This document shows, one piece after another, positions 1-49,295 of a stretch of DNA of 49,295 nt. The stretch comes from an uncultured Gimesia sp. (GTDB lineage Bacteria > Planctomycetota > Planctomycetia > Planctomycetales > Planctomycetaceae). The notes beneath the pieces were generated by a model. That model was not told where the DNA came from, did not search any database, and worked only from the letters and a program-made list of their open reading frames with translations. The stretch spans positions 1 through 49,295 of the forward strand of contig NZ_CALEMX010000549.1 of the NCBI RefSeq assembly GCF_937910335.1. Direction: 5' to 3'. A program made the position numbers and the translations under genes. Numbering within the stretch: the first letter of the stretch is position 1; the number at the start of each line of letters is the position of its first letter.

Positions 1-327
1 CCTTTGAACGCGGGAAACTATTTTGAGCTAGGACAACGTTTTTACCAACAATATCAAACGTCAATACTGCAGGATGATCTGAATGCTGCAGCCATTAATC
101 TAAAACAGGCGGTCAAAGGTTATCCCAATAATGCCCGTTATCGTGCTGTTTTTGCTGAAGTTTTAGCAGATTCAGGCAAAATAAACGAAAGCCAGTATCA
201 GGCACAACGAGCCATTGAGCTGGATGAAGCCAACCATCGTGCTCAGCATGTGGATAAATATTTGACGGAAGCCTCATTAAATCGAATGAAGGAAATAATT
301 AACATAGGACAAAGGAATCAGAATTGA
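1..327 (+). CDS. TPR-containing protein, 3' end only
   Basis: The reading frame is open from the first base and stops at 327, so this is the C-terminal part of a gene that starts left of the window; the internal TTG at 4 is not a convincing start. The roughly 108 visible residues are helical. They contain a tetratricopeptide-like pair around 'NLKQAVKGYPNNARYRAVFAE' style helices followed by 'QAQRAIELDEANHRAQ', with the usual A/L/Y spacing of TPR helices. TPR regions mediate protein contacts, and nothing else of the protein can be seen. It might be the tail of an O-antigen-ligase or other membrane protein carrying TPRs, but that cannot be tested here. Confidence 0.7.
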   Translation, partial: PLNAGNYFELGQRFYQQYQTSILQDDLNAAAINLKQAVKGYPNNARYRAVFAEVLADSGKINESQYQAQRAIELDEANHRAQHVDKYLTEASLNRMKEIINIGQRNQN

Positions 328-443
328 ACTCAGGTGCCCTACGGTTCATAATAACCGGGGGAACGTAAGCTCGTTGTTCCTGAATTGCAAGTTCAGTTTA
401 ATATTCTCATTTATTATCAATATTCTTCTCTACTGGTGGCATT

Positions 444-1694
444 ATGAATCTTCGATCCATTCTTACAACAATACTTGTTCTTGTTGTTGCTCTCATAGGT
501 ACAGTCTGGTTAGGTCGAGGCAATGGGGATCTTAAGTCTGTCCAACCTAAGATACCTACAAAATCAACTGATGATGACCGTCCGAAAATTTCGCCAACGG
601 GCCCGTACCCAAAAGCAGTTGTTGAAAAACCACTCTATGAATTCGGCGAAATGGCAGTCGGGCAGACTCTCTCACATAAGTTTATTTTAAAAAATGAAGG
701 AGAGGTTCCTCTAGAAGTTAAGAAAGGGACCACTACATGCAAATGCACGCTGAGTGAAATGAAAGATAACTCTGTCGCTCCAGGCAAGTCCATTGAGATC
801 GAACTAACCTGGACACCAAAGAGTACTCAGGAAATTTTTGGGCAGACAGCAACCGTTTACACTAACGATCCCAAAAACCAGGAACTCAAACTCCAGATCC
901 GGGGAAGTGCTAACCGGTTGATCTCCTTTAGCGGCGATACTGAAAGTGGCGCCTATTGGTCACTGCCCGTCATGTCGAACAGTACTCCGGTTTCTCATAC
1001 AGGAATGATACACACCAAGTATCTGGATGAGTTTAAAGTGTTAGAGATTGTAGCCAGCAAACCCGGCCTGACATCCTCGTTTAAACCTCTTACGCCAGAA
1101 GAACTAAAAGAAGTCAAAGCGAAATCAGGATACTCTATAAAAATCACCGCAGATCCTGGAAAATTTCCTCTGGGAGGGTTTAACGAACGCCTGATTATCA
1201 AAACAGATATCCCTGATACACAAGAACCTCATTCTGAAGCTGATCATAAACACACAGAAGGGGATGGGCACAAGCATGAGCACAAACACGGAAATCGAGA
1301 ATTTGTGATTCAGATTTCGGGCAATCATTCCGGGCCCATTCGAATTGTGCCTACTTTTGGAGTGCACTGGAATCCTGAAACAATGGTATTGAGACTTGGA
1401 CAATTTTCTGCCAAAGAGGGAAAAGAAGTCACGCTATCCATGTTTGTAGAAGGAATTGAACAACCACTGAAAATTATGAATCAGGAGATCAAACCCGATT
1501 ATCTGAAATTTGAAATTAAAAAAGACGATCAATTTAAGTCCACGAATAAACAACGTTACGTGATAAAACTCTCTGTTCCCGCTGGTAGCCCAACGGCTTC
1601 TTTCGATCAGAGCAATCAGGCTCGCGTGAAACTGAAAACGAACCACCCCAATGCAAAAGAAATTGAGTTACGAATCCAATTTATAGCATTGTAA
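444..1694 (+). CDS. DUF1573 domain exported protein with His-rich loop
   Basis: A 416-residue protein. Residues about 6-24 form one hydrophobic segment that acts as a signal anchor or signal peptide. Residues about 65-155 match the DUF1573 pattern (immunoglobulin-like, ASH-type fold): a Y/F-x-FG-x-M/I-x-x-G start, the 'TTCKCT' cysteine pair, and the 'PG-S-I-E-I-E' strand. This family is common in Planctomycetes and Bacteroidetes and has no established biochemical role. Residues 263-282 hold seven histidines in a hydrophilic loop, which suggests metal binding. The C-terminal half (about 290-416) is beta-rich without a recognised family. GGTGG upstream of the ATG is a weak ribosome binding site. 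The next gene, 181 bp downstream, also encodes an exported protein, so both probably act outside the cytoplasmic membrane. Confidence 0.8.
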   Translation: MNLRSILTTILVLVVALIGTVWLGRGNGDLKSVQPKIPTKSTDDDRPKISPTGPYPKAVVEKPLYEFGEMAVGQTLSHKFILKNEGEVPLEVKKGTTTCKCTLSEMKDNSVAPGKSIEIELTWTPKSTQEIFGQTATVYTNDPKNQELKLQIRGSANRLISFSGDTESGAYWSLPVMSNSTPVSHTGMIHTKYLDEFKVLEIVASKPGLTSSFKPLTPEELKEVKAKSGYSIKITADPGKFPLGGFNERLIIKTDIPDTQEPHSEADHKHTEGDGHKHEHKHGNREFVIQISGNHSGPIRIVPTFGVHWNPETMVLRLGQFSAKEGKEVTLSMFVEGIEQPLKIMNQEIKPDYLKFEIKKDDQFKSTNKQRYVIKLSVPAGSPTASFDQSNQARVKLKTNHPNAKEIELRIQFIAL

Positions 1695-1875
1695 ACACCA
1701 GTTTTGTTTCAGCCGCTGATGGCTCAATCACATTCAACAGGTTCTGTTTCTAACCTTTTCAGGCCCGTCTCAGATCCACTTTGACGCAATACCATGTTAT
1801 GAGTTAAGATAACCGGCGAGGTTTCACCCACGTTATTCATCTACCTCAAATTAATCCCATGGAAGGTCGTATTGA

Positions 1876-3531
1876 ATGTTATGTAAACGATTCTCAGACA
1901 ATCATGGCCTGTTTTCCCTGTTCGCCGCATTCCTGCTGCTGACGGGCTGTGAAAACAACACTCCGCAGTCTACCTCAACCACTTCGAATTCCACTGCGAC
2001 AGAAAATCAGCCGAAAAAACAGAAGCAGGCAGATTCATCAACTTCCACACCTCAATCAGATTCTACGGTGACGGAAAAACACGTCCCCCAATCTACCGCA
2101 GGAAAAACCTCTCCGAAAACCATATCATCTTCTAAGACATCAACCAAGCCGCTCTTCAAAGACTGGCCCGCTCCCAAGTTGGCAATTGTCCTGACAGGCG
2201 AACGACATGGTTATCTCGAACCCTGCGGTTGTACGCAAAATCAGACGGGCGGAGTCTCACTACTAGCCAATCTCTTTAAAAAAATTGAAGAACGAAACTG
2301 GCCCGTAACCGCATTTGATCTAGGAAGTCTTGTAAAACGCAATCGCAGGCAAAGTCAAATTAAATATGAAACTATACTGGCTTCCTTGAAAGATATGAAA
2401 TACGCCGGTTTAGGATTAGGACCTGAAGAGCTCCGCTTCGGTGCCGATATTTTTCTGCAACTGCATAACCCCGATCCAGCATCCCCTGATACCACACCCA
2501 CATTCCTGGCCGCCAATATTCTGATCCTGGAAACCCCCAACCTGGGAAAAAACCATTTCAAAATAGTCAATGTCGGCGGGGTTAAAATAGCGGTGACTTC
2601 CATTATCGGAAAAAGCCACATGGAAAAACTCACAGACATGACATGGCTCGAACCTGCGAAAGTGCTTCCGGAAGTCATCAAAAAAATGGAAGCAACCAAA
2701 CCGGACCTCATGATTCTACTTTCCCATTCCAAAAAAGAGGAATCAAAATCGCTTGCAGAAAAATTTCCGGTCTTTGATATCCTATTGACGGCAGGTGGTG
2801 TAGAAGATCCGATCGGTGAACCTGAATTTATCGGAAAAACCATGATGGTCGATGTTGGCCACAAGGGTAAAAGTGCCGGCGTAGTTGGCTATTATCCACA
2901 GAAGACAGCAAAAAATGATCCTGCGAAACGATTTCGGTTCACAGTAATCGAACTCGATAAGCAACGATTTCAGGATACGCCACGCATGGCTGAGCAAATG
3001 CAATTCTATCAGGATCGCCTGAAACAGGAAGATCTGGCAGCAAAAGAACTTCCCATTGATCATCCTCGCGGTAGCGATTTTGTAGGTGCAGAGACGTGTG
3101 GTGAATGCCACACCAAAGCATACGAAAAATGGTTAACGACCAAACATGCCGGTGCATACGAAAGTCTGATTACCGGGCGAGAAGATCAGAAAGGTCAGAA
3201 AATCATCTCCCGCATCTATGATGCCGAATGCCTTTCCTGTCATGTAACCGGTTGGCATCCACAGGAAGTGATTCGATATAAAAGTGGTTTTGTTAATAAA
3301 AAAGAATCGCCTCATCTGCTAGGACAGCAGTGCGAAAACTGCCATGGACCGGGAAGCAAACACATCGAACTCGTCGATATGGACAAACTTGAAGAAGCCA
3401 AAAAAGTCATGCGAGTCACACTCGCCGAAGCTAAAAAGAATACCTGCTACCAGTGTCACGATCTGGACAACAGCCCCAAATTTGAATTTGATTCATACTG
3501 GAAAAAAATCGAACATCCTTGGCGCGATTAA
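1876..3531 (+). CDS. Lipoprotein: metallophosphatase-like domain fused to tetrahaem cytochrome c
   Basis: A 551-residue protein. The N-terminus carries a hydrophobic stretch ending in 'LLTGC', a lipobox, so it is probably a lipoprotein. A Ser/Thr/Pro/Lys-rich linker runs to about residue 95. Residues about 100-385 resemble the 5'-nucleotidase/UshA metallophosphatase fold, with 'GYLEPCGC', 'DLGSL', 'LLSHS' and 'DVGHKGK' at the positions of family motifs, but the metal ligands are only partly conserved, so catalysis is doubtful. The C-terminal part has four CXXCH haem c sites starting at residues 408, 452, 486 and 524, the layout of the cytochrome c554/multihaem family. It is probably an extracytoplasmic electron carrier or redox enzyme. 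GGAAGG lies 9 bases before the ATG. Whether the phosphatase-like half is enzymatic or only structural cannot be told from sequence. Confidence 0.85.
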   Translation: MLCKRFSDNHGLFSLFAAFLLLTGCENNTPQSTSTTSNSTATENQPKKQKQADSSTSTPQSDSTVTEKHVPQSTAGKTSPKTISSSKTSTKPLFKDWPAPKLAIVLTGERHGYLEPCGCTQNQTGGVSLLANLFKKIEERNWPVTAFDLGSLVKRNRRQSQIKYETILASLKDMKYAGLGLGPEELRFGADIFLQLHNPDPASPDTTPTFLAANILILETPNLGKNHFKIVNVGGVKIAVTSIIGKSHMEKLTDMTWLEPAKVLPEVIKKMEATKPDLMILLSHSKKEESKSLAEKFPVFDILLTAGGVEDPIGEPEFIGKTMMVDVGHKGKSAGVVGYYPQKTAKNDPAKRFRFTVIELDKQRFQDTPRMAEQMQFYQDRLKQEDLAAKELPIDHPRGSDFVGAETCGECHTKAYEKWLTTKHAGAYESLITGREDQKGQKIISRIYDAECLSCHVTGWHPQEVIRYKSGFVNKKESPHLLGQQCENCHGPGSKHIELVDMDKLEEAKKVMRVTLAEAKKNTCYQCHDLDNSPKFEFDSYWKKIEHPWRD

Positions 3532-3582
3532 TTGTCTTCTCATACCTGAAATTTTGCTAACCCTCGATCATGTGGTCTTCAA

Positions 3583-4149
3583 ATGCTGGAAGTGGAACAA
3601 AAGTTTGCCATTGCTGATCGAGATGCTTTGTTTGAGCAACTGGAGCATCTCGGCGCGACACGGGGAATTTGTCTAGAGCAGCAGGATTTTTATTTTATGC
3701 ACCCGGTTCGCAATTTTGCGGAAACAGACGAAGCCATTCGCATTAGATGTAATGGGGCAGAAAACCGCATCACCTACAAAGGTCCTAAACGGGCAATGAT
3801 CAGCAAGGTTCGTAAAGAAATTGAACTGGCATTTGACTCAGGTCAGCCAGCGTTTGAACAAATGGCAGAGATGCTCGAGTTTCTCGGGTTTCAGCCACTC
3901 AGAACGGTTAAAAAAAGGCGCACCCCCTTCACCTATCTGCTTCATCATAACTCATTTGAAATTGCCATTGATGAAGTCGAAGGACTCGGAACTTTTGCAG
4001 AAATCGAATTGATGGCCGAAGAGTCTGAACTTCAGGAAGCAGAAACCGCAATCATCCAACTGGCTGAGACTTTGGTGCTGACCGATTCCATCCTAAAATC
4101 GTACCTGGGAATGCTGATTGAAAGTGAAACTCAGACAGATAGCCCCTGA
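3583..4149 (+). CDS. CYTH domain protein (CyaB / thiamine-triphosphatase-like)
   Basis: A 188-residue soluble protein that starts with the CYTH signature ExExK ('EVEQKF', residues 3-8). Further acidic and basic residues of the triphosphate tunnel follow: 'IRIRCNG', 'ITYKGPK', 'KVRKEIE', 'KKRR' and the late 'AEIELMAEE'. The CYTH superfamily includes class IV adenylate cyclases and inorganic or thiamine triphosphatases, all metal-dependent enzymes acting on triphosphates in a beta-tunnel. Substrate cannot be assigned from sequence; bacterial members are often tripolyphosphatases. Length is typical for the CyaB group. The gene begins 51 bp after the cytochrome gene, and no clear Shine-Dalgarno is seen before the ATG. 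Confidence 0.85.
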   Translation: MLEVEQKFAIADRDALFEQLEHLGATRGICLEQQDFYFMHPVRNFAETDEAIRIRCNGAENRITYKGPKRAMISKVRKEIELAFDSGQPAFEQMAEMLEFLGFQPLRTVKKRRTPFTYLLHHNSFEIAIDEVEGLGTFAEIELMAEESELQEAETAIIQLAETLVLTDSILKSYLGMLIESETQTDSP

Positions 4150-4252
4150 AACTCTTACAGATTTTCGAATCTTTCACGTTCCTTATTCCTTTTCAGACTG
4201 ACCAAATTCTGAAATAATTGTCATCAGATATAATTTTCTCATATTTGCTATT

Positions 4253-4281
4253 GTGACAAAAAAAGAATTCGTTAGTATAAC
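4253..4281 (+). promoter_or_regulatory. Probable sigma-70 promoter of recA
   Basis: GTGACA at 4253-4258 (5 of 6 matches to TTGACA) and TATAAC at 4276-4281 (5 of 6 matches to TATAAT) are separated by exactly 17 bases. Transcription would start near 4288, giving a leader of about 150 bases before the recA ATG at 4437. No convincing LexA operator was recognised around it, although planctomycete LexA sites are not well enough known to exclude one. Confidence 0.6.
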
Positions 4282-4343
4282 TTCGTTCACAATAGACATT
4301 TCCTTTTAACTCTATGGGTCGAGACGGCGTTCAATAAAGACGT

Positions 4344-4406
4344 CCCCGCAATTCTCGACAAATTAGGCACTTGCTTCGCCTGACGAACTCGAACTCAATT
4401 GCGGGG
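4344..4406 (+). promoter_or_regulatory. Inverted repeat in the recA leader
   Basis: CCCCGCAATT at 4344-4353 is perfectly complementary to AATTGCGGGG at 4397-4406. The two arms enclose 43 bases that contain a smaller AGGC/GCCT stem. In RNA this would form a closed, branched element that ends about 30 bases before the recA start codon. The position suggests a role in recA mRNA stability or translation, but this is inference. Confidence 0.45.
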
Positions 4407-4436
4407 CAACTGTCATATTATTGAAGGAAGACCTCA

Positions 4437-5513
4437 ATGGCTGCAAAGTCACGATCAAAACGAGCTACAACTCCCCCGCCAAAAAATAACAACGGCTCCA
4501 CCAAAACTGAAGGAATGCTCGATAACGCGCTGGGGCAAATTGAGCAGGCGTTTGGTAAAGGCGCCATCATGAAGCTGGAAGGAGAGAATGCGCAAGTCGT
4601 TCCCTCAATTCCCAGCGGCGCACTCTCACTCGACCTGGCCCTGGGCGGCACAGGCTTTCCCCGTGGGCGAGTGATCGAATTGTACGGACCAGAATCGAGC
4701 GGTAAAACAACACTCGCCTTACACGTCATTGCAAATGCACAAAAAGAAGGTGGCATAGCAGCCTTTATTGATGCCGAACATGCACTGGATCCGATCTGGG
4801 CCAAAAAACTAGGCGTCAATATTTCAGAAATGCTCGTCAGCCAACCATCCTATGGGGAAGAAGGGCTGCAAATTGCAGAAATGCTGATCAAATCAAACTC
4901 TGTTGACGTTATTGTTGTCGACTCGGTAGCAGCACTCGTCCCCAAAGCAGAATTAGATGGCGAAATTGGCGATACACACGTTGGACTGCAGGCCCGTATG
5001 ATGAGTCAGGCCATGCGAAAATTAACCGGCGCCATTTCCAAATCCAAAACAACCGTGATTTTCATCAACCAGATTCGTGAGAAAATTGGTGTAATGTTTG
5101 GGAGTCCCGAAACAACTCCCGGCGGTCGCGCATTGAAATTTTACAGTTCGGTGCGTGTAGATGTCCGCCGGATTGCCACACTCAAAGATGGTGACACCGT
5201 CACGGGCATTCGAATGAAAGCCAAGATTGTTAAAAATAAGATTGCACCTCCGTTCAGAATTGCCGAATTTGACATGCTCACGACAGGGGGAATCAACTTC
5301 GAATTAGATCTCCTCGATCTGGCTGTTGAAAACAGAATCGTCAAAAAGGCCGGTAGCTGGTTCAGTTATGGAGAAACACGACTTGGGCAGGGGCGAGACC
5401 GTTCCAAGACGGTATTGGAAGAAAACCCCGATCTTTGCCTGGAAATCAAGCAGAAAGTACTGGAAGCACAGGGGCTGCTACCCTCGAAAAAACCAGAGCC
5501 AGTCGAAGCCTGA
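4437..5513 (+). CDS. recA: Recombinase RecA
   Basis: A 358-residue protein of normal RecA length. RecA forms ATP-dependent filaments on single-stranded DNA, drives homologous strand exchange and stimulates LexA self-cleavage in the SOS response. Visible features are the Walker A site 'GPESSGKT' (residues 84-91, K90), '[10 protein letters not shown]', the Walker B strand '[12 protein letters not shown]', 'MMSQAMRKL', the '[13 protein letters not shown]' segment, and '[11 protein letters not shown]' of the DNA-binding loop region. The N-terminus is about 20 residues longer and more basic than in E. coli. AAGGAAG lies about 7 bases before the ATG. The gene has its own promoter, a structured leader and an intrinsic terminator, so it is probably a single-gene transcript. 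Confidence 0.98.
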
Positions 5514-5558
5514 TTTGACGATCAGTCCTTAAAATCAATGATCCAGAAAAATTCGCTC

Positions 5559-5598
5559 AACGACCTTGATTCCGACAATGGTAATCAAGGTCGTTTTG
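5559..5598 (+). terminator. Intrinsic terminator after recA
   Basis: A perfect 13-base inverted repeat, AACGACCTTGATT at 5559-5571 and its complement at 5583-5595, encloses an 11-base loop and runs into a short TTTT tract. It lies 46 bases after the recA stop codon and ends that transcript before the protease gene at 5706. Confidence 0.75.
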
Positions 5599-5705
5599 CA
5601 TTGGGTTCTCCTCAGAAACACGGTAAAATCAGTATCGATAATTACCCGATCAAGTGGAAAACGTTTTCTGCGCATTAGATTTTTTATTTTTACGTAAGGC
5701 AAAGA

Positions 5706-7310
5706 ATGTTTGGTGCTCCATCAACAAATTTTGCGCAAAGCCATGCATTGTTCACGATATCCTTGCTGGCAGGCCTGCTCTGGTTTCCGACTGAAACGAA
5801 CCATGCACTTTATGCGCAAGGACTGGATGCACGCGCCGTTGCTTTTGCTGTTGAAAAACAACTGATCAATGCCATTGAAAAGGCTGAAAAATCAGTCGTT
5901 GCGATTTCGAAAATCAAAACCAGAAGACAACGGATTCCATCCCGAATCCCTGCACCCTTTGGCCTGGACCCTGATCAGGGGTTGAATACATCACAAGATC
6001 CACAGAATTTGAATTTCATTCCCAACGATTTTGGCTCGGGAGTTCTCATTCCAGATCCGACAAAACAGAACCGCGTTTTGATCCTCACGAATTATCATCT
6101 CACACAAGGCGGACCTGTTGCAGGTCAAAAAGCAAACTCTGAAAATCATATTTATGTTCATACTGCCAACCAGCAGGGATTTTATGCAGAAATTCTGGCG
6201 GCTGACCCGCGCAGTGATTTATGCGTTCTTAGTCCAATTCAGAAACTTCCCAGAACATATGCCCAATCACTGCTTCCCATCAAATACGCATCGACCGAAA
6301 CGGTTCGGAAAGGACAATTCGTGATTGCCCTGGGAAACCCCTATGCAATCGCCCGTGATGGTTCTCCCAGCGCCAGTTGGGGTATTGTAAGCAACTTTCA
6401 TCGGTTTCCAATTCCTGTAAAAAAACACTTCCTGAACCAGGAACTTGCCAAAGAAGAAACGCTACACCATTTTGGAACTCTGTTACAAGTCGACACACAC
6501 CTTGATCTGGGTACAAGTGGCGGTGCCTTACTGAACCTCGATGGAAACTTAATCGGTGTCACAACGGCATTGGCTGCACTCGAAGGTTATGAAAAATCGA
6601 CCGGCTATGCGATTCCCATCAACAAAGCGACGCTACGCATCATTAATAGCCTCGCTGCAGGATTGGAAGCCGAATATGGTTTTCTGGGTATCGAACCTAA
6701 GAGAATTGAACGAAATCAGGCAAAGCAACGTTTTGTAGGAAATTTTATACTGCAAGATCCCTACTATGTTGAAGCGAGAAATGTAGAAAAATACTCCCCT
6801 GCCCAACTCGCCGGCATGCTGCCGCAAGACCTGATTCTCTCTATCAATGGGCATAAATTGACAAACGAACTCGACTTAATGCGCGAAGTCGGTAAAGCAG
6901 GTGCGGGAAATGAAGTAAAGATTCAAATCTTGAGAGGAAAAAAACTGCGTGAGTTGACTCTGACAATAAAACTAGGAAAATGGCCAGTGGTTGATGATGA
7001 GGGGATTGTACAAACCCAATTTCGCCATCCACTCTGGCGCGGAATGAGAGTTGATTTCCCCACAGCTCGCAAGAAATATACATTCCTTCCGTTCAGTTAT
7101 CCACCAGCTGTTGTCATAACTCATGTCGAACCAGGAAGTCCCGCACAGCAGGCTGGCCTCATAGAAGGAAATTTTATCCGCCAGATAAATAATCAAATGG
7201 TTCAGACACCTGAGGCATTTTATGAGGAAGCAAAAAAACTAAATAGCTCACAAGTCATATTACAACTTTTGGATGACCGAGAAGTGATCCTTCCCCTCCC
7301 TGATAAGTAA
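5706..7310 (+). CDS. Trypsin-like serine protease with two PDZ domains (HtrA/DegP-like)
   Basis: A 534-residue exported protein. A hydrophobic segment around residues 14-28 serves as signal peptide. The protease domain (about 60-320) has a readable catalytic triad: H131 in 'TNYHLT', D171 in 'RSDLCVL' and S271 in 'GTSGG'. Two PDZ-like domains follow, about 340-425 and 450-530, each with an 'SPAQ-AG' type motif ('YSPAQLAGM', 'GSPAQQAGL'). The HtrA family degrades or refolds damaged proteins in the periplasm. The sequence between the signal and the protease domain contains a proline-rich region. The gene ends only 11 bp before alaS on the same strand, so the two may share a transcript, though their functions are unrelated. 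Assignment to DegP versus another HtrA type is not possible by eye. Confidence 0.88.
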
Positions 7311-7321
7311 TTTTAAAAACA

Positions 7322-9949
7322 ATGAATACAGACGAACTTCGCGAATGTTACCTTTCCTTCTTTGAAGAAAAAGGGTGTATCCGCCGACCATCCGATGTCC
7401 TGGTCCCACGCGATGACCGCACCGTATTATTCACTCCCGCGGGAATGAATCAATTCAAAAACCAGTTTCTCGGGATAGGCAAACTCGATTTCACACGCGC
7501 CACAACTTGCCAGATGTGCCTCCGCACAGGCGACATTCAAAATGTAGGAGTCACCGCCTATCATCACACGTTTTTTGAAATGCTCGGAAACTTCTCGTTC
7601 GGCGATTACTTTAAACGCGATGCCATACATTGGGCCTGGGAATATCTGACAGATAAGAAATGGCTGGGACTCGACCCGAACCTGCTCTCCGTTACCGTCT
7701 ATCAGGAAGATGATGAAGCCTATAATATCTGGCACGATGAGATCAAACTTCCCGCCAACCGCATCAGCCGTGAAAATGAACATGAAAATTTCTGGCCCGC
7801 AGGTGCGCCTTCATTAGGTCCCGATGGCGTTTGTGGACCTTGCAGTGAAATCTTCTATCATCCCAATGGGGGAAAAGATAACGTCGAAATCTGGAATCTG
7901 GTATTCACCCAGTTTAATCGCGTGGGAGATCCCCCCGACAATCTGCAGCCCTTGCCCAAAAAAAATATCGATACAGGCATGGGATTAGAACGCACTGCAG
8001 CCGTCTTGCAAGGTGTGCAGAGTAACTTTGAAATCGATACACTCAAACAACTCTGCCTGGCAGCCGCTGATACGGTAGGAACGGATTATCAATTTGAAAA
8101 ACCGACGGGCCGACCAATCCGCCGCATTTCAGACCATGTCCGCGCCATCACATTCAGTATTCATGAAGGCGTCAACCCCGGCAGCGAAAAAGAGAGCTAT
8201 GTCGTTCGCCAGCTACTCAGGCGAGCTTTACTGGAAGGCTACCTGCTAGGCAAGCACGATCCCTTCCTGTACCAGCTTGTCCCCGCTGTTGTAGACATCA
8301 TGAAAACTCCTTATCCGGATATTGCAAAAACCGTCGAAAATGTCCAAAGAACAATCAAAGAAGAAGAACAACAGTTTCTAAGTGTCATTGAAAAAGGGCT
8401 TAATCGCTTTGAGGGTTTCCTGAAAAATGCAGAAAAGCAAGGCCTTTCGGAAATTTCTGGTGAAGACGCTTTTGACCTGCATCAGACAGACGGTTTTCTG
8501 ATCGAACTCACAGAGGCACTCGCCGCAAAAAATAATATCGCCGTTGACCGGACCGAATTTAACACCCTGATGAAACGACACAAAGAAGGGAGCGGCAGCG
8601 GAGCATTTCTAGATTCGGTAATGTCAGAAGGCCCCTTGACTGCTCTGCATAAAACCACCAGCGATACTGACTTCAGAGGTTACGATTCAACAGAAGCAGA
8701 AGGAAAAGTGGTCGGCATTATCGCAGAGGACCGACTGGTCGAATCGATGGTGGAAAAAGGCCACGCGCACCCGGTCGTGCTCGTCCTGGATCAAAGTCCC
8801 TTTTATGCAGAAGCCGGTGGTCAGGTCGGTGACATTGGCTTCATCGAAGCGGACGGAGTGAAATTTGAGGTCATTAATACCCAGAAAAACGGGGGGTTGA
8901 CTCTCCACATCGGCCACCTTTTGAATGGGAAACTGGAACAGGGGCAAACGGTTAAAGCAACGGTGATCAGTCCGCGACGTTCAGGAATTGAACGAGCTCA
9001 CTCGGCAACCCACTTATTGCATCATGCACTAAGGACCGTTTTGGGTGAAAACGCCATGCAACGCGGTTCGAAGGTGGAAGAAGATATGCTTCGCTTTGAC
9101 TTTTCACACGGCAAAGCAGTCACTCCGGATGAAGTCAGTCAAATCGAAGATATCATCAATCAACGTATTTCAGAAGGAGCCGGCATCAGTACGGAACTGA
9201 TGAAACTACAGAAAGCCAGAGATTTGGGAGCAATGGCTTTGTTTGGTGAAAAATATCCAGACAATGTGCGTGTAGTCCAAATGGGAGATTTCAGTATTGA
9301 GCTCTGCGGGGGAACTCATCTCTCTAACACAGGACAGGTGGGGTTATGTAAAATCGTGAATGAAGAACCCGTCGCGAAAGGCGTGCGCCGCATACACGCC
9401 CTCACGGGATCAAAAGCACTCGAAAAGACGAGACACACCGAAAAACTTCTTCAGGAAATCGCTGCACAACTTAAGGTGCCTCGTCCCGATGAGTTACCAC
9501 AACGAATTCTCCATATGCAGGAAGAGTTGCGGGAAACGAAAAAGAAACTCTTGAAGTACTCCAGCAAATCGCTGGCGGGCACGGCTGACGAACTACTCGA
9601 AACTACGAAATCAATAAACGATGTAAAGATTGTCGCCTATCATGCACAGGATTCATCGCGAGACCAACTGCGCGAACTCGCAGATCATTTGCGTAAAAAA
9701 GGAAAACAAGTCGCTTTGATTCTAGGTACTGTCATCGATGGGAAAGTTGCTTTGATGGCAGCCGTCAACCAGGATCTGATCAAACAAGGGCTCAAAGCCG
9801 GCGATTGCGTGAAAGTCGCTGCACAAATTGTCGGCGGCGGAGGCGGTGGTAGACCTGATATGGCAGAAGCCGGTGGTAAACATCCGGAAAAACTGGACGA
9901 AGCACTTTCGGCTGGCGCAGACTACTACCGCAGCCAGCTGGAAAGTTAA
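7322..9949 (+). CDS. alaS: Alanine--tRNA ligase
   Basis: An 875-residue protein of standard AlaRS length. It charges tRNA-Ala with alanine and edits mischarged Ser or Gly. The N-terminal class II catalytic core starts with '[14 protein letters not shown]' and contains '[15 protein letters not shown]', '[18 protein letters not shown]' and '[11 protein letters not shown]'. The editing domain carries the zinc-site motifs '[12 protein letters not shown]' (near residue 562) and 'CGGTH' (near 662). The C-terminal DHHA1 domain ends in the glycine-rich '[15 protein letters not shown]' type motif. The ATG is 11 bases after the protease stop and has no clear Shine-Dalgarno, which suggests coupling to the upstream gene. 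It converges with the DapA-family gene, leaving only 23 bp between the stops. Confidence 0.98.
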
Positions 9950-9972
9950 TCGTTGATCGAACTTAGCAGAAC

Positions 9973-10998
9973 TTAGATCAGATTACGTCGATTGAGTTCC
10001 GCAACCACACGTTGCACAATCTGTGAAACATCGTGGTTGTCGAGATCTTCGGTAATTCCGGTAGAACAGCCTCCAATGGGTTCATTCGTAAAGCCATGTT
10101 CGGAAAGCATACATTGCAGCGTACGGCTCAATGTGGATATATCGGTTTTCTGTTCCGAAGTAATCGGCTGACGCCCTTGCCCCATTTGAAAACCACGCAG
10201 CTCTACGGCAGCTCGAAACCCTTCCGGAAATTCGGCAGAATAAATCATCGTATCAAATAACGTCAATAAGTCGTATTGAATCCGGCGCGCTTCATCTAAC
10301 TGTGCAGACATCGTCAGATCATAAAGCTTACGTGTCAGCTCTGGAACCACTCCAGAACTGGCATTCGTGCCACCGTCTGCTCCACTCAGTAACAAAGGCA
10401 TCAATGCGGCATCCCAACCCGTCAGAAATGAAAACTCCGGACGGTTTGGACGTACTGCCTGAATCATACGAATCATATTAGGAATATCTCCCGATGAATC
10501 CTTAATCGCGACGATCTTCTCGCATTCTTCTGAAAGGCGTTGAATCGTAGGGACATCAATCGGGCTGGCAAACATCGGAATGTTATAGAGAGTCACATCA
10601 ATCGGAGTGTTATCACCAATTTCCTTGAAATAGGCATAAACAGAGGCAGGGCTCAGCTTGTAATAAAAGGGAGCCACAATTGCCACGGCCCGAATTCCCA
10701 GTTCATGGTAATACTCACAAGCCTTAATCGTTTCGCGAACATTGGCTTCAGCCGCTCCTGCCAGAATGGGCACGCGACCGCGTGTCTGATCGGCAATGAT
10801 CGCGACGATGCGACGACGTTCTTCCGGAGTAAATCGGGTAAACTCGCCTGTGGATCCATTGGGATAAAGACCATGGACTCCTTTTTCAATTAGCCAGTCG
10901 ATGTAACGACGTAATTCCGGCTCGTTGATTTGGCCTTTCGAATCATAGGGAACCAAATTCGGAGTAAAAATACCACTGAGTTTTGTCTGCGGTTGCAT
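9973..10998 (-). CDS. DapA/NanA-family class I aldolase with C-terminal extension
   Basis: From the ATG at 10998 the protein has 341 residues. A longer GTG-started frame (to 11067) is less likely, because its first codons overlap a strong -10 promoter element. The TIM-barrel aldolase family is shown by GSTGE (residues 48-52), the tyrosine in 'LYNIP' (Y138) and the Schiff-base lysine in 'VAIKDSSGD' (K166), in the same order and spacing as dihydrodipicolinate synthase and N-acetylneuraminate lyase. Substrate is unknown. The barrel and its helical cap end near residue 302. A further 37 or so residues follow: a Gly/Ser/Asn/Asp linker and then an amphipathic helix, '[15 protein letters not shown]'. 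That layout resembles an encapsulation peptide of bacterial microcompartment enzymes. The gene probably stands alone. Confidence 0.85.
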
Positions 10999-11055
10999 TC
11001 TGAGGGACACCTGTGCATTAAACAAACTGTTTGAGAACTTAAGGGATATAGGAGA

Positions 11056-11061
11056 ATTATA
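11056..11061 (-). promoter_or_regulatory. Extended -10 promoter element for the DapA-family gene
   Basis: On the minus strand, TGCTATAAT is a consensus extended -10 box, with TATAAT at 11061-11056. No good -35 box is present at 17 bases, as expected for extended -10 promoters. Transcription would start near 11049, about 50 bases before the ATG at 10998, which supports that ATG as the true start. Confidence 0.55.
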
Positions 11062-11099
11062 GCACACAAATCACGGGGAGGACACAGTTTCAGACATCT

Positions 11100-13265
11100 T
11101 CATTCTGACTCTTCCACAGAGTCTGTAGTAGTCTCTTCCAATTCTTCAGCTTCTTCCGATTCATTCTCCTCGTCTGATTCCTTCAGCTCAACCTCTTTAT
11201 CATTAGGATTGTTAAATTCCTCAGCACTGATACCCGCTTTAAGAACCTTGGCGGCTTCCAGTTCAGCAGATTTTCCATAAAATTGCACAATGATAAATAA
11301 TACGATCAGACCAACCGGCAAGAGAATATAGGGCTGAAAACCAAAACCGACAGGAATATATCCAAATACAACTGAAACGATGGCAACTGTGACAGCATAC
11401 GGCATTTGTGTAATGACATGATCGAGATGATCCGATCCGGAAGCAGCAGAGGAAAGTATCGTCGTGTCTGAGATGGGTGAGCAATGGTCACCAAAGATGG
11501 CACCCGCCAGCACACCACCAATGGTCCCCAGCATCAAATGATGATTGGGGCCAGCTTCATTCAATGGTACTAAGAGGCTATAGGTCACCGAAATCGATAA
11601 AGGCATGATTAACCCCATCGTAGACCAGGAACTACCAGTGGCAAAACTGACCGCTGCCGCTAAAAGAAAGGTGATCATGGGCATCCAGTTTGGCGAAAGA
11701 CTTCCCGAAAGCATTTCGACCAGAACTCCCGCAGTATTCAGATGACTCTCATCGCAAATCGTAGCAACGGACCAGGCCAGAACCAGAATCAGAATTGCCA
11801 GAAACATGCTTTTCGCGCCAACCGACCAGGCCTCAATGCATTCATTTAATGAAAGCGCTTTGGAAAAACTACAACTGGCAATGGCGGCGATCGACGCCAG
11901 AAACGAGGAAATCAGTAAGACGCGATTGGGAGAAGCATGTTCCAAAATCGTACGAAAATTCTTTTCCAATAAAGGTTTGTCCTGCTGAAACAGCGCTTGG
12001 TTGAGTTGATCCACTTCAATGGATCCCGTCCACCATAATCCCGTCATTGCCAGACCCAATAGCACGAACAACGGAATCAACGCATTACGTAATAACAGAC
12101 GATGAGCCAACTCCCCCTTTTCTGCACCAGATTCAGACTCGAGAATATTGACACGCCCTGGTCGAACTAACTGATTAAAAGCAATGGCCCGAATTTCTGC
12201 TTTCAACATCGGACCATAATCATGCCCTAAATAGGCAACCAGCCAGACAAATGCCAATAAATGCAAAGGGTAAAATCGATAAGGCAAGCTATATAAAAAA
12301 GTGGTGTAGTAATCTTCGGCCATTCCCAGACTGGCATACGAGTCTGCAATATAACCAATTTCCACTCCCACCCAGGTGGAGATGATGGCGATTCCGGAAA
12401 CAGGTGCTGCGGTAGAATCGACCAGAAATGACAGCTTCTCGCGAGAAACCTTCATGCGATCCGTCAGAGGCCGCATCGAACTTCCCACCAGCAGGGAATT
12501 CGCATAATCATCAAAAAAAATCACCAGCCCCAGAAACCAGGTCATCACTTGACTATGCTCGCGTTTTGTCGCGTATTGAGCGAGTCGGGTAACTAATGCT
12601 GCAGTCCCGCCTCCCATAGACATGACGCCCACCATCGCGCCGAGAAACATCGTAAACAAAATGATCATCATATGAGAATTATCAGGACTGCCGGGTTCCA
12701 CAATTTCATGGATCACAAAGGTATCGAGCGCATGAACAAACCCTAAAAAAAGATTCCCATGATAGATAATCACTGCACCACACCAGATACTGACCAGCAA
12801 GGCCAGGATAATATTCCGAAACCAGATCGCCAGCACAACGGCGATCAGGGGAGGCAGCAGGCTTAACCATTTTGAAATACGATATACCGCTTGCTTGCCA
12901 GTTCCGCGAATATCCGGATCGACAACAATGGTATCCTGAGTAATAAAGACTTTCTGGTTTTTTGACAAATCTGTCTTTAATTCCAGAATGCCATTTTCGA
13001 AACGAGGTAAAGCGGTATCAACGTCATCGACCCATAATTCCAAACCTAAAATTTGCTGAGGATGACCTGAAAAAGCCGTATCCAGAGAACCATTCACCTT
13101 GAGAGCACGAATGGTAACTTTGCTGACAGGGACTCCTCTAACAGTGATATCAGGCGCTTCTATAGAATATCTTGCTGGTTCTTCCAGCAGAGGTACATCC
13201 GAAATCTTATCGGATTGTGCTACGAAGCTGGTCAAAATGATCAGATAGGAATGAATCGCCGCCAT
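11100..13265 (-). CDS. NhaC-family Na+/H+ antiporter-like membrane protein
   Basis: A 721-residue polytopic protein. A short hydrophobic N-terminus resembles a signal peptide. It is followed by about 110 hydrophilic, beta-rich residues that would lie outside the membrane, then by about 11-12 hydrophobic segments from residue 135 to 660. Family motifs are 'FFDDYANSLLVGSSMRPLTD' (the conserved DDYAN region) and 'GDHCSPISDTTILSSAASG' near the C-terminal half. NhaC-type carriers exchange Na+ for H+, though some relatives carry organic acids or amino acids. The last 40 residues are strongly acidic and probably cytoplasmic. Both the N-terminal extracytoplasmic domain and the acidic tail are additions to the usual NhaC length of about 450-500 residues. 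Confidence 0.85.
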   Translation of the reverse strand: MAAIHSYLIILTSFVAQSDKISDVPLLEEPARYSIEAPDITVRGVPVSKVTIRALKVNGSLDTAFSGHPQQILGLELWVDDVDTALPRFENGILELKTDLSKNQKVFITQDTIVVDPDIRGTGKQAVYRISKWLSLLPPLIAVVLAIWFRNIILALLVSIWCGAVIIYHGNLFLGFVHALDTFVIHEIVEPGSPDNSHMMIILFTMFLGAMVGVMSMGGGTAALVTRLAQYATKREHSQVMTWFLGLVIFFDDYANSLLVGSSMRPLTDRMKVSREKLSFLVDSTAAPVSGIAIISTWVGVEIGYIADSYASLGMAEDYYTTFLYSLPYRFYPLHLLAFVWLVAYLGHDYGPMLKAEIRAIAFNQLVRPGRVNILESESGAEKGELAHRLLLRNALIPLFVLLGLAMTGLWWTGSIEVDQLNQALFQQDKPLLEKNFRTILEHASPNRVLLISSFLASIAAIASCSFSKALSLNECIEAWSVGAKSMFLAILILVLAWSVATICDESHLNTAGVLVEMLSGSLSPNWMPMITFLLAAAVSFATGSSWSTMGLIMPLSISVTYSLLVPLNEAGPNHHLMLGTIGGVLAGAIFGDHCSPISDTTILSSAASGSDHLDHVITQMPYAVTVAIVSVVFGYIPVGFGFQPYILLPVGLIVLFIIVQFYGKSAELEAAKVLKAGISAEEFNNPNDKEVELKESDEENESEEAEELEETTTDSVEESE

Positions 13266-13431
13266 CGTCCCCAGGCTGCCTCATCAATGAAAAGAAGGGT
13301 GCAAAGTAGATCGAACTCGCTCGAAATCATACTTCTCAAACGTCCTGATGGCTATATTGAAACCGATCCCCGGCGAATCTGCAAGCGCTGCCTTACAGAA
13401 AGTCGCTTGTTTACGCTCTCATTCAGGTAGA

Positions 13432-14733
13432 TCACTCTGAAACGATCGAGGATCCCGCCGGGTTCTCGACGGGCCAGAATAGATGAAACGTCACCCCACA
13501 ATCGACATTATTTTCCGCTTCAATCAATCCACCATGGAGTGAAAGAATGCGCCAGCACTTTGATAAACCAAATCCCAAGCCCCGCCCGGCCTGTCTGGCT
13601 GAATAAAAAGGGTCAAATAAATGCTCTTTTTCTTCTTCAGTTAACCCAGGACCATCATCAATCACACGAATCTGCAGTACACGCTGAGAGTCCGTTGTTA
13701 TTTCTTCTGAAACAATCCGCACGCGACCACCAGATTCAAGCACATTCAGACTGTTCAATATCAAATTGCTCAGAACAACTTTACATTGAATCTCATCGGC
13801 CCAGAGCGAATGCAAATCTGAGATCTCAATTGATACCTGAACGCCGGACTGCGATATTTCTCTACTTAGACTGCTCAACACTTCCTGTGTAACTGATTGG
13901 ATATTCAATGATACTGGTCGGGGATCAGGTGGTCGGGCAAATAACATGGCGTCGCCAATCATATCCCGCACGCGGTAAGCCTGTCCTCCAATCGTTGCCA
14001 GAGACTGTCGACGATCCGGGTCCGTCTCTCCTTTGAGAAGCATCTGCACGCGTCCTACAATCGTAGCAACGGGATTATTAATTTCATGGCCAGCACCTGC
14101 CGCAAATTCGGCCATCGCTTCCAGTTTATCAGTACTCGGAAAAATACGGCGTTCTACCGCAAGAGTTTGAACCAGATCAGTTTGACCCGTATCAGTTTGA
14201 GCCCGTTCAGTTTCTATAGACTCACTCTCAACGCAAGCAGGATCGATCCGTGTCCTCAATTCAATCACCTGAACCAGAAGACGCTGGCTCAACTGAATTA
14301 ATTGTGAAATCAGAGGCAGATCTTCTGTCAGTCTTGTTGGTGAAAAAAGAAAGATTCCGGCGAGATCGTTTGGCGCACCAGGAATCGAAAAGAAATCAAA
14401 TGGCTCCTGAGAAATAAGTTGAAAGGAACGCCCCTGTTCAAAAACTGACAAAGCCTGTTCGTTGATCGGACAATCGTTCGCGACCTGAATCGATTCTTTA
14501 ATGAAACATTCCGTCTCATTCTGCTGATCAGAATGAAAGAGGCCAGCTGTCAGCTTTTGGGACTCACCTTCAAATACTCCAAGGTAGACCGCCTCAGCAC
14601 CAGTGGCTTCGCACCAGACGCTTGATAGTTCGCTGACGACCGACCGGAGTGAACGTGCTGGTATCAATGAAAACAAACGTCTGTAATAAGCATCCGGTAA
14701 TTCCATATTTGTGATACCGGCTTCGCTCGACAT
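13432..14733 (-). CDS. Cytoplasmic sensor histidine kinase
   Basis: From the ATG at 14733, which has GGAG six bases upstream, the protein has 433 residues. An in-frame TTG at 14775 would be the longer alternative. No membrane segment is seen. Residues about 10-160 look like a GAF-type sensor region, without identifiable ligand residues. The HisKA phosphorylation site is H216 in 'GAGHEINNPVA'. The HATPase domain shows the N box 'NLILNSLN', the G1 box 'DDGPGL', the F box 'LFDPFYS' and the G2 box 'GLGFGLS'. It autophosphorylates H216 and passes phosphate to a response regulator. The partner is very likely the regulator encoded directly upstream, with the two genes in one operon. Confidence 0.93.
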   Translation of the reverse strand: MSSEAGITNMELPDAYYRRLFSLIPARSLRSVVSELSSVWCEATGAEAVYLGVFEGESQKLTAGLFHSDQQNETECFIKESIQVANDCPINEQALSVFEQGRSFQLISQEPFDFFSIPGAPNDLAGIFLFSPTRLTEDLPLISQLIQLSQRLLVQVIELRTRIDPACVESESIETERAQTDTGQTDLVQTLAVERRIFPSTDKLEAMAEFAAGAGHEINNPVATIVGRVQMLLKGETDPDRRQSLATIGGQAYRVRDMIGDAMLFARPPDPRPVSLNIQSVTQEVLSSLSREISQSGVQVSIEISDLHSLWADEIQCKVVLSNLILNSLNVLESGGRVRIVSEEITTDSQRVLQIRVIDDGPGLTEEEKEHLFDPFYSARQAGRGLGFGLSKCWRILSLHGGLIEAENNVDCGVTFHLFWPVENPAGSSIVSE

Positions 14734-14816
14734 CTGATACTCCATGAAACAGCACCCACGACGATCGGAACCCAAGCTCCGACCGCCATGAAACTGATGT
14801 CTGTTTGATCCCGGAA

Positions 14817-15410
14817 TTAACCAGTAGCGTGTACGGATTCCAGATTCAGAAGCGTACAGACGCGATCTGCCAATTGCTCGACTTCAAATGGTTTTTGCAT
14901 GAAGTCATTCGCACCGGCGGCTTTTAAATCGTCAATCTTGTCTGCTTCAACCATACCGCTGATACAGATAATTTTTACATCGTCCATGGTAGTGTCACTG
15001 CGAACACGCTGACACACTTCCTTACCATTAATGTCAGGCAGCATGACATCCAGAATAATAATATCAGGGTGATATTCTTTGACCATCATGCCGGCGTCAA
15101 ATCCGTTGTTAGCGACACGGACTTCAAATCGGGAATCCGCATCTAATACATCGCGAATCAACTCTACCAGCTCTTCATCGTCATCAACGATTAAAGCCTT
15201 TCGTTTTCCGCTTTCCAATGCATCAGTCGGAATTCCATTGTCTTTCATAAATTTAAACAGGACATCACGTGGAATCCTGCGAAAGCGAGAGCCCGGGACT
15301 CGAAACCCCTTTAGTTGGCCAGAATCAAAACAACGAATAATTGTTTGTTGACTCACTTTGCAAATCTTTGCGGCTTCGCCTGTGGTAAAGACCGTTTTCA
15401 TATTGCTCAT
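14817..15410 (-). CDS. Response regulator with N-terminal excisionase/MerR-type HTH and C-terminal receiver
   Basis: The protein has 197 residues from the ATG at 15410, or 194 from the ATG at 15401; an AAGGA lies between the optimal distances for both. Residues 1-55 form a winged helix-turn-helix of the excisionase/MerR type ('TTGEAAKICKVSQQTIIR', then 'GFRVPGSRFRRIPR'). The receiver follows: 'VDDDEE' acidic pocket, phosphoacceptor Asp in 'IIILDVMLP' (D118 in the 194-residue form), Ser in 'CISG' and Lys in 'QKPF'. This order, DNA-binding domain first and receiver last, is the reverse of OmpR or NarL regulators. It is encoded 83 bp upstream of the histidine kinase start and likely forms a two-component pair with it. 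Targets are unknown. Confidence 0.92.
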   Translation of the reverse strand: MSNMKTVFTTGEAAKICKVSQQTIIRCFDSGQLKGFRVPGSRFRRIPRDVLFKFMKDNGIPTDALESGKRKALIVDDDEELVELIRDVLDADSRFEVRVANNGFDAGMMVKEYHPDIIILDVMLPDINGKEVCQRVRSDTTMDDVKIICISGMVEADKIDDLKAAGANDFMQKPFEVEQLADRVCTLLNLESVHATG

Positions 15411-15953
15411 CCATCCTTTGAAGACCCACTCCAGTTGAGCGGGAAAGACCAAGCGCTTTTAGGCTATTACAACATGCAATAACCGAGCCCCTGCGCAGGA
15501 AGACCGATGACACTTTCATCTATACCCCTGCTGAAACTGACATCTCCATAATCAGCCTCTTATCTATTTACCTGAAACCAGGTAAAATGATAAAAAACCA
15601 CATCCTCCAAGGTGTAGTTTTGTGGCCCGTTTACTTGCCAAACGTTACTGACTTTCCAGACGCCATAAGTATCCTACATAGATACAAACGCCAAATCTCT
15701 CAATACCGCTTGACCTTACCAGTATTATCAATAACTCCGATTGTATCTATTCTGACGATATGGTCAACAGGCATTCGGACAGTTGAACAATTATTTGAAA
15801 CAAATACCTATCAACCATATACTTACAGTGATTCTACCTAGAGTGGATTGTCCGCGAACTCACAAAAAACCCCCGATTTTCACACAGCTCCAAGGTCTGA
15901 AACAGTGAAATTACAGGGAAATAGAAGGCCTGAAACCTCCGAAACAGCCTGTT
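15411..15953 (-). other. Intergenic region between mnmG and the response regulator
   Basis: About 540 bases without a convincing gene. It should hold the promoter of the response regulator operon and the 3' end of the mnmG transcript. The only clear structure is the short palindrome at 15567-15586. An 84-codon plus-strand frame at 15587-15841 has no family features and no ribosome binding site, and is not called. Confidence 0.5.
15567..15586. repeat. Perfect 8-base inverted repeat, possible operator
   Basis: TTTACCTG at 15567-15574 and its exact complement CAGGTAAA at 15579-15586 are separated by AAAC. It lies about 160 bases upstream of the response regulator start. Its size and symmetry suit a dimeric DNA-binding protein, perhaps the regulator itself, or it may simply form a small hairpin. 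Confidence 0.4.
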
Positions 15954-17786
15954 TTATGTGGCCATCCGGCTCGAACTGTTTAAGTAAAGAACCAACACAG
16001 TCAAATCTGCCGGGGTCACTCCACTGATTCTGCCCGCCTGTCCAATATTCAAAGGCTTGACTTGCGTGAATTTTTCTTTGGCTTCATTTCGCAAGTTGGG
16101 GACCAACTGGTAATCAATCTGCTCAGGTATGTGAAGCGTTTCCACATTCTTCTGCTTTTCGATCTCGGCTGTCTGCCTGCGAATATATCCCGCATACTGG
16201 ACTTCGATCAGAGTCTGCTCAATGGCCCGTTTCGAGACGGGAAAACTTGCCAGCTCAGGAGCAAACTCACAGACCTCAGACCAACCGATATCCTGCCGAC
16301 GAAGCCATTCTTCCAAAGTGTTTCCCTGATAACGGGTACTCTGAATAAACAGTTTAATCTGTGTAATCTCTGCTTCGTAATCCTCGTACTTTTGCCAGCG
16401 CTCACTACCCACAGAACCAACACGATGACCAATGGGCGTCATCCGACGATCAGCATTATCCTGTCTCAGTAATAATCGAAACTCTGCACGCGAGGTAAAC
16501 ATCCGGTAAGGCTCATCCACACCTTTCGTAACCAGATCATCAATCAGCACTCCTAAATAGGCCTCATTTCGATCCAAGATTAAATCCGGCTCACCGGCTA
16601 TGTTTAATGCCGCATTTAAACCCGCCAGTAAACCCTGACCGGCTGCTTCTTCATAACCTGTGGTTCCATTCAACTGACCCGCAAAATAAAGACCGCTAAC
16701 TCGTTTGGTTTCCAGTGTCGGCTTTAATTGTGTGGGGGTGGCGAAATCATATTCGACTGCATAACCATAGCGCATGATTTCGGTTTTTTCCAAACCTCGA
16801 ATGGAATGAATCATCTGATCCTGAACATCACGGGGCAAACTCGTAGAGATACCATTACAGTAATACTCGTTAGTAAATCGCCCCTCCGGTTCCAGAAATA
16901 TCTGATGTGAATTGCGATCAGCAAAGCGTACCACTTTATCTTCGATCGAAGGGCAATAGCGGGGGCCTGTCGAATTGATCTGACCTGAATACATTGGCGC
17001 ACGATGCAAATTTTCGTTGATTAATCGATGCACCTCCGTGTTGGTTTCAGTTAAATAACAGGGCAATTGCGACTGACTGATTTTCTCAGTCATGTAGGAA
17101 AAAGGCTGAGGATTGTCATCTCCAGGCTGTTCTTCCAGCACCGAAAAATCGATCGTGCGACCGTTGAGCCGCGCAGGGGTTCCTGTTTTAAAACGCTGCA
17201 ATTCAAAACCCAATTCAACCAGACTGTCGGAAAGGGTTCCCGTTGTCCCTTCACCGGCGCGACCACCTTTGGTTTTCGCTTCGCCAGTATGCATGATGGC
17301 CTGCAGAAAGGTGCCCGTTGTCAAGATTACAGCCCGCGCACGATAGTGAGCATCGCCATTTACTTCTACTCCCACGATACGGTCATTTTCTACAACCAGA
17401 CTCTTAACGATCTCCTGCCTTAATGCCAGGTTCTCCTGCTGCTCAACCTTCCATTTCATACAAAACTGATAGGCCTTTTTATCCGCTTGCGCACGCGGAC
17501 TATGCATGGCAGGTCCTTTGGACAGATTGAGCATACGGAACTGAATTCCCGTTTCATCAATCACACGACCCATTTCCCCGCCCAGCGCATCGATCTCTCG
17601 GACAATCTGCCCTTTCGCGACTCCCCCTATTGCAGGGTTGCAACTCATCTGACCTACGGTATCGCAATTCATGGTTAAGAGCGCAGTCTTTGCTCCCAGA
17701 CGCGCAGCGGCCAGGGCGGCTTCACAGCCGGCATGCCCCGCTCCGACGACAACGACGTCATAATCATAGTAAACCGACTGACTCAT
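15954..17786 (-). CDS. mnmG: tRNA uridine-5-carboxymethylaminomethyl modification enzyme MnmG (GidA)
   Basis: A 610-residue protein of normal MnmG length. With MnmE it forms the carboxymethylaminomethyl group on U34 of several tRNAs, using FAD, NADH and methylene-tetrahydrofolate. The FAD site '[20 protein letters not shown]' starts at residue 12. Other signatures are '[21 protein letters not shown]', '[12 protein letters not shown]', 'FKTGTPARL', 'QIFLEPEG' and '[18 protein letters not shown]'. The C-terminal helical region for MnmE and tRNA contact is complete, ending near '[16 protein letters not shown]'. AGAAG precedes the ATG. ruvB lies 49 bp upstream on the same strand, so the two may be cotranscribed. 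mnmE is not in the window. Confidence 0.97.
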
Positions 17787-17835
17787 GGTTCTTCTTTGTA
17801 AAATAGAGTAATTCGAATCTGACGGATCTGAAGAG

Positions 17836-18906
17836 TTAGCCCGCTTCGGGAAACGTCAATTTCAGATGTTCCAAAGCAGCCATCGTGACAATGCGTCCGC
17901 GCGGTGAACGTTGGATAAACCCACATCGCAACAGAAATGGCTCGACTTCGTCTTCCAGGGTATCCGCTGGAATATTTAAACTGTGACCAAGTGCCTGCAC
18001 TCCTGCAGGTCCTCCGGAAAATGTTTTCACCAGTGTTTCGAGATACCGCCTGTCCTGACGCTCCAAACCAAGGTGATCAATTTCCAACATTTCAAATGCC
18101 TTAGCCACGACTTCATTTGTAATATGACCATCTGCTTTACTGGTGGCAAAGTCACGGGCCCAGCGCAACAGGTTATTGGCTTTGCGTGGAGTCCCTCGAC
18201 TGCGCCTGGCAATTTCAAAGGCGGCATCATCGGAAATTTGAGTTCGTAATTTGATAGAATTTCTACGGACAATTTCGACCAGCTCATCATCGTCATAAAA
18301 ATCCAGATGTTCTCGGCGTACGAATCGATCACGTAAAGGAGCCGTCAACATCCCACTGCGCGTTGTCGCACCAATCAATGTAAATTTCTGCAATTTCATA
18401 TTCACCGTGCGGGCATTGATGCCATCACCCAACGTAATATCCACTCGAAAATCTTCCATCGCCGGATAGATAAATTCTTCGACTGTAGCGGGCAGACGAT
18501 GGATTTCATCGATAAACAGAAACGAACCATGACTGGCATTGGTCAGATAAGGCAACAGATCTTTCGGAGCACTTAAAGAGGGACCGGAAGTAATCTGCAA
18601 TTCGGTTCCCAATTCTTTAGGCAGTACGGAAGCAAGTGTGGTTTTCCCTAATCCCGGAGGGCCATCCAGTAAGAGATGCCCCAATGGTTCATTCCGTTTG
18701 CGGGTAGCATCCAGAATCACTTGCAGACGTTCAACAACCTGTCTTTGCCCGACAACTTCGCTGAGCCGTTGAGGACGCAGTACATCATCATACTCCGCAT
18801 CATCAGCCAGATAGCTGGAATCCCAGCCAACTGCCCCACCGGAAAAATCATCTTCCGGCTCATCATCCCCCTTGATAACAGGCTCACGAACCATGTTCAC
18901 GTCCAC
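17836..18906 (-). CDS. ruvB: Holliday junction branch migration ATPase RuvB
   Basis: A 356-residue AAA+ protein. RuvB hexamers pump DNA through RuvA-bound Holliday junctions during recombinational repair. Visible are '[12 protein letters not shown]' at the start of the AAA+ core, Walker A '[10 protein letters not shown]', Walker B 'LFIDEIHRL', sensor 1 'LIGATTRSG', the arginine-finger segment 'PLRDRF', and the C-terminal winged helix with 'RTPRGR'-like 'QRSPRGR'. An acidic extension of about 25 residues precedes the core. The GTG at 18906 and the ATG at 18894 are both possible starts. ruvA and ruvC are not adjacent. Confidence 0.97.
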
Positions 18907-19033
18907 TTTCAGATGTACTTGACTCAGGGGCGACTCAGCCCCTTCTACTTGCGGGTATCATATCAAATGAACTCCCCGACAGAAAACCCAGACGGAGGAG
19001 TACTATCCATTAAGAAGGGGATTTCACGAAGTT

Positions 19034-20092
19034 TTAGGCAACCCGCGTTATTTCTGCATAGGTAACTGCTTTGACCAATAATTGAAAAGTATAAACAAAA
19101 ACAGAAAAAACGATTCCCAGAAAGACGCCTGTTCCCATTATGTATAGAAGTGGAATCCCAGCATATTTAACCAGTATGAATCCCAAACCGATGCAGGCCG
19201 CTGGAATTAATATCACACTAAAGAAAATGGTTAGCATGATGAGCGCCACGCTTAGCAAGTTGCCATTGGTAATTTTTGTTGATTTAACAAAGGCATCAGC
19301 GCCCGGTAAATTCTGATCGATCAATAAGAAAGGATAAGGCCAGAACAGAAGTGTGAGGAAGAATCCAATCAGTATAAAGATCGCATTTCCAAAACCAACA
19401 ATCAGTTCAAATAACAAAGAGCAGAGAATCATTCTCCCGAGAAAGGGACGTCCTGAAAATAATTCACTCACTCCCGGCTTCTCACCCAGCGCAATTTTCA
19501 ATAGCAAGCTCTGTTTACCTATTTCAAAATAGGAAACAGCCATGATAACCAGCGGAATGACGAATAAGCACAGTACTGCTACGGCTCCAACCTGCGCCAG
19601 GGGGCTATTCTGGAATACAACCAACAGCGCGGCATACAAAAGCATGGCAAACCCTACAATGAACCCCACGGCTATAGTAGACAAAATATTGGCAAGAAAA
19701 GGAGCTGCAAGACACATCCCCAGATTCTGTTTGTAAAGCTCCCAAGACCGAGATAAAACGTCACCGACTCGAATCGTTTGCGACCTGATCCCTTCACGTT
19801 TAACCTTTGATTTCAGTAGTACTTCACCACAGGCACTACAGGCCATTGATCCAGCAGGGTTCAACTCATCACACATCTGACAGCTGATACTTTTTTCAGC
19901 AAGAAAACTCTGTTCCTCACAAATAGGTGTTTCGATCTCGAAAACAGCTAAAATGTCATCACTACCGACATCTTTCGGTAGCGGAACATCAATCGGCTCG
20001 CCACACTGCGGACACTTGGCTCTACGCCCCACTTTGTCATCCGAGGTTTTCAGGATCTTTTTGCAATGCGGGCAACTAAACTCAATCGTCAA
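19034..20092 (-). CDS. Zinc-ribbon polytopic membrane protein, paralogue A
   Basis: A 352-residue protein, the third transcribed of three tandem paralogues. It begins at TTG, with a GAGG-type ribosome binding site about 7 bases upstream. Residues 7-30 form a zinc ribbon (C7, C10, C27, C30). A second ribbon lies near residues 70-90 ('CQMC...CSAC'). A polar stretch leads into a membrane domain of about six hydrophobic segments (about 130-345), with the conserved 'WPYPFLLIDQNLPGADAF' and 'STKITNGNLL' elements. The membrane part resembles the DUF975/GDPD membrane-domain type, whose function is unknown. This copy has lost the repeated 'SFLA' linker motif found twice in B and C. The protein would sit in the cytoplasmic membrane with the ribbons inside. 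Confidence 0.75.
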   Translation of the reverse strand: MTIEFSCPHCKKILKTSDDKVGRRAKCPQCGEPIDVPLPKDVGSDDILAVFEIETPICEEQSFLAEKSISCQMCDELNPAGSMACSACGEVLLKSKVKREGIRSQTIRVGDVLSRSWELYKQNLGMCLAAPFLANILSTIAVGFIVGFAMLLYAALLVVFQNSPLAQVGAVAVLCLFVIPLVIMAVSYFEIGKQSLLLKIALGEKPGVSELFSGRPFLGRMILCSLLFELIVGFGNAIFILIGFFLTLLFWPYPFLLIDQNLPGADAFVKSTKITNGNLLSVALIMLTIFFSVILIPAACIGLGFILVKYAGIPLLYIMGTGVFLGIVFSVFVYTFQLLVKAVTYAEITRVA

Positions 20093-20198
20093 CTGACACC
20101 CTCTTCTACCGTCGAGATTCTATCTAGTAAGACTCACTGCAGACTTCTCAAGTTTTGTTTCATTACTCAGACTGGTTTAGCAATCAACGGCTCTCTCT

Positions 20199-21302
20199 TC
20201 ACTGATTGGTCATCTCTGCGTAACTCACAGTTCCAACCAACATAAAAAAGGGAATTAGAAGAAGATAAACCGTTGCGAAAAAACAGAACATCATCAGTCC
20301 CAATATAACAGGAAACCCCTGCCCTCCCCCCTGGTCCATTCCAACACTCATTGCCACCATTGAGAGATAAGGCACGAGAAACACCCCCATCATCACCAGA
20401 GAGATCAAAAACATACTAAGCAGGTTCCCCTTGGTGATCTTTCTAGATTCAGAAAAGGCACGAATCCCTGGTAAATTTTGATCAATCAACAGAAAGGAAT
20501 AAGGCCAGAATACCAGAAGAAAAATCAGGCCTGGAATAACAAATAACAGGTAGCAAGCAGTCCCCAAGAGCATAAATACGAGGCTACAGAGCAACATTCT
20601 TCCCAGATAGGGTCCACCACTGAATAGTTCACCAAAAGTCGGATGCTCGCCTCGAACCAATTTCAACAAAAATGACTGTACCCCAAGCATAAAATAATAC
20701 TGAATGACCATGCTGAACAAAATCAATACAATGTAGAAAATGATGCCTAATATGATAAGCACCGTCGGGTCTGGCTGTATCAACATGGCTCCGCCACCAA
20801 ATCCAACTATTGTTACGATCATCAAAAATGCAAATCCTGCGATCATACTGAGAAGATAGGCGACGAAATGAACGCCAATCACCGCTCCCAGATTTGTTTT
20901 GAATAACTTCCAGGAACGCGTAAGTACCTCCCCAACCTTGATAATACGGTGCTCCCAGTGACGACTCTTTCCAGAAGCCTGAAGTGTTTCGCCACATGCC
21001 TGACAGCTCGTATCTCTAGCAGGAATAGAAGCACCACACATCGGGCAGTCAATATTCCCTTGTGCCAGAAAGCTGGCTTCTTCTCGGACGGGTGAATTAG
21101 CGAGGAAACTTTCTTCTTCACTCAGAGGGCTTTCTCTATCCGCTTTGTCAAATCCATCGAAACCATCATCACTGGCAACGACTTCTGAAAGAGGTACATC
21201 AATGGTCTCACCACACTGGGGACACTTGGCCCTACACCCGGCTTTATCATCCGAGGTTTTAAGGACTTTTTTACATTGCTGACAACTAAATTCAATCGTC
21301 AA
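20199..21302 (-). CDS. Zinc-ribbon polytopic membrane protein, paralogue B
   Basis: A 367-residue paralogue of its two neighbours. TTG start with AAGGG six bases upstream. The first zinc ribbon has C7, C10, C27 and C30. The linker contains two 'SFLA' motifs ('EEESFLANS', 'EEASFLAQG'). The second ribbon is 'CPMCGASIPARDTSCQACGE'. The membrane domain has five to six hydrophobic stretches and the shared 'WPYSFLLIDQNLPGIRAF' and 'SRKITKGNLL' segments. In the ribbon-coding part the DNA is close to identical to copies A and C, while the membrane part has diverged far more, which suggests recent duplication with conversion or strong constraint at the 5' end. The function is not known. Confidence 0.75.
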   Translation of the reverse strand: MTIEFSCQQCKKVLKTSDDKAGCRAKCPQCGETIDVPLSEVVASDDGFDGFDKADRESPLSEEESFLANSPVREEASFLAQGNIDCPMCGASIPARDTSCQACGETLQASGKSRHWEHRIIKVGEVLTRSWKLFKTNLGAVIGVHFVAYLLSMIAGFAFLMIVTIVGFGGGAMLIQPDPTVLIILGIIFYIVLILFSMVIQYYFMLGVQSFLLKLVRGEHPTFGELFSGGPYLGRMLLCSLVFMLLGTACYLLFVIPGLIFLLVFWPYSFLLIDQNLPGIRAFSESRKITKGNLLSMFLISLVMMGVFLVPYLSMVAMSVGMDQGGGQGFPVILGLMMFCFFATVYLLLIPFFMLVGTVSYAEMTNQ

Positions 21303-21474
21303 GGAGCGCCCTTTTATACCATTGACTTGCTATCCCGTAAGTCGCACTTCCAAATTCTCGATTTCTTTTCGAAATCAAATTGGACTAATCTCAATTCAAT
21401 GACTCAAGTCAAAGCGTAATAGAACACATCTCTTAAAAGTACAACCATGTGATTGACAGTTAATTGATGTCGTT

Positions 21475-22497
21475 TTACTGACTCGTCATTTCAGCATAAG
21501 CGGCTGTCTGAACCATATAAGTGAAGGGAATAATGAAAATCAAACCGAATCCCAATGTGAGGAGGCCTCCTAATAGAGTAATCCCAAATAACGCCAATGA
21601 GAGACCGAACAGATTTAACTTATTGCCAGACATAACCTTCCGTGACTCAGAGATTGATTCGATTCCGGGTAAATTCCGGTCAACCAGAATAAAGGAGTAG
21701 GGCCAGAACATGAGCAACAAGATAATTCCGGGAATGATCAAAGCGATAAACCCTAGAAAAATAAATATAAAATAGATAATGCTGCAGACAAACATCCGTA
21801 TAACAAAGGGGCCGCCGCTGAACAGGGTACTAAATTCAGGATTTTCGCCACGCACAATCTTGAGAAACGTTAACTGACCTCCCATCTGAAGGTAGAACAA
21901 GATCAAATAGATGAAAATATTTTGCACAAGCAGGATTGGCAACGGAATATCTGGTCCCATACCTCTCCCGCCCGCAGGAACCAGAGCAACTGCCAATAAT
22001 CCTGAGATCATGCCAATCACAAACGAACCAATAAAGTAAATGACCCCTGCCAGTAGTGGCACTGCGATAGCCATCCCCAGGTTGGCCTTATAGACCTCCC
22101 AGCCACGAGAAAAAGCGTCGCCAATACTAAAGATTCGTGGTTCCCACTGCCCTTTACCTGAGCCTCTTGAAGCCTTGAGCGTCTCACCACATGCCTCACA
22201 CTTTGCAGCGCCAGCGGGAACAGAAGCACCGCACATCGGGCAATCTGTGTCGCCCTGTGTCAGAAAGCTGTCTTCTTCTCGAACTGCTGAATCGGCAAGG
22301 AAACTCTGCTCTTCGCTTACAGGTGTTTCGCTGGCGGGTTCATCAAAACCATCGAAACCGTCATCACTGACAACGCCTCCCGGCAGTGGCACATCGATCG
22401 GCTCACCACACTGGGGACACTTGGCTCTACGCCCGGCTTTGTCATCCGAGGTTTTCAGGACTTTATTGCAATGCGAACAACTGAATTCAATCGTCAA
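21475..22497 (-). CDS. Zinc-ribbon polytopic membrane protein, paralogue C
   Basis: A 340-residue paralogue and the first transcribed of the three, starting 32 bp after the yebC stop. TTG start with AAAGGGG eight bases upstream. The two zinc ribbons are as in copy B (C7, C10, C27, C30, then 'CPMCGASVPAGAAKCEACGE'), with two 'SFLA/SFLT' linker motifs. The membrane domain (about 135-335) is rich in Gly and Ile and carries 'WPYSFILVDRNLPGIESI' and 'SRKVMSGNKL'. Its proximity to yebC suggests readthrough from that promoter. The function is not known; a membrane-anchored sensor or assembly factor using its zinc ribbons for protein contacts is conceivable. Confidence 0.75.
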   Translation of the reverse strand: MTIEFSCSHCNKVLKTSDDKAGRRAKCPQCGEPIDVPLPGGVVSDDGFDGFDEPASETPVSEEQSFLADSAVREEDSFLTQGDTDCPMCGASVPAGAAKCEACGETLKASRGSGKGQWEPRIFSIGDAFSRGWEVYKANLGMAIAVPLLAGVIYFIGSFVIGMISGLLAVALVPAGGRGMGPDIPLPILLVQNIFIYLILFYLQMGGQLTFLKIVRGENPEFSTLFSGGPFVIRMFVCSIIYFIFIFLGFIALIIPGIILLLMFWPYSFILVDRNLPGIESISESRKVMSGNKLNLFGLSLALFGITLLGGLLTLGFGLIFIIPFTYMVQTAAYAEMTSQ

Positions 22498-22529
22498 GAT
22501 TCTGTCCCCTTTAAAAACCTCATTCAGAA

Positions 22530-23282
22530 TTAATCAGCAATGACCTCGGCCATAATTTCATCAGGAATATTAAAATTTGCTGTCACACTTTGAACATCAT
22601 CATGATCTTCCAGTGCTTCCATAAGCTTGAGAACTTTTTTACCGTCATTTACTCCCAAATCAACAGTATTCGCTGGAATACGTGAAATTTCTGCCAGATT
22701 CGTTGGGATTTTTCTGCTCTCGAATTCCTCAGAAACCTGCTGAAATGCTTCGATACTGCAAGTCACTTCGAAAACATCACCATTGGCGGAAACATCATCT
22801 GCACCAACCTCCAAGGCAATTTCAAACAACTCATCTTCGTTCACATTTTCAGCCGGAACCAGAAACAGACCTTTGCGCTCGAACATCCAGGACACACAAC
22901 CCGTGCTGCCAAGATTGCCGCCATGCACTTCGAAGGTCTTACGGATCTCACCCGCTGTTCGATTTCGGTTTTCTGTCAGTATGTCGCACAATACCGCGAC
23001 TCCAGCGACGCCATAACCTTCATAGATCAATTCTTCAAATCGTTCGCCGGATGATTCTCCACACCCTTTTTTAACAGCGCGGTCAATATTATCCTTTGGC
23101 ATACTGGCCTTGCGTGCTTTATCGATCGCATACCGCAAAGCCAAATTCATGCCGGGGTCTCCACCACCATGTTGTGCGGCCACAATAATTGCGCGGCTCA
23201 GTTTGCCAAAGAGTTTACCCCGTTTTTTATCTATCACGCCTTTCTTGGCGGCGATATTTGCCCAATGTGAATGACCGGCCAT
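22530..23282 (-). CDS. yebC: YebC/PmpR family protein
   Basis: A 250-residue protein, the normal YebC length. The family signature 'MAGHSHWANIAAKKGVIDKKRG' style N-terminus is clear, followed by 'FGKLSRAIIVAAQHGGGDPGMNLALR', 'MPKDNIDRAVKKG' and 'YEGYG' motifs. YebC proteins were described as DNA-binding regulators; some members help ribosomes pass proline-rich stretches, and a eukaryotic relative (TACO1) activates translation. In many bacteria the gene sits next to ruvABC; here ruvB lies downstream beyond the three membrane paralogues. The C-terminal region includes the usual 'ALEDHDDVQSV' segment. The family assignment is certain, the exact role less so. Confidence 0.96.
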   Translation of the reverse strand: MAGHSHWANIAAKKGVIDKKRGKLFGKLSRAIIVAAQHGGGDPGMNLALRYAIDKARKASMPKDNIDRAVKKGCGESSGERFEELIYEGYGVAGVAVLCDILTENRNRTAGEIRKTFEVHGGNLGSTGCVSWMFERKGLFLVPAENVNEDELFEIALEVGADDVSANGDVFEVTCSIEAFQQVSEEFESRKIPTNLAEISRIPANTVDLGVNDGKKVLKLMEALEDHDDVQSVTANFNIPDEIMAEVIAD

Positions 23283-23388
23283 TTATGATTTGCTCAACTG
23301 AAAATTTAAAATGATGCTACTACGTCAGAACAACGTAAACTTGAAAAAACTGAACCTTAAAAACAATCCCAGGATAAAAAGCAATCAA

Positions 23389-25662
23389 CTACTGATTCAG
23401 TTTTTTCTGAAGTTGGTCAATCAGTTTTGAATCGGGAAAGGCTGACTTTTGCGCTGCTTCTAATGCCTTCTTCCAAAGTTCTGATGCCTCTTTGGTTTTG
23501 TTTAATTTGTGATAACAGTCTGCCAGATGATCCAGAATTGTACTATCATCACCTCCAGGCAACTTATGGGCTCTCTCAAGATATTCCTGAGCCTCCTTAT
23601 ACTTCTGCTTTTTAAATAAGACCCATCCCATACTATCGAGATAAGCCATATTGTTTGGCTCTGACTTTAAAGCAATCCGAACCATCTTTTCTGCCTTGTC
23701 GAGATTTTTTCCCTGCTCGGCGTAAAGATATCCCAAGTCATTATTGATAGTAGGATTTTGTGGATCTGCGGCAAGCATCTCTTCTAGAACTGCTAGACCT
23801 TTGCCGATATCTCCTTGTTGCACATAGGTATTGGAGAGCATCGAATTGACTAAATACACGCTTTTCTTCTGCCCTGGATATTTTTTGAGGAAGTCCTGCA
23901 TTTGCACAATTGCATTGTCCCAATCGCGACTATGGTAATAAATCCAAGCGTGCTGGTAATCAAGATCTGGAAATTTGGGCGCTATCTTGCGGGCTTCCGC
24001 GTTCGCTTTAAGAGCAACTGCTGTCTCGCCATTTCGCTCTCGGGCATCCGCTAATCGATACAACAAATCAATCCGCTGAGGCGCCAACAGTGGGTTTTTG
24101 ACAGCTTTCTGCAATAACTCCGAGAGTTCTCCATACTGATTTTCTACTCTTAATAGAAAGCTGTATTCCAGTAGAAGCTTGTAAGCCCAAGTCCCTCTCA
24201 CTTGAGGCTTGGCATGTTTTGCTGCTGAATCCATGGCGAACTGGTAGAATTCGTGCGCTGCCTCTTTCTGATCCGCTACTGCAGACAGTTTTGCAAGAAT
24301 ATATCCGGAATAGACGTCTAAGCCCGGCGGATCGTTATCTTTCAGTTTCTGAGCCTCTGCAATCAGGCCCCTCATGAATTTCTTGTCCTTGGACATCTTT
24401 TCCAGACTCGACTGGATTCTCTGAAGCCCATCTCCGCCCTGAACAATTCTGGAAAGTGTTTCAATCAGCTTCTGATAGTTCTGATTCTTTTGATACAAGG
24501 TTATCAAACCAGCCAATCCTTCAGAATCAGACGACTTGCCAATCGAATCCAGATAGATTTTTTCGGCTTCAGCAAACTGACCCTGATTTGCATACTGCTC
24601 TGCCAGATAGTAATTCAGTGTTCGATTAAAGCGATCTTTTTCTGCCAGTTTTTGCAGTTTGGGAATGAGCTCATCTGAACGATTCAAAGCTTTCAGAATC
24701 TCTGCCAGAAATTCATAAGCCTGACGCCCTTTTGACTGTAGCTGTGCATCATAGTAAGCCTGTAAAGAATCAAGCGCCTGTTGATACTGTTTCGACTTGA
24801 AATAAACTTGCGCCAAATGGTACTTCAAAATACCGGGACGCCCTTTTTGAGATTCTGCCGCTTTGTTGAATGCTTCGACAGCAAGTTTCAGGCGACCTGT
24901 CTCTAGAAATGACTGTCCGATCCGCTCATATAATTTGCCTTGCTTGGCTTCGAGCTGAGAACGAGAGTTGTATTCGAAAGTAAACTGATCTGGTTTTGTC
25001 AGAGCATTAAAAACCACTTCCCAACATTCTGCCGCCTTTTCTTTTTTACCTAACCGCTCATAGAGATTGGCCAGATCATGTTGAATAATTACATACACGC
25101 CCGATTTTTTATTGATCGTCGGAGAACTTGATGCTTTATTCAGAAAACTGACTGCCTCTTCAAAACGTCCCTGTCCGGCCATATGTAAACCCAGCTTCCG
25201 CATGAGTTCATAATCTTTTGGATCGAGCTCGACTGCTTTCTGGGCATACTGAATCGCTTCTTCTGTTTTATCCAGCCCCGAAGCCAACCTGATCAGAACT
25301 CGATAGATTTCAATCGAATTCGGATTATATTCCATCGCCTTTTTATAAGCTTCGTATGCTCCGATAAAATCATTGCGTGCCTCGCGCAAACGGCCTGTCA
25401 TATACCAGGCGGCAGAATCGACTTCTTTCAGTTCTTCAGGAGTGCGCGGCTTTGACGGAATAAAGGGAAGCACGACATCATCAGCGACACCTTTTCCCAG
25501 AGAGAAGACTTTAGGAGTTGACTTCTTTTGAGAACTCTTCTCAACTCCCTTCTTTTCAGGCATTTCGGCTGAGAGAGATGCCAAACCAATTGAAACCAGT
25601 AAAGCGGGTAACAACACTATCTGCCTGGCTGTCATGATCGCCATCTTTGGAAAACCGCTCAT
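23389..25662 (-). CDS. Large exported TPR-repeat protein
   Basis: A 757-residue protein starting at the ATG at 25662, with GGAG seven bases upstream; an in-frame TTG two codons earlier lacks that spacing. Residues about 10-30 form a signal peptide that ends near 'SLSAEM'. The rest is nearly all helical TPR repeats: clear units include 'AYEAYKKAMEYNPNSIEIY', 'AIQYAQKAVELDPKDYELM', 'AVEAFNKAAESQKGRPGIL', and near the C-terminus 'AEKMVRIALKSEPNNMAYL'. Such proteins act as scaffolds in the periplasm or at the outer membrane. No catalytic domain is seen. It follows the HhH/H1-tail gene by about 245 bp and is probably transcribed separately. Confidence 0.88.
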   Translation of the reverse strand: MSGFPKMAIMTARQIVLLPALLVSIGLASLSAEMPEKKGVEKSSQKKSTPKVFSLGKGVADDVVLPFIPSKPRTPEELKEVDSAAWYMTGRLREARNDFIGAYEAYKKAMEYNPNSIEIYRVLIRLASGLDKTEEAIQYAQKAVELDPKDYELMRKLGLHMAGQGRFEEAVSFLNKASSSPTINKKSGVYVIIQHDLANLYERLGKKEKAAECWEVVFNALTKPDQFTFEYNSRSQLEAKQGKLYERIGQSFLETGRLKLAVEAFNKAAESQKGRPGILKYHLAQVYFKSKQYQQALDSLQAYYDAQLQSKGRQAYEFLAEILKALNRSDELIPKLQKLAEKDRFNRTLNYYLAEQYANQGQFAEAEKIYLDSIGKSSDSEGLAGLITLYQKNQNYQKLIETLSRIVQGGDGLQRIQSSLEKMSKDKKFMRGLIAEAQKLKDNDPPGLDVYSGYILAKLSAVADQKEAAHEFYQFAMDSAAKHAKPQVRGTWAYKLLLEYSFLLRVENQYGELSELLQKAVKNPLLAPQRIDLLYRLADARERNGETAVALKANAEARKIAPKFPDLDYQHAWIYYHSRDWDNAIVQMQDFLKKYPGQKKSVYLVNSMLSNTYVQQGDIGKGLAVLEEMLAADPQNPTINNDLGYLYAEQGKNLDKAEKMVRIALKSEPNNMAYLDSMGWVLFKKQKYKEAQEYLERAHKLPGGDDSTILDHLADCYHKLNKTKEASELWKKALEAAQKSAFPDSKLIDQLQKKLNQ

Positions 25663-25907
25663 CTTCAAACTCCATTATTGGAAACAGAGATTATTCATTC
25701 TCTATCTGAGACCATCTACTGTACTTGCTAGAACAGTAACAGAGAGCATTTATTGTAACGCCCTCTCACCATCTTCACCAAGACTGCTTTCTTCGGAATC
25801 TGCAATTTTAACATTGGAAAACAGAGGAATCTGCCTGATATTAGTATCGTGAAGGAATTTTGCAGCGAAAGGAGTGGTTGCTCGGCAATGATCGAGTTCC
25901 TGATCGC

Positions 25908-26861
25908 TTATTTTTTTTTCTTTGTGGTTGGTTTCTTTTTGGTAACCTTTTTCTTGGTTGCTGTCTTTTTAGCTGATACAGTTTTCCTGGTTGCTTTTTT
26001 CACAGTTTTTTTTACAGTTTTTTTTGCTGTTTTTTTCGCTGCCGTTTTTACTCGCTTGGCAGGTACTTTCTTTTTCACGCTGGCTTTCGTTTTTTTGGTT
26101 TTTGCGGATGCTTTCTTTTTCGTCACCCGTTTTTTCTGTTTGGAAAGTGGCTTGGCAAACATGGCTTCCAGCCGATTTGCCGCTTGCGTTAACTCCACTC
26201 CCTCCTCCGGTAAAGGATTCTTAAGTAAATTAAAGTCAGCCGCAAGTTCTTCGTCTGTTGAAAGACATCTCAATAAATGACTGAATAGAGGGACGTCTGC
26301 TTTTCGGACGCTTGATTTCAGATTGTCACTTGCCGTCTCTATGGATTCATCCACAGACAGCAGCCCGATCCACTTGGTAGCATTCAGGATTTTTTCATCC
26401 ACCGGTAAAACATGACTCCCTAAGACAACCTGCAAAGTATGGTTGATCACAAACGGAGTTAATGTTTTCGTTCTCGTTAATTGTTTTTGTGCCTGCTCTA
26501 ATGTTTTCTTTTTCAACGAATCCAGATCAAAACAATATTCTTTATCGAACACATATTGTAAAACCGACCTGATCCTATACGCTCGCCATTCTGCATCATC
26601 GACCGGTTTAAAAACCGATTCCAATTCCGAAATCGTGCTCACGCGAATTTCATTCAAGTCATGAAAGCCTGCCAGAAGAGTATCGAAAACTTCATCAGCC
26701 TGGGAATTCGTAGTATTCTCAAGACAAATGGCGTGTAATATTGTCTCTAATACAGGGCGATCATACTTTGGTAAGGTTGCTGAATATCGCTTTTTAAGCA
26801 GCGTGATCAGTTTCTTACAAATAGCCTGTTTATCTGATGTTGAAATTTTTTTAGCAACCAT
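25908..26861 (-). CDS. Endonuclease III-like (HhH-GPD) domain with histone H1-like lysine-rich tail
   Basis: A 317-residue protein. Residues about 15-215 resemble the helical endonuclease III fold: 'RPVLETILHAICLENTT' matches the first core helix, and 'LPVDEKILNATKWIGLL' matches the region of the catalytic Asp (D155) and following helix. The catalytic Lys of the HhH hairpin and the four cysteines of the C-terminal iron-sulphur loop are missing, so glycosylase activity is doubtful. Residues 241-317 are a low-complexity Lys/Ala/Thr/Val tail with about half lysines, similar to histone H1 tails and to bacterial H1-like proteins. It probably binds DNA without sequence preference. It starts 78 bp after rbfA on the same strand and may belong to the nusA operon. 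Confidence 0.75.
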   Translation of the reverse strand: MVAKKISTSDKQAICKKLITLLKKRYSATLPKYDRPVLETILHAICLENTTNSQADEVFDTLLAGFHDLNEIRVSTISELESVFKPVDDAEWRAYRIRSVLQYVFDKEYCFDLDSLKKKTLEQAQKQLTRTKTLTPFVINHTLQVVLGSHVLPVDEKILNATKWIGLLSVDESIETASDNLKSSVRKADVPLFSHLLRCLSTDEELAADFNLLKNPLPEEGVELTQAANRLEAMFAKPLSKQKKRVTKKKASAKTKKTKASVKKKVPAKRVKTAAKKTAKKTVKKTVKKATRKTVSAKKTATKKKVTKKKPTTKKKK

Positions 26862-26939
26862 ATCTGTCTGTGCTGTCTACGAGATATTTCAAATGGAAAG
26901 TAATGAATACAACTCTTTTATTTACGGAAACACTGTCTG

Positions 26940-27359
26940 TTAAGCTTCACGCGTTTCTTCATCGGTGCTCCGATCCTCTTCCGAAGATGATTCCTGCTCC
27001 GAAGTGTTCGTTTCTCGCTCGACTTGTAATTCATCCAAAATACGAAGTGCCTCCATTGAATCCTTCAAAGCAGAATCCTGAACAAATTGAATCACAGGTG
27101 TATAACGGGTCTGAATTCGATCTGCAATTTTAGATTGAATAAATCCTTTTGCAGAGTTCAATCCATGCATACAAAGTGCTTTTGACTTTTCATCTCCCAT
27201 GATCGAAATATAAATCTTAGCTGACTGCACGTCCGGAGCTACTTCAACATGTAAAACCGTCACATTCTGGATACGAGGATCGCGCAATTGCAGCAGAATT
27301 GTTGTACTCACTGACTCTAATATCGCTTGAGCAATTTTTTCTATTCGACGGGTTGTCAT
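26940..27359 (-). CDS. rbfA: Ribosome-binding factor A
   Basis: A 139-residue protein with the KH-like RbfA fold: 'RRIEKIAQAILESVSTTILLQLRDPRI' at the N-terminus, 'VTVLHVEVAPDVQSAKIYISIMG' in the middle and 'LNSAKGFIQSKIADRIQTRYTPVIQFVQDSA' further on. RbfA helps mature the 5' end of 16S rRNA and the 30S subunit, and is needed in the cold. The last 25 residues are a Glu/Ser-rich extension. GGGGA precedes the ATG. It follows infB by 40 bp in the conserved order nusA-infB-rbfA. Confidence 0.96.
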   Translation of the reverse strand: MTTRRIEKIAQAILESVSTTILLQLRDPRIQNVTVLHVEVAPDVQSAKIYISIMGDEKSKALCMHGLNSAKGFIQSKIADRIQTRYTPVIQFVQDSALKDSMEALRILDELQVERETNTSEQESSSEEDRSTDEETREA

Positions 27360-27399
27360 TCAGTCCCCACAAGCATTCAATGATTGAATCGAGTCTACC

Positions 27400-30207
27400 T
27401 TAATTAGAAGACCCCTCAAGAGTTCGTTTGACCTCATTGATCCGGAATGCTTCTAACAGGTCTCCCTCCTTAATATCATTAAACCCAGATAGTAGAATAC
27501 CACATTCCATGCCTTCGCGAACTTCCTTCACATCATCCTTTTCTCTTTTTAACGAGGCGAGACCATATTGATTAAGTATCTTCTGGTCTCGTATCAGATG
27601 TACTCGATCATTTCGATTGATCGTTCCATTCAATACACGACAACCAGCAATCTTTCCAAATCGACTAATCGAAAATGTCTGTAGAACCAAAGCACGTCCA
27701 GTTTGTTCCTGTACCAGTTCCGGACGCAACATCCCTTCCAGCGACAGTTTGATATCATCTAAGACTTCATAAATAATACTGTAACGCCGGATTTCGACAT
27801 CTTCCTGTGTTGCAAGAGTTCGAGCTCGATCTTCGGCAATCACATGGAATGCAACGATAATTGCATTTGATGCACTCGCCAGATAGACATCACTTTCGTT
27901 CACTCCCCCAACCCCTTCATGCAGAATTTTAACCCGCACTTCTGGATGCTCAAACTTCCCGATTTCACTTCGAATCGCTTCCAGAGAACCTGGCGTATCA
28001 GCTTTGATAATCAGAGGCAGATCCTGAATCGCCCCTTCGTGGACAGAACTCATTATGTCTTCCAGAGTTCGAGGACCGCCACTGTGTCTCGATAAAGTAT
28101 CGGCACGTCCTTCATCCCGACGCTCTTCAGCCAGTTCTCTCGCTTGATCAATGTCAGGAACCACAACAAAGTGATCACCGGCACCCGGTACTGTATCCAG
28201 GCCGGTTACCTTCACAGGCATTGAGGGAAAGGCCTCATCTAACTGCTGATCTTTGTCATCATACATGGCACGAATGTAACCATAAGATTTACCGCAGATC
28301 ACGGCGTCACCTATCCGCAACGTACCAGTTTGAACAATCAACCAGGCTACAGAACCGCGACCTTCATCGCGGAAACCTTCCAGGCAGACACCAACGGCAG
28401 AACGATTCGGGTTTGCTTTGAGTTCATGTAGTTCAGCAGTCAACAACAGCGTTTCCAGAAGACTGTCGAGACCTGTGCCCTGTAAAGCCGAGACTCGTAC
28501 CACTTCGGTTTCCCCACCCCATTCGGAGGGAAGCACATCTTGGCCAGCGAGATCCGTCAATACTTTTTGTTCGTTAATTTCGGGCAAATCAATTTTATTC
28601 ATTGCCACAACCATTGGCACACCAGACGCTTTAACATGGCTGATACTTTCAGCGGTCTGAGGCATCACGCCATCATCGGCTGCTACAACCAGCACGACCA
28701 TGTCTGTAACGTTCGCACCCCGTGATCGCATTTCACTAAAAGCGGCATGCCCGGGTGTATCCACAAAAGTCAACTTGTGCCCGTTATAATCTATTTGATA
28801 AGCGGCTATATGCTGGGTAATTCCCCCCGCTTCACCATCAACCACTTTCGTATTTCGAAGTGAATCGACAAGAGTCGTCTTTCCATGATCGACGTGACCC
28901 AATACGGTGATAATCGGTGGTCGTGTGATAAGATCTTCGGGAGCGTCTTCCTGATCAATAATCTCGGCAACAGTTTCCAAAGCACCCCTTTGCCGTTTAA
29001 AGGTCAGATCCACTCCTAATTCTAATGCCACTGCCAAAGCAGTTTCCTCTTCAAGAATCTGGTTGATGGTTACCATTTCACCAAATTCTTTAAACAGAAT
29101 TGACATTATTGCTTTTGCCGGGCGCCCCATTGCCTCCGAAAGACTGCGTACCGTCATTGGCACTTCGACTTCCGCTTCTGTTTTATGAACAATCGCTCCT
29201 GAATCTTGCTTCCGTTTTGATCGACGGGGGCGACGGCCTACCGCTTCCTGCTGCTCGGTCCCATCAGGAGCAAAGACACGACGACCTTCTCTACGCTGTT
29301 TCCGCGCTTCGACCAGGCTCAGACTTCCTCGACGTTCTTTTGAATCTTCGTCCTGAGGATCGCGATCTTTCTCACGCTTTTTCTGTTCCGTATGCTGAGC
29401 CAGATGAGCGGCCAGAGGACTCTTTTGCTCTAGAATATCTGCAGTCAAACGAACTTCAGGCTTCTGTGCTTTTTCCTCTTTTTTCTTTACTTTAGGAATA
29501 ACCGGTTGCTTATACGCAGGAGGAGCTGCCACTGAAGGCAATGCAGACTTGGTTTTCGATTTCGACTGCTGCTTGCCAGAACGTGTGGACCCTCGAGGTA
29601 ACATCTCACGGATTGAGGAAGTATTTGTGTTTCCAGCAGGCATAAAATCATCACGGCTGAGAGCTTGCTCGGAATCACCCGCTTCAACTTCTTTTGACTT
29701 GCGTTTCAATGCGCCAGAACGAGACTCCTTAACCACTGCACCTGAAGATCCTTCCTCTACAGAAGAATCGTCTAGGGAATCGCCTGGGGAATCGCCTGGG
29801 GAATCGCCTGGGGAATCGGCAGCCCCTGCTTCTCCCTCAACTTGTTCAACCGCTACTCCTGAATCGCTTTCTTCTCCCGTATCTGAAAGCTCATCTTCAT
29901 CTGATGCTCCGGAAGATTTTAGTGTTGTAGAACGAGTAGATTGTGATCGGGACGTCATAGCCTTGATGGTCCGCATCTTGGCCTGTTCACGTTGCGGTAC
30001 CATCGTAGCCTGATCAACGGCCTCGACTGAATCACCAGAAGGTTGATCCTTCTTATTCAGATAGGCAATCACAATGTCACGTTCGTCGGGCGTGATGCTG
30101 GCCAAAGCGGAGTTCTTCAACTTCACCCCCGCTTGGTTACATTCATCGATCAGCACTTTGCTGTCCATTCCCAACTCTTTTGCAAGAGCAAAAATACGTA
30201 TCTTCAA
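27400..30207 (-). CDS. infB: Translation initiation factor IF-2
   Basis: IF-2 binds fMet-tRNA and GTP and joins the ribosomal subunits. The start is taken as TTG at 30207, giving 935 residues, because the product then begins with the family-typical '[14 protein letters not shown]' and has GGAG 8 bases upstream; the TTG at 30228 adds seven residues. After the N-terminal IF2_N helix-turn (about 1-50) comes a long low-complexity, charged linker (about 60-345) with an SPGD repeat, then the second IF2_N domain (about 350-400). The GTPase domain begins with '[10 protein letters not shown]' (about 437-446), followed by 'DTPGHAAF' and 'NKID'. Domains II, III and IV are complete to the end. It lies between nusA (109 bp upstream) and rbfA. 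Confidence 0.97.
29765..29818. repeat. 12-base tandem repeat inside infB
   Basis: About four copies of a 12-base unit (GGGGAATCGCCT on the plus strand, the first slightly diverged) encode the SPGD repeats of the IF-2 linker. The length is a multiple of three, so changes in copy number keep the reading frame. Confidence 0.85.
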
Positions 30208-30316
30208 CAGCTCTTCTCCCGTGAACAATTCTGCAATCCGTTTTTAAATTCAGTGAAATTCAAACGAATCACCTGATGAGACAACTGCCTCATAAAACTT
30301 ACTCGTAATAAACGCT

Positions 30317-31819
30317 TTATTCCTGCTTTTCAGTAGACTCTTCTGTAGTATTCTCCGCATTCACCGGTACTTCTTCAGTAGCGACGACTTCATCTGTCTT
30401 TGTCTCGGGTTCAGCAGCGGCTTCCTCCGCGACGACACTCTCTTCAGCTTCAGTTTCGACGACTTCATCTGTCGTTGACTTGGATTCAGCAGAGGCTTCC
30501 TCCGCGACGACACTCTCATCAGCTTCCGAGCCGCTCACTTCAGCCTCAGATTCAGTCGCGGCCGGTTCTGAAGTTGCTTCAACTTCGGTAGCGACAGATT
30601 CCTTTTCGGCTGTGGCTTGCGGATTATTTTTCTTGGCGGCGCGCATTGCATCTTCTTCTGCTTCGACACGCTCACTTTCCCGATCTGCAACTTCCACAAT
30701 CTGTGTGCATTGCTCAGCGGTCAGACCACCTAGTTCTGCCAACTGGTCTGGCTCGATAACGGATAAATCGTAGTAACTGAAAAACCCCTGTGAGACCAGG
30801 CTTTCAGCCAATTCTTCGGAAACTCCGGGGATTGAAGAAAATGCTTCTACTGTTTTATCCAACTGTTCATCCAACTCGCTTTGAGTCATCACTTCAATAT
30901 CCCAACCGACCAGCTTGGAAGCCAGACGCACATTCTGCCCTTTTCGACCAATTGCCAGAGGAAGTTGATCCTCGCGTACGAGAACAATCACACGCCCTAA
31001 CATCGGGCACAAAATGACGTCTTCCACTTCCGCAGGTTGTAATGAGTTCGGCACTAGAACCTGTAAAGAGTCATTCCAGCGGACAATATCAATCCGCTCG
31101 CCGGCAAGCTCATCTACAATATTCTTAATCCTGGCTCCTCGCATTCCCACGCAGGCTCCCACGCAATCGATGCTACTGTCCATACAGGATACTGCTACTT
31201 TGGATCGATAGCCAGCTTCGCGAGCCAACGAACGAACATCAATAATTCGATCCGAGACTTCAGGAATTTCCAGTTCGAATAATCGCCGCACCATATCCGG
31301 ATGAGTTCGTGAGAGAATCACCTTTACCCGGCTACCCGCTTTACGTACATCCAGCACAATCGCACGCGCACGATCACCGACCCGAAACGATTCACCGGGT
31401 ATCTGTTCGCCTCGCGGTAGAATGCCTTCTATTTTTCCCAGGTTGATCAGCACTGCCCCACCTTCGACTCGCGAGACGCTTCCCGAAACCGATTGATGTT
31501 GCATTTCCAGATATTCATCAAAAACAGAATCTCGTTCCGCTTCACGAATTTTTTGGATCATGACCTGCTTGGCTGTTTGTGCCGCAACACGCCCCAGAAT
31601 TTCACCTAGAATATCCTGAGCCAACTTTTCCTCATCACAAAAAACGGTCGGTTCACCTGAATCACGGTCAATATGGACAGAAAGTTCATGGTCATCTCCG
31701 AAGTGCCTGCGCGCAGCCGATAAGATTGCCTGTTCAATCCCACCAAACACGATCTCTTTATCAATGCTTTTATCGCGTTGAATGGCATCAACAATCCTGA
31801 GAACTTCCTTACCGTCCAT
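30317..31819 (-). CDS. nusA: Transcription termination/antitermination factor NusA
   Basis: A 500-residue protein. NusA binds RNA polymerase and nascent RNA, and modulates pausing, intrinsic termination and antitermination. The N-terminal polymerase-binding domain spans about 1-125. The S1 domain follows at about 130-200 ('[20 protein letters not shown]'), then KH1 and KH2 with '[14 protein letters not shown]' and '[15 protein letters not shown]'. A helix-hairpin-helix-like segment lies near 325-380 ('[18 protein letters not shown]'). The last 110 or so residues are Glu/Ala/Val-rich low complexity and contain a 25-residue duplicated unit. AAGGAA lies 8 bases before the ATG. It is the first gene of the nusA-infB-rbfA series; rimP, the usual upstream gene, is absent. 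Confidence 0.97.
30383..30532. repeat. 75-base tandem duplication in the nusA 3' end
   Basis: Two copies of a 75-base unit (30383-30457 and 30458-30532) are recognisable by the shared GACGACTTCATCTGTC start and CCTCCGCGACGACACTCTC core on the plus strand. Each encodes 25 residues of the acidic NusA tail, with ESVVAEE and TDEVV in both. Confidence 0.85.
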
Positions 31820-31951
31820 AATTGTGTTTCCTTCATTCGACAGTTGCTAAGCTCAACTGACTCGAAAACTACTTCAAACAAGACCTGAACCAGTCAAATC
31901 TATTTCTCCTGACACTGTTGAATACCCAAATTCAGCAGTACCACCATTAAC

Positions 31952-31978
31952 AAAAAAAAGCGGGAACATGCCCACTTT
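31952..31978 (-). terminator. Intrinsic terminator upstream of nusA, possible attenuator
   Basis: On the minus strand AAAGTGGG pairs with CCCGCTTT (one G-U pair) around a six-base loop, followed directly by a run of eight T. It lies 132 bases before the nusA ATG and points towards nusA. It either ends a short upstream RNA or works as an attenuator within the nusA leader. Confidence 0.65.
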
Positions 31979-32088
31979 ATGACTACCATCACTACCGTAT
32001 AACGGTAGCCTGGCAGAGCCGTAATTGTCATTAAAGAAATAACAAATCACGACAATCGGATTGGTGAGCTAAAGCTCGAGTTCCAACC
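31979..32088 (-). promoter_or_regulatory. Structured minus-strand element preceding the nusA-proximal terminator
   Basis: Two further hairpins precede the terminator in minus-strand order. The first, at 32088-32059, has an outer stem CCAACC/GATTGG (with one G-U pair) around an inner GAGC-TTTA-GCTC hairpin. The second, at 32008-31992, is a perfect 7-base stem CTACCGT/ACGGTAG with a three-base loop. Together with the terminator they look like a small structured RNA or leader of about 140 bases. No known riboswitch class was recognised. Confidence 0.4.
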
Positions 32089-32572
32089 AGCCTACATATC
32101 AGAGGACTCCATTCGAGTTTACGAATGCCGATTTATCACAAAGAAACAAACAGCCACATTGGCTTGTTCCCCCTTGCAAACACACTGAACACCAGTATGC
32201 AAAACAATTGCGCATAAGGCATCCCACAGAGGATACCCTATTATCCACTGAAATTAATCTCCGCGCGCTCAGATGTCAAGCACCGCAGGCAACTATTTCA
32301 GAACGACTTAGTACCTGTATTCGAGAATCAGACCACAGAGCCGAATACTGTTTCTATTTACAGGTAATAGCGACCCGTCAAACCTATTTAGAATCAAAAA
32401 TCGGATCTGCCACGTTTCGGCCAATTTCTTCAGATGTGGAAAGATTGATCTCCATCAAAATCGAAATCTACTATAGTATTGGAATGAATTCTCGGATGAA
32501 GCGATTACTTTTCGATTTTGCCGGGTTAGTTATCAGGAAAACATCTCCACACTTCTGAAGGACGGTCCCATA

Positions 32573-33991
32573 ATGTCACGTTTAATCCCGCTTTTGATTT
32601 TCTGCATCGGATTCCCCATCACCGCGGCTGCACAGCCAACTGCACCAAACGACCCTTTTGCCCAACAAAAAATAGCCGCTGATCAAGCTCAGCAAAAAGG
32701 CGATTATGCGAAGTCTATTGAACTGACATCGCAAATTTTGCAACAAAAGCCGGATGACCATATCGCCTACTATCTGAGAGCCAGTGCGCGCGTGGAATCA
32801 GGCAGAGCACAGGGAAATGCAAAAACCATCAGAGACGGGATCGGCGATGCACGTGAAGCTATCCGGTTCAGTCAAAATCAAAATGTGAATTACTATCTGC
32901 CATATCTCTACGGAATGATAAATCTGGCTGTCATGGAAAACAAAAAGAGTCATGGAGAGACAGCCTTAGGTGTTGCCAATCAAATTCTGGTCCGCCCGAA
33001 TCTGACTGCTGAAGAACGAGCCAATTTCCACTATCAGCGAGGGATGATCTTTCTACCTTTGAATAAACCACAGGAAGCCGCGAAAGACTTCACCGAAACA
33101 ATTAAACTTTCCCCTAACCATTTTGCAGCTTTACTGGCACTGCCAGATGCTTATGCATTAGCTGGAAATAATGAAATGGCGCTCGCCAGTTTTAATCAGG
33201 TTGCACAAAAACAACCTGATTCTCCAGTTGTTTACAACAACCGCGCCATGTATTTCCAACAACAGGGAAAACTTCAGGATGCCATCAATGACTTCTCCCG
33301 CGCGATTCAGATCGATCCTAAATACCACCATGCCATTACAAATCGAGGCTTTGCATACCTGGAAGGCGGTAAACCCGAGACAGCTGAAGCAGATTTGACA
33401 CAATCGCTCTCTATTGCCCCAAATCAACCATTCGTCCTGGGAATGAGAGGAGAGGCGCGGCTTCTGCAAGGAAAGATTACTCAGGCCATCGAAGATCAGA
33501 AACAGGCGGTGCAACTAGATCCGCAAAATGCGGCCCTGCGTTCTGACTTAGGATTTTCCTACTTTTTCAGTCAGAATTATCCTGCTGCCATTACCGAGTT
33601 CAACCTGGCGGCAAAGCTAGCTCCGGAGCAGATGAAAGTATTAAATCCCTGGATTTACCTGGCAATGATTCGCAGTAACCAAAAACCTGCAGCAGATGCA
33701 AAATTTCAATCGGTTCTTGCACAAAAACCAGACTCACGCGATTCCGTTGACAATCTCCTGGCTTATTTAATGGGTGCGGTTACTCAAGCTGATCTGATTA
33801 AATCCATCGACCTCAAAGACCAGGAACGCGCAAAAGCCCAAACTTGCGAAGCATACTTTTTCATCGGGCAAAAAGCCCTCCTTGCCAATGACAATGCAAC
33901 CGCCACTCAAAATTTTCAGCAAGCCCTCAATACCAACATGAAGAATCTGTCGGCATATCGTGGTGCTCAATACGCACTCAAAAAGTTTTAA
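32573..33991 (+). CDS. Exported TPR-repeat protein
   Basis: A 472-residue protein with a signal peptide (hydrophobic residues 4-18, ending 'AAAQ') and AAGGA about 10 bases before the ATG. It contains about eight TPR units between residues 30 and 360. Clear ones are 'AAKDFTETIKLSPNHFAAL', 'ALASFNQVAQKQPDSPVVY', 'AINDFSRAIQIDPKYHHAI', 'AEADLTQSLSIAPNQPFVL' and 'AIEDQKQAVQLDPQNAALR'. The C-terminal 100 residues resemble further TPR units with a non-canonical insert. It is transcribed away from nusA and ends 98 bases before a strong terminator. A specific role cannot be read from the sequence. Confidence 0.88.
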   Translation: MSRLIPLLIFCIGFPITAAAQPTAPNDPFAQQKIAADQAQQKGDYAKSIELTSQILQQKPDDHIAYYLRASARVESGRAQGNAKTIRDGIGDAREAIRFSQNQNVNYYLPYLYGMINLAVMENKKSHGETALGVANQILVRPNLTAEERANFHYQRGMIFLPLNKPQEAAKDFTETIKLSPNHFAALLALPDAYALAGNNEMALASFNQVAQKQPDSPVVYNNRAMYFQQQGKLQDAINDFSRAIQIDPKYHHAITNRGFAYLEGGKPETAEADLTQSLSIAPNQPFVLGMRGEARLLQGKITQAIEDQKQAVQLDPQNAALRSDLGFSYFFSQNYPAAITEFNLAAKLAPEQMKVLNPWIYLAMIRSNQKPAADAKFQSVLAQKPDSRDSVDNLLAYLMGAVTQADLIKSIDLKDQERAKAQTCEAYFFIGQKALLANDNATATQNFQQALNTNMKNLSAYRGAQYALKKF

Positions 33992-34088
33992 CCTGTGGCC
34001 AAGTTTAGCTTAGCATCTTGAATCCCATTTGAACCGAGTGCCATAGAATGAAAGGCGCTATGCTGAAATGGAATGCGATCAAGAAAAA

Positions 34089-34135
34089 AGCCCCGGGAAG
34101 CGTTACATTGCTTTCCGGGGCTGATTATTTTTATT
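34089..34135. terminator. Bidirectional intrinsic terminator
   Basis: AGCCCCGGGAAGC at 34089-34101 pairs with GCTTTCCGGGGCT at 34110-34122, with one G-U pair and an eight-base loop. A-rich sequence precedes it and TTATTTTT follows, so it can end transcripts from both sides. It lies between the convergent TPR gene (stop at 33991) and the ketosynthase-like gene (stop at 34168). Confidence 0.88.
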
Positions 34136-34167
34136 GCCCAATCTGGTAATTTCACGGACAGATGATT

Positions 34168-35469
34168 TCACGCACCGCAAATCACGGAAGCGCTGGCTTG
34201 CCCGAATGTCGTAGAGCTGATTTTCAAAAACAGTTTGTTATTTGTTGCCAGAGGTTCATTTCGAACCACATTCAAAGGGCAATCTGCATCGGGTGTTTCA
34301 TAGTTTAATGTCGCGGGAATCACACCCTGCTTGAGAGCAACCAGCGAACCACTGGCTTCGACAATTCCACAGCCAGACCCGGAATTTCCAAAGTAACTTT
34401 TAAGCGCCGTCACTGGAATTTCTGTGGCTTGATCCCCAAAGACATCCTGAATCGCCTGAAACTCTAAAACATCAAAAACCTGCTCTCCCAGGCCATGTGC
34501 ATTGATATGGCCGATATCACCCGGCTCGACCCCGGCATTTTTCAATGCCGATTTGATCGAGTTGGACATTGCCGCTCGCATATTAGCTGTTCCATCCCGA
34601 TTGATGACACACGAGGCACCAGAACCTAAAAGCTCACCCCAAATTTTTGCGCCACGATTTTCCGCATGCGATTTTTCTTCCAAAAGCAGTGAGCAAGCTG
34701 CCTCACCGACAACCTGACCTGTCCGCGTATTGTCAAAGGGACGAGAACGTTGAGAAAACTCGGCTGGCGAGTCTGCCAACTGATCCCAGAATTTGGCATG
34801 TATCGACTTGATCTCATGCACCCGAGTTCCCGTCACACCCGCAATCATCACATCAGCCCAGCCACGTTCTATGACGCGCTGCGCTTCCCCCAACACCAGA
34901 TTACCAGAGGCTTCTGCTTGTGTAATTGAGTTGCTTGGCCCACGTGCATCAATAATGATTCCAATATGGCACGCTGGCATGTTAGGTAGATACTTCAATA
35001 ACCACAGCGGTTCCATCTTAGGCAACCCATCGGCGCCCCATCGTTTGTATTCGAATTTGGACCCATCAGAACTGGCAACGCAAGCACCAAAAAGCACTTC
35101 AGGCGGGCTTAACATTAAATTGGCGCCGAATTCGATTCCGAAGCGTTCGCTATCGACTGCTTCCAGATCCAATGCAGAGTCTTCAACCGCCAGATTTGCG
35201 GAAGCCACTCCCAATTGAATTTCGCGGCACATGACCTTCAGGCTTCTCCGCTGATTCTTAAGATACTGTTTTTTGATCGTACTGGAATTGAAATCAGAAA
35301 CTTCGCCTACACAGGTATCTGGTGCTGCCAGATAGGCATATAATTCTGATTTTTTAATGCCCGATTTACCCGACATCAAACTCTCTTGAAACGCGTCCAC
35401 TCCGATCCCGATAGGACTGAGAATACCCATCCCCGTTATCAGAATTCGTCGTTTTGAATCTGTATTCAT
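34168..35469 (-). CDS. Beta-ketoacyl synthase-like protein lacking the catalytic Cys (chain-length-factor-like)
   Basis: A 433-residue protein of the thiolase-fold ketosynthase family, with 'ILITGMGILSPIGIG' at the N-terminus and 'RSRPFDNTRTGQVVGEAA' in the middle. Aligned with the neighbouring FabF, the nucleophile Cys is replaced by Glu (E186 in 'SITQAEASG'), the first His is kept (H325 in 'INAHG'), the second His is Asn (N362 in 'YFGNSGSG') and the Lys in 'LKSYF' is kept. It cannot condense acyl chains by the normal mechanism. Similar losses are known in chain length factors (KS-beta) and in decarboxylating KSQ domains. It lies downstream of fabF in the same orientation, 419 bp away, so a heterodimer with FabF or regulation of chain length is a reasonable inference. 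Confidence 0.85.
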   Translation of the reverse strand: MNTDSKRRILITGMGILSPIGIGVDAFQESLMSGKSGIKKSELYAYLAAPDTCVGEVSDFNSSTIKKQYLKNQRRSLKVMCREIQLGVASANLAVEDSALDLEAVDSERFGIEFGANLMLSPPEVLFGACVASSDGSKFEYKRWGADGLPKMEPLWLLKYLPNMPACHIGIIIDARGPSNSITQAEASGNLVLGEAQRVIERGWADVMIAGVTGTRVHEIKSIHAKFWDQLADSPAEFSQRSRPFDNTRTGQVVGEAACSLLLEEKSHAENRGAKIWGELLGSGASCVINRDGTANMRAAMSNSIKSALKNAGVEPGDIGHINAHGLGEQVFDVLEFQAIQDVFGDQATEIPVTALKSYFGNSGSGCGIVEASGSLVALKQGVIPATLNYETPDADCPLNVVRNEPLATNNKLFLKISSTTFGQASASVICGA

Positions 35470-35888
35470 TTGAATCTCTTTAGAAAGTCCCGCTTACACA
35501 CTTTGACAGTTGCTTTGAATCATGTACTTTTATCGTAGAACACATTCATCCCAGAACAACCCCCCTACAAGCAAGAGGCCAAAAAACCTGTGCATGTAGG
35601 TAAGAATTCAGAAAGAATATGGTTTTTAGACTCTGGAGTTTTCCACTTGATTTCTACTTTATTGACCCAGCTTTGCTGCAGAAAACCAGCGAGTATACAC
35701 GATTCAGACCCTAGGAAACACCTGTAACAGGGGATAGCTAAGACAATCGACGCATGATTTTCAACCCTGAAGCAACACTCAGCTAAAGAATTATTCGGGA
35801 AAACTCTACTTCTCCACGAATGTGCTGAAAACGACCGCCCTCAATAATCATGCGATCAGTGACTTCGACGATTCTATCAAGAAGGCAC
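35470..35888 (-). other. Noncoding gap between fabF and the ketosynthase-like gene
   Basis: About 420 bases without a recognised gene on either strand. It probably holds a promoter for the ketosynthase-like gene, but no clear -35/-10 pair or terminator was picked out by eye. Short plus-strand frames at its right edge are shadows of fabF. Confidence 0.4.
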
Positions 35889-37133
35889 TTAAGGAGCTTT
35901 TTGCAGGACCAGACAGGCATTATGCCCGCCAAAGCCAAAGCTGTTCTTCATCACCCGCTCAATTTTCATCTCGCGTGGCTCATTCGGGATGTAATCGAGA
36001 TTACACCGTTCGTCAGGTTCATCAAGATTGATGGTCGGAGGTCCAACCTGTTCCTGAAGTGCTTTCATAGCAACGACAAATTCCACACCCCCAGATGCCC
36101 CCAGTAAATGGCCTAAATGCCCTTTTGTACTGGAAACAGGCATCGATTTCACTCGCGCGCCAAAAACAGAATTGATCGCAGCTGTTTCTGCTACATCACC
36201 CAAAGGTGTGCTGGTCCCATGTGTATTGATATAATCTATGTCGTCGGTATTCAATCCGGCATCTTTAATGGCATGTTGCATGGCACGTGCCGCTCCACGC
36301 CCCTCAGGATCCGGAGCCGTCATATGAGTCCCATCAGCTGACATTCCATACCCAACGAGTTCTGCCAGAATGGGAATGCCACGCTTTTTGGCATGTTCAT
36401 ATTCTTCAAGCACGATAATCCCGGCACCTTCTGCCATCACAAATCCGTCACGATCGCGGTCAAAAGGACGACTGGCTGATTGAGGATCATCATTGCGAGT
36501 CGACAGAGCATTCATGCGGGCAAAGCCGGAAAGCCCCATCGGAGTCACGGCAGCTTCGCTACCACCTGTTATCATGATATCGGCTACGTCATGCTGAATC
36601 AGCTTAAATGCGTCTCCAATTGCGTTTGTCGCAGACGCACAGGCTGTCGCAACTGCGCTATTTGGACCTTTTAAACCATAGGTAACAGAAATATTTCCGC
36701 TAGCAGCATTCACCATCAACTTGGGAATCATAAAAGGAGAAACACGAGCGGGACCCTGATTGTAAAGACGATCGTGCTGACTTTCGATTTCATTCAGTCC
36801 GCCAATCCCACTTCCCACCAGAACGCCTCTGCGGTAAGGATCACCTTCAAAGTCTTCCAATTGAGCCTGCCGATAGGCTATATGAGCACCAACCAGACCA
36901 AACTGCACAAAGCGGTCGACTCGTTTCAGCTCTTTTGCGGTGATATTGGTATAATCTGCGGCGTTAAAGTCTTTGATTTCGCCACCAAAACGCACCTTGT
37001 AGTCGCTGCAGTCAAAGCGTTCCACCAAACCTACGCCACTTTTCCCAGCGCATAATTTGTCCCAAAACTCTGAGACATCCAAACCCAGAGCCGTTACAAC
37101 TGAAGCCCCCGTAACGACAACTCGCCTGCGCAT
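35889..37133 (-). CDS. fabF: Beta-ketoacyl-ACP synthase II
   Basis: A 414-residue protein of normal FabF length. It condenses malonyl-ACP with acyl-ACP in fatty-acid elongation. The catalytic triad is intact: C165 in 'VATACASATNAIGDA', H305 in 'INTHGTSTPLGD' and H342 in 'KGHLGHLLGASG'. Other family motifs are 'RRVVVTGASVVTALG', 'SRPFDRDRDGFVMAEGAG' and the C-terminal 'NSFGFGGHNACLVL'. AGGAAG lies 9 bases before the ATG. It follows acpP by 87 bp, the usual order in fab clusters. Confidence 0.97.
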   Translation of the reverse strand: MRRRVVVTGASVVTALGLDVSEFWDKLCAGKSGVGLVERFDCSDYKVRFGGEIKDFNAADYTNITAKELKRVDRFVQFGLVGAHIAYRQAQLEDFEGDPYRRGVLVGSGIGGLNEIESQHDRLYNQGPARVSPFMIPKLMVNAASGNISVTYGLKGPNSAVATACASATNAIGDAFKLIQHDVADIMITGGSEAAVTPMGLSGFARMNALSTRNDDPQSASRPFDRDRDGFVMAEGAGIIVLEEYEHAKKRGIPILAELVGYGMSADGTHMTAPDPEGRGAARAMQHAIKDAGLNTDDIDYINTHGTSTPLGDVAETAAINSVFGARVKSMPVSSTKGHLGHLLGASGGVEFVVAMKALQEQVGPPTINLDEPDERCNLDYIPNEPREMKIERVMKNSFGFGGHNACLVLQKAP

Positions 37134-37220
37134 TCTTGAACTCTTCCTACAATGACAAGACAGGACTCTATAAAAATCAAAACCAACAGTGCGTTTCGAC
37201 TGAAGCTAGACTGCTAATGC

Positions 37221-37454
37221 TTAGCTGGCTTTCTCAGTGATATAACCAACGACATCGCCTACAGTTTTAATTTTGTCATAATCATCATCCGGAATCGTTA
37301 CATCAAACTCGTCTTCAAATCCCATAACCAGTTCAACAATGTCCAATGAATCGGCTTTTAAGTCGTCGATAAATTTGCTCTCAAGCGTGATTTCTTCTTT
37401 AGGATGGCCCAATTGCTCGCTAACGATACCAACCACTTTTTCTTCGATTGACAC
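37221..37454 (-). CDS. acpP: Acyl carrier protein
   Basis: A 77-residue acidic protein carrying the phosphopantetheine site S36 in '[18 protein letters not shown]'. It holds growing acyl chains as thioesters. It starts at GTG, with AAGGAG seven bases upstream, an excellent ribosome binding site. A promoter-like pair lies about 100 bases upstream. It precedes fabF in the cluster. Confidence 0.97.
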
Positions 37455-37848
37455 TCTAATTCTCCTTCACCATCTTAGTGATTTTTAACTTTTTGTATGG
37501 CCGGAAACAGCTTTACCATACCAACTTGGATTGATTCGCAACTCGTCGTAGCGATGATATATCCTGTTTCCCTAATTATGTAAACCTTAAATTGAGACAA
37601 GAATTCTGAGTCTTATATACTTACCCAAAGTTATCTCATAATTTGATTGAGCTTACTTTTCCAGTCTGAGAACACCTGATTTATGGTTCTCAATCATTTT
37701 CTTCATTCGCTCTTCGTAAGTTGTTTTAGCACAGATCGATAGATTAGATCAAGCTCTGACTAACCTGGGGAAATGTACCTGATTACACCAGAGACACCCT
37801 GACTGAGTCATCCAATACCGGATTTCGACTCAAACTACCTTCCATCAC
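37455..37848 (-). other. Noncoding gap between fabD and acpP, at the usual position of fabG
   Basis: About 390 bases without a gene. In many bacteria fabG sits here, but no Rossmann-fold frame is present. The region contains a probable acpP promoter (37556-37584) and an imperfect hairpin (37667-37692, arms TGAGAAC/GTTCTCA), which may help end the fabD transcript although it has no T run. Confidence 0.5.
37556..37584 (-). promoter_or_regulatory. Probable promoter of acpP
   Basis: On the minus strand TTTACA (37584-37579, 5 of 6 matches) and TATATC (37561-37556, 4 of 6 matches) are separated by 17 bases. Transcription would start about 95 bases before the GTG of acpP. Confidence 0.45.
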
Positions 37849-38757
37849 TCAGGAATCATTGATTGTTTCGCACGAAATCTTACGATTGACTCGCTTCATT
37901 AATCCTTTGAGTACCTTACCAGGACCAATTTCATAAAATTCGTCGAAGCCCGCATCAAGCATCTTACGCAGCGAATCTTCCCAGAGAACCGGGCTGATCA
38001 CCTGACGTATCAGTAATTCGCGAATCTCATCCGGATCTTCATGAATTTCCGCATCGACATTCGAAATCACCGGGATTTCAGGCTTTTTGAGACCCACTCC
38101 CCCCAATGCCTCTGACAACCGACTGTCGGCAGGTTTCATGATTTCCGTATGAAAGGCACCTGCAACCGCTAACGGAATTGCCCGGCCTCCCTCCTGCTCT
38201 GCCAATTCTGCTGCCCGTTCGCAGGCACTGTTTTCTCCGGAAAGCACGATATTTCCGGGGCATAAGTAATTGGCTATCCAAATTTTCCCCGCAGAAGAAG
38301 CCGCTGCACAGATCTCACTCACCTTTTCGCGATCCAGCAGCAAAACACTGACCATACCGGACGGATTGGCATCAGCGGCGGCCTGCATCGCTTCTCCACG
38401 ACGCTGCACAACACGCAAGCCATCTTCAAATGTCATGGCTCCAGCAAAAACCAATGCCGTATATTCGCCCAGGCTTAAACCAGCTGCCATCTCACAACCT
38501 AAGACTTTATCGGGAGAATCAGCACGTAACATTTCCAGAGCGGCCAGACTGGTCACAAACAACGCGGGCTGGCTGACAACCGTGGAATCCAGATCTTCAC
38601 TGGGACCTTCGAAACAAATCTTGGCCAAATCATATTGAAGTATTTCAGCTGCTCGATCAAAAAGTTCCTGCGCCGCCGGGTATTTTTCGACAATCGTTTT
38701 GCCCATGCCGAGATGCTGAGCACCTTGACCGGGAAATAAAAAAGCGATTCTGCTCAC
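37849..38757 (-). CDS. fabD: Malonyl-CoA:ACP transacylase
   Basis: A 302-residue protein of usual FabD length. It moves malonyl from CoA to ACP. The motifs are 'FPGQGAQ' (residues 8-14), the nucleophile S95 in 'GLSLGEYTAL', the arginine region 'VVQRRGEAMQ' and the catalytic H203 in 'GAFHTEIM'. It starts at GTG with GAGGG eight bases upstream, 51 bp after plsX. fabH, often found between plsX and fabD, is absent. Confidence 0.97.
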   Translation of the reverse strand: MSRIAFLFPGQGAQHLGMGKTIVEKYPAAQELFDRAAEILQYDLAKICFEGPSEDLDSTVVSQPALFVTSLAALEMLRADSPDKVLGCEMAAGLSLGEYTALVFAGAMTFEDGLRVVQRRGEAMQAAADANPSGMVSVLLLDREKVSEICAAASSAGKIWIANYLCPGNIVLSGENSACERAAELAEQEGGRAIPLAVAGAFHTEIMKPADSRLSEALGGVGLKKPEIPVISNVDAEIHEDPDEIRELLIRQVISPVLWEDSLRKMLDAGFDEFYEIGPGKVLKGLMKRVNRKISCETINDS

Positions 38758-38808
38758 GAGTCGATCCCTCTATTATCTATAAAAGTGCGCTGAAACAATT
38801 GAGTCGTG

Positions 38809-39810
38809 TCAGGACACAGGTTTCTGTGCTAAATGTTCGGCAATTTGAGAGTTAATGCCGCGATCCTTGAACATGGCACTCCCCCTTAAGGCATTGGAGA
38901 TGGAATGGGCATCACTCGAACCATGACAAATGATACAGATACCATCAATTCCCAACAGAGGGGCTCCACCCGTCTCGTGATAGCGAAACCGCTTACCCAG
39001 ATCTTGAAATGCCTGCTTTGCCTGATTTCGTTCCACATCCAGACTGCCCAGAATATGCTTTGAAGCAGCCTGCATCAGGAAATCTGCCATTCCTTCACTG
39101 ACTTTCAACACCACATTCCCCACAAATCCTTCACAAATTAAAACGTCAGCCTCGCCCTGATAGAGACCTCGTCCCTCCACATTTCCGACAAAGCTGTCTT
39201 TCAAAGGACTCTCATTCAATAGCTGGAACGTTTCCCGATAAAGATCATTCCCCTTAACGTCTTCGCTGCCAATATTAATCAACCCGATCTTCGGAGATTC
39301 GATATGCAGCACTTCGCGGGCATAAATTTCACCCATGACGGCATATTGATAAAGGTGTGAAGGACGCGCCGAAGGGTTGGCACCAACATCCATGAGAACA
39401 GCATGACCGGCTGTTGTCGGCAAGGTAACCGCGATACCAGGACGTTTGACTGACTTCAAAAACAGCCGGGTTTTCAAGCCTGATGCGACCACTGCCCCGG
39501 TATTTCCGGCACTGACGATGGCATCCACTTCACGAGCAGCCATCAATTTCCAACAGATTGAAATCGAACTGTCCGGCTTTTGACGCATCGCTTCTGTTGG
39601 TTTTTCTTCCATGCCTACGACTTGACTGGCATGCGAAACCGAAAGGCGATCTCCCTGATAGCCGGAAGCTTCGATCTCTGCTTCGATTTGATCCTGAGGA
39701 CCAACTAATGTAACACACAGCGCAGGATCTGCCTGCAATGCCGAGATTGCGCCTTCGATATTCGGTTTGGGGGCAGCGTCTCCCCCCATAGCATCCAGTG
39801 CAATCCGCAT
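38809..39810 (-). CDS. plsX: Phosphate acyltransferase PlsX
   Basis: A 333-residue protein. PlsX converts acyl-ACP to acyl-phosphate for phospholipid synthesis and is peripheral to the membrane. Signatures are 'RIALDAMGGDAAPKPNIEGA' at the N-terminus, 'SAGNTGAVVASG', 'VLMDVGANPSARPSHLYQYA', 'NIGSEDVKGN', 'DVLICEGFVGNVVLKVSEG' and 'GAPLLGIDGICIICHGSSDA'. Its ATG lies only 6 bases after the rpmF stop, so translation is probably coupled to L32. This rpmF-plsX pairing is conserved in bacteria. Confidence 0.97.
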   Translation of the reverse strand: MRIALDAMGGDAAPKPNIEGAISALQADPALCVTLVGPQDQIEAEIEASGYQGDRLSVSHASQVVGMEEKPTEAMRQKPDSSISICWKLMAAREVDAIVSAGNTGAVVASGLKTRLFLKSVKRPGIAVTLPTTAGHAVLMDVGANPSARPSHLYQYAVMGEIYAREVLHIESPKIGLINIGSEDVKGNDLYRETFQLLNESPLKDSFVGNVEGRGLYQGEADVLICEGFVGNVVLKVSEGMADFLMQAASKHILGSLDVERNQAKQAFQDLGKRFRYHETGGAPLLGIDGICIICHGSSDAHSISNALRGSAMFKDRGINSQIAEHLAQKPVS

Positions 39811-39816
39811 TGAGGT

Positions 39817-39996
39817 TTAGTCCTCAGTATCAACAAGGGTACGACCCTGATAGTAACCGCAATGAGGGCAAATAGCATGGGTAGGGGACGCGGTTCCACA
39901 CTGTGGACAGTAAGTCGGCTTGCTAGCCTTGATACCATTATGACTGCGTCTCTTACGAGAATTGGATTTGGACATCCTTCTTTTAGGAACTGCCAT
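39817..39996 (-). CDS. rpmF: Large ribosomal subunit protein bL32
   Basis: A 59-residue protein, found by direct translation of the minus strand. It begins 'MAVPKRRMSKSNSRKRRSHN', the typical L32 N-terminus. Two cysteine pairs, 'CPQC' (C30, C33) and 'CPHC' (C43, C46), form a zinc ribbon. The ATG is at 39996 and the TAA ends at 39817. It is the first gene of the fatty-acid cluster. Confidence 0.96.
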   Translation of the reverse strand: MAVPKRRMSKSNSRKRRSHNGIKASKPTYCPQCGTASPTHAICPHCGYYQGRTLVDTED

Positions 39997-40032
39997 GAAA
40001 AAGACCGCCTTAAAACACCTGACTTAACTTAA

Positions 40033-40061
40033 ACTATACGTGTAACACAACTTAACGTTAA
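40033..40061 (-). promoter_or_regulatory. Probable promoter of the rpmF-plsX operon
   Basis: On the minus strand TTAACG (40061-40056, 4 of 6 matches) and TATAGT (40038-40033, 5 of 6 matches) are separated by 17 bases. It lies 37 bases upstream of the rpmF ATG, giving a short leader. Confidence 0.45.
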
Positions 40062-40265
40062 TTATTCATCCTGTGAGCGCACGGAGACCTCTCTTACCAG
40101 CTTTTCTGACAGGAATCGAACATACTATGCATTTTTCAAAACAACTGTCAAGCTACAGGACCCAGAACAGACGATATCAAAAGTGATAATTCTATTTTAA
40201 AACCAAAGATTAAGACATCAGTACATTTATTGCTTAGCTAAATACTCAGGAAATCGAGAATCGCT

Positions 40266-41507
40266 ATGATGGATCATCGTTTCAAATCACTTGTCTGGCA
40301 GCATTTTCTGCTCAGCCTCTCTATCTTAACTCTGACTCTCTCTGCAAACGGGAATCTGGCAGCCCAAACCAAAGACAGTCCTGCCACACCCCAGAAAATG
40401 ACTCCCACAGAGTTACAGACTTTTGGTAGACAGATCCAGGAAATCATCAGTTCTCAGAATCCTGATAAATTTCGGGCCTTATTCGACTGGAAAACGTTCG
40501 TTAACAGAGTCCTTACAGAATACGAACAGAATCCTGCGGTGAAACAGGCGATTCAATCACTCCGTCATCAACTCGAAACATCTTATACCGGCAGTAATCA
40601 GGGAATCGACACAGAAATCCTGAGCGAAATCGTCAATGGCGGTGACTACCGTTTTCTAGCGATGCGAAAAGAGCAGGATCAGTATAAAGTCATATTCCGC
40701 TTTCTCACTCCCGAAGGAAGCTTGAACTACCATGCCCTGATCATCAAGAAACAGCAATCAGGCGAATTAAAAATCATTGACATCGACAGCTTCGCGACAG
40801 GCGAGTTGATATCTCAATCCCTGAAACGACTCTACCTGCCAGAACTTTATAAAGCACATTTGAGTGTGAAAGATAAACTCAACCCGCAGGAAATCAGCCG
40901 AATCGTCGGCCAGAAAAAACGATATGATTTTCTCACCACGTCCAATGAAAAAAACGATCCGTTTCAAGCATACCAGACGCTTCCCAAACAATACAAAATG
41001 GAAAAACCCGTCCTGCTTTTATTGGCGCATGATACCATCGCCAAAGAAAACCAGAAAAAATATCTGCAAGTGCTCAACGTCTTACGAAAAAATCATCCAG
41101 GCAATCCGACCGCTGAGCTCTTAAGTGTCGAATACTTCTATTTAATCGGCGAATTTAACTCGGCTCTCGAATCCCTCGATCATCTAAGCGACGCGCTCAA
41201 AACCGTCGACCCTTATCTCTATTCTCTCCGTGCAGAAATCCTGATCGAAACGGGAGACATCAATCTGGCCGGAAAATATGCCGGAAAAGCAGCCGAAATT
41301 GAACCAGATCTGCTGCACCCCTATCTGAATCTGATCAATATTTCGGTGATGCAATCCAGCTTCGATGATACCGTCAAACAACTGGAGACCTTAAAAACCA
41401 AATTCGGTATCAATTTAGAAGATCTGGACCTGAGCGAACTGGAAAACTATTCCAAACTGATGAATTCTCCTGAATTCAAAAAGTGGCTGGCCAGCCAAAC
41501 AAAATAA
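40266..41507 (+). CDS. Exported TPR-like protein of unknown function
   Basis: A 413-residue protein with a signal peptide (hydrophobic residues 10-28, ending near 'LAAQ'). Residues about 45-225 are an unrecognised alpha/beta domain ('RFLTPEGSLNYHALIIKKQ', 'LKIIDIDSFATGELIS'), which resembles a small cystatin-like or lipoprotein-type domain only loosely. Residues about 245-390 are TPR-like helices, for example 'YLIGEFNSALESLDHLSD' and 'GDINLAGKYAGKAAEIEPDL'. Two ATG codons in tandem mark the start. The gene converges with the toroid protein gene, 36 bp from its stop, with no clear terminator between. Confidence 0.75.
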   Translation: MMDHRFKSLVWQHFLLSLSILTLTLSANGNLAAQTKDSPATPQKMTPTELQTFGRQIQEIISSQNPDKFRALFDWKTFVNRVLTEYEQNPAVKQAIQSLRHQLETSYTGSNQGIDTEILSEIVNGGDYRFLAMRKEQDQYKVIFRFLTPEGSLNYHALIIKKQQSGELKIIDIDSFATGELISQSLKRLYLPELYKAHLSVKDKLNPQEISRIVGQKKRYDFLTTSNEKNDPFQAYQTLPKQYKMEKPVLLLLAHDTIAKENQKKYLQVLNVLRKNHPGNPTAELLSVEYFYLIGEFNSALESLDHLSDALKTVDPYLYSLRAEILIETGDINLAGKYAGKAAEIEPDLLHPYLNLINISVMQSSFDDTVKQLETLKTKFGINLEDLDLSELENYSKLMNSPEFKKWLASQTK

Positions 41508-41543
41508 TACCGCGAAAAGGGGCCTGAAATTACAGACAGCACA

Positions 41544-42701
41544 CTATCTTGATGTAGTCTGTTTCAACGGGGGCAGTACATCGCATTTTTTCAGTGCCAG
41601 CAAAGGATAGAACGTTCCGCTATAGGTTATGAAATGCCAGCGGTCGGTATTTAATGAACGTGTCCACCATCGACCCGATTCTCGCTGATGGGTCAGCAAC
41701 CACTTGATCCCTTTTTGAATCGATGGATCATTCGCGGGCACACCAATTTCACGTAAGACAATGATCGCCAGACCCGTTTGATGTCCGTCACTGCTCAAAT
41801 TCTTCCAGCTGTTCGCACTCTTATCAAACTCGGGTTCTGCCCGTAATTTCTCTGCACGATTACCCTTCCCCCAGGCTTCCGGAGCCGCAAACGTTCGAAT
41901 CGACCAGCCACCGTCGGCCAGTTGATGCTCTCGAACCATCTGAATCAACGCACGCTTCTTCTCTGCACTGATTAAGTCTGGATAGCGGGCCGCCGTCCAT
42001 AACAAAATTAAACGACCATAATCATGCGCGGGCTCTGTCTTCTGTAAGTATTCTTTCAGACGATCCACACCCGCCTGTAATTCTTGATCTTTCAATCCAG
42101 CCAACCAGCCTGGCGCAGAACTAAGAGCACGCGCAGCGACCGTAGCCCCTTGAAAATTACTCGATTCAAAAGGAGGCCAGCAATCCGTATTGCCCCAGCT
42201 TCCATCTTTCGACTGCAGGCTAAGCATAAACCGCAATGCTTCATCAGTCTCAGGCGATACTTTTTTGCTGACATGCTGATCCCACTCTGCCAGCCCGGCT
42301 GCGATATAAGCAACCTGCGTAGGTCGAATGCCACTCAACTGTTTTTCCCGATCCATGGCTTTCAGTTTTCGTAACTCCGTAATAAAGAAGTCACGATTCT
42401 CAACAGCAGGCGGCCCCATCTCCAACGTCAGCTCTGGACGAGAAAACAGATACAATCCATTCGTATGACAGCTCACACATTTTCGCTGCTTCGTCCAGGC
42501 AATACTCCCCTGCTCCAGATAACGATCCGCCCGCTCTAACGAAAATTCCTTGAGAATCGGCTCATCAGCTGTCGCTTCCGGAATCGCGATTTGCTCGTGC
42601 TTGTACTGAAATTTTTTGTCTTTGACAGGCTTCTCTGCCATAATCAATGAACAACACATACAACTCGCCAAACTAAATGCAAAGATTCGAAAACAGCTCA
42701 T
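41544..42701 (-). CDS. Prenyltransferase/squalene-cyclase-type toroid protein with a haem c motif
   Basis: A 385-residue exported protein. The ATG at 42701 has GGGAG eight bases upstream; a TTG one codon earlier is the alternative. The N-terminus is hydrophobic with several Cys ('LASC' could be a lipobox). One CXXCH site, 'CVSCH', lies at residues 75-79 and would bind one haem c covalently. The rest shows repeats of the terpenoid cyclase alpha/alpha toroid: 'SKDGSWGNTDCW', 'LADGGWSI' and 'QRESGRWW' are QW-like motifs. The acid DXDD motif of squalene-hopene cyclase is not seen, so it is not a normal cyclase. Such proteins recur in Planctomycetes beside cytochrome-type proteins. The function is unknown. 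Confidence 0.78.
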   Translation of the reverse strand: MSCFRIFAFSLASCMCCSLIMAEKPVKDKKFQYKHEQIAIPEATADEPILKEFSLERADRYLEQGSIAWTKQRKCVSCHTNGLYLFSRPELTLEMGPPAVENRDFFITELRKLKAMDREKQLSGIRPTQVAYIAAGLAEWDQHVSKKVSPETDEALRFMLSLQSKDGSWGNTDCWPPFESSNFQGATVAARALSSAPGWLAGLKDQELQAGVDRLKEYLQKTEPAHDYGRLILLWTAARYPDLISAEKKRALIQMVREHQLADGGWSIRTFAAPEAWGKGNRAEKLRAEPEFDKSANSWKNLSSDGHQTGLAIIVLREIGVPANDPSIQKGIKWLLTHQRESGRWWTRSLNTDRWHFITYSGTFYPLLALKKCDVLPPLKQTTSR

Positions 42702-43533
42702 CAACCTGACTCCCTGAAAAAGTACAGCCTCGGCTTACCTGAAATTTTTGCTCTCCCTAATCAATCAGCATATCTACATATTTTCAATTCCACCACTCAA
42801 AACTGCCATAAATCAAAAACTGATTACAACGAACGAACCATTTGATCCCGCGATCCGATTTTCCCCTGAAAATACAGCACTTGACAGCCACTTGCCCTTG
42901 GCGATTATGCGTTGTTACGCGTCGCGCGCGAGTGAGAAATACAATCACTGAAGCAAACAACAGCAGTTCAAATTCAACACGATAAAAGCCCCTCGTTTCA
43001 GAAAAGTGGAGTTCAACATCTCTTGAAATCGTTCCCAATGATCACCAGTTATCGACCGCGTTCGGTCGCCTGTTAACCGCGTATCGACACCATCAACCAC
43101 TCATCGCGCAACAAAAGAATCTTGACACCCACGCGCCATTCAACAGAATCATCCACAGTCAAGCCAATCACAACCAGCACAACGCAACACCAGCCGTACA
43201 CCCGAATAAAATTCAGGCCAGGCGCAATGAACAGGAAACCCGGAAGTATCGAAGAAGTGAAAAAAGAAAATTCCATAACAAAAAAGCAAACGTTGCACCC
43301 ACAGGGTTTAACAGCAATACTTTTCGTGTCTTTCGTGATTTTCGTGGTAGAAAAAAATCGATCATGAAGTCGGCTTAACCAACGCACAAACAAAGATTCT
43401 ACACAATAGCAACAAACAGAGAGCAGATGAAAATCCTGCAGTACTGCCGTTGGAAAATGACAGCCGAATTAAGAACAAATAGATCGGGAATAATCAAACG
43501 TTGCTTTGATTCTTCTTTAAGGAACTGAAACTG
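42702..43533. other. Long intergenic region with repeat-like sequence
   Basis: About 830 bases between divergent genes, with no supported gene. Frames on both strands (for example 43073-43393 minus) have no family features and cross a low-complexity repeat. The base composition is uneven, with a CpG-rich patch near 42910-42935. The clearest element is the 9-base periodic repeat at 43323-43349. The segment may be a dispersed intergenic repeat family. Confidence 0.45.
43323..43349. repeat. Three copies of a 9-base TTCGTG-type repeat
   Basis: TTCGTGTCT, TTCGTGATT and TTCGTGGTA follow each other with a strict period of nine. On the other strand this reads CACGAA-type units. Repeats of this kind occur scattered between genes in many bacterial genomes and give frames with a recurring 'TTKITKDTK' peptide. 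Confidence 0.7.
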
Positions 43534-43821
43534 ATGTCTGTCCGACGCATTTTATGGTTACAGGCTTTCTTATTAATGGTTTTAACTCTGCTACATCGAT
43601 TTGGAAACTTAGATTATCTCAGAGTACCTAATCTTCTCTATCAGTTAATTACGGGAATACTAGCCTTATATTCTGTTTACCTTTTTCCGATTATCGCGAT
43701 CACACTTCTCCTTCGCAGAAAAGAAGGAGAATTAACAGACTTTCAAATCACATGGTCCATTCTCGCAGGAGTGCTGCTGTATTTTATTTCCTTGTTGATT
43801 TTCCTGCCATTGGTACAATAA
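43534..43821 (+). CDS. Small membrane protein of unknown function
   Basis: A 95-residue protein with three hydrophobic stretches (about residues 6-20, 35-58 and 72-93) and a charged loop 'LRRKEGELTD'. AAGGA lies about 10 bases upstream of the ATG. No family is recognised. It lies 145 bp upstream of the GT87 gene in the same direction, so it may be expressed with it. Confidence 0.6.
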   Translation: MSVRRILWLQAFLLMVLTLLHRFGNLDYLRVPNLLYQLITGILALYSVYLFPIIAITLLLRRKEGELTDFQITWSILAGVLLYFISLLIFLPLVQ

Positions 43822-43966
43822 CGAAACCAGAATAGCAGCTGAAAACGTTTGAGGAAAAGCAATCACTCCACACTGGACACAGGGGGTTCTTCCAAGGTCA
43901 AATAGGTAGCTAACAAAAAAACAAAGCCACTACATCGTTAGCCTCTCACAGGCCTCGGAGCATAAC

Positions 43967-45301
43967 GTGACATCCCAACACGAACGACAGAAAATCAACA
44001 ACTGGCCCGTAGCGCGTAAGATCCTGTGGATAATTCTGTTTCTCTGCGCTCTGAGCGTATTTGGTCCCGGGTACTTCGCTGCTTTGAGGCCCGCCGACGG
44101 ACAGATCTTAGACTTCTTCAAGGAATGGGCTGCTGTAAAGAACCGATTGGCTGACATGCCCGTCTATGCCGATCAGGAACAAGCGCTGCAGAAGCATCTC
44201 GATCTTAAACTCACAAATCCCGACAGTTTTTTCGATCGGTACAACGCACACCCTCCCACAGCAAATTTGATTTGCTTCCCGTTTGTATTCTTGACTTATC
44301 AAGATGCACACTTTGCCTGGAATCTCGTCTCAATCGGCCTGCTCTGCCTGATCTTGTACTGGATTGTAAAAGAACTCAAGATCCAGATGTCTGCCTGGAC
44401 AACACTCGCACTCATCACCTTGCTCCTAGCCTGTGACCCGCTCCAGCAAAGCTTGATTCAGGGGCAGTTAAACCTGTTACTGGCGTTCCTCATGGTTGTC
44501 GCATGGCGCGTAGGGAAGTCAGGGAATTCTTTCGGTTCGGGAATTTGTCTCGGACTCGCAACGGCAATCAAAGTCTATCCAGCATACTTGTTTCTCTATT
44601 TCCTGGTGCGAAAGGACTGGCGCGCTTTGGCTGGGGGAATCGTATCATTGATTCTCATCACCCTGTTGACGGCAGCTGTCTTTGGAATCGAAGCCTACCG
44701 CGATTATGTGACTGTTGTCATACCTCTAATTGGCGGCGTGTCTAATACAAACAACTGGGGAAATTCATCCCTGCTTGCATTCTGGGAACGACTCTTCGTC
44801 CAATCAACGCCCACGATCCAACCTCTTCTCGATTCTCCGATTCTACTGAAAATCACTGTCTGGTCTTCGTGGGTCATCGTCACGATGCTCGCTGTTGCAG
44901 CAATCTGGAAGACGCGAACCGAAAAATTCAGCGAACAGGCATATGCCATTACCATCGTCGCCATGCTGTTGATGGCTCCCACTACATGGCACCATTATTT
45001 TATCATTCTGTTATTTCCAGTTGGACTGCTACTGGCTCTATATCAACCTCACTCTGGTAAACGTTGGATCGTAAACCTCACAATTGCTGCGCTGGTGATC
45101 AGCCCCCGCATCGTCTGGTTTCTCATGATACGTGTAAAAAAAACGGCGGATACTACAGCCATTATGACATGGGAACACGGCGGCATGGAAGCATTACCCT
45201 GGCAATCGCTCACCGCACTCTCCTATCAGTGCTACGCACTACTCATCATCATCGCATTGCTCTGGCCCACCACACAGCATCTGACAGAAGACTCAACTTG
45301 A
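43967..45301 (+). CDS. GT87-type (DUF2029) membrane glycosyltransferase
   Basis: A 444-residue protein with about ten hydrophobic segments. It starts at GTG, with GGAG six bases upstream. The GT87/DUF2029 pattern is visible: a first membrane helix, then a long loop with 'DFFKEWAAVKNRLADMPVY' and 'RYNAHPPTANLICFPF', and later 'IQGQLNLLLAFLMVVAW' and 'GLATAIKVYPAYLFLYFLVRKDWRAL'. The family uses polyprenyl-phosphate sugars, for example polyprenyl-phosphomannose in actinobacterial lipomannan synthesis. In Planctomycetes the acceptor is unknown. The acidic residues of the first loop are the probable catalytic ones. Confidence 0.85.
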   Translation: MTSQHERQKINNWPVARKILWIILFLCALSVFGPGYFAALRPADGQILDFFKEWAAVKNRLADMPVYADQEQALQKHLDLKLTNPDSFFDRYNAHPPTANLICFPFVFLTYQDAHFAWNLVSIGLLCLILYWIVKELKIQMSAWTTLALITLLLACDPLQQSLIQGQLNLLLAFLMVVAWRVGKSGNSFGSGICLGLATAIKVYPAYLFLYFLVRKDWRALAGGIVSLILITLLTAAVFGIEAYRDYVTVVIPLIGGVSNTNNWGNSSLLAFWERLFVQSTPTIQPLLDSPILLKITVWSSWVIVTMLAVAAIWKTRTEKFSEQAYAITIVAMLLMAPTTWHHYFIILLFPVGLLLALYQPHSGKRWIVNLTIAALVISPRIVWFLMIRVKKTADTTAIMTWEHGGMEALPWQSLTALSYQCYALLIIIALLWPTTQHLTEDST

Positions 45302-45411
45302 GAAACACACATTTAGTTCTGTTTCCCTGACCTGCGTTATCCGCAACACCATACCCATTGCTCCAACGCACAAGCACAACAGGCGTAAGCCCGAAACTAA
45401 TATGAATCTTC

Positions 45412-46101
45412 CTAATCGAGTTCTGCCTGATCCAAGCCATGTTTACGGCGGATTTTATCACAGTACGACCCCTCTACAAATCTGGAGATGAAGAGTACCG
45501 GAAGCGAAAGGATGGCGGAATTCAAAAATGCGGCTCCAAAACTCAGAATGATAAAAGATTCTGTTGAAACTTTTCTGGTAACGGTTCCCCAACTGATCAA
45601 CAGGAATAGTACCATGTACACAGAAAGAAAGATCACAGAAAAAGGTGTAAAAATGGGCTCAGGCTGACAATGGCGATGGGCAAAGAAACCTTCATAACCC
45701 GCTTCGATCGCCCGGCGTTGTTCACTTTTAAAATATCGATATGAAAAATAAGCAAACGTCATGAATGAACCGGTTGCCAGAACGCGAAAAAACCACTTCG
45801 GCGATACTCCCATTGAATCGAGAAGACTTCCTAACAGCGTCACCGAAATAGCAATTGGCGCCATCAGTAAAAGTAATACGACAAAAAGACGCATGATTCT
45901 GTCAGGGCCAGCTTCCAGTTGTCCTGCTTTATACTCCAGATCGTTGCGAATACCATCATTCCCAAATGATGAGGCCTGCGATCTTAGCCTCTGCGCCTCT
46001 TGATGTCGGGCTGCAGATTCCTCAGAAGTTTCAACGGCCAAAACAAACCACGATGCAAGGTTTAAGCTCTTCAATAGAAATGCATCAAATTTTCGAAACA
46101 T
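45412..46101 (-). CDS. Four-helix membrane protein of unknown function
   Basis: A 229-residue protein with GGAG eight bases upstream of the ATG. Residues 1-70 are soluble and partly helical. Four hydrophobic segments follow: about 72-92, 105-120, 150-170 and 180-200. The loop 'YRYFKSEQRRAIEAGYEGFF' is basic. No family is recognised. It converges with the GT87 gene, 110 bp apart. Confidence 0.6.
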   Translation of the reverse strand: MFRKFDAFLLKSLNLASWFVLAVETSEESAARHQEAQRLRSQASSFGNDGIRNDLEYKAGQLEAGPDRIMRLFVVLLLLMAPIAISVTLLGSLLDSMGVSPKWFFRVLATGSFMTFAYFSYRYFKSEQRRAIEAGYEGFFAHRHCQPEPIFTPFSVIFLSVYMVLFLLISWGTVTRKVSTESFIILSFGAAFLNSAILSLPVLFISRFVEGSYCDKIRRKHGLDQAELD

Positions 46102-46484
46102 ATCATGATCTCCGTCTGAAAAGAAAAAGAATTCAATCGTTTTGCAATGCCCTTTGAATGGGCTGTGACTGGCGCTACATCAAACACCTCGTTTTCAAAT
46201 CTGCTTAAGAGGGCTAAGAGCCGCCAGGTCTGAACGGTACTCTCATTGCAGTAACTTTTGATTTGACTTTATTGGAACCGATTCTAAGTGAACCGTGTTT
46301 TCGTCGATATTTTTACTCGTCGATGGAACGCCAGCGCAACTTATGGAAGGTTGTTTTTCCGTGACCATGACTCACGAGCAGCATCGTGCCCTCTAGACTT
46401 TTGGTGATGGTTTGAAAATCACTACTCAGTCTGGAAATGGCTCCCTGCCAGGAGTAGAGCTTTCTCCCATCAGTAAATATCGAC
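46102..46484 (-). other. Gap with a possible displaced C-terminal coding remnant
   Basis: About 380 bases between two minus-strand genes. A second minus-strand frame (46579-46313) overlaps the end of the LamG-like gene in another frame. It continues with protein-like sequence, including 'RKLYSWQGAISRLSSD' and 'KTTFHKLRWRSIDE'. This could be the original C-terminus of the upstream gene, displaced by a frameshift near 46490. The rest of the gap shows nothing recognised. Confidence 0.3.
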
Positions 46485-49295
46485 TCATTTACCTGCCTTG
46501 AGTGGTATGTCATCAACCAGCGGGAACTGTAAAATCCGTTCGTATTCAACGCGTGTTGTTTCTCCATTACCAAAAGCAATAATCCCGGGGAAGATAGAAC
46601 ACTCAGTCAATGCACGCTCTAATTCGACAGGGTCACCACACTGTTGGCCGTTGAGAAAGACGGTAATCTTGCGACCTTCTAACAGGATATGTAAACGGTC
46701 CCAGCTACCCAGACCATTTGTTGGTACCTGTTTGGTCAACACCGTTTTCTTGGGAGTGGAAGGACCGGGACTAAAAATAAGATCGGGGCCGATCACTAAC
46801 TCCCCATTTCTCATCGAAACGTGAAAACCATATTTAAGGTCATGGTCGTGAAATGTCTGCAACCAGCCATAGCCTTTCACCAGTCGAACATCGATTTGAA
46901 TCAGACCGCTGGGGGCCGCCTTACTCAGGTACCAGAACCAATAACCAAAGCGTTTCGAATTTTGCGATTTGTATTCGATGATCGAGCGGCCATCGCGCTG
47001 TTCTCGCAGCCAATTCTCATTCTTGTCATATATTTCATTCTTTTCGTATTCCTCTTCAAGCACCGGTTTCTGTTTCAGGAGTTTGAGGAGACGTGGATCT
47101 GTCATTTTGAATGTTTGGTCCAGGTTTTCTGGAAGAGCGAACCTGAGAATCCGTTCGTATTCCACTTTAGTAATACTTTTTTTGCTCTCATTCAACGCAC
47201 CCGGACAGACATTGTAACTTCCCAGGTCAAACTTTAATTTTACCGGTTCCCCACATTGTTTGCCGTTGAGAAACACGGTAACAGTCCGTCCTTCAATCAA
47301 TACGTGCAGCCGGTCAAATTGATTCAGACCATGCGTCGGAGCCGTAGAATCCAGGTCTCTCTCGCGGGGCCAAAGTGTTTTTTTTCGTTCTGGTGAAAAG
47401 AAGGAAGGCCCGACCCTGATCCTGCCTTCTTTCAATTCGATTCGAAAGCCGACCCGATGCTCATCATTGTGGAACACCACCACCCATCCAGATCCTTGCG
47501 TTGTTCGAACATCAACCTGGACCAGACCTGAACCTTGATGACTGGCCCAGGACCAGGACCCATTGATAAATCCAAGCTCTGATTCAACGAACATACGGTC
47601 ATCCCGCATTTCATACACAAATGAATTCCTGTGTTCGGGCTTACGTATAAAATCAAATTCCTGAACTTTAACCGGTTCCTGCTTTAAGATTTCGCTCAGA
47701 CGTGGATCAGTCGTTTTGAATGTTTGATCCAAATTATCAATCAGAGGGAACTGGAGTACCCGTTCGTACTCCACTTTAGTGATACTTTTACCGCTTACAT
47801 TCACAGCTCCTGTACAGACCCGATAACTACCCAGATCAAAATCCAATGTTATCTGGTCGCCGCATTGTTTACCGTTGAGAAATACGGTAATGGTTCGTCC
47901 TTTAATCAGAACATGCAGTCGGTCGAACTGATTCAGACCATGTGTCGGAGCCTGCTCGATGAGTGTTCTATAAACGGGCGTTAAAGATTTTGAGCGGGGA
48001 CCAAAAATAGAGGAGCCGAAACTCAAACTGCCATTTTTCATTTCAAAACGAATACCACGATTTTGAGGGTCATTGTGGAATACCACCATCCAACCACATC
48101 CCTCAATAGTTCGAACATCGATCTGGGCCAGACCCGAACGATAATGATCGGTGGACGGCCAGGCCGCGTGAACATTTCCACGCTTTGATTCAATGAAATG
48201 ACGACCATCTCGAACAGAATGAAAAAACGCACCATCTTTCTCGAGATTACGTTTAAAATCAAATTCCTGAACGTCAACCGGTTTCTGCTTCAAGATTTCT
48301 GCAAGACGGGGATGTACTGGAATTGCTTCCATAGAATCTTGCGGATCAACACTGCGATTCTTCTGATTGATTTTTCCGATATCTTCCGGTGGAATCAGCA
48401 GCGGGATCCTCACATTATCCTCGACGATATCCTTGGAAAACTCTCCACCTAGAAATGGATAGTCTCTCTGACTAACTTTAATAGAGGGATTCGTTCTGAC
48501 ATTGAAAATCGTATCTGGATGAAAGCTTCTAAATCGCTCTCGCCCCGGTTTTGTCACTTTCGTCCATCTGACATCAAGATTTGCAATCTTCGCTTTCGTC
48601 TGTTTGGCAAATTCAAGCAATCCCTGATCGGTCAAGTCAGAATGAGCCAAGCTTAATGAATCAATGCGAACAGCATCTTTCAAATGAGGCAGCAACTGAT
48701 CGGCATTGTTAATCTTCGAAGCAACGATTCTTTGATATGTCCAGGAAAGTCTGGGGATTGATTCCCAAAATGCTTTTGTCGTTCGACTCGTTTTCTCTAT
48801 CTCCAACGTATGAAACCGACAGGCAGAAACCCCATCCCAGACTCCTGATTTTCGATTGTTAATATTAGTACCCTCCAATATACAACCAGCGGCAGCAAAT
48901 GTTTTGGCAATCGGGGTAACGGGATCCTTGCCTATCAATTGTTTGTCAAAATGGATGAGCACTCTGATCCCCGGATTTTTCTGTTGCAGTTTCTCGACCT
49001 CTTTGGGATCAATCGATTTCACATCATACAGGGATAGAAAGCGGATTTGAGGATAATTTCCTAAACCGGTCAGATCTGGAACCTCATCAGCAGAACCACT
49101 AGAAAAAGCAATCGCACTCAGATTAGGAAATGCGGATAAAAATTTCCAATCATCATCGAGATGACGCGTTGAAATATGGAGAAACCGCACGTTTTTCAGT
49201 TCAGGTAACTTAGCCAACTGTGATGTTTTTAATTTGCAATTATAAACCCGCATTTCCCAGATGACTTCCCTCGCTTTGGCACGTAATTTGCGCCA
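46485..49295 (-). CDS. LRR-like plus triple LamG-like repeat protein, 5' end outside the window
   Basis: At least 936 residues; the frame is open to the right edge, so the ATG at 49253 is probably internal. The first 260 or so visible residues have leucine-rich-repeat character ('LAKLPELKNVRFLHIS', 'DSLSLAHSDLTDQGLLEF'). Three consecutive units of about 202 residues follow (about 48320-47711, 47710-47103 and 47102-46485). Each opens with an 'RL-E-ILKQKPV' motif, has 'FDRLHVLI-GR-VTVFLNGKQCG' in the centre and ends in 'KVEYERILQFPL'. The units look like concanavalin-type (LamG/DUF1080-like) jelly rolls that bind sugars or proteins. The missing N-terminus might carry a kinase or a membrane anchor; this cannot be seen. 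Confidence 0.75.
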   Translation of the reverse strand, partial: WRKLRAKAREVIWEMRVYNCKLKTSQLAKLPELKNVRFLHISTRHLDDDWKFLSAFPNLSAIAFSSGSADEVPDLTGLGNYPQIRFLSLYDVKSIDPKEVEKLQQKNPGIRVLIHFDKQLIGKDPVTPIAKTFAAAGCILEGTNINNRKSGVWDGVSACRFHTLEIEKTSRTTKAFWESIPRLSWTYQRIVASKINNADQLLPHLKDAVRIDSLSLAHSDLTDQGLLEFAKQTKAKIANLDVRWTKVTKPGRERFRSFHPDTIFNVRTNPSIKVSQRDYPFLGGEFSKDIVEDNVRIPLLIPPEDIGKINQKNRSVDPQDSMEAIPVHPRLAEILKQKPVDVQEFDFKRNLEKDGAFFHSVRDGRHFIESKRGNVHAAWPSTDHYRSGLAQIDVRTIEGCGWMVVFHNDPQNRGIRFEMKNGSLSFGSSIFGPRSKSLTPVYRTLIEQAPTHGLNQFDRLHVLIKGRTITVFLNGKQCGDQITLDFDLGSYRVCTGAVNVSGKSITKVEYERVLQFPLIDNLDQTFKTTDPRLSEILKQEPVKVQEFDFIRKPEHRNSFVYEMRDDRMFVESELGFINGSWSWASHQGSGLVQVDVRTTQGSGWVVVFHNDEHRVGFRIELKEGRIRVGPSFFSPERKKTLWPRERDLDSTAPTHGLNQFDRLHVLIEGRTVTVFLNGKQCGEPVKLKFDLGSYNVCPGALNESKKSITKVEYERILRFALPENLDQTFKMTDPRLLKLLKQKPVLEEEYEKNEIYDKNENWLREQRDGRSIIEYKSQNSKRFGYWFWYLSKAAPSGLIQIDVRLVKGYGWLQTFHDHDLKYGFHVSMRNGELVIGPDLIFSPGPSTPKKTVLTKQVPTNGLGSWDRLHILLEGRKITVFLNGQQCGDPVELERALTECSIFPGIIAFGNGETTRVEYERILQFPLVDDIPLKAGK

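Follow-up and report, generated by a model that had tools for sequence, protein, structure and literature searches.

Naville and Gautheret (2010, PMC2965389) described the rimP-leader as the commonest attenuator. Its terminator follows the pattern GGGc(...)gCCC, they saw no antiterminator, and they considered NusA the likely regulator. In Bacillus subtilis, NusA autoregulates through NusA-stimulated intrinsic termination in the 5' leader (Mondal et al. 2016, cited in PMC12288461). A small ORF is involved in B. subtilis vmlR: initiation on its three-codon uORF determines whether an antiterminator or a terminator stimulated by NusA and NusG takes effect (PMC9226507). Ribosome profiling has revealed start-stop sites, in which a stop codon directly follows the start codon, in E. 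coli and Campylobacter jejuni, and a regulatory role has been suggested for them (PMC11955535).

The DNA analysed here (the window) is a stretch of 49,295 nucleotides from an uncultured Gimesia species, belonging to an assembly of 6.5 Mb that is 96% complete. On its minus strand nusA, infB and rbfA follow in succession, with infB in the nusA operon, and a TPR gene diverges at 32573. The first-pass annotation had noted that rimP is missing ahead of nusA, and this extends to the entire assembly, in which the Pfam domain RimP_N (PF02576) has no match; the same search was positive in 10 of 14 control genomes. The annotation had also described three hairpins followed by eight T residues, 132 bases before the nusA start. 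This description is accurate, the 132 nt being 31951-31820, and the hairpins and terminator stand; what it missed is a Shine-Dalgarno (SD) sequence, ATG and stop codon that recur throughout the family (32110-32092 in the window). The features of the region are as follows.

32280-32314, minus strand: nearly invariant block just 5' of the -35 box (alignment of 17 genus genomes)
32251-32279, minus strand: promoter TTGACA (32279-32274), 17 nt, TAATTT (32256-32251), near-invariant in 17 of 17 genus genomes
31952-32246, minus strand: structured leader RNA of about 290 nt (folding energy, covariation)
32107-32110, minus strand: SD sequence GGAG belonging to the start-stop ORF (across 49 leaders purines peak at -12 to -9)
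32092-32097, minus strand: start-stop ORF, ATG 32097-32095 and TAG 32094-32092, invariant in 17 of 17 genus genomes
32058-32088, minus strand: hairpin 1 (GGUUGG...CCAAUC), shortly 3' of the stop codon of the start-stop; predicted by folding, never varies in the genus
32018-32053, minus strand: hairpin 2 (GUCGUG...UACGGC); predicted by folding, one pair changed on both sides in 3 of 17 genomes
31984-32015, minus strand: hairpin 3 (CUACCG...CGGUAG plus an outer stem); predicted by folding, one pair changed on both sides in 2 of 17 genomes
31952-31978, minus strand: intrinsic terminator AAAGTGGGCATGTTCCCGCTTTTTTTT with rimP-leader-like G-rich and C-rich arms, found before nusA across the family
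31836-31866, minus strand: hairpin UUCGAGUCAGUUGA...CAACUGUCGAA just 5' of the nusA SD sequence (alignment, read by eye)
30317-31819, minus strand: nusA, ATG at 31819 (Pfam NusA_N, S1, KH_5)
27400-30228, minus strand: infB, translation initiation factor IF2 (Pfam IF2_N, IF-2)
26940-27359, minus strand: rbfA (Pfam RBFA)

Transcription would be expected to start near 32244. The promoter is called because it is conserved; a simple promoter scan, which required 9 of 12 matches in total with A as the second and T as the sixth base of the -10 box, did not list the TTGACA-17-TAATTT promoter and reported its sole site on the other strand. The roughly 35 bp at 32280-32314 are near-invariant in the 17 genomes, which exceeds the needs of a plain promoter, and are possibly an upstream promoter element or a regulator site.

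The series of hairpins is structured well beyond chance. The 294-nt leader folds at -110.7 kcal/mol, compared with -78.2 kcal/mol for shuffled sequences (z -6.9), and the 137-nt element with the three hairpins and the terminator folds at -52.9 kcal/mol, compared with -30.5 +/- 3.5 kcal/mol (z -6.3); none of 200 shuffles reached the native value in either case. The terminator consists of the stem AAAGUGGG/CCCGCUUU at 31978-31957 and a T8 run at 31959-31952 (minus strand), and its pattern occurs only once in the 6.5-Mb assembly. Closer to nusA, the hairpin at 31836-31866, which is conserved in the genus, possibly serves in translational control of this gene, and a smaller GACC/GGTC hairpin is found upstream of it.

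A search of the window against Rfam gave no family above its gathering score. The rimP leader model (RF01770) has no covariance match at the locus, and its best match elsewhere in the genome scores 26.3 bits (E 0.12, cut-off 47). Among the candidate identities of the leader, the sR4 hit in the region was put down to chance, MicX and L20_leader scored below cut-off and only partly resemble the terminator, and 6S RNA (RF00013) was rejected since the single match in the genome is below cut-off and lies on another contig. That match (L018, G000:C521:10094-10275; 36.2 bits, Rfam cut-off 46.4) is itself a probable divergent 6S RNA of the source genome.

The locus nevertheless has several of the attributes described for the rimP-leader. 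It is a 5' UTR before nusA-infB-rbfA, as the rimP-leader is an attenuator of the (rimP-)nusA-infB operon, and the short terminator has a G-rich 5' arm, a C-rich 3' arm and a U-stretch (AAAGTGGG...CCCGC plus T8 in the window), with no antiterminator visible. The motif is GUGGGAc...gCCCRC in the planctomycetes, compared with GGGc...gCCC in the published leader (PMC2965389). The differences are that rimP is absent, so that the terminator lies before nusA, and that a start-stop uORF precedes the terminator. With the NusA leader of B. subtilis the locus shares a leader terminator that controls transcription into the gene, dependence on NusA being putative here; the accessible text of PMC12288461 mentions no uORF for B. 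subtilis, whereas the present leader carries the start-stop. On these two analogies, the self-control by NusA that the first-pass annotation had raised is plausible, being known in B. subtilis (PMC12288461) and proposed for the rimP-leader (PMC2965389).

The closest worked analogue is the vmlR leader of B. subtilis, which likewise has a short ORF with an SD sequence upstream of an intrinsic terminator in a leader. The two share a single-stranded SD sequence, a minimal uORF (Met-Ile-Asn in vmlR), hairpins and a terminator, and in vmlR it is arrest at initiation that settles readthrough. However, vmlR has a proposed anti-antiterminator and antiterminator and a role in resistance, whereas the ORF studied here mostly lacks a second codon, and its leader shows no antiterminator and precedes genes for NusA and IF2 (PMC9226507). 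The two-codon minigenes of axe-txe and EHEC ler are also minimal ORFs that act in cis in bacterial leaders, but what they affect is how a nearby downstream gene is translated or how stable its mRNA is, and they do not stand before a terminator (PMC8708949). In the plant gene NIP5;1 an AUG is followed by a stop codon (AUGUAA) in the 5' UTR and ribosomes stall there, but this system is eukaryotic and leads to boron-dependent mRNA decay (PMC11915504).

The conservation of the hairpins among close relatives, on which the first-pass annotation had staked its proposal, holds within the genus and ends there at the sequence level. A DNA search found the leader element in 17 of 17 genus genomes, the source genome included (as a single copy), and in none of 42 other relatives; the leader of genome G004 is 98% identical to that of the window. 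A genus profile searched with nhmmer beyond the genus gave weak matches, mainly to pieces of the terminator. The conserved block extends from about 32314 to about 31945, with mean column conservation of 0.94-0.99 at 32300-32260, 32140-32060 and 31979-31960. Conservation drops on both sides, to 0.48-0.61 at 32400-32320 and 0.58-0.61 at 31940-31900; the stretch 31880-31820 between terminator and nusA is conserved in the genus as well, and the 5' part of nusA reaches 0.81-1.0. In the genus alignment 99.0% of the pair cells hold standard pairs, compared with 37-52% in slid controls, and eight pairs changed on both sides. The covariation that the annotation had proposed to look for is thus present, while hairpin 1 and the terminator are invariant in the genus and therefore conserved yet uninformative in this respect.

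The leaders of other genera were compared in a set of 61 genomes of the family. One genome (G022) gave no match, two (G087 and G097) were truncated at contig ends, and a second member of the window genus (L020) was omitted, leaving 57 leaders from 52 genera, or 56 after exclusion of L073, which has no terminator. Five terminators were placed by hand, and longer stretches were taken for L053 and L071. A set of 49 leaders was defined in which the ATG was assigned by the start-stop rule (stop within 0-3 codons), with L059 and L022 omitted and L038 added by hand; for the antiterminator and footprint tests 45 remained, four being lost because no 5' arm was recognised. Outside the genus no sequence conservation of the three hairpins is seen, and the layout that recurs comprises a promoter, a start-stop, a patch of structure and a terminator. 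A similar promoter is present upstream in 47 of the 49 leaders, and the terminator takes the form AAAGTGGGAC...GTCCCRCTTTTTTT, with G/G/G and C/C/C columns dominating.

Of the 56 family leaders, 50 have, at 60-215 nt ahead of the T-run, an SD-linked ATG that meets a stop after 0-3 codons (shuffles: mean 1.91, maximum 6). The stop follows immediately in 35 (mean 0.53, maximum 3) and after at most one codon in 42 (mean 1.17, maximum 5), while control segments 700-545 nt upstream of the T-run contained a start-stop in 0 of 55 cases. All three stop codons are used in the immediate form (TAG 15, TAA 12, TGA 8). A frame test covered all SD-linked ATGs lying 95-225 nt ahead of the T-run, 58 in total from 54 of the 56 leaders. 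It found an in-frame stop within four codons in 52, compared with 9 and 9 in the other frames; SD-linked triplets other than ATG (GTG, TTG, CTG, ACG, ATC, ATT) were followed by an immediate stop once in 80 cases. Start-stops were also seen in 22 of 25 named records, a set that partly overlaps the family genomes and includes Thalassoglobus neptunius KOR42. We regard translation of the start-stop as likely, with rather high confidence.

Exceptions are L053, with a nine-codon ORF and an SD sequence, L074, with a five-codon ORF, L071, with a longer or SD-less ORF, L075 and L076, with ATGTAA and no clear SD sequence, and L073, in which no leader was recognisable. An upstream in-frame start with its own SD sequence occurs in 8 of the 49 start-stops, which may there be the end of a longer ORF closing in Met-stop; in the window genus an in-frame ATG with no SD sequence was seen by eye five codons upstream. 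In L043, L050, L054 and L064 longer mini-ORFs end in ATG-stop (Met-x-x-Met-stop or Met-x-Met-stop), and the mini-ORF of L039 is ATG-ATA-stop, ATG-ATA being the codons of the lambda bar minigenes.

Within the 49 leaders, position +3 is T in 41, and the distance from ATG to T-run is mostly 105-190 nt, the distance from promoter to ATG being more variable. The SD sequence and ATG lie in an unstructured region (mean z +0.14 over -28..+15), and a structured patch is found further on, at +36..+79, before the terminator (mean z -1.57). A hairpin that always starts right after the stop is not supported, as the mean z there is only about -0.3; in part of one family group a GCAUUGG/CCGGUGC stem was seen by eye at that place.

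The gap between terminator and nusA is at most 40 nt in 17 of the 56 leaders and at most 26 nt in 10. A gap of up to 40 nt can hardly, if at all, accommodate a further promoter after the terminator, so that in these 17 leaders, as judged from spacing, nusA must be reached by readthrough. The recurrence of the promoter-leader-terminator layout in the family, together with these short gaps, supports the earlier proposal that the element is an attenuator in the nusA leader, which we consider very probable.

Outside the family the immediate start-stop was found in 2 of 44 leaders of other families of the class, which is about chance (shuffles: mean 0.7, maximum 4); these leaders come from 50 matching genomes, of which five were omitted and one was lost in alignment. 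One of the two (L107, from genome G127 of family f10) has the full layout of promoter, start-stop and T-run before nusA and may mark the limit of the feature's reach, and the second looks like chance. Among 26 loci of the phylum, drawn from 54 matching genomes outside the family, a GTGGG...CCC(A/G)C stem lies within 450 nt before nusA in 11 and the immediate start-stop in none; an SD-linked ATG with a stop within three codons was seen in 7 (raw count). This distribution gives the impression of an old terminator to which this family, and perhaps a neighbour, added the start-stop. Leaders of other kinds occur in the class as well. Five leaders of family f3 (L119, L123, L124, L125, L128) have another conserved, apparently structured block CACCAACGATGCACCGGCTTTTGGCCGC...GTCGGGGTGTCGGGC before nusA, with no clear terminator. 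Seven of family f2 (L091, L093, L094, L096-L099) represent a third kind, with the promoter CTTGACAGnnCTGTCAAC and a conserved block around AGGAGGCGCTGCCC.CTCGATGGTATCGCGGC, in which no T-run terminator was seen.

The reading that we prefer, with a probability of about 0.55, is a rimP-leader-type attenuator of nusA-infB-rbfA to which a start-stop uORF has been joined that reports translation initiation or ribosome turnover. Several results bear on it unfavourably. No conserved antiterminator was found in folds of truncated transcripts of the 45 leaders, as the partner of the 5' arm of the terminator scatters over the leader, and equilibrium folding of the same leaders made no uniform terminator/antiterminator switch visible. 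An in-silico ribosome footprint on the start-stop left the predicted terminator within 0.2 of its value in 40 of the 45; of the five larger changes four were upwards, towards termination, and one downwards, mostly against the proposed direction of control. The stretch from start-stop to terminator has no structure that could be aligned from one genus to another, and three group alignments gave no shared fold beyond the terminator. A literature search found no RNA-end, ribosome-profiling or reporter data for these organisms, and its part on start-stop ORFs with attenuators, rimP/nusA leaders and planctomycete transcript maps, which covered few subscription papers, found no description of the arrangement.

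That no antiterminator or switch is visible agrees with feedback by NusA only, in which a NusA-stimulated terminator of the rimP-leader type does the regulating and the start-stop, with no sensing of translation, protects the leader by parking a ribosome against RNases or Rho, or paces RNA polymerase. The terminator signature and its phylum-wide occurrence before nusA also fit, and two-codon minigenes elsewhere act in cis, possibly through mRNA stabilisation (PMC8708949). Parking, however, needs no stop right after the ATG, whereas the in-frame stop is strongly constrained, and the distance from start-stop to terminator is narrower in range than that to the promoter; we therefore hold this explanation to be unlikely, though not negligible. 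A sensor of antibiotics or ribosome stress in the style of vmlR, which would switch on nusA-infB when a drug traps initiating ribosomes on the AUG, has in its favour the resemblance to the vmlR layout of SD sequence, minimal uORF, structured element and NusA/NusG-stimulated terminator. It appears improbable, as the controlled genes encode NusA, IF2 and RbfA and no resistance factor, and a response to drugs would be a by-product of initiation sensing.

The remaining two explanations concern the nature of the transcript and of the ATG itself. The first-pass annotation had offered the 3' part of a small RNA as an alternative. In this view nusA would have a promoter of its own, and the strong promoter and structure of the element, the 132 nt between terminator and nusA in the window genus and the conservation of 31880-31820 would fit an independent RNA ending at the terminator. 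This idea fares badly against the gaps of at most 40 nt (17/56) and at most 26 nt (10/56) and the position of the element directly upstream of nusA in the leaders read, besides its single copy in the source genome, and is in our view quite improbable; the leader, once terminated, may nonetheless be present as a short RNA. That ATGTAG, ATGTAA and ATGTGA form a binding motif for a protein or RNA, and no translation signal, is in keeping with the T at +3 in 41 of 49 leaders and the genus-wide invariant block around the site. As the three stops interchange, one to three extra codons keep the frame and the SD sequence stands at the right distance, we give this very little credence.

Under the preferred reading, that of an attenuator joined to a reporting start-stop, RNA polymerase would start about 290 nt before the terminator, make the start-stop and meet the terminator some 135 nt later. 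Most transcripts would probably end there, and NusA and IF2 would be made from readthrough only. Because most copies of the ORF have no elongation codon and all three stops are used, neither an amino acid nor a single release factor could be sensed; the start-stop could instead register the assembly of initiation complexes on the AUG, their dwell there and their departure. A complex that lingers because initiation or turnover is slow, as under a shortage of IF2, might alter leader folding or the behaviour of RNA polymerase, so that the terminator would fail and more NusA and IF2 would be made. With fast ribosome turnover the NusA-stimulated terminator would win. We infer both the action of the start-stop on the terminator and the direction of control. 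Initiation sensing with feedback on IF2 is a reasoned guess, rated somewhat below an even chance and made because there are no elongation codons, all three stops are used and infB lies in the operon.

The known leader ORFs sense, to our knowledge, a codon, a nascent peptide or a drug, and we know of no natural reporter so far for initiation or ribosome turnover. That most of the roughly 50 genera sampled keep a mostly codon-less ORF before the operon of IF2 and NusA suggests that one or the other is sensed directly. Tentatively, and with more doubt than confidence, this would define a class of attenuator that gauges initiation itself, in which a peptide-less AUG-stop informs RNA polymerase at a NusA-type terminator of the pace of ribosome loading and clearance, and in this way adjusts IF2 and NusA jointly throughout the family. 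The widespread rimP-leader would thereby gain a second input, one accessible to simple mutations, and in these planctomycetes the leader probably lets ribosome activity set the amount of NusA and IF2 that is made.

What the first reader, a model, noticed from the sequence alone, without database searches (positions are those of the whole stretch)
34168..35469. Ketosynthase-like protein with Glu-His-Asn in place of Cys-His-His beside fabF
Aligning this protein with the neighbouring FabF shows C165 replaced by E186, H305 kept as H325, and H342 replaced by N362, while the general fold motifs are retained. Known Cys-less ketosynthases are chain length factors and KSQ decarboxylases, which usually carry Gln. 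A Glu at this position together with loss of the second His is unusual. It may form a heterodimer with FabF that sets chain length, or it may serve a special lipid or polyketide-like product of Planctomycetes.
Basis: partly seen in the sequence, partly recalled or inferred. Interest (0 to 1): 0.7.

Follow-up and report, generated by a model that had tools for sequence, protein, structure and literature searches.

The report
Cysteine-less ketosynthase subunit of Planctomycetes
This gene makes a fatty-acid-synthase-like protein whose reactive cysteine was replaced by an acidic residue once, long ago; nearly every bacterium of the class Planctomycetia carries it, it is very probably essential for growth in a model species, and it most likely works as the silent partner of an active enzyme in a second, unexplored fatty-acid pathway.

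Summary
The protein at 34168-35469(-), here KSL1, has E186-H325-N362 where FabF has C165-H305-H342. It is not a sequencing error: E or D stands at that position in 95 of 96 orthologues, and 100 of 101 family genomes carry the gene. A second acidic paralogue (KSL2) exists. Rattray et al. 2009 had already tabulated Glu-His-Asn and Asp-His-His for two Rhodopirellula baltica paralogues, so the substitution itself is not new.

New here: (1) The acidic proteins form one clade (UFBoot 97), sister to Cys-bearing ketosynthases (100), so the Cys was lost once. (2) They are not FabF duplicates. In divergent lineages the acidic gene lies inside a second FAS-II operon, FabZ1-(FabG)-ACP2-FabZ2-KSL-KS3, directly before a Cys-His-His ketosynthase (KS3); elsewhere a Cys-bearing homologue holds that slot. 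(3) H325 was lost at least six times while the acid was kept; the dimer-interface segment is the most conserved part. (4) Planctopirus limnophila has exactly five stand-alone ketosynthases, two acidic; a published screen reports a five-member ketosynthase group, all essential.

Best explanation: an independently evolved, chain-length-factor-like partner, ancestrally of KS3 rather than FabF. Pairing, product and role of the acid are untested.

The parts
34168..35469 (-). KSL1: ketosynthase-like protein, 433 aa, E186-H325-N362
34912..34914 (-). Codon of E186, at the position of the nucleophilic Cys of FabF
   Evidence: E/D in 95 of 96 orthologues
34495..34497 (-). Codon of H325 (first catalytic His); lost in 22 of 96 orthologues, at least 6 independent changes
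34384..34386 (-). Codon of N362 (second catalytic His of FabF; N 79, S 17 of 96)
34963..34989 (-). Signature LPNMPACHI (residues 161-169) in the most conserved stretch of the protein (about 154-171); aligns with FabF residues about 133-150, the dimer-interface segment in KAS enzymes (location from general knowledge)
35889..37133 (-). FabF (KAS II), Cys-His-His, upstream neighbour on the same strand, 419 bp gap
   Evidence: TIGR03150 609.7 bits, over cut-off
37221..37454 (-). Housekeeping acyl carrier protein
37849..38757 (-). FabD malonyl-CoA:ACP transacylase
38809..39810 (-). PlsX
34089..34122 (.). Terminator-like 14-bp stem between KSL1 and the convergent TPR gene; the minus strand reads into a T run, so it can end the KSL1 transcript

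Best explanation
KSL1 and its paralogue KSL2 are non-elongating ketosynthase subunits that work like a chain length factor but arose independently. Shown: a ketosynthase duplicated beside KS3 in a planctomycete FAS-II operon (FabZ1-FabG-ACP2-FabZ2-KSL-KS3), lost its nucleophilic Cys once in favour of Glu/Asp, and in most of the Planctomycetia duplicated and left the operon, KSL1 often landing beside fabF. Inferred: the protein pairs with an active Cys-His-His ketosynthase (KS3 ancestrally; FabF possible for KSL1), its conserved interface segment shapes the partner's acyl pocket, and the pair makes a specific, essential long-chain or hydroxylated acyl product on the dedicated ACP2. The buried acid is probably kept for pocket shape or electrostatics, not for catalysis.
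For: Phylogeny: acidic clade UFBoot 97; with the Cys-bearing sister 100; both with KS3 97 (the node also holds one Streptomyces plasmid KS); planctomycete and E. coli FabF group apart, 96 (FastTree agrees). Operon: FabZ1-ACP2-FabZ2-KSL-KS3 in order in G110, G353, G111, G268 and G157; in G128, G162 and G147 the same slot holds a Cys-His-His homologue. A KSL-family gene is within 676 bp of a KS3-family gene in 13 genomes. KS3 is kept in 60 of 61 family genomes. Catalytic H325 was lost at least 6 times, the acid once; the Streptomyces CLF compared here shows the same pattern (Q-D-R). The interface segment has the lowest entropy of the protein (0.17-0.24 bits against a mean of 1.48), and the GFGGHN gate is replaced by an xGQ(A/S) motif. 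Essentiality: G074 is P. limnophila DSM 3776 (plasmid contig 100% identical to NC_014149.1) with exactly five stand-alone KS genes, two acidic; PMC10632474 reports a five-member KS paralogue group, all essential.
Against: No interaction has been tested and no complex could be predicted with these tools. In the window's own family KSL is not in the KS3 operon, and KSL1 is often beside FabF (31 of 80 loci). K357 and E371 stay invariant, which could mean residual catalysis. KSL2 keeps the first His in 15 of 15. The five essential genes were matched by count and annotation, not read gene by gene.
Confidence: 0.58

Rival explanations
1. KSQ-like malonyl-ACP decarboxylase: Glu/Asp replaces Gln and the protein makes acetyl-ACP to prime fatty acid synthesis.
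For: H325 with N362 resembles the His-Asn pair of FabH and chalcone synthases, and KSL2 keeps His-His in 7 of 15; both arrangements support decarboxylation in known enzymes (general knowledge). K357 and E371 are invariant in KSL1.
Against: H325 was lost at least six times while the acid stayed. FabH is present in the genome (C22) and in relatives, so no priming gap needs filling. The second His position is variable in KSL2 (H, N, S, Q, A, T).
Confidence: 0.12
2. KSL1 is a dedicated partner or regulator of FabF, tuning chain length of the main fatty acids, while KSL2 partners KS3.
For: KSL1 lies just downstream of fabF on the same strand in the window, in P. limnophila and in 31 of 80 loci.
Against: Many loci lack the linkage, with KSL1 among unrelated genes. 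The clade descends from the KS3 operon, not from FabF. FabF is a competent homodimer in other bacteria (general knowledge).
Confidence: 0.17
3. KSL1 and KSL2 pair with each other and form a new catalytic site using the buried acid as base or nucleophile, for a reaction other than Claisen condensation.
For: The acid is the most constant of the three active-site positions; both copies occur together in most Planctomycetia genomes.
Against: Lineages with a single acidic KSL (G110, G111, G116, G353) pair it genetically with KS3; catalytic histidines are not conserved; one orthologue has Gly.
Confidence: 0.1

Closest known systems
Rhodopirellula baltica FabF paralogues NP_866153 (RB4527) and NP_865682 (RB3714), Rattray et al. 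2009 (PMC2649909)
   Same: Glu163-His298-Asn333 and Asp163-His298-His333: the same substitutions at the same positions; probably members of this family.
   Different: That paper only tabulated residues, in a search for ladderane genes. It gave no distribution, single origin, operon slot, essentiality or partner.
Chain length factors (KS-beta) of type II polyketide synthases, such as actinorhodin KS/CLF (1TQY) and the CLF in locus L183
   Same: KS fold without the Cys; a polar residue at that position while His residues are lost; gene next to an active KS.
   Different: Acid instead of Gln; separate origin in the tree; primary and probably essential metabolism instead of a secondary-metabolite cluster; mostly unlinked from KS3 in this family.
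Rhizobial very-long-chain fatty acid cluster acpXL-fabZXL-fabF2XL-fabF1XL (PMC5613085, PMC11901934)
   Same: Dedicated ACP, FabZ and two tandem KS genes set aside from core FAS; the genes could not be mutated in Bradyrhizobium ORS278.
   Different: Sequence relationship and active-site residues were not tested here; the planctomycete operon has two FabZ and often a FabG; its product is unknown.
AmcF-AmcG (KS with a Cys-less 'cyclization factor'), cispentacin pathway (PMC10698177)
   Same: A KS paired with a degenerate partner of a kind separate from CLF.
   Different: According to the paper AmcG lacks some CLF secondary structures and known motifs; KSL1 is full length with a clear KS signature.
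KSQ loading domains
   Same: Nucleophilic Cys replaced, KS fold kept.
   Different: Gln in KSQ, domain of type I PKS loading modules; KSL is stand-alone, acidic, and often lacks the catalytic His.

Membership tests
FabF / KAS II (TIGR03150) | Score over the curated cut-off (493.75 bits) | tested here: not met
   KSL1 258.8 bits; neighbouring FabF 609.7; KSL2 339.1
FabF / KAS II (TIGR03150) | Cys-His-His catalytic triad | tested here: not met
   E-H-N in KSL1; C-H-H in 45 of 45 FabF orthologues
Beta-ketoacyl synthase superfamily (PF00109/PF02801) | Both domains over the gathering score, thiolase-type KS fold | tested here: met
   95.5 and 78.5 bits; AF2 model matches FabF structures at E about 1e-40
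Chain length factor of type II PKS | KS fold with the nucleophilic Cys replaced | tested here: met
Chain length factor of type II PKS | Gene directly next to an active KS gene | tested here: inconclusive
   Met beside KS3 in other lineages; in the window the neighbour is FabF, and in many relatives no KS is adjacent
Chain length factor of type II PKS | Descends from the same KS/CLF lineage as actinobacterial CLFs | tested here: not met
   Only one Streptomyces KS/CLF pair was included; it groups with itself (UFBoot 92), KSL groups with KS3
[quoted passage not shown]
   No complex prediction or biochemistry available
KSQ decarboxylase | Gln at the Cys position | tested here: not met
   E 77, D 18, G 1 of 96
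KSQ decarboxylase | Decarboxylating histidines retained | tested here: not met
   H325 lost in 22 of 96, at least 6 changes
Rhizobial FabF2XL/FabF1XL | Sequence relationship to FabF2XL or FabF1XL | not tested
   Only cluster layout compared, from papers

The most novel reading that the evidence does not exclude
Planctomycetes run an essential second type II fatty acid synthase built around a KS3-KSL heterodimer: a chain-length-factor-type enzyme recruited into primary metabolism, with a buried Glu/Asp in place of the catalytic Cys, making an envelope lipid that the class cannot live without.
Probability: 0.35. Interest if true: 0.78.

Novelty: new variant of a known kind. Interest (0 to 1): 0.56.

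Why it matters
Heterodimers with a Cys-less ketosynthase partner are known from secondary metabolism (polyketides, polyenes, cispentacin). If this reading holds, a whole bacterial class evolved one independently for essential lipid synthesis. It would point to an uncharacterised second FAS-II and make the open question of what lipid Planctomycetes build with it directly testable in P. limnophila, which is genetically tractable. It would also warn that automatic annotation of these proteins as 'beta-ketoacyl-ACP synthase II' is wrong about their chemistry.

Tried and rejected
Sequencing error or pseudogene: rejected (orthologues in the same genus keep Glu). Simple duplicate of FabF: rejected by tree. 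Priming KS filling a missing FabH: rejected, FabH is present. Universal fabF-KSL1 operon: rejected, linkage is partial. Membership in the actinobacterial CLF lineage: rejected on the one pair included. Papers: no work found on RB4527/RB3714, none on a Glu-for-Cys ketosynthase, and the searches for planctomycete very-long-chain or hydroxy fatty acids gave nothing usable. The AF2 model is low-confidence at residues 157-168, inside the conserved interface segment, so nothing was read from its geometry.

Full report
What is there. The window comes from a Gimesia-like planctomycete genome (G000, 635 contigs; named relatives include Gimesia MAGs at 84-88% identity). The gene at 34168-35469(-), called KSL1 here, encodes 433 aa with both Pfam ketosynthase domains. 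Aligned with the neighbouring FabF (35889-37133, -), C165 is E186, H305 is H325 and H342 is N362. KSL1 scores 258.8 bits against the FabF model TIGR03150, whose cut-off is 493.75; the real FabF scores 609.7. The AlphaFold2 model (pLDDT 86) matches FabF crystal structures at E about 1e-40. KSL1 is the last gene after plsX-fabD-acpP-fabF on the minus strand, with a strong terminator-like stem just beyond it.

Conservation. A search of 101 genomes of the family found a match in 100 at E <= 1e-60. In 96 KSL1 orthologues the Cys position is E in 77, D in 18 and G in 1; K357 and E371 (337 and 351 in the window's FabF) are invariant; H325 is H in 74 and N, C, S or G in the rest; position 362 is N in 79 and S in 17. 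On a tree of KSL1 and KSL2 the acid changed to a non-acid once and H325 changed at least six times. The least variable stretch is residues 154-171 (PLWLLKYLPNMPACHIGI); its best 12-residue windows have entropy 0.17-0.24 bits per column against a mean of 1.48. It aligns with FabF residues about 133-150, which in KAS enzymes lie at the dimer interface and reach the partner's acyl pocket (general knowledge). The FabF gate motif GFGGHN is replaced by an xGQ(A/S) motif with invariant Q424.

A second acidic paralogue. G000 contig C44 carries KSL2 (L039:1403-2689, -), with Asp at the Cys position and both His kept. In 15 KSL2 orthologues the position is E in 10 and D in 5, the first His is kept in all 15, and the second varies (H, N, S, Q, A, T). 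Of 52 Planctomycetia genomes in a phylum-wide draw all have at least one match at E <= 1e-70 and 48 have two or more; in three of these (G110, G111, G116) one of the two is a Cys-bearing relative. Outside the class matches are few and weaker.

Prior art. Rattray et al. 2009 (PMC2649909, Table 2) list R. baltica NP_866153 as Glu163-His298-Asn333 and NP_865682 as Asp163-His298-His333, and say these paralogues lack the active-site cysteine. The observation itself is therefore published for one species. No follow-up was found in the held library.

Origin. In an IQ-TREE analysis (80 sequences, LG+G4) all acidic proteins form one clade (UFBoot 97, including one divergent member with Ser); adding six Cys-bearing planctomycete ketosynthases gives support 100; adding the KS3 group gives 97, that node also holding one Streptomyces plasmid ketosynthase. 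Planctomycete FabF groups with E. coli FabF, apart (96). The one Streptomyces KS/CLF pair included groups with itself (92) (FastTree agrees). The Cys was thus lost once, and KSL is not a copy of FabF.

The second FAS-II operon. KS3 in G000 (C487:43127-44407, Cys-His-His) follows FabZ1, FabG, a 130-aa ACP with the motif GAESIDFLDI, and FabZ2. KS3 occurs in 60 of 61 family genomes, mostly at 67-77% identity, and usually keeps ACP2 and FabZ2 upstream. In G110, G353, G111, G268 and G157 the acidic KSL lies between FabZ2 and KS3 in that order (FabG not found in every case), in G268 overlapping or abutting both neighbours; in G128, G162 and G147 the same slot holds a Cys-His-His homologue. In 13 genomes a KSL-family gene lies within 676 bp of a KS3-family gene. 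In the window's family the KSL genes have left the operon; KSL1 is beside fabF on the same strand in 31 of 80 named loci, several of the others being cut by contig ends.

Essentiality. G074 is P. limnophila DSM 3776: its second contig (37,010 bp) matches NC_014149.1 at 100% over the 6 kb searched. A PF00109 search gives ten matches there; five lie in large type I synthases and five are stand-alone genes: FabF (CHH), KS3 (CHH), KSL1 (EHN), KSL2 (EHH) and one more CHH enzyme. [quoted passage not shown] The inference that these are the same five is strong but was not read gene by gene.

Mechanism. Shown: single loss of the Cys, retention of an acid there, repeated loss of the catalytic His, strongest conservation at the interface segment, an ancestral operon slot beside an active ketosynthase. 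Inferred: heterodimer with KS3 (or FabF), chain-length or substrate selection in a second FAS-II, essential product. The layout (own ACP, own FabZ, two tandem ketosynthases, apparently essential) resembles the rhizobial very-long-chain fatty acid cluster, so a special long or hydroxylated acyl chain for the envelope is my guess for the product; no lipid evidence was found. A malonyl-ACP decarboxylase role is less likely because the His is dispensable and FabH is present.

Verdict. Real, conserved, probably essential, substitution already noted in 2009; new variant of a known kind (CLF-like subunit with an acid at the Cys position, independent origin).

Noticed in passing
L199:10410-14411 (G000:C487): Uncharacterised second FAS-II operon FabZ1-FabG-ACP2-FabZ2-KS3 with a long 130-aa ACP; conserved across the family.
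   Followed up: yes
L192, L193, L195 (G128, G162, G147): The same operon with two Cys-His-His ketosynthases in tandem: apparently the state before the Cys was lost.
   Followed up: partly
L052:9478-10833 (G007): The only KSL1 orthologue seen with a non-acidic residue (Gly) at the Cys position.
   Followed up: no
L168:1948-3213 (G113): A divergent member of the acidic clade with Ser at the Cys position and both His kept.
   Followed up: no
L043:4407-12752 (G000:C83): Large 2781-aa type I synthase ORF with two ketosynthase matches in the same genome.
   Followed up: no
window:19034-22497: Three tandem paralogous membrane proteins with a similar N-terminal zinc-ribbon-like start (MTIEFSC).
   Followed up: no
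window:27400-30228: IF-2 with a short DSPG repeat ([18 protein letters not shown]) in its N-terminal region.
   Followed up: no
window:41544-42704: Protein with weak squalene-hopene-cyclase repeats and a CVSCH haem-binding-like motif.
   Followed up: no
L120 (CAMAXD010000021.1): Record titled 'Candidatus Kuenenia stuttgartiensis' carries a Planctomycetaceae-type KSL1 (53% identity); probably a mislabelled MAG.
   Followed up: no
window:37133-39810: The core fab cluster here lacks fabH and fabG; FabH is on another contig (C22).
   Followed up: partly
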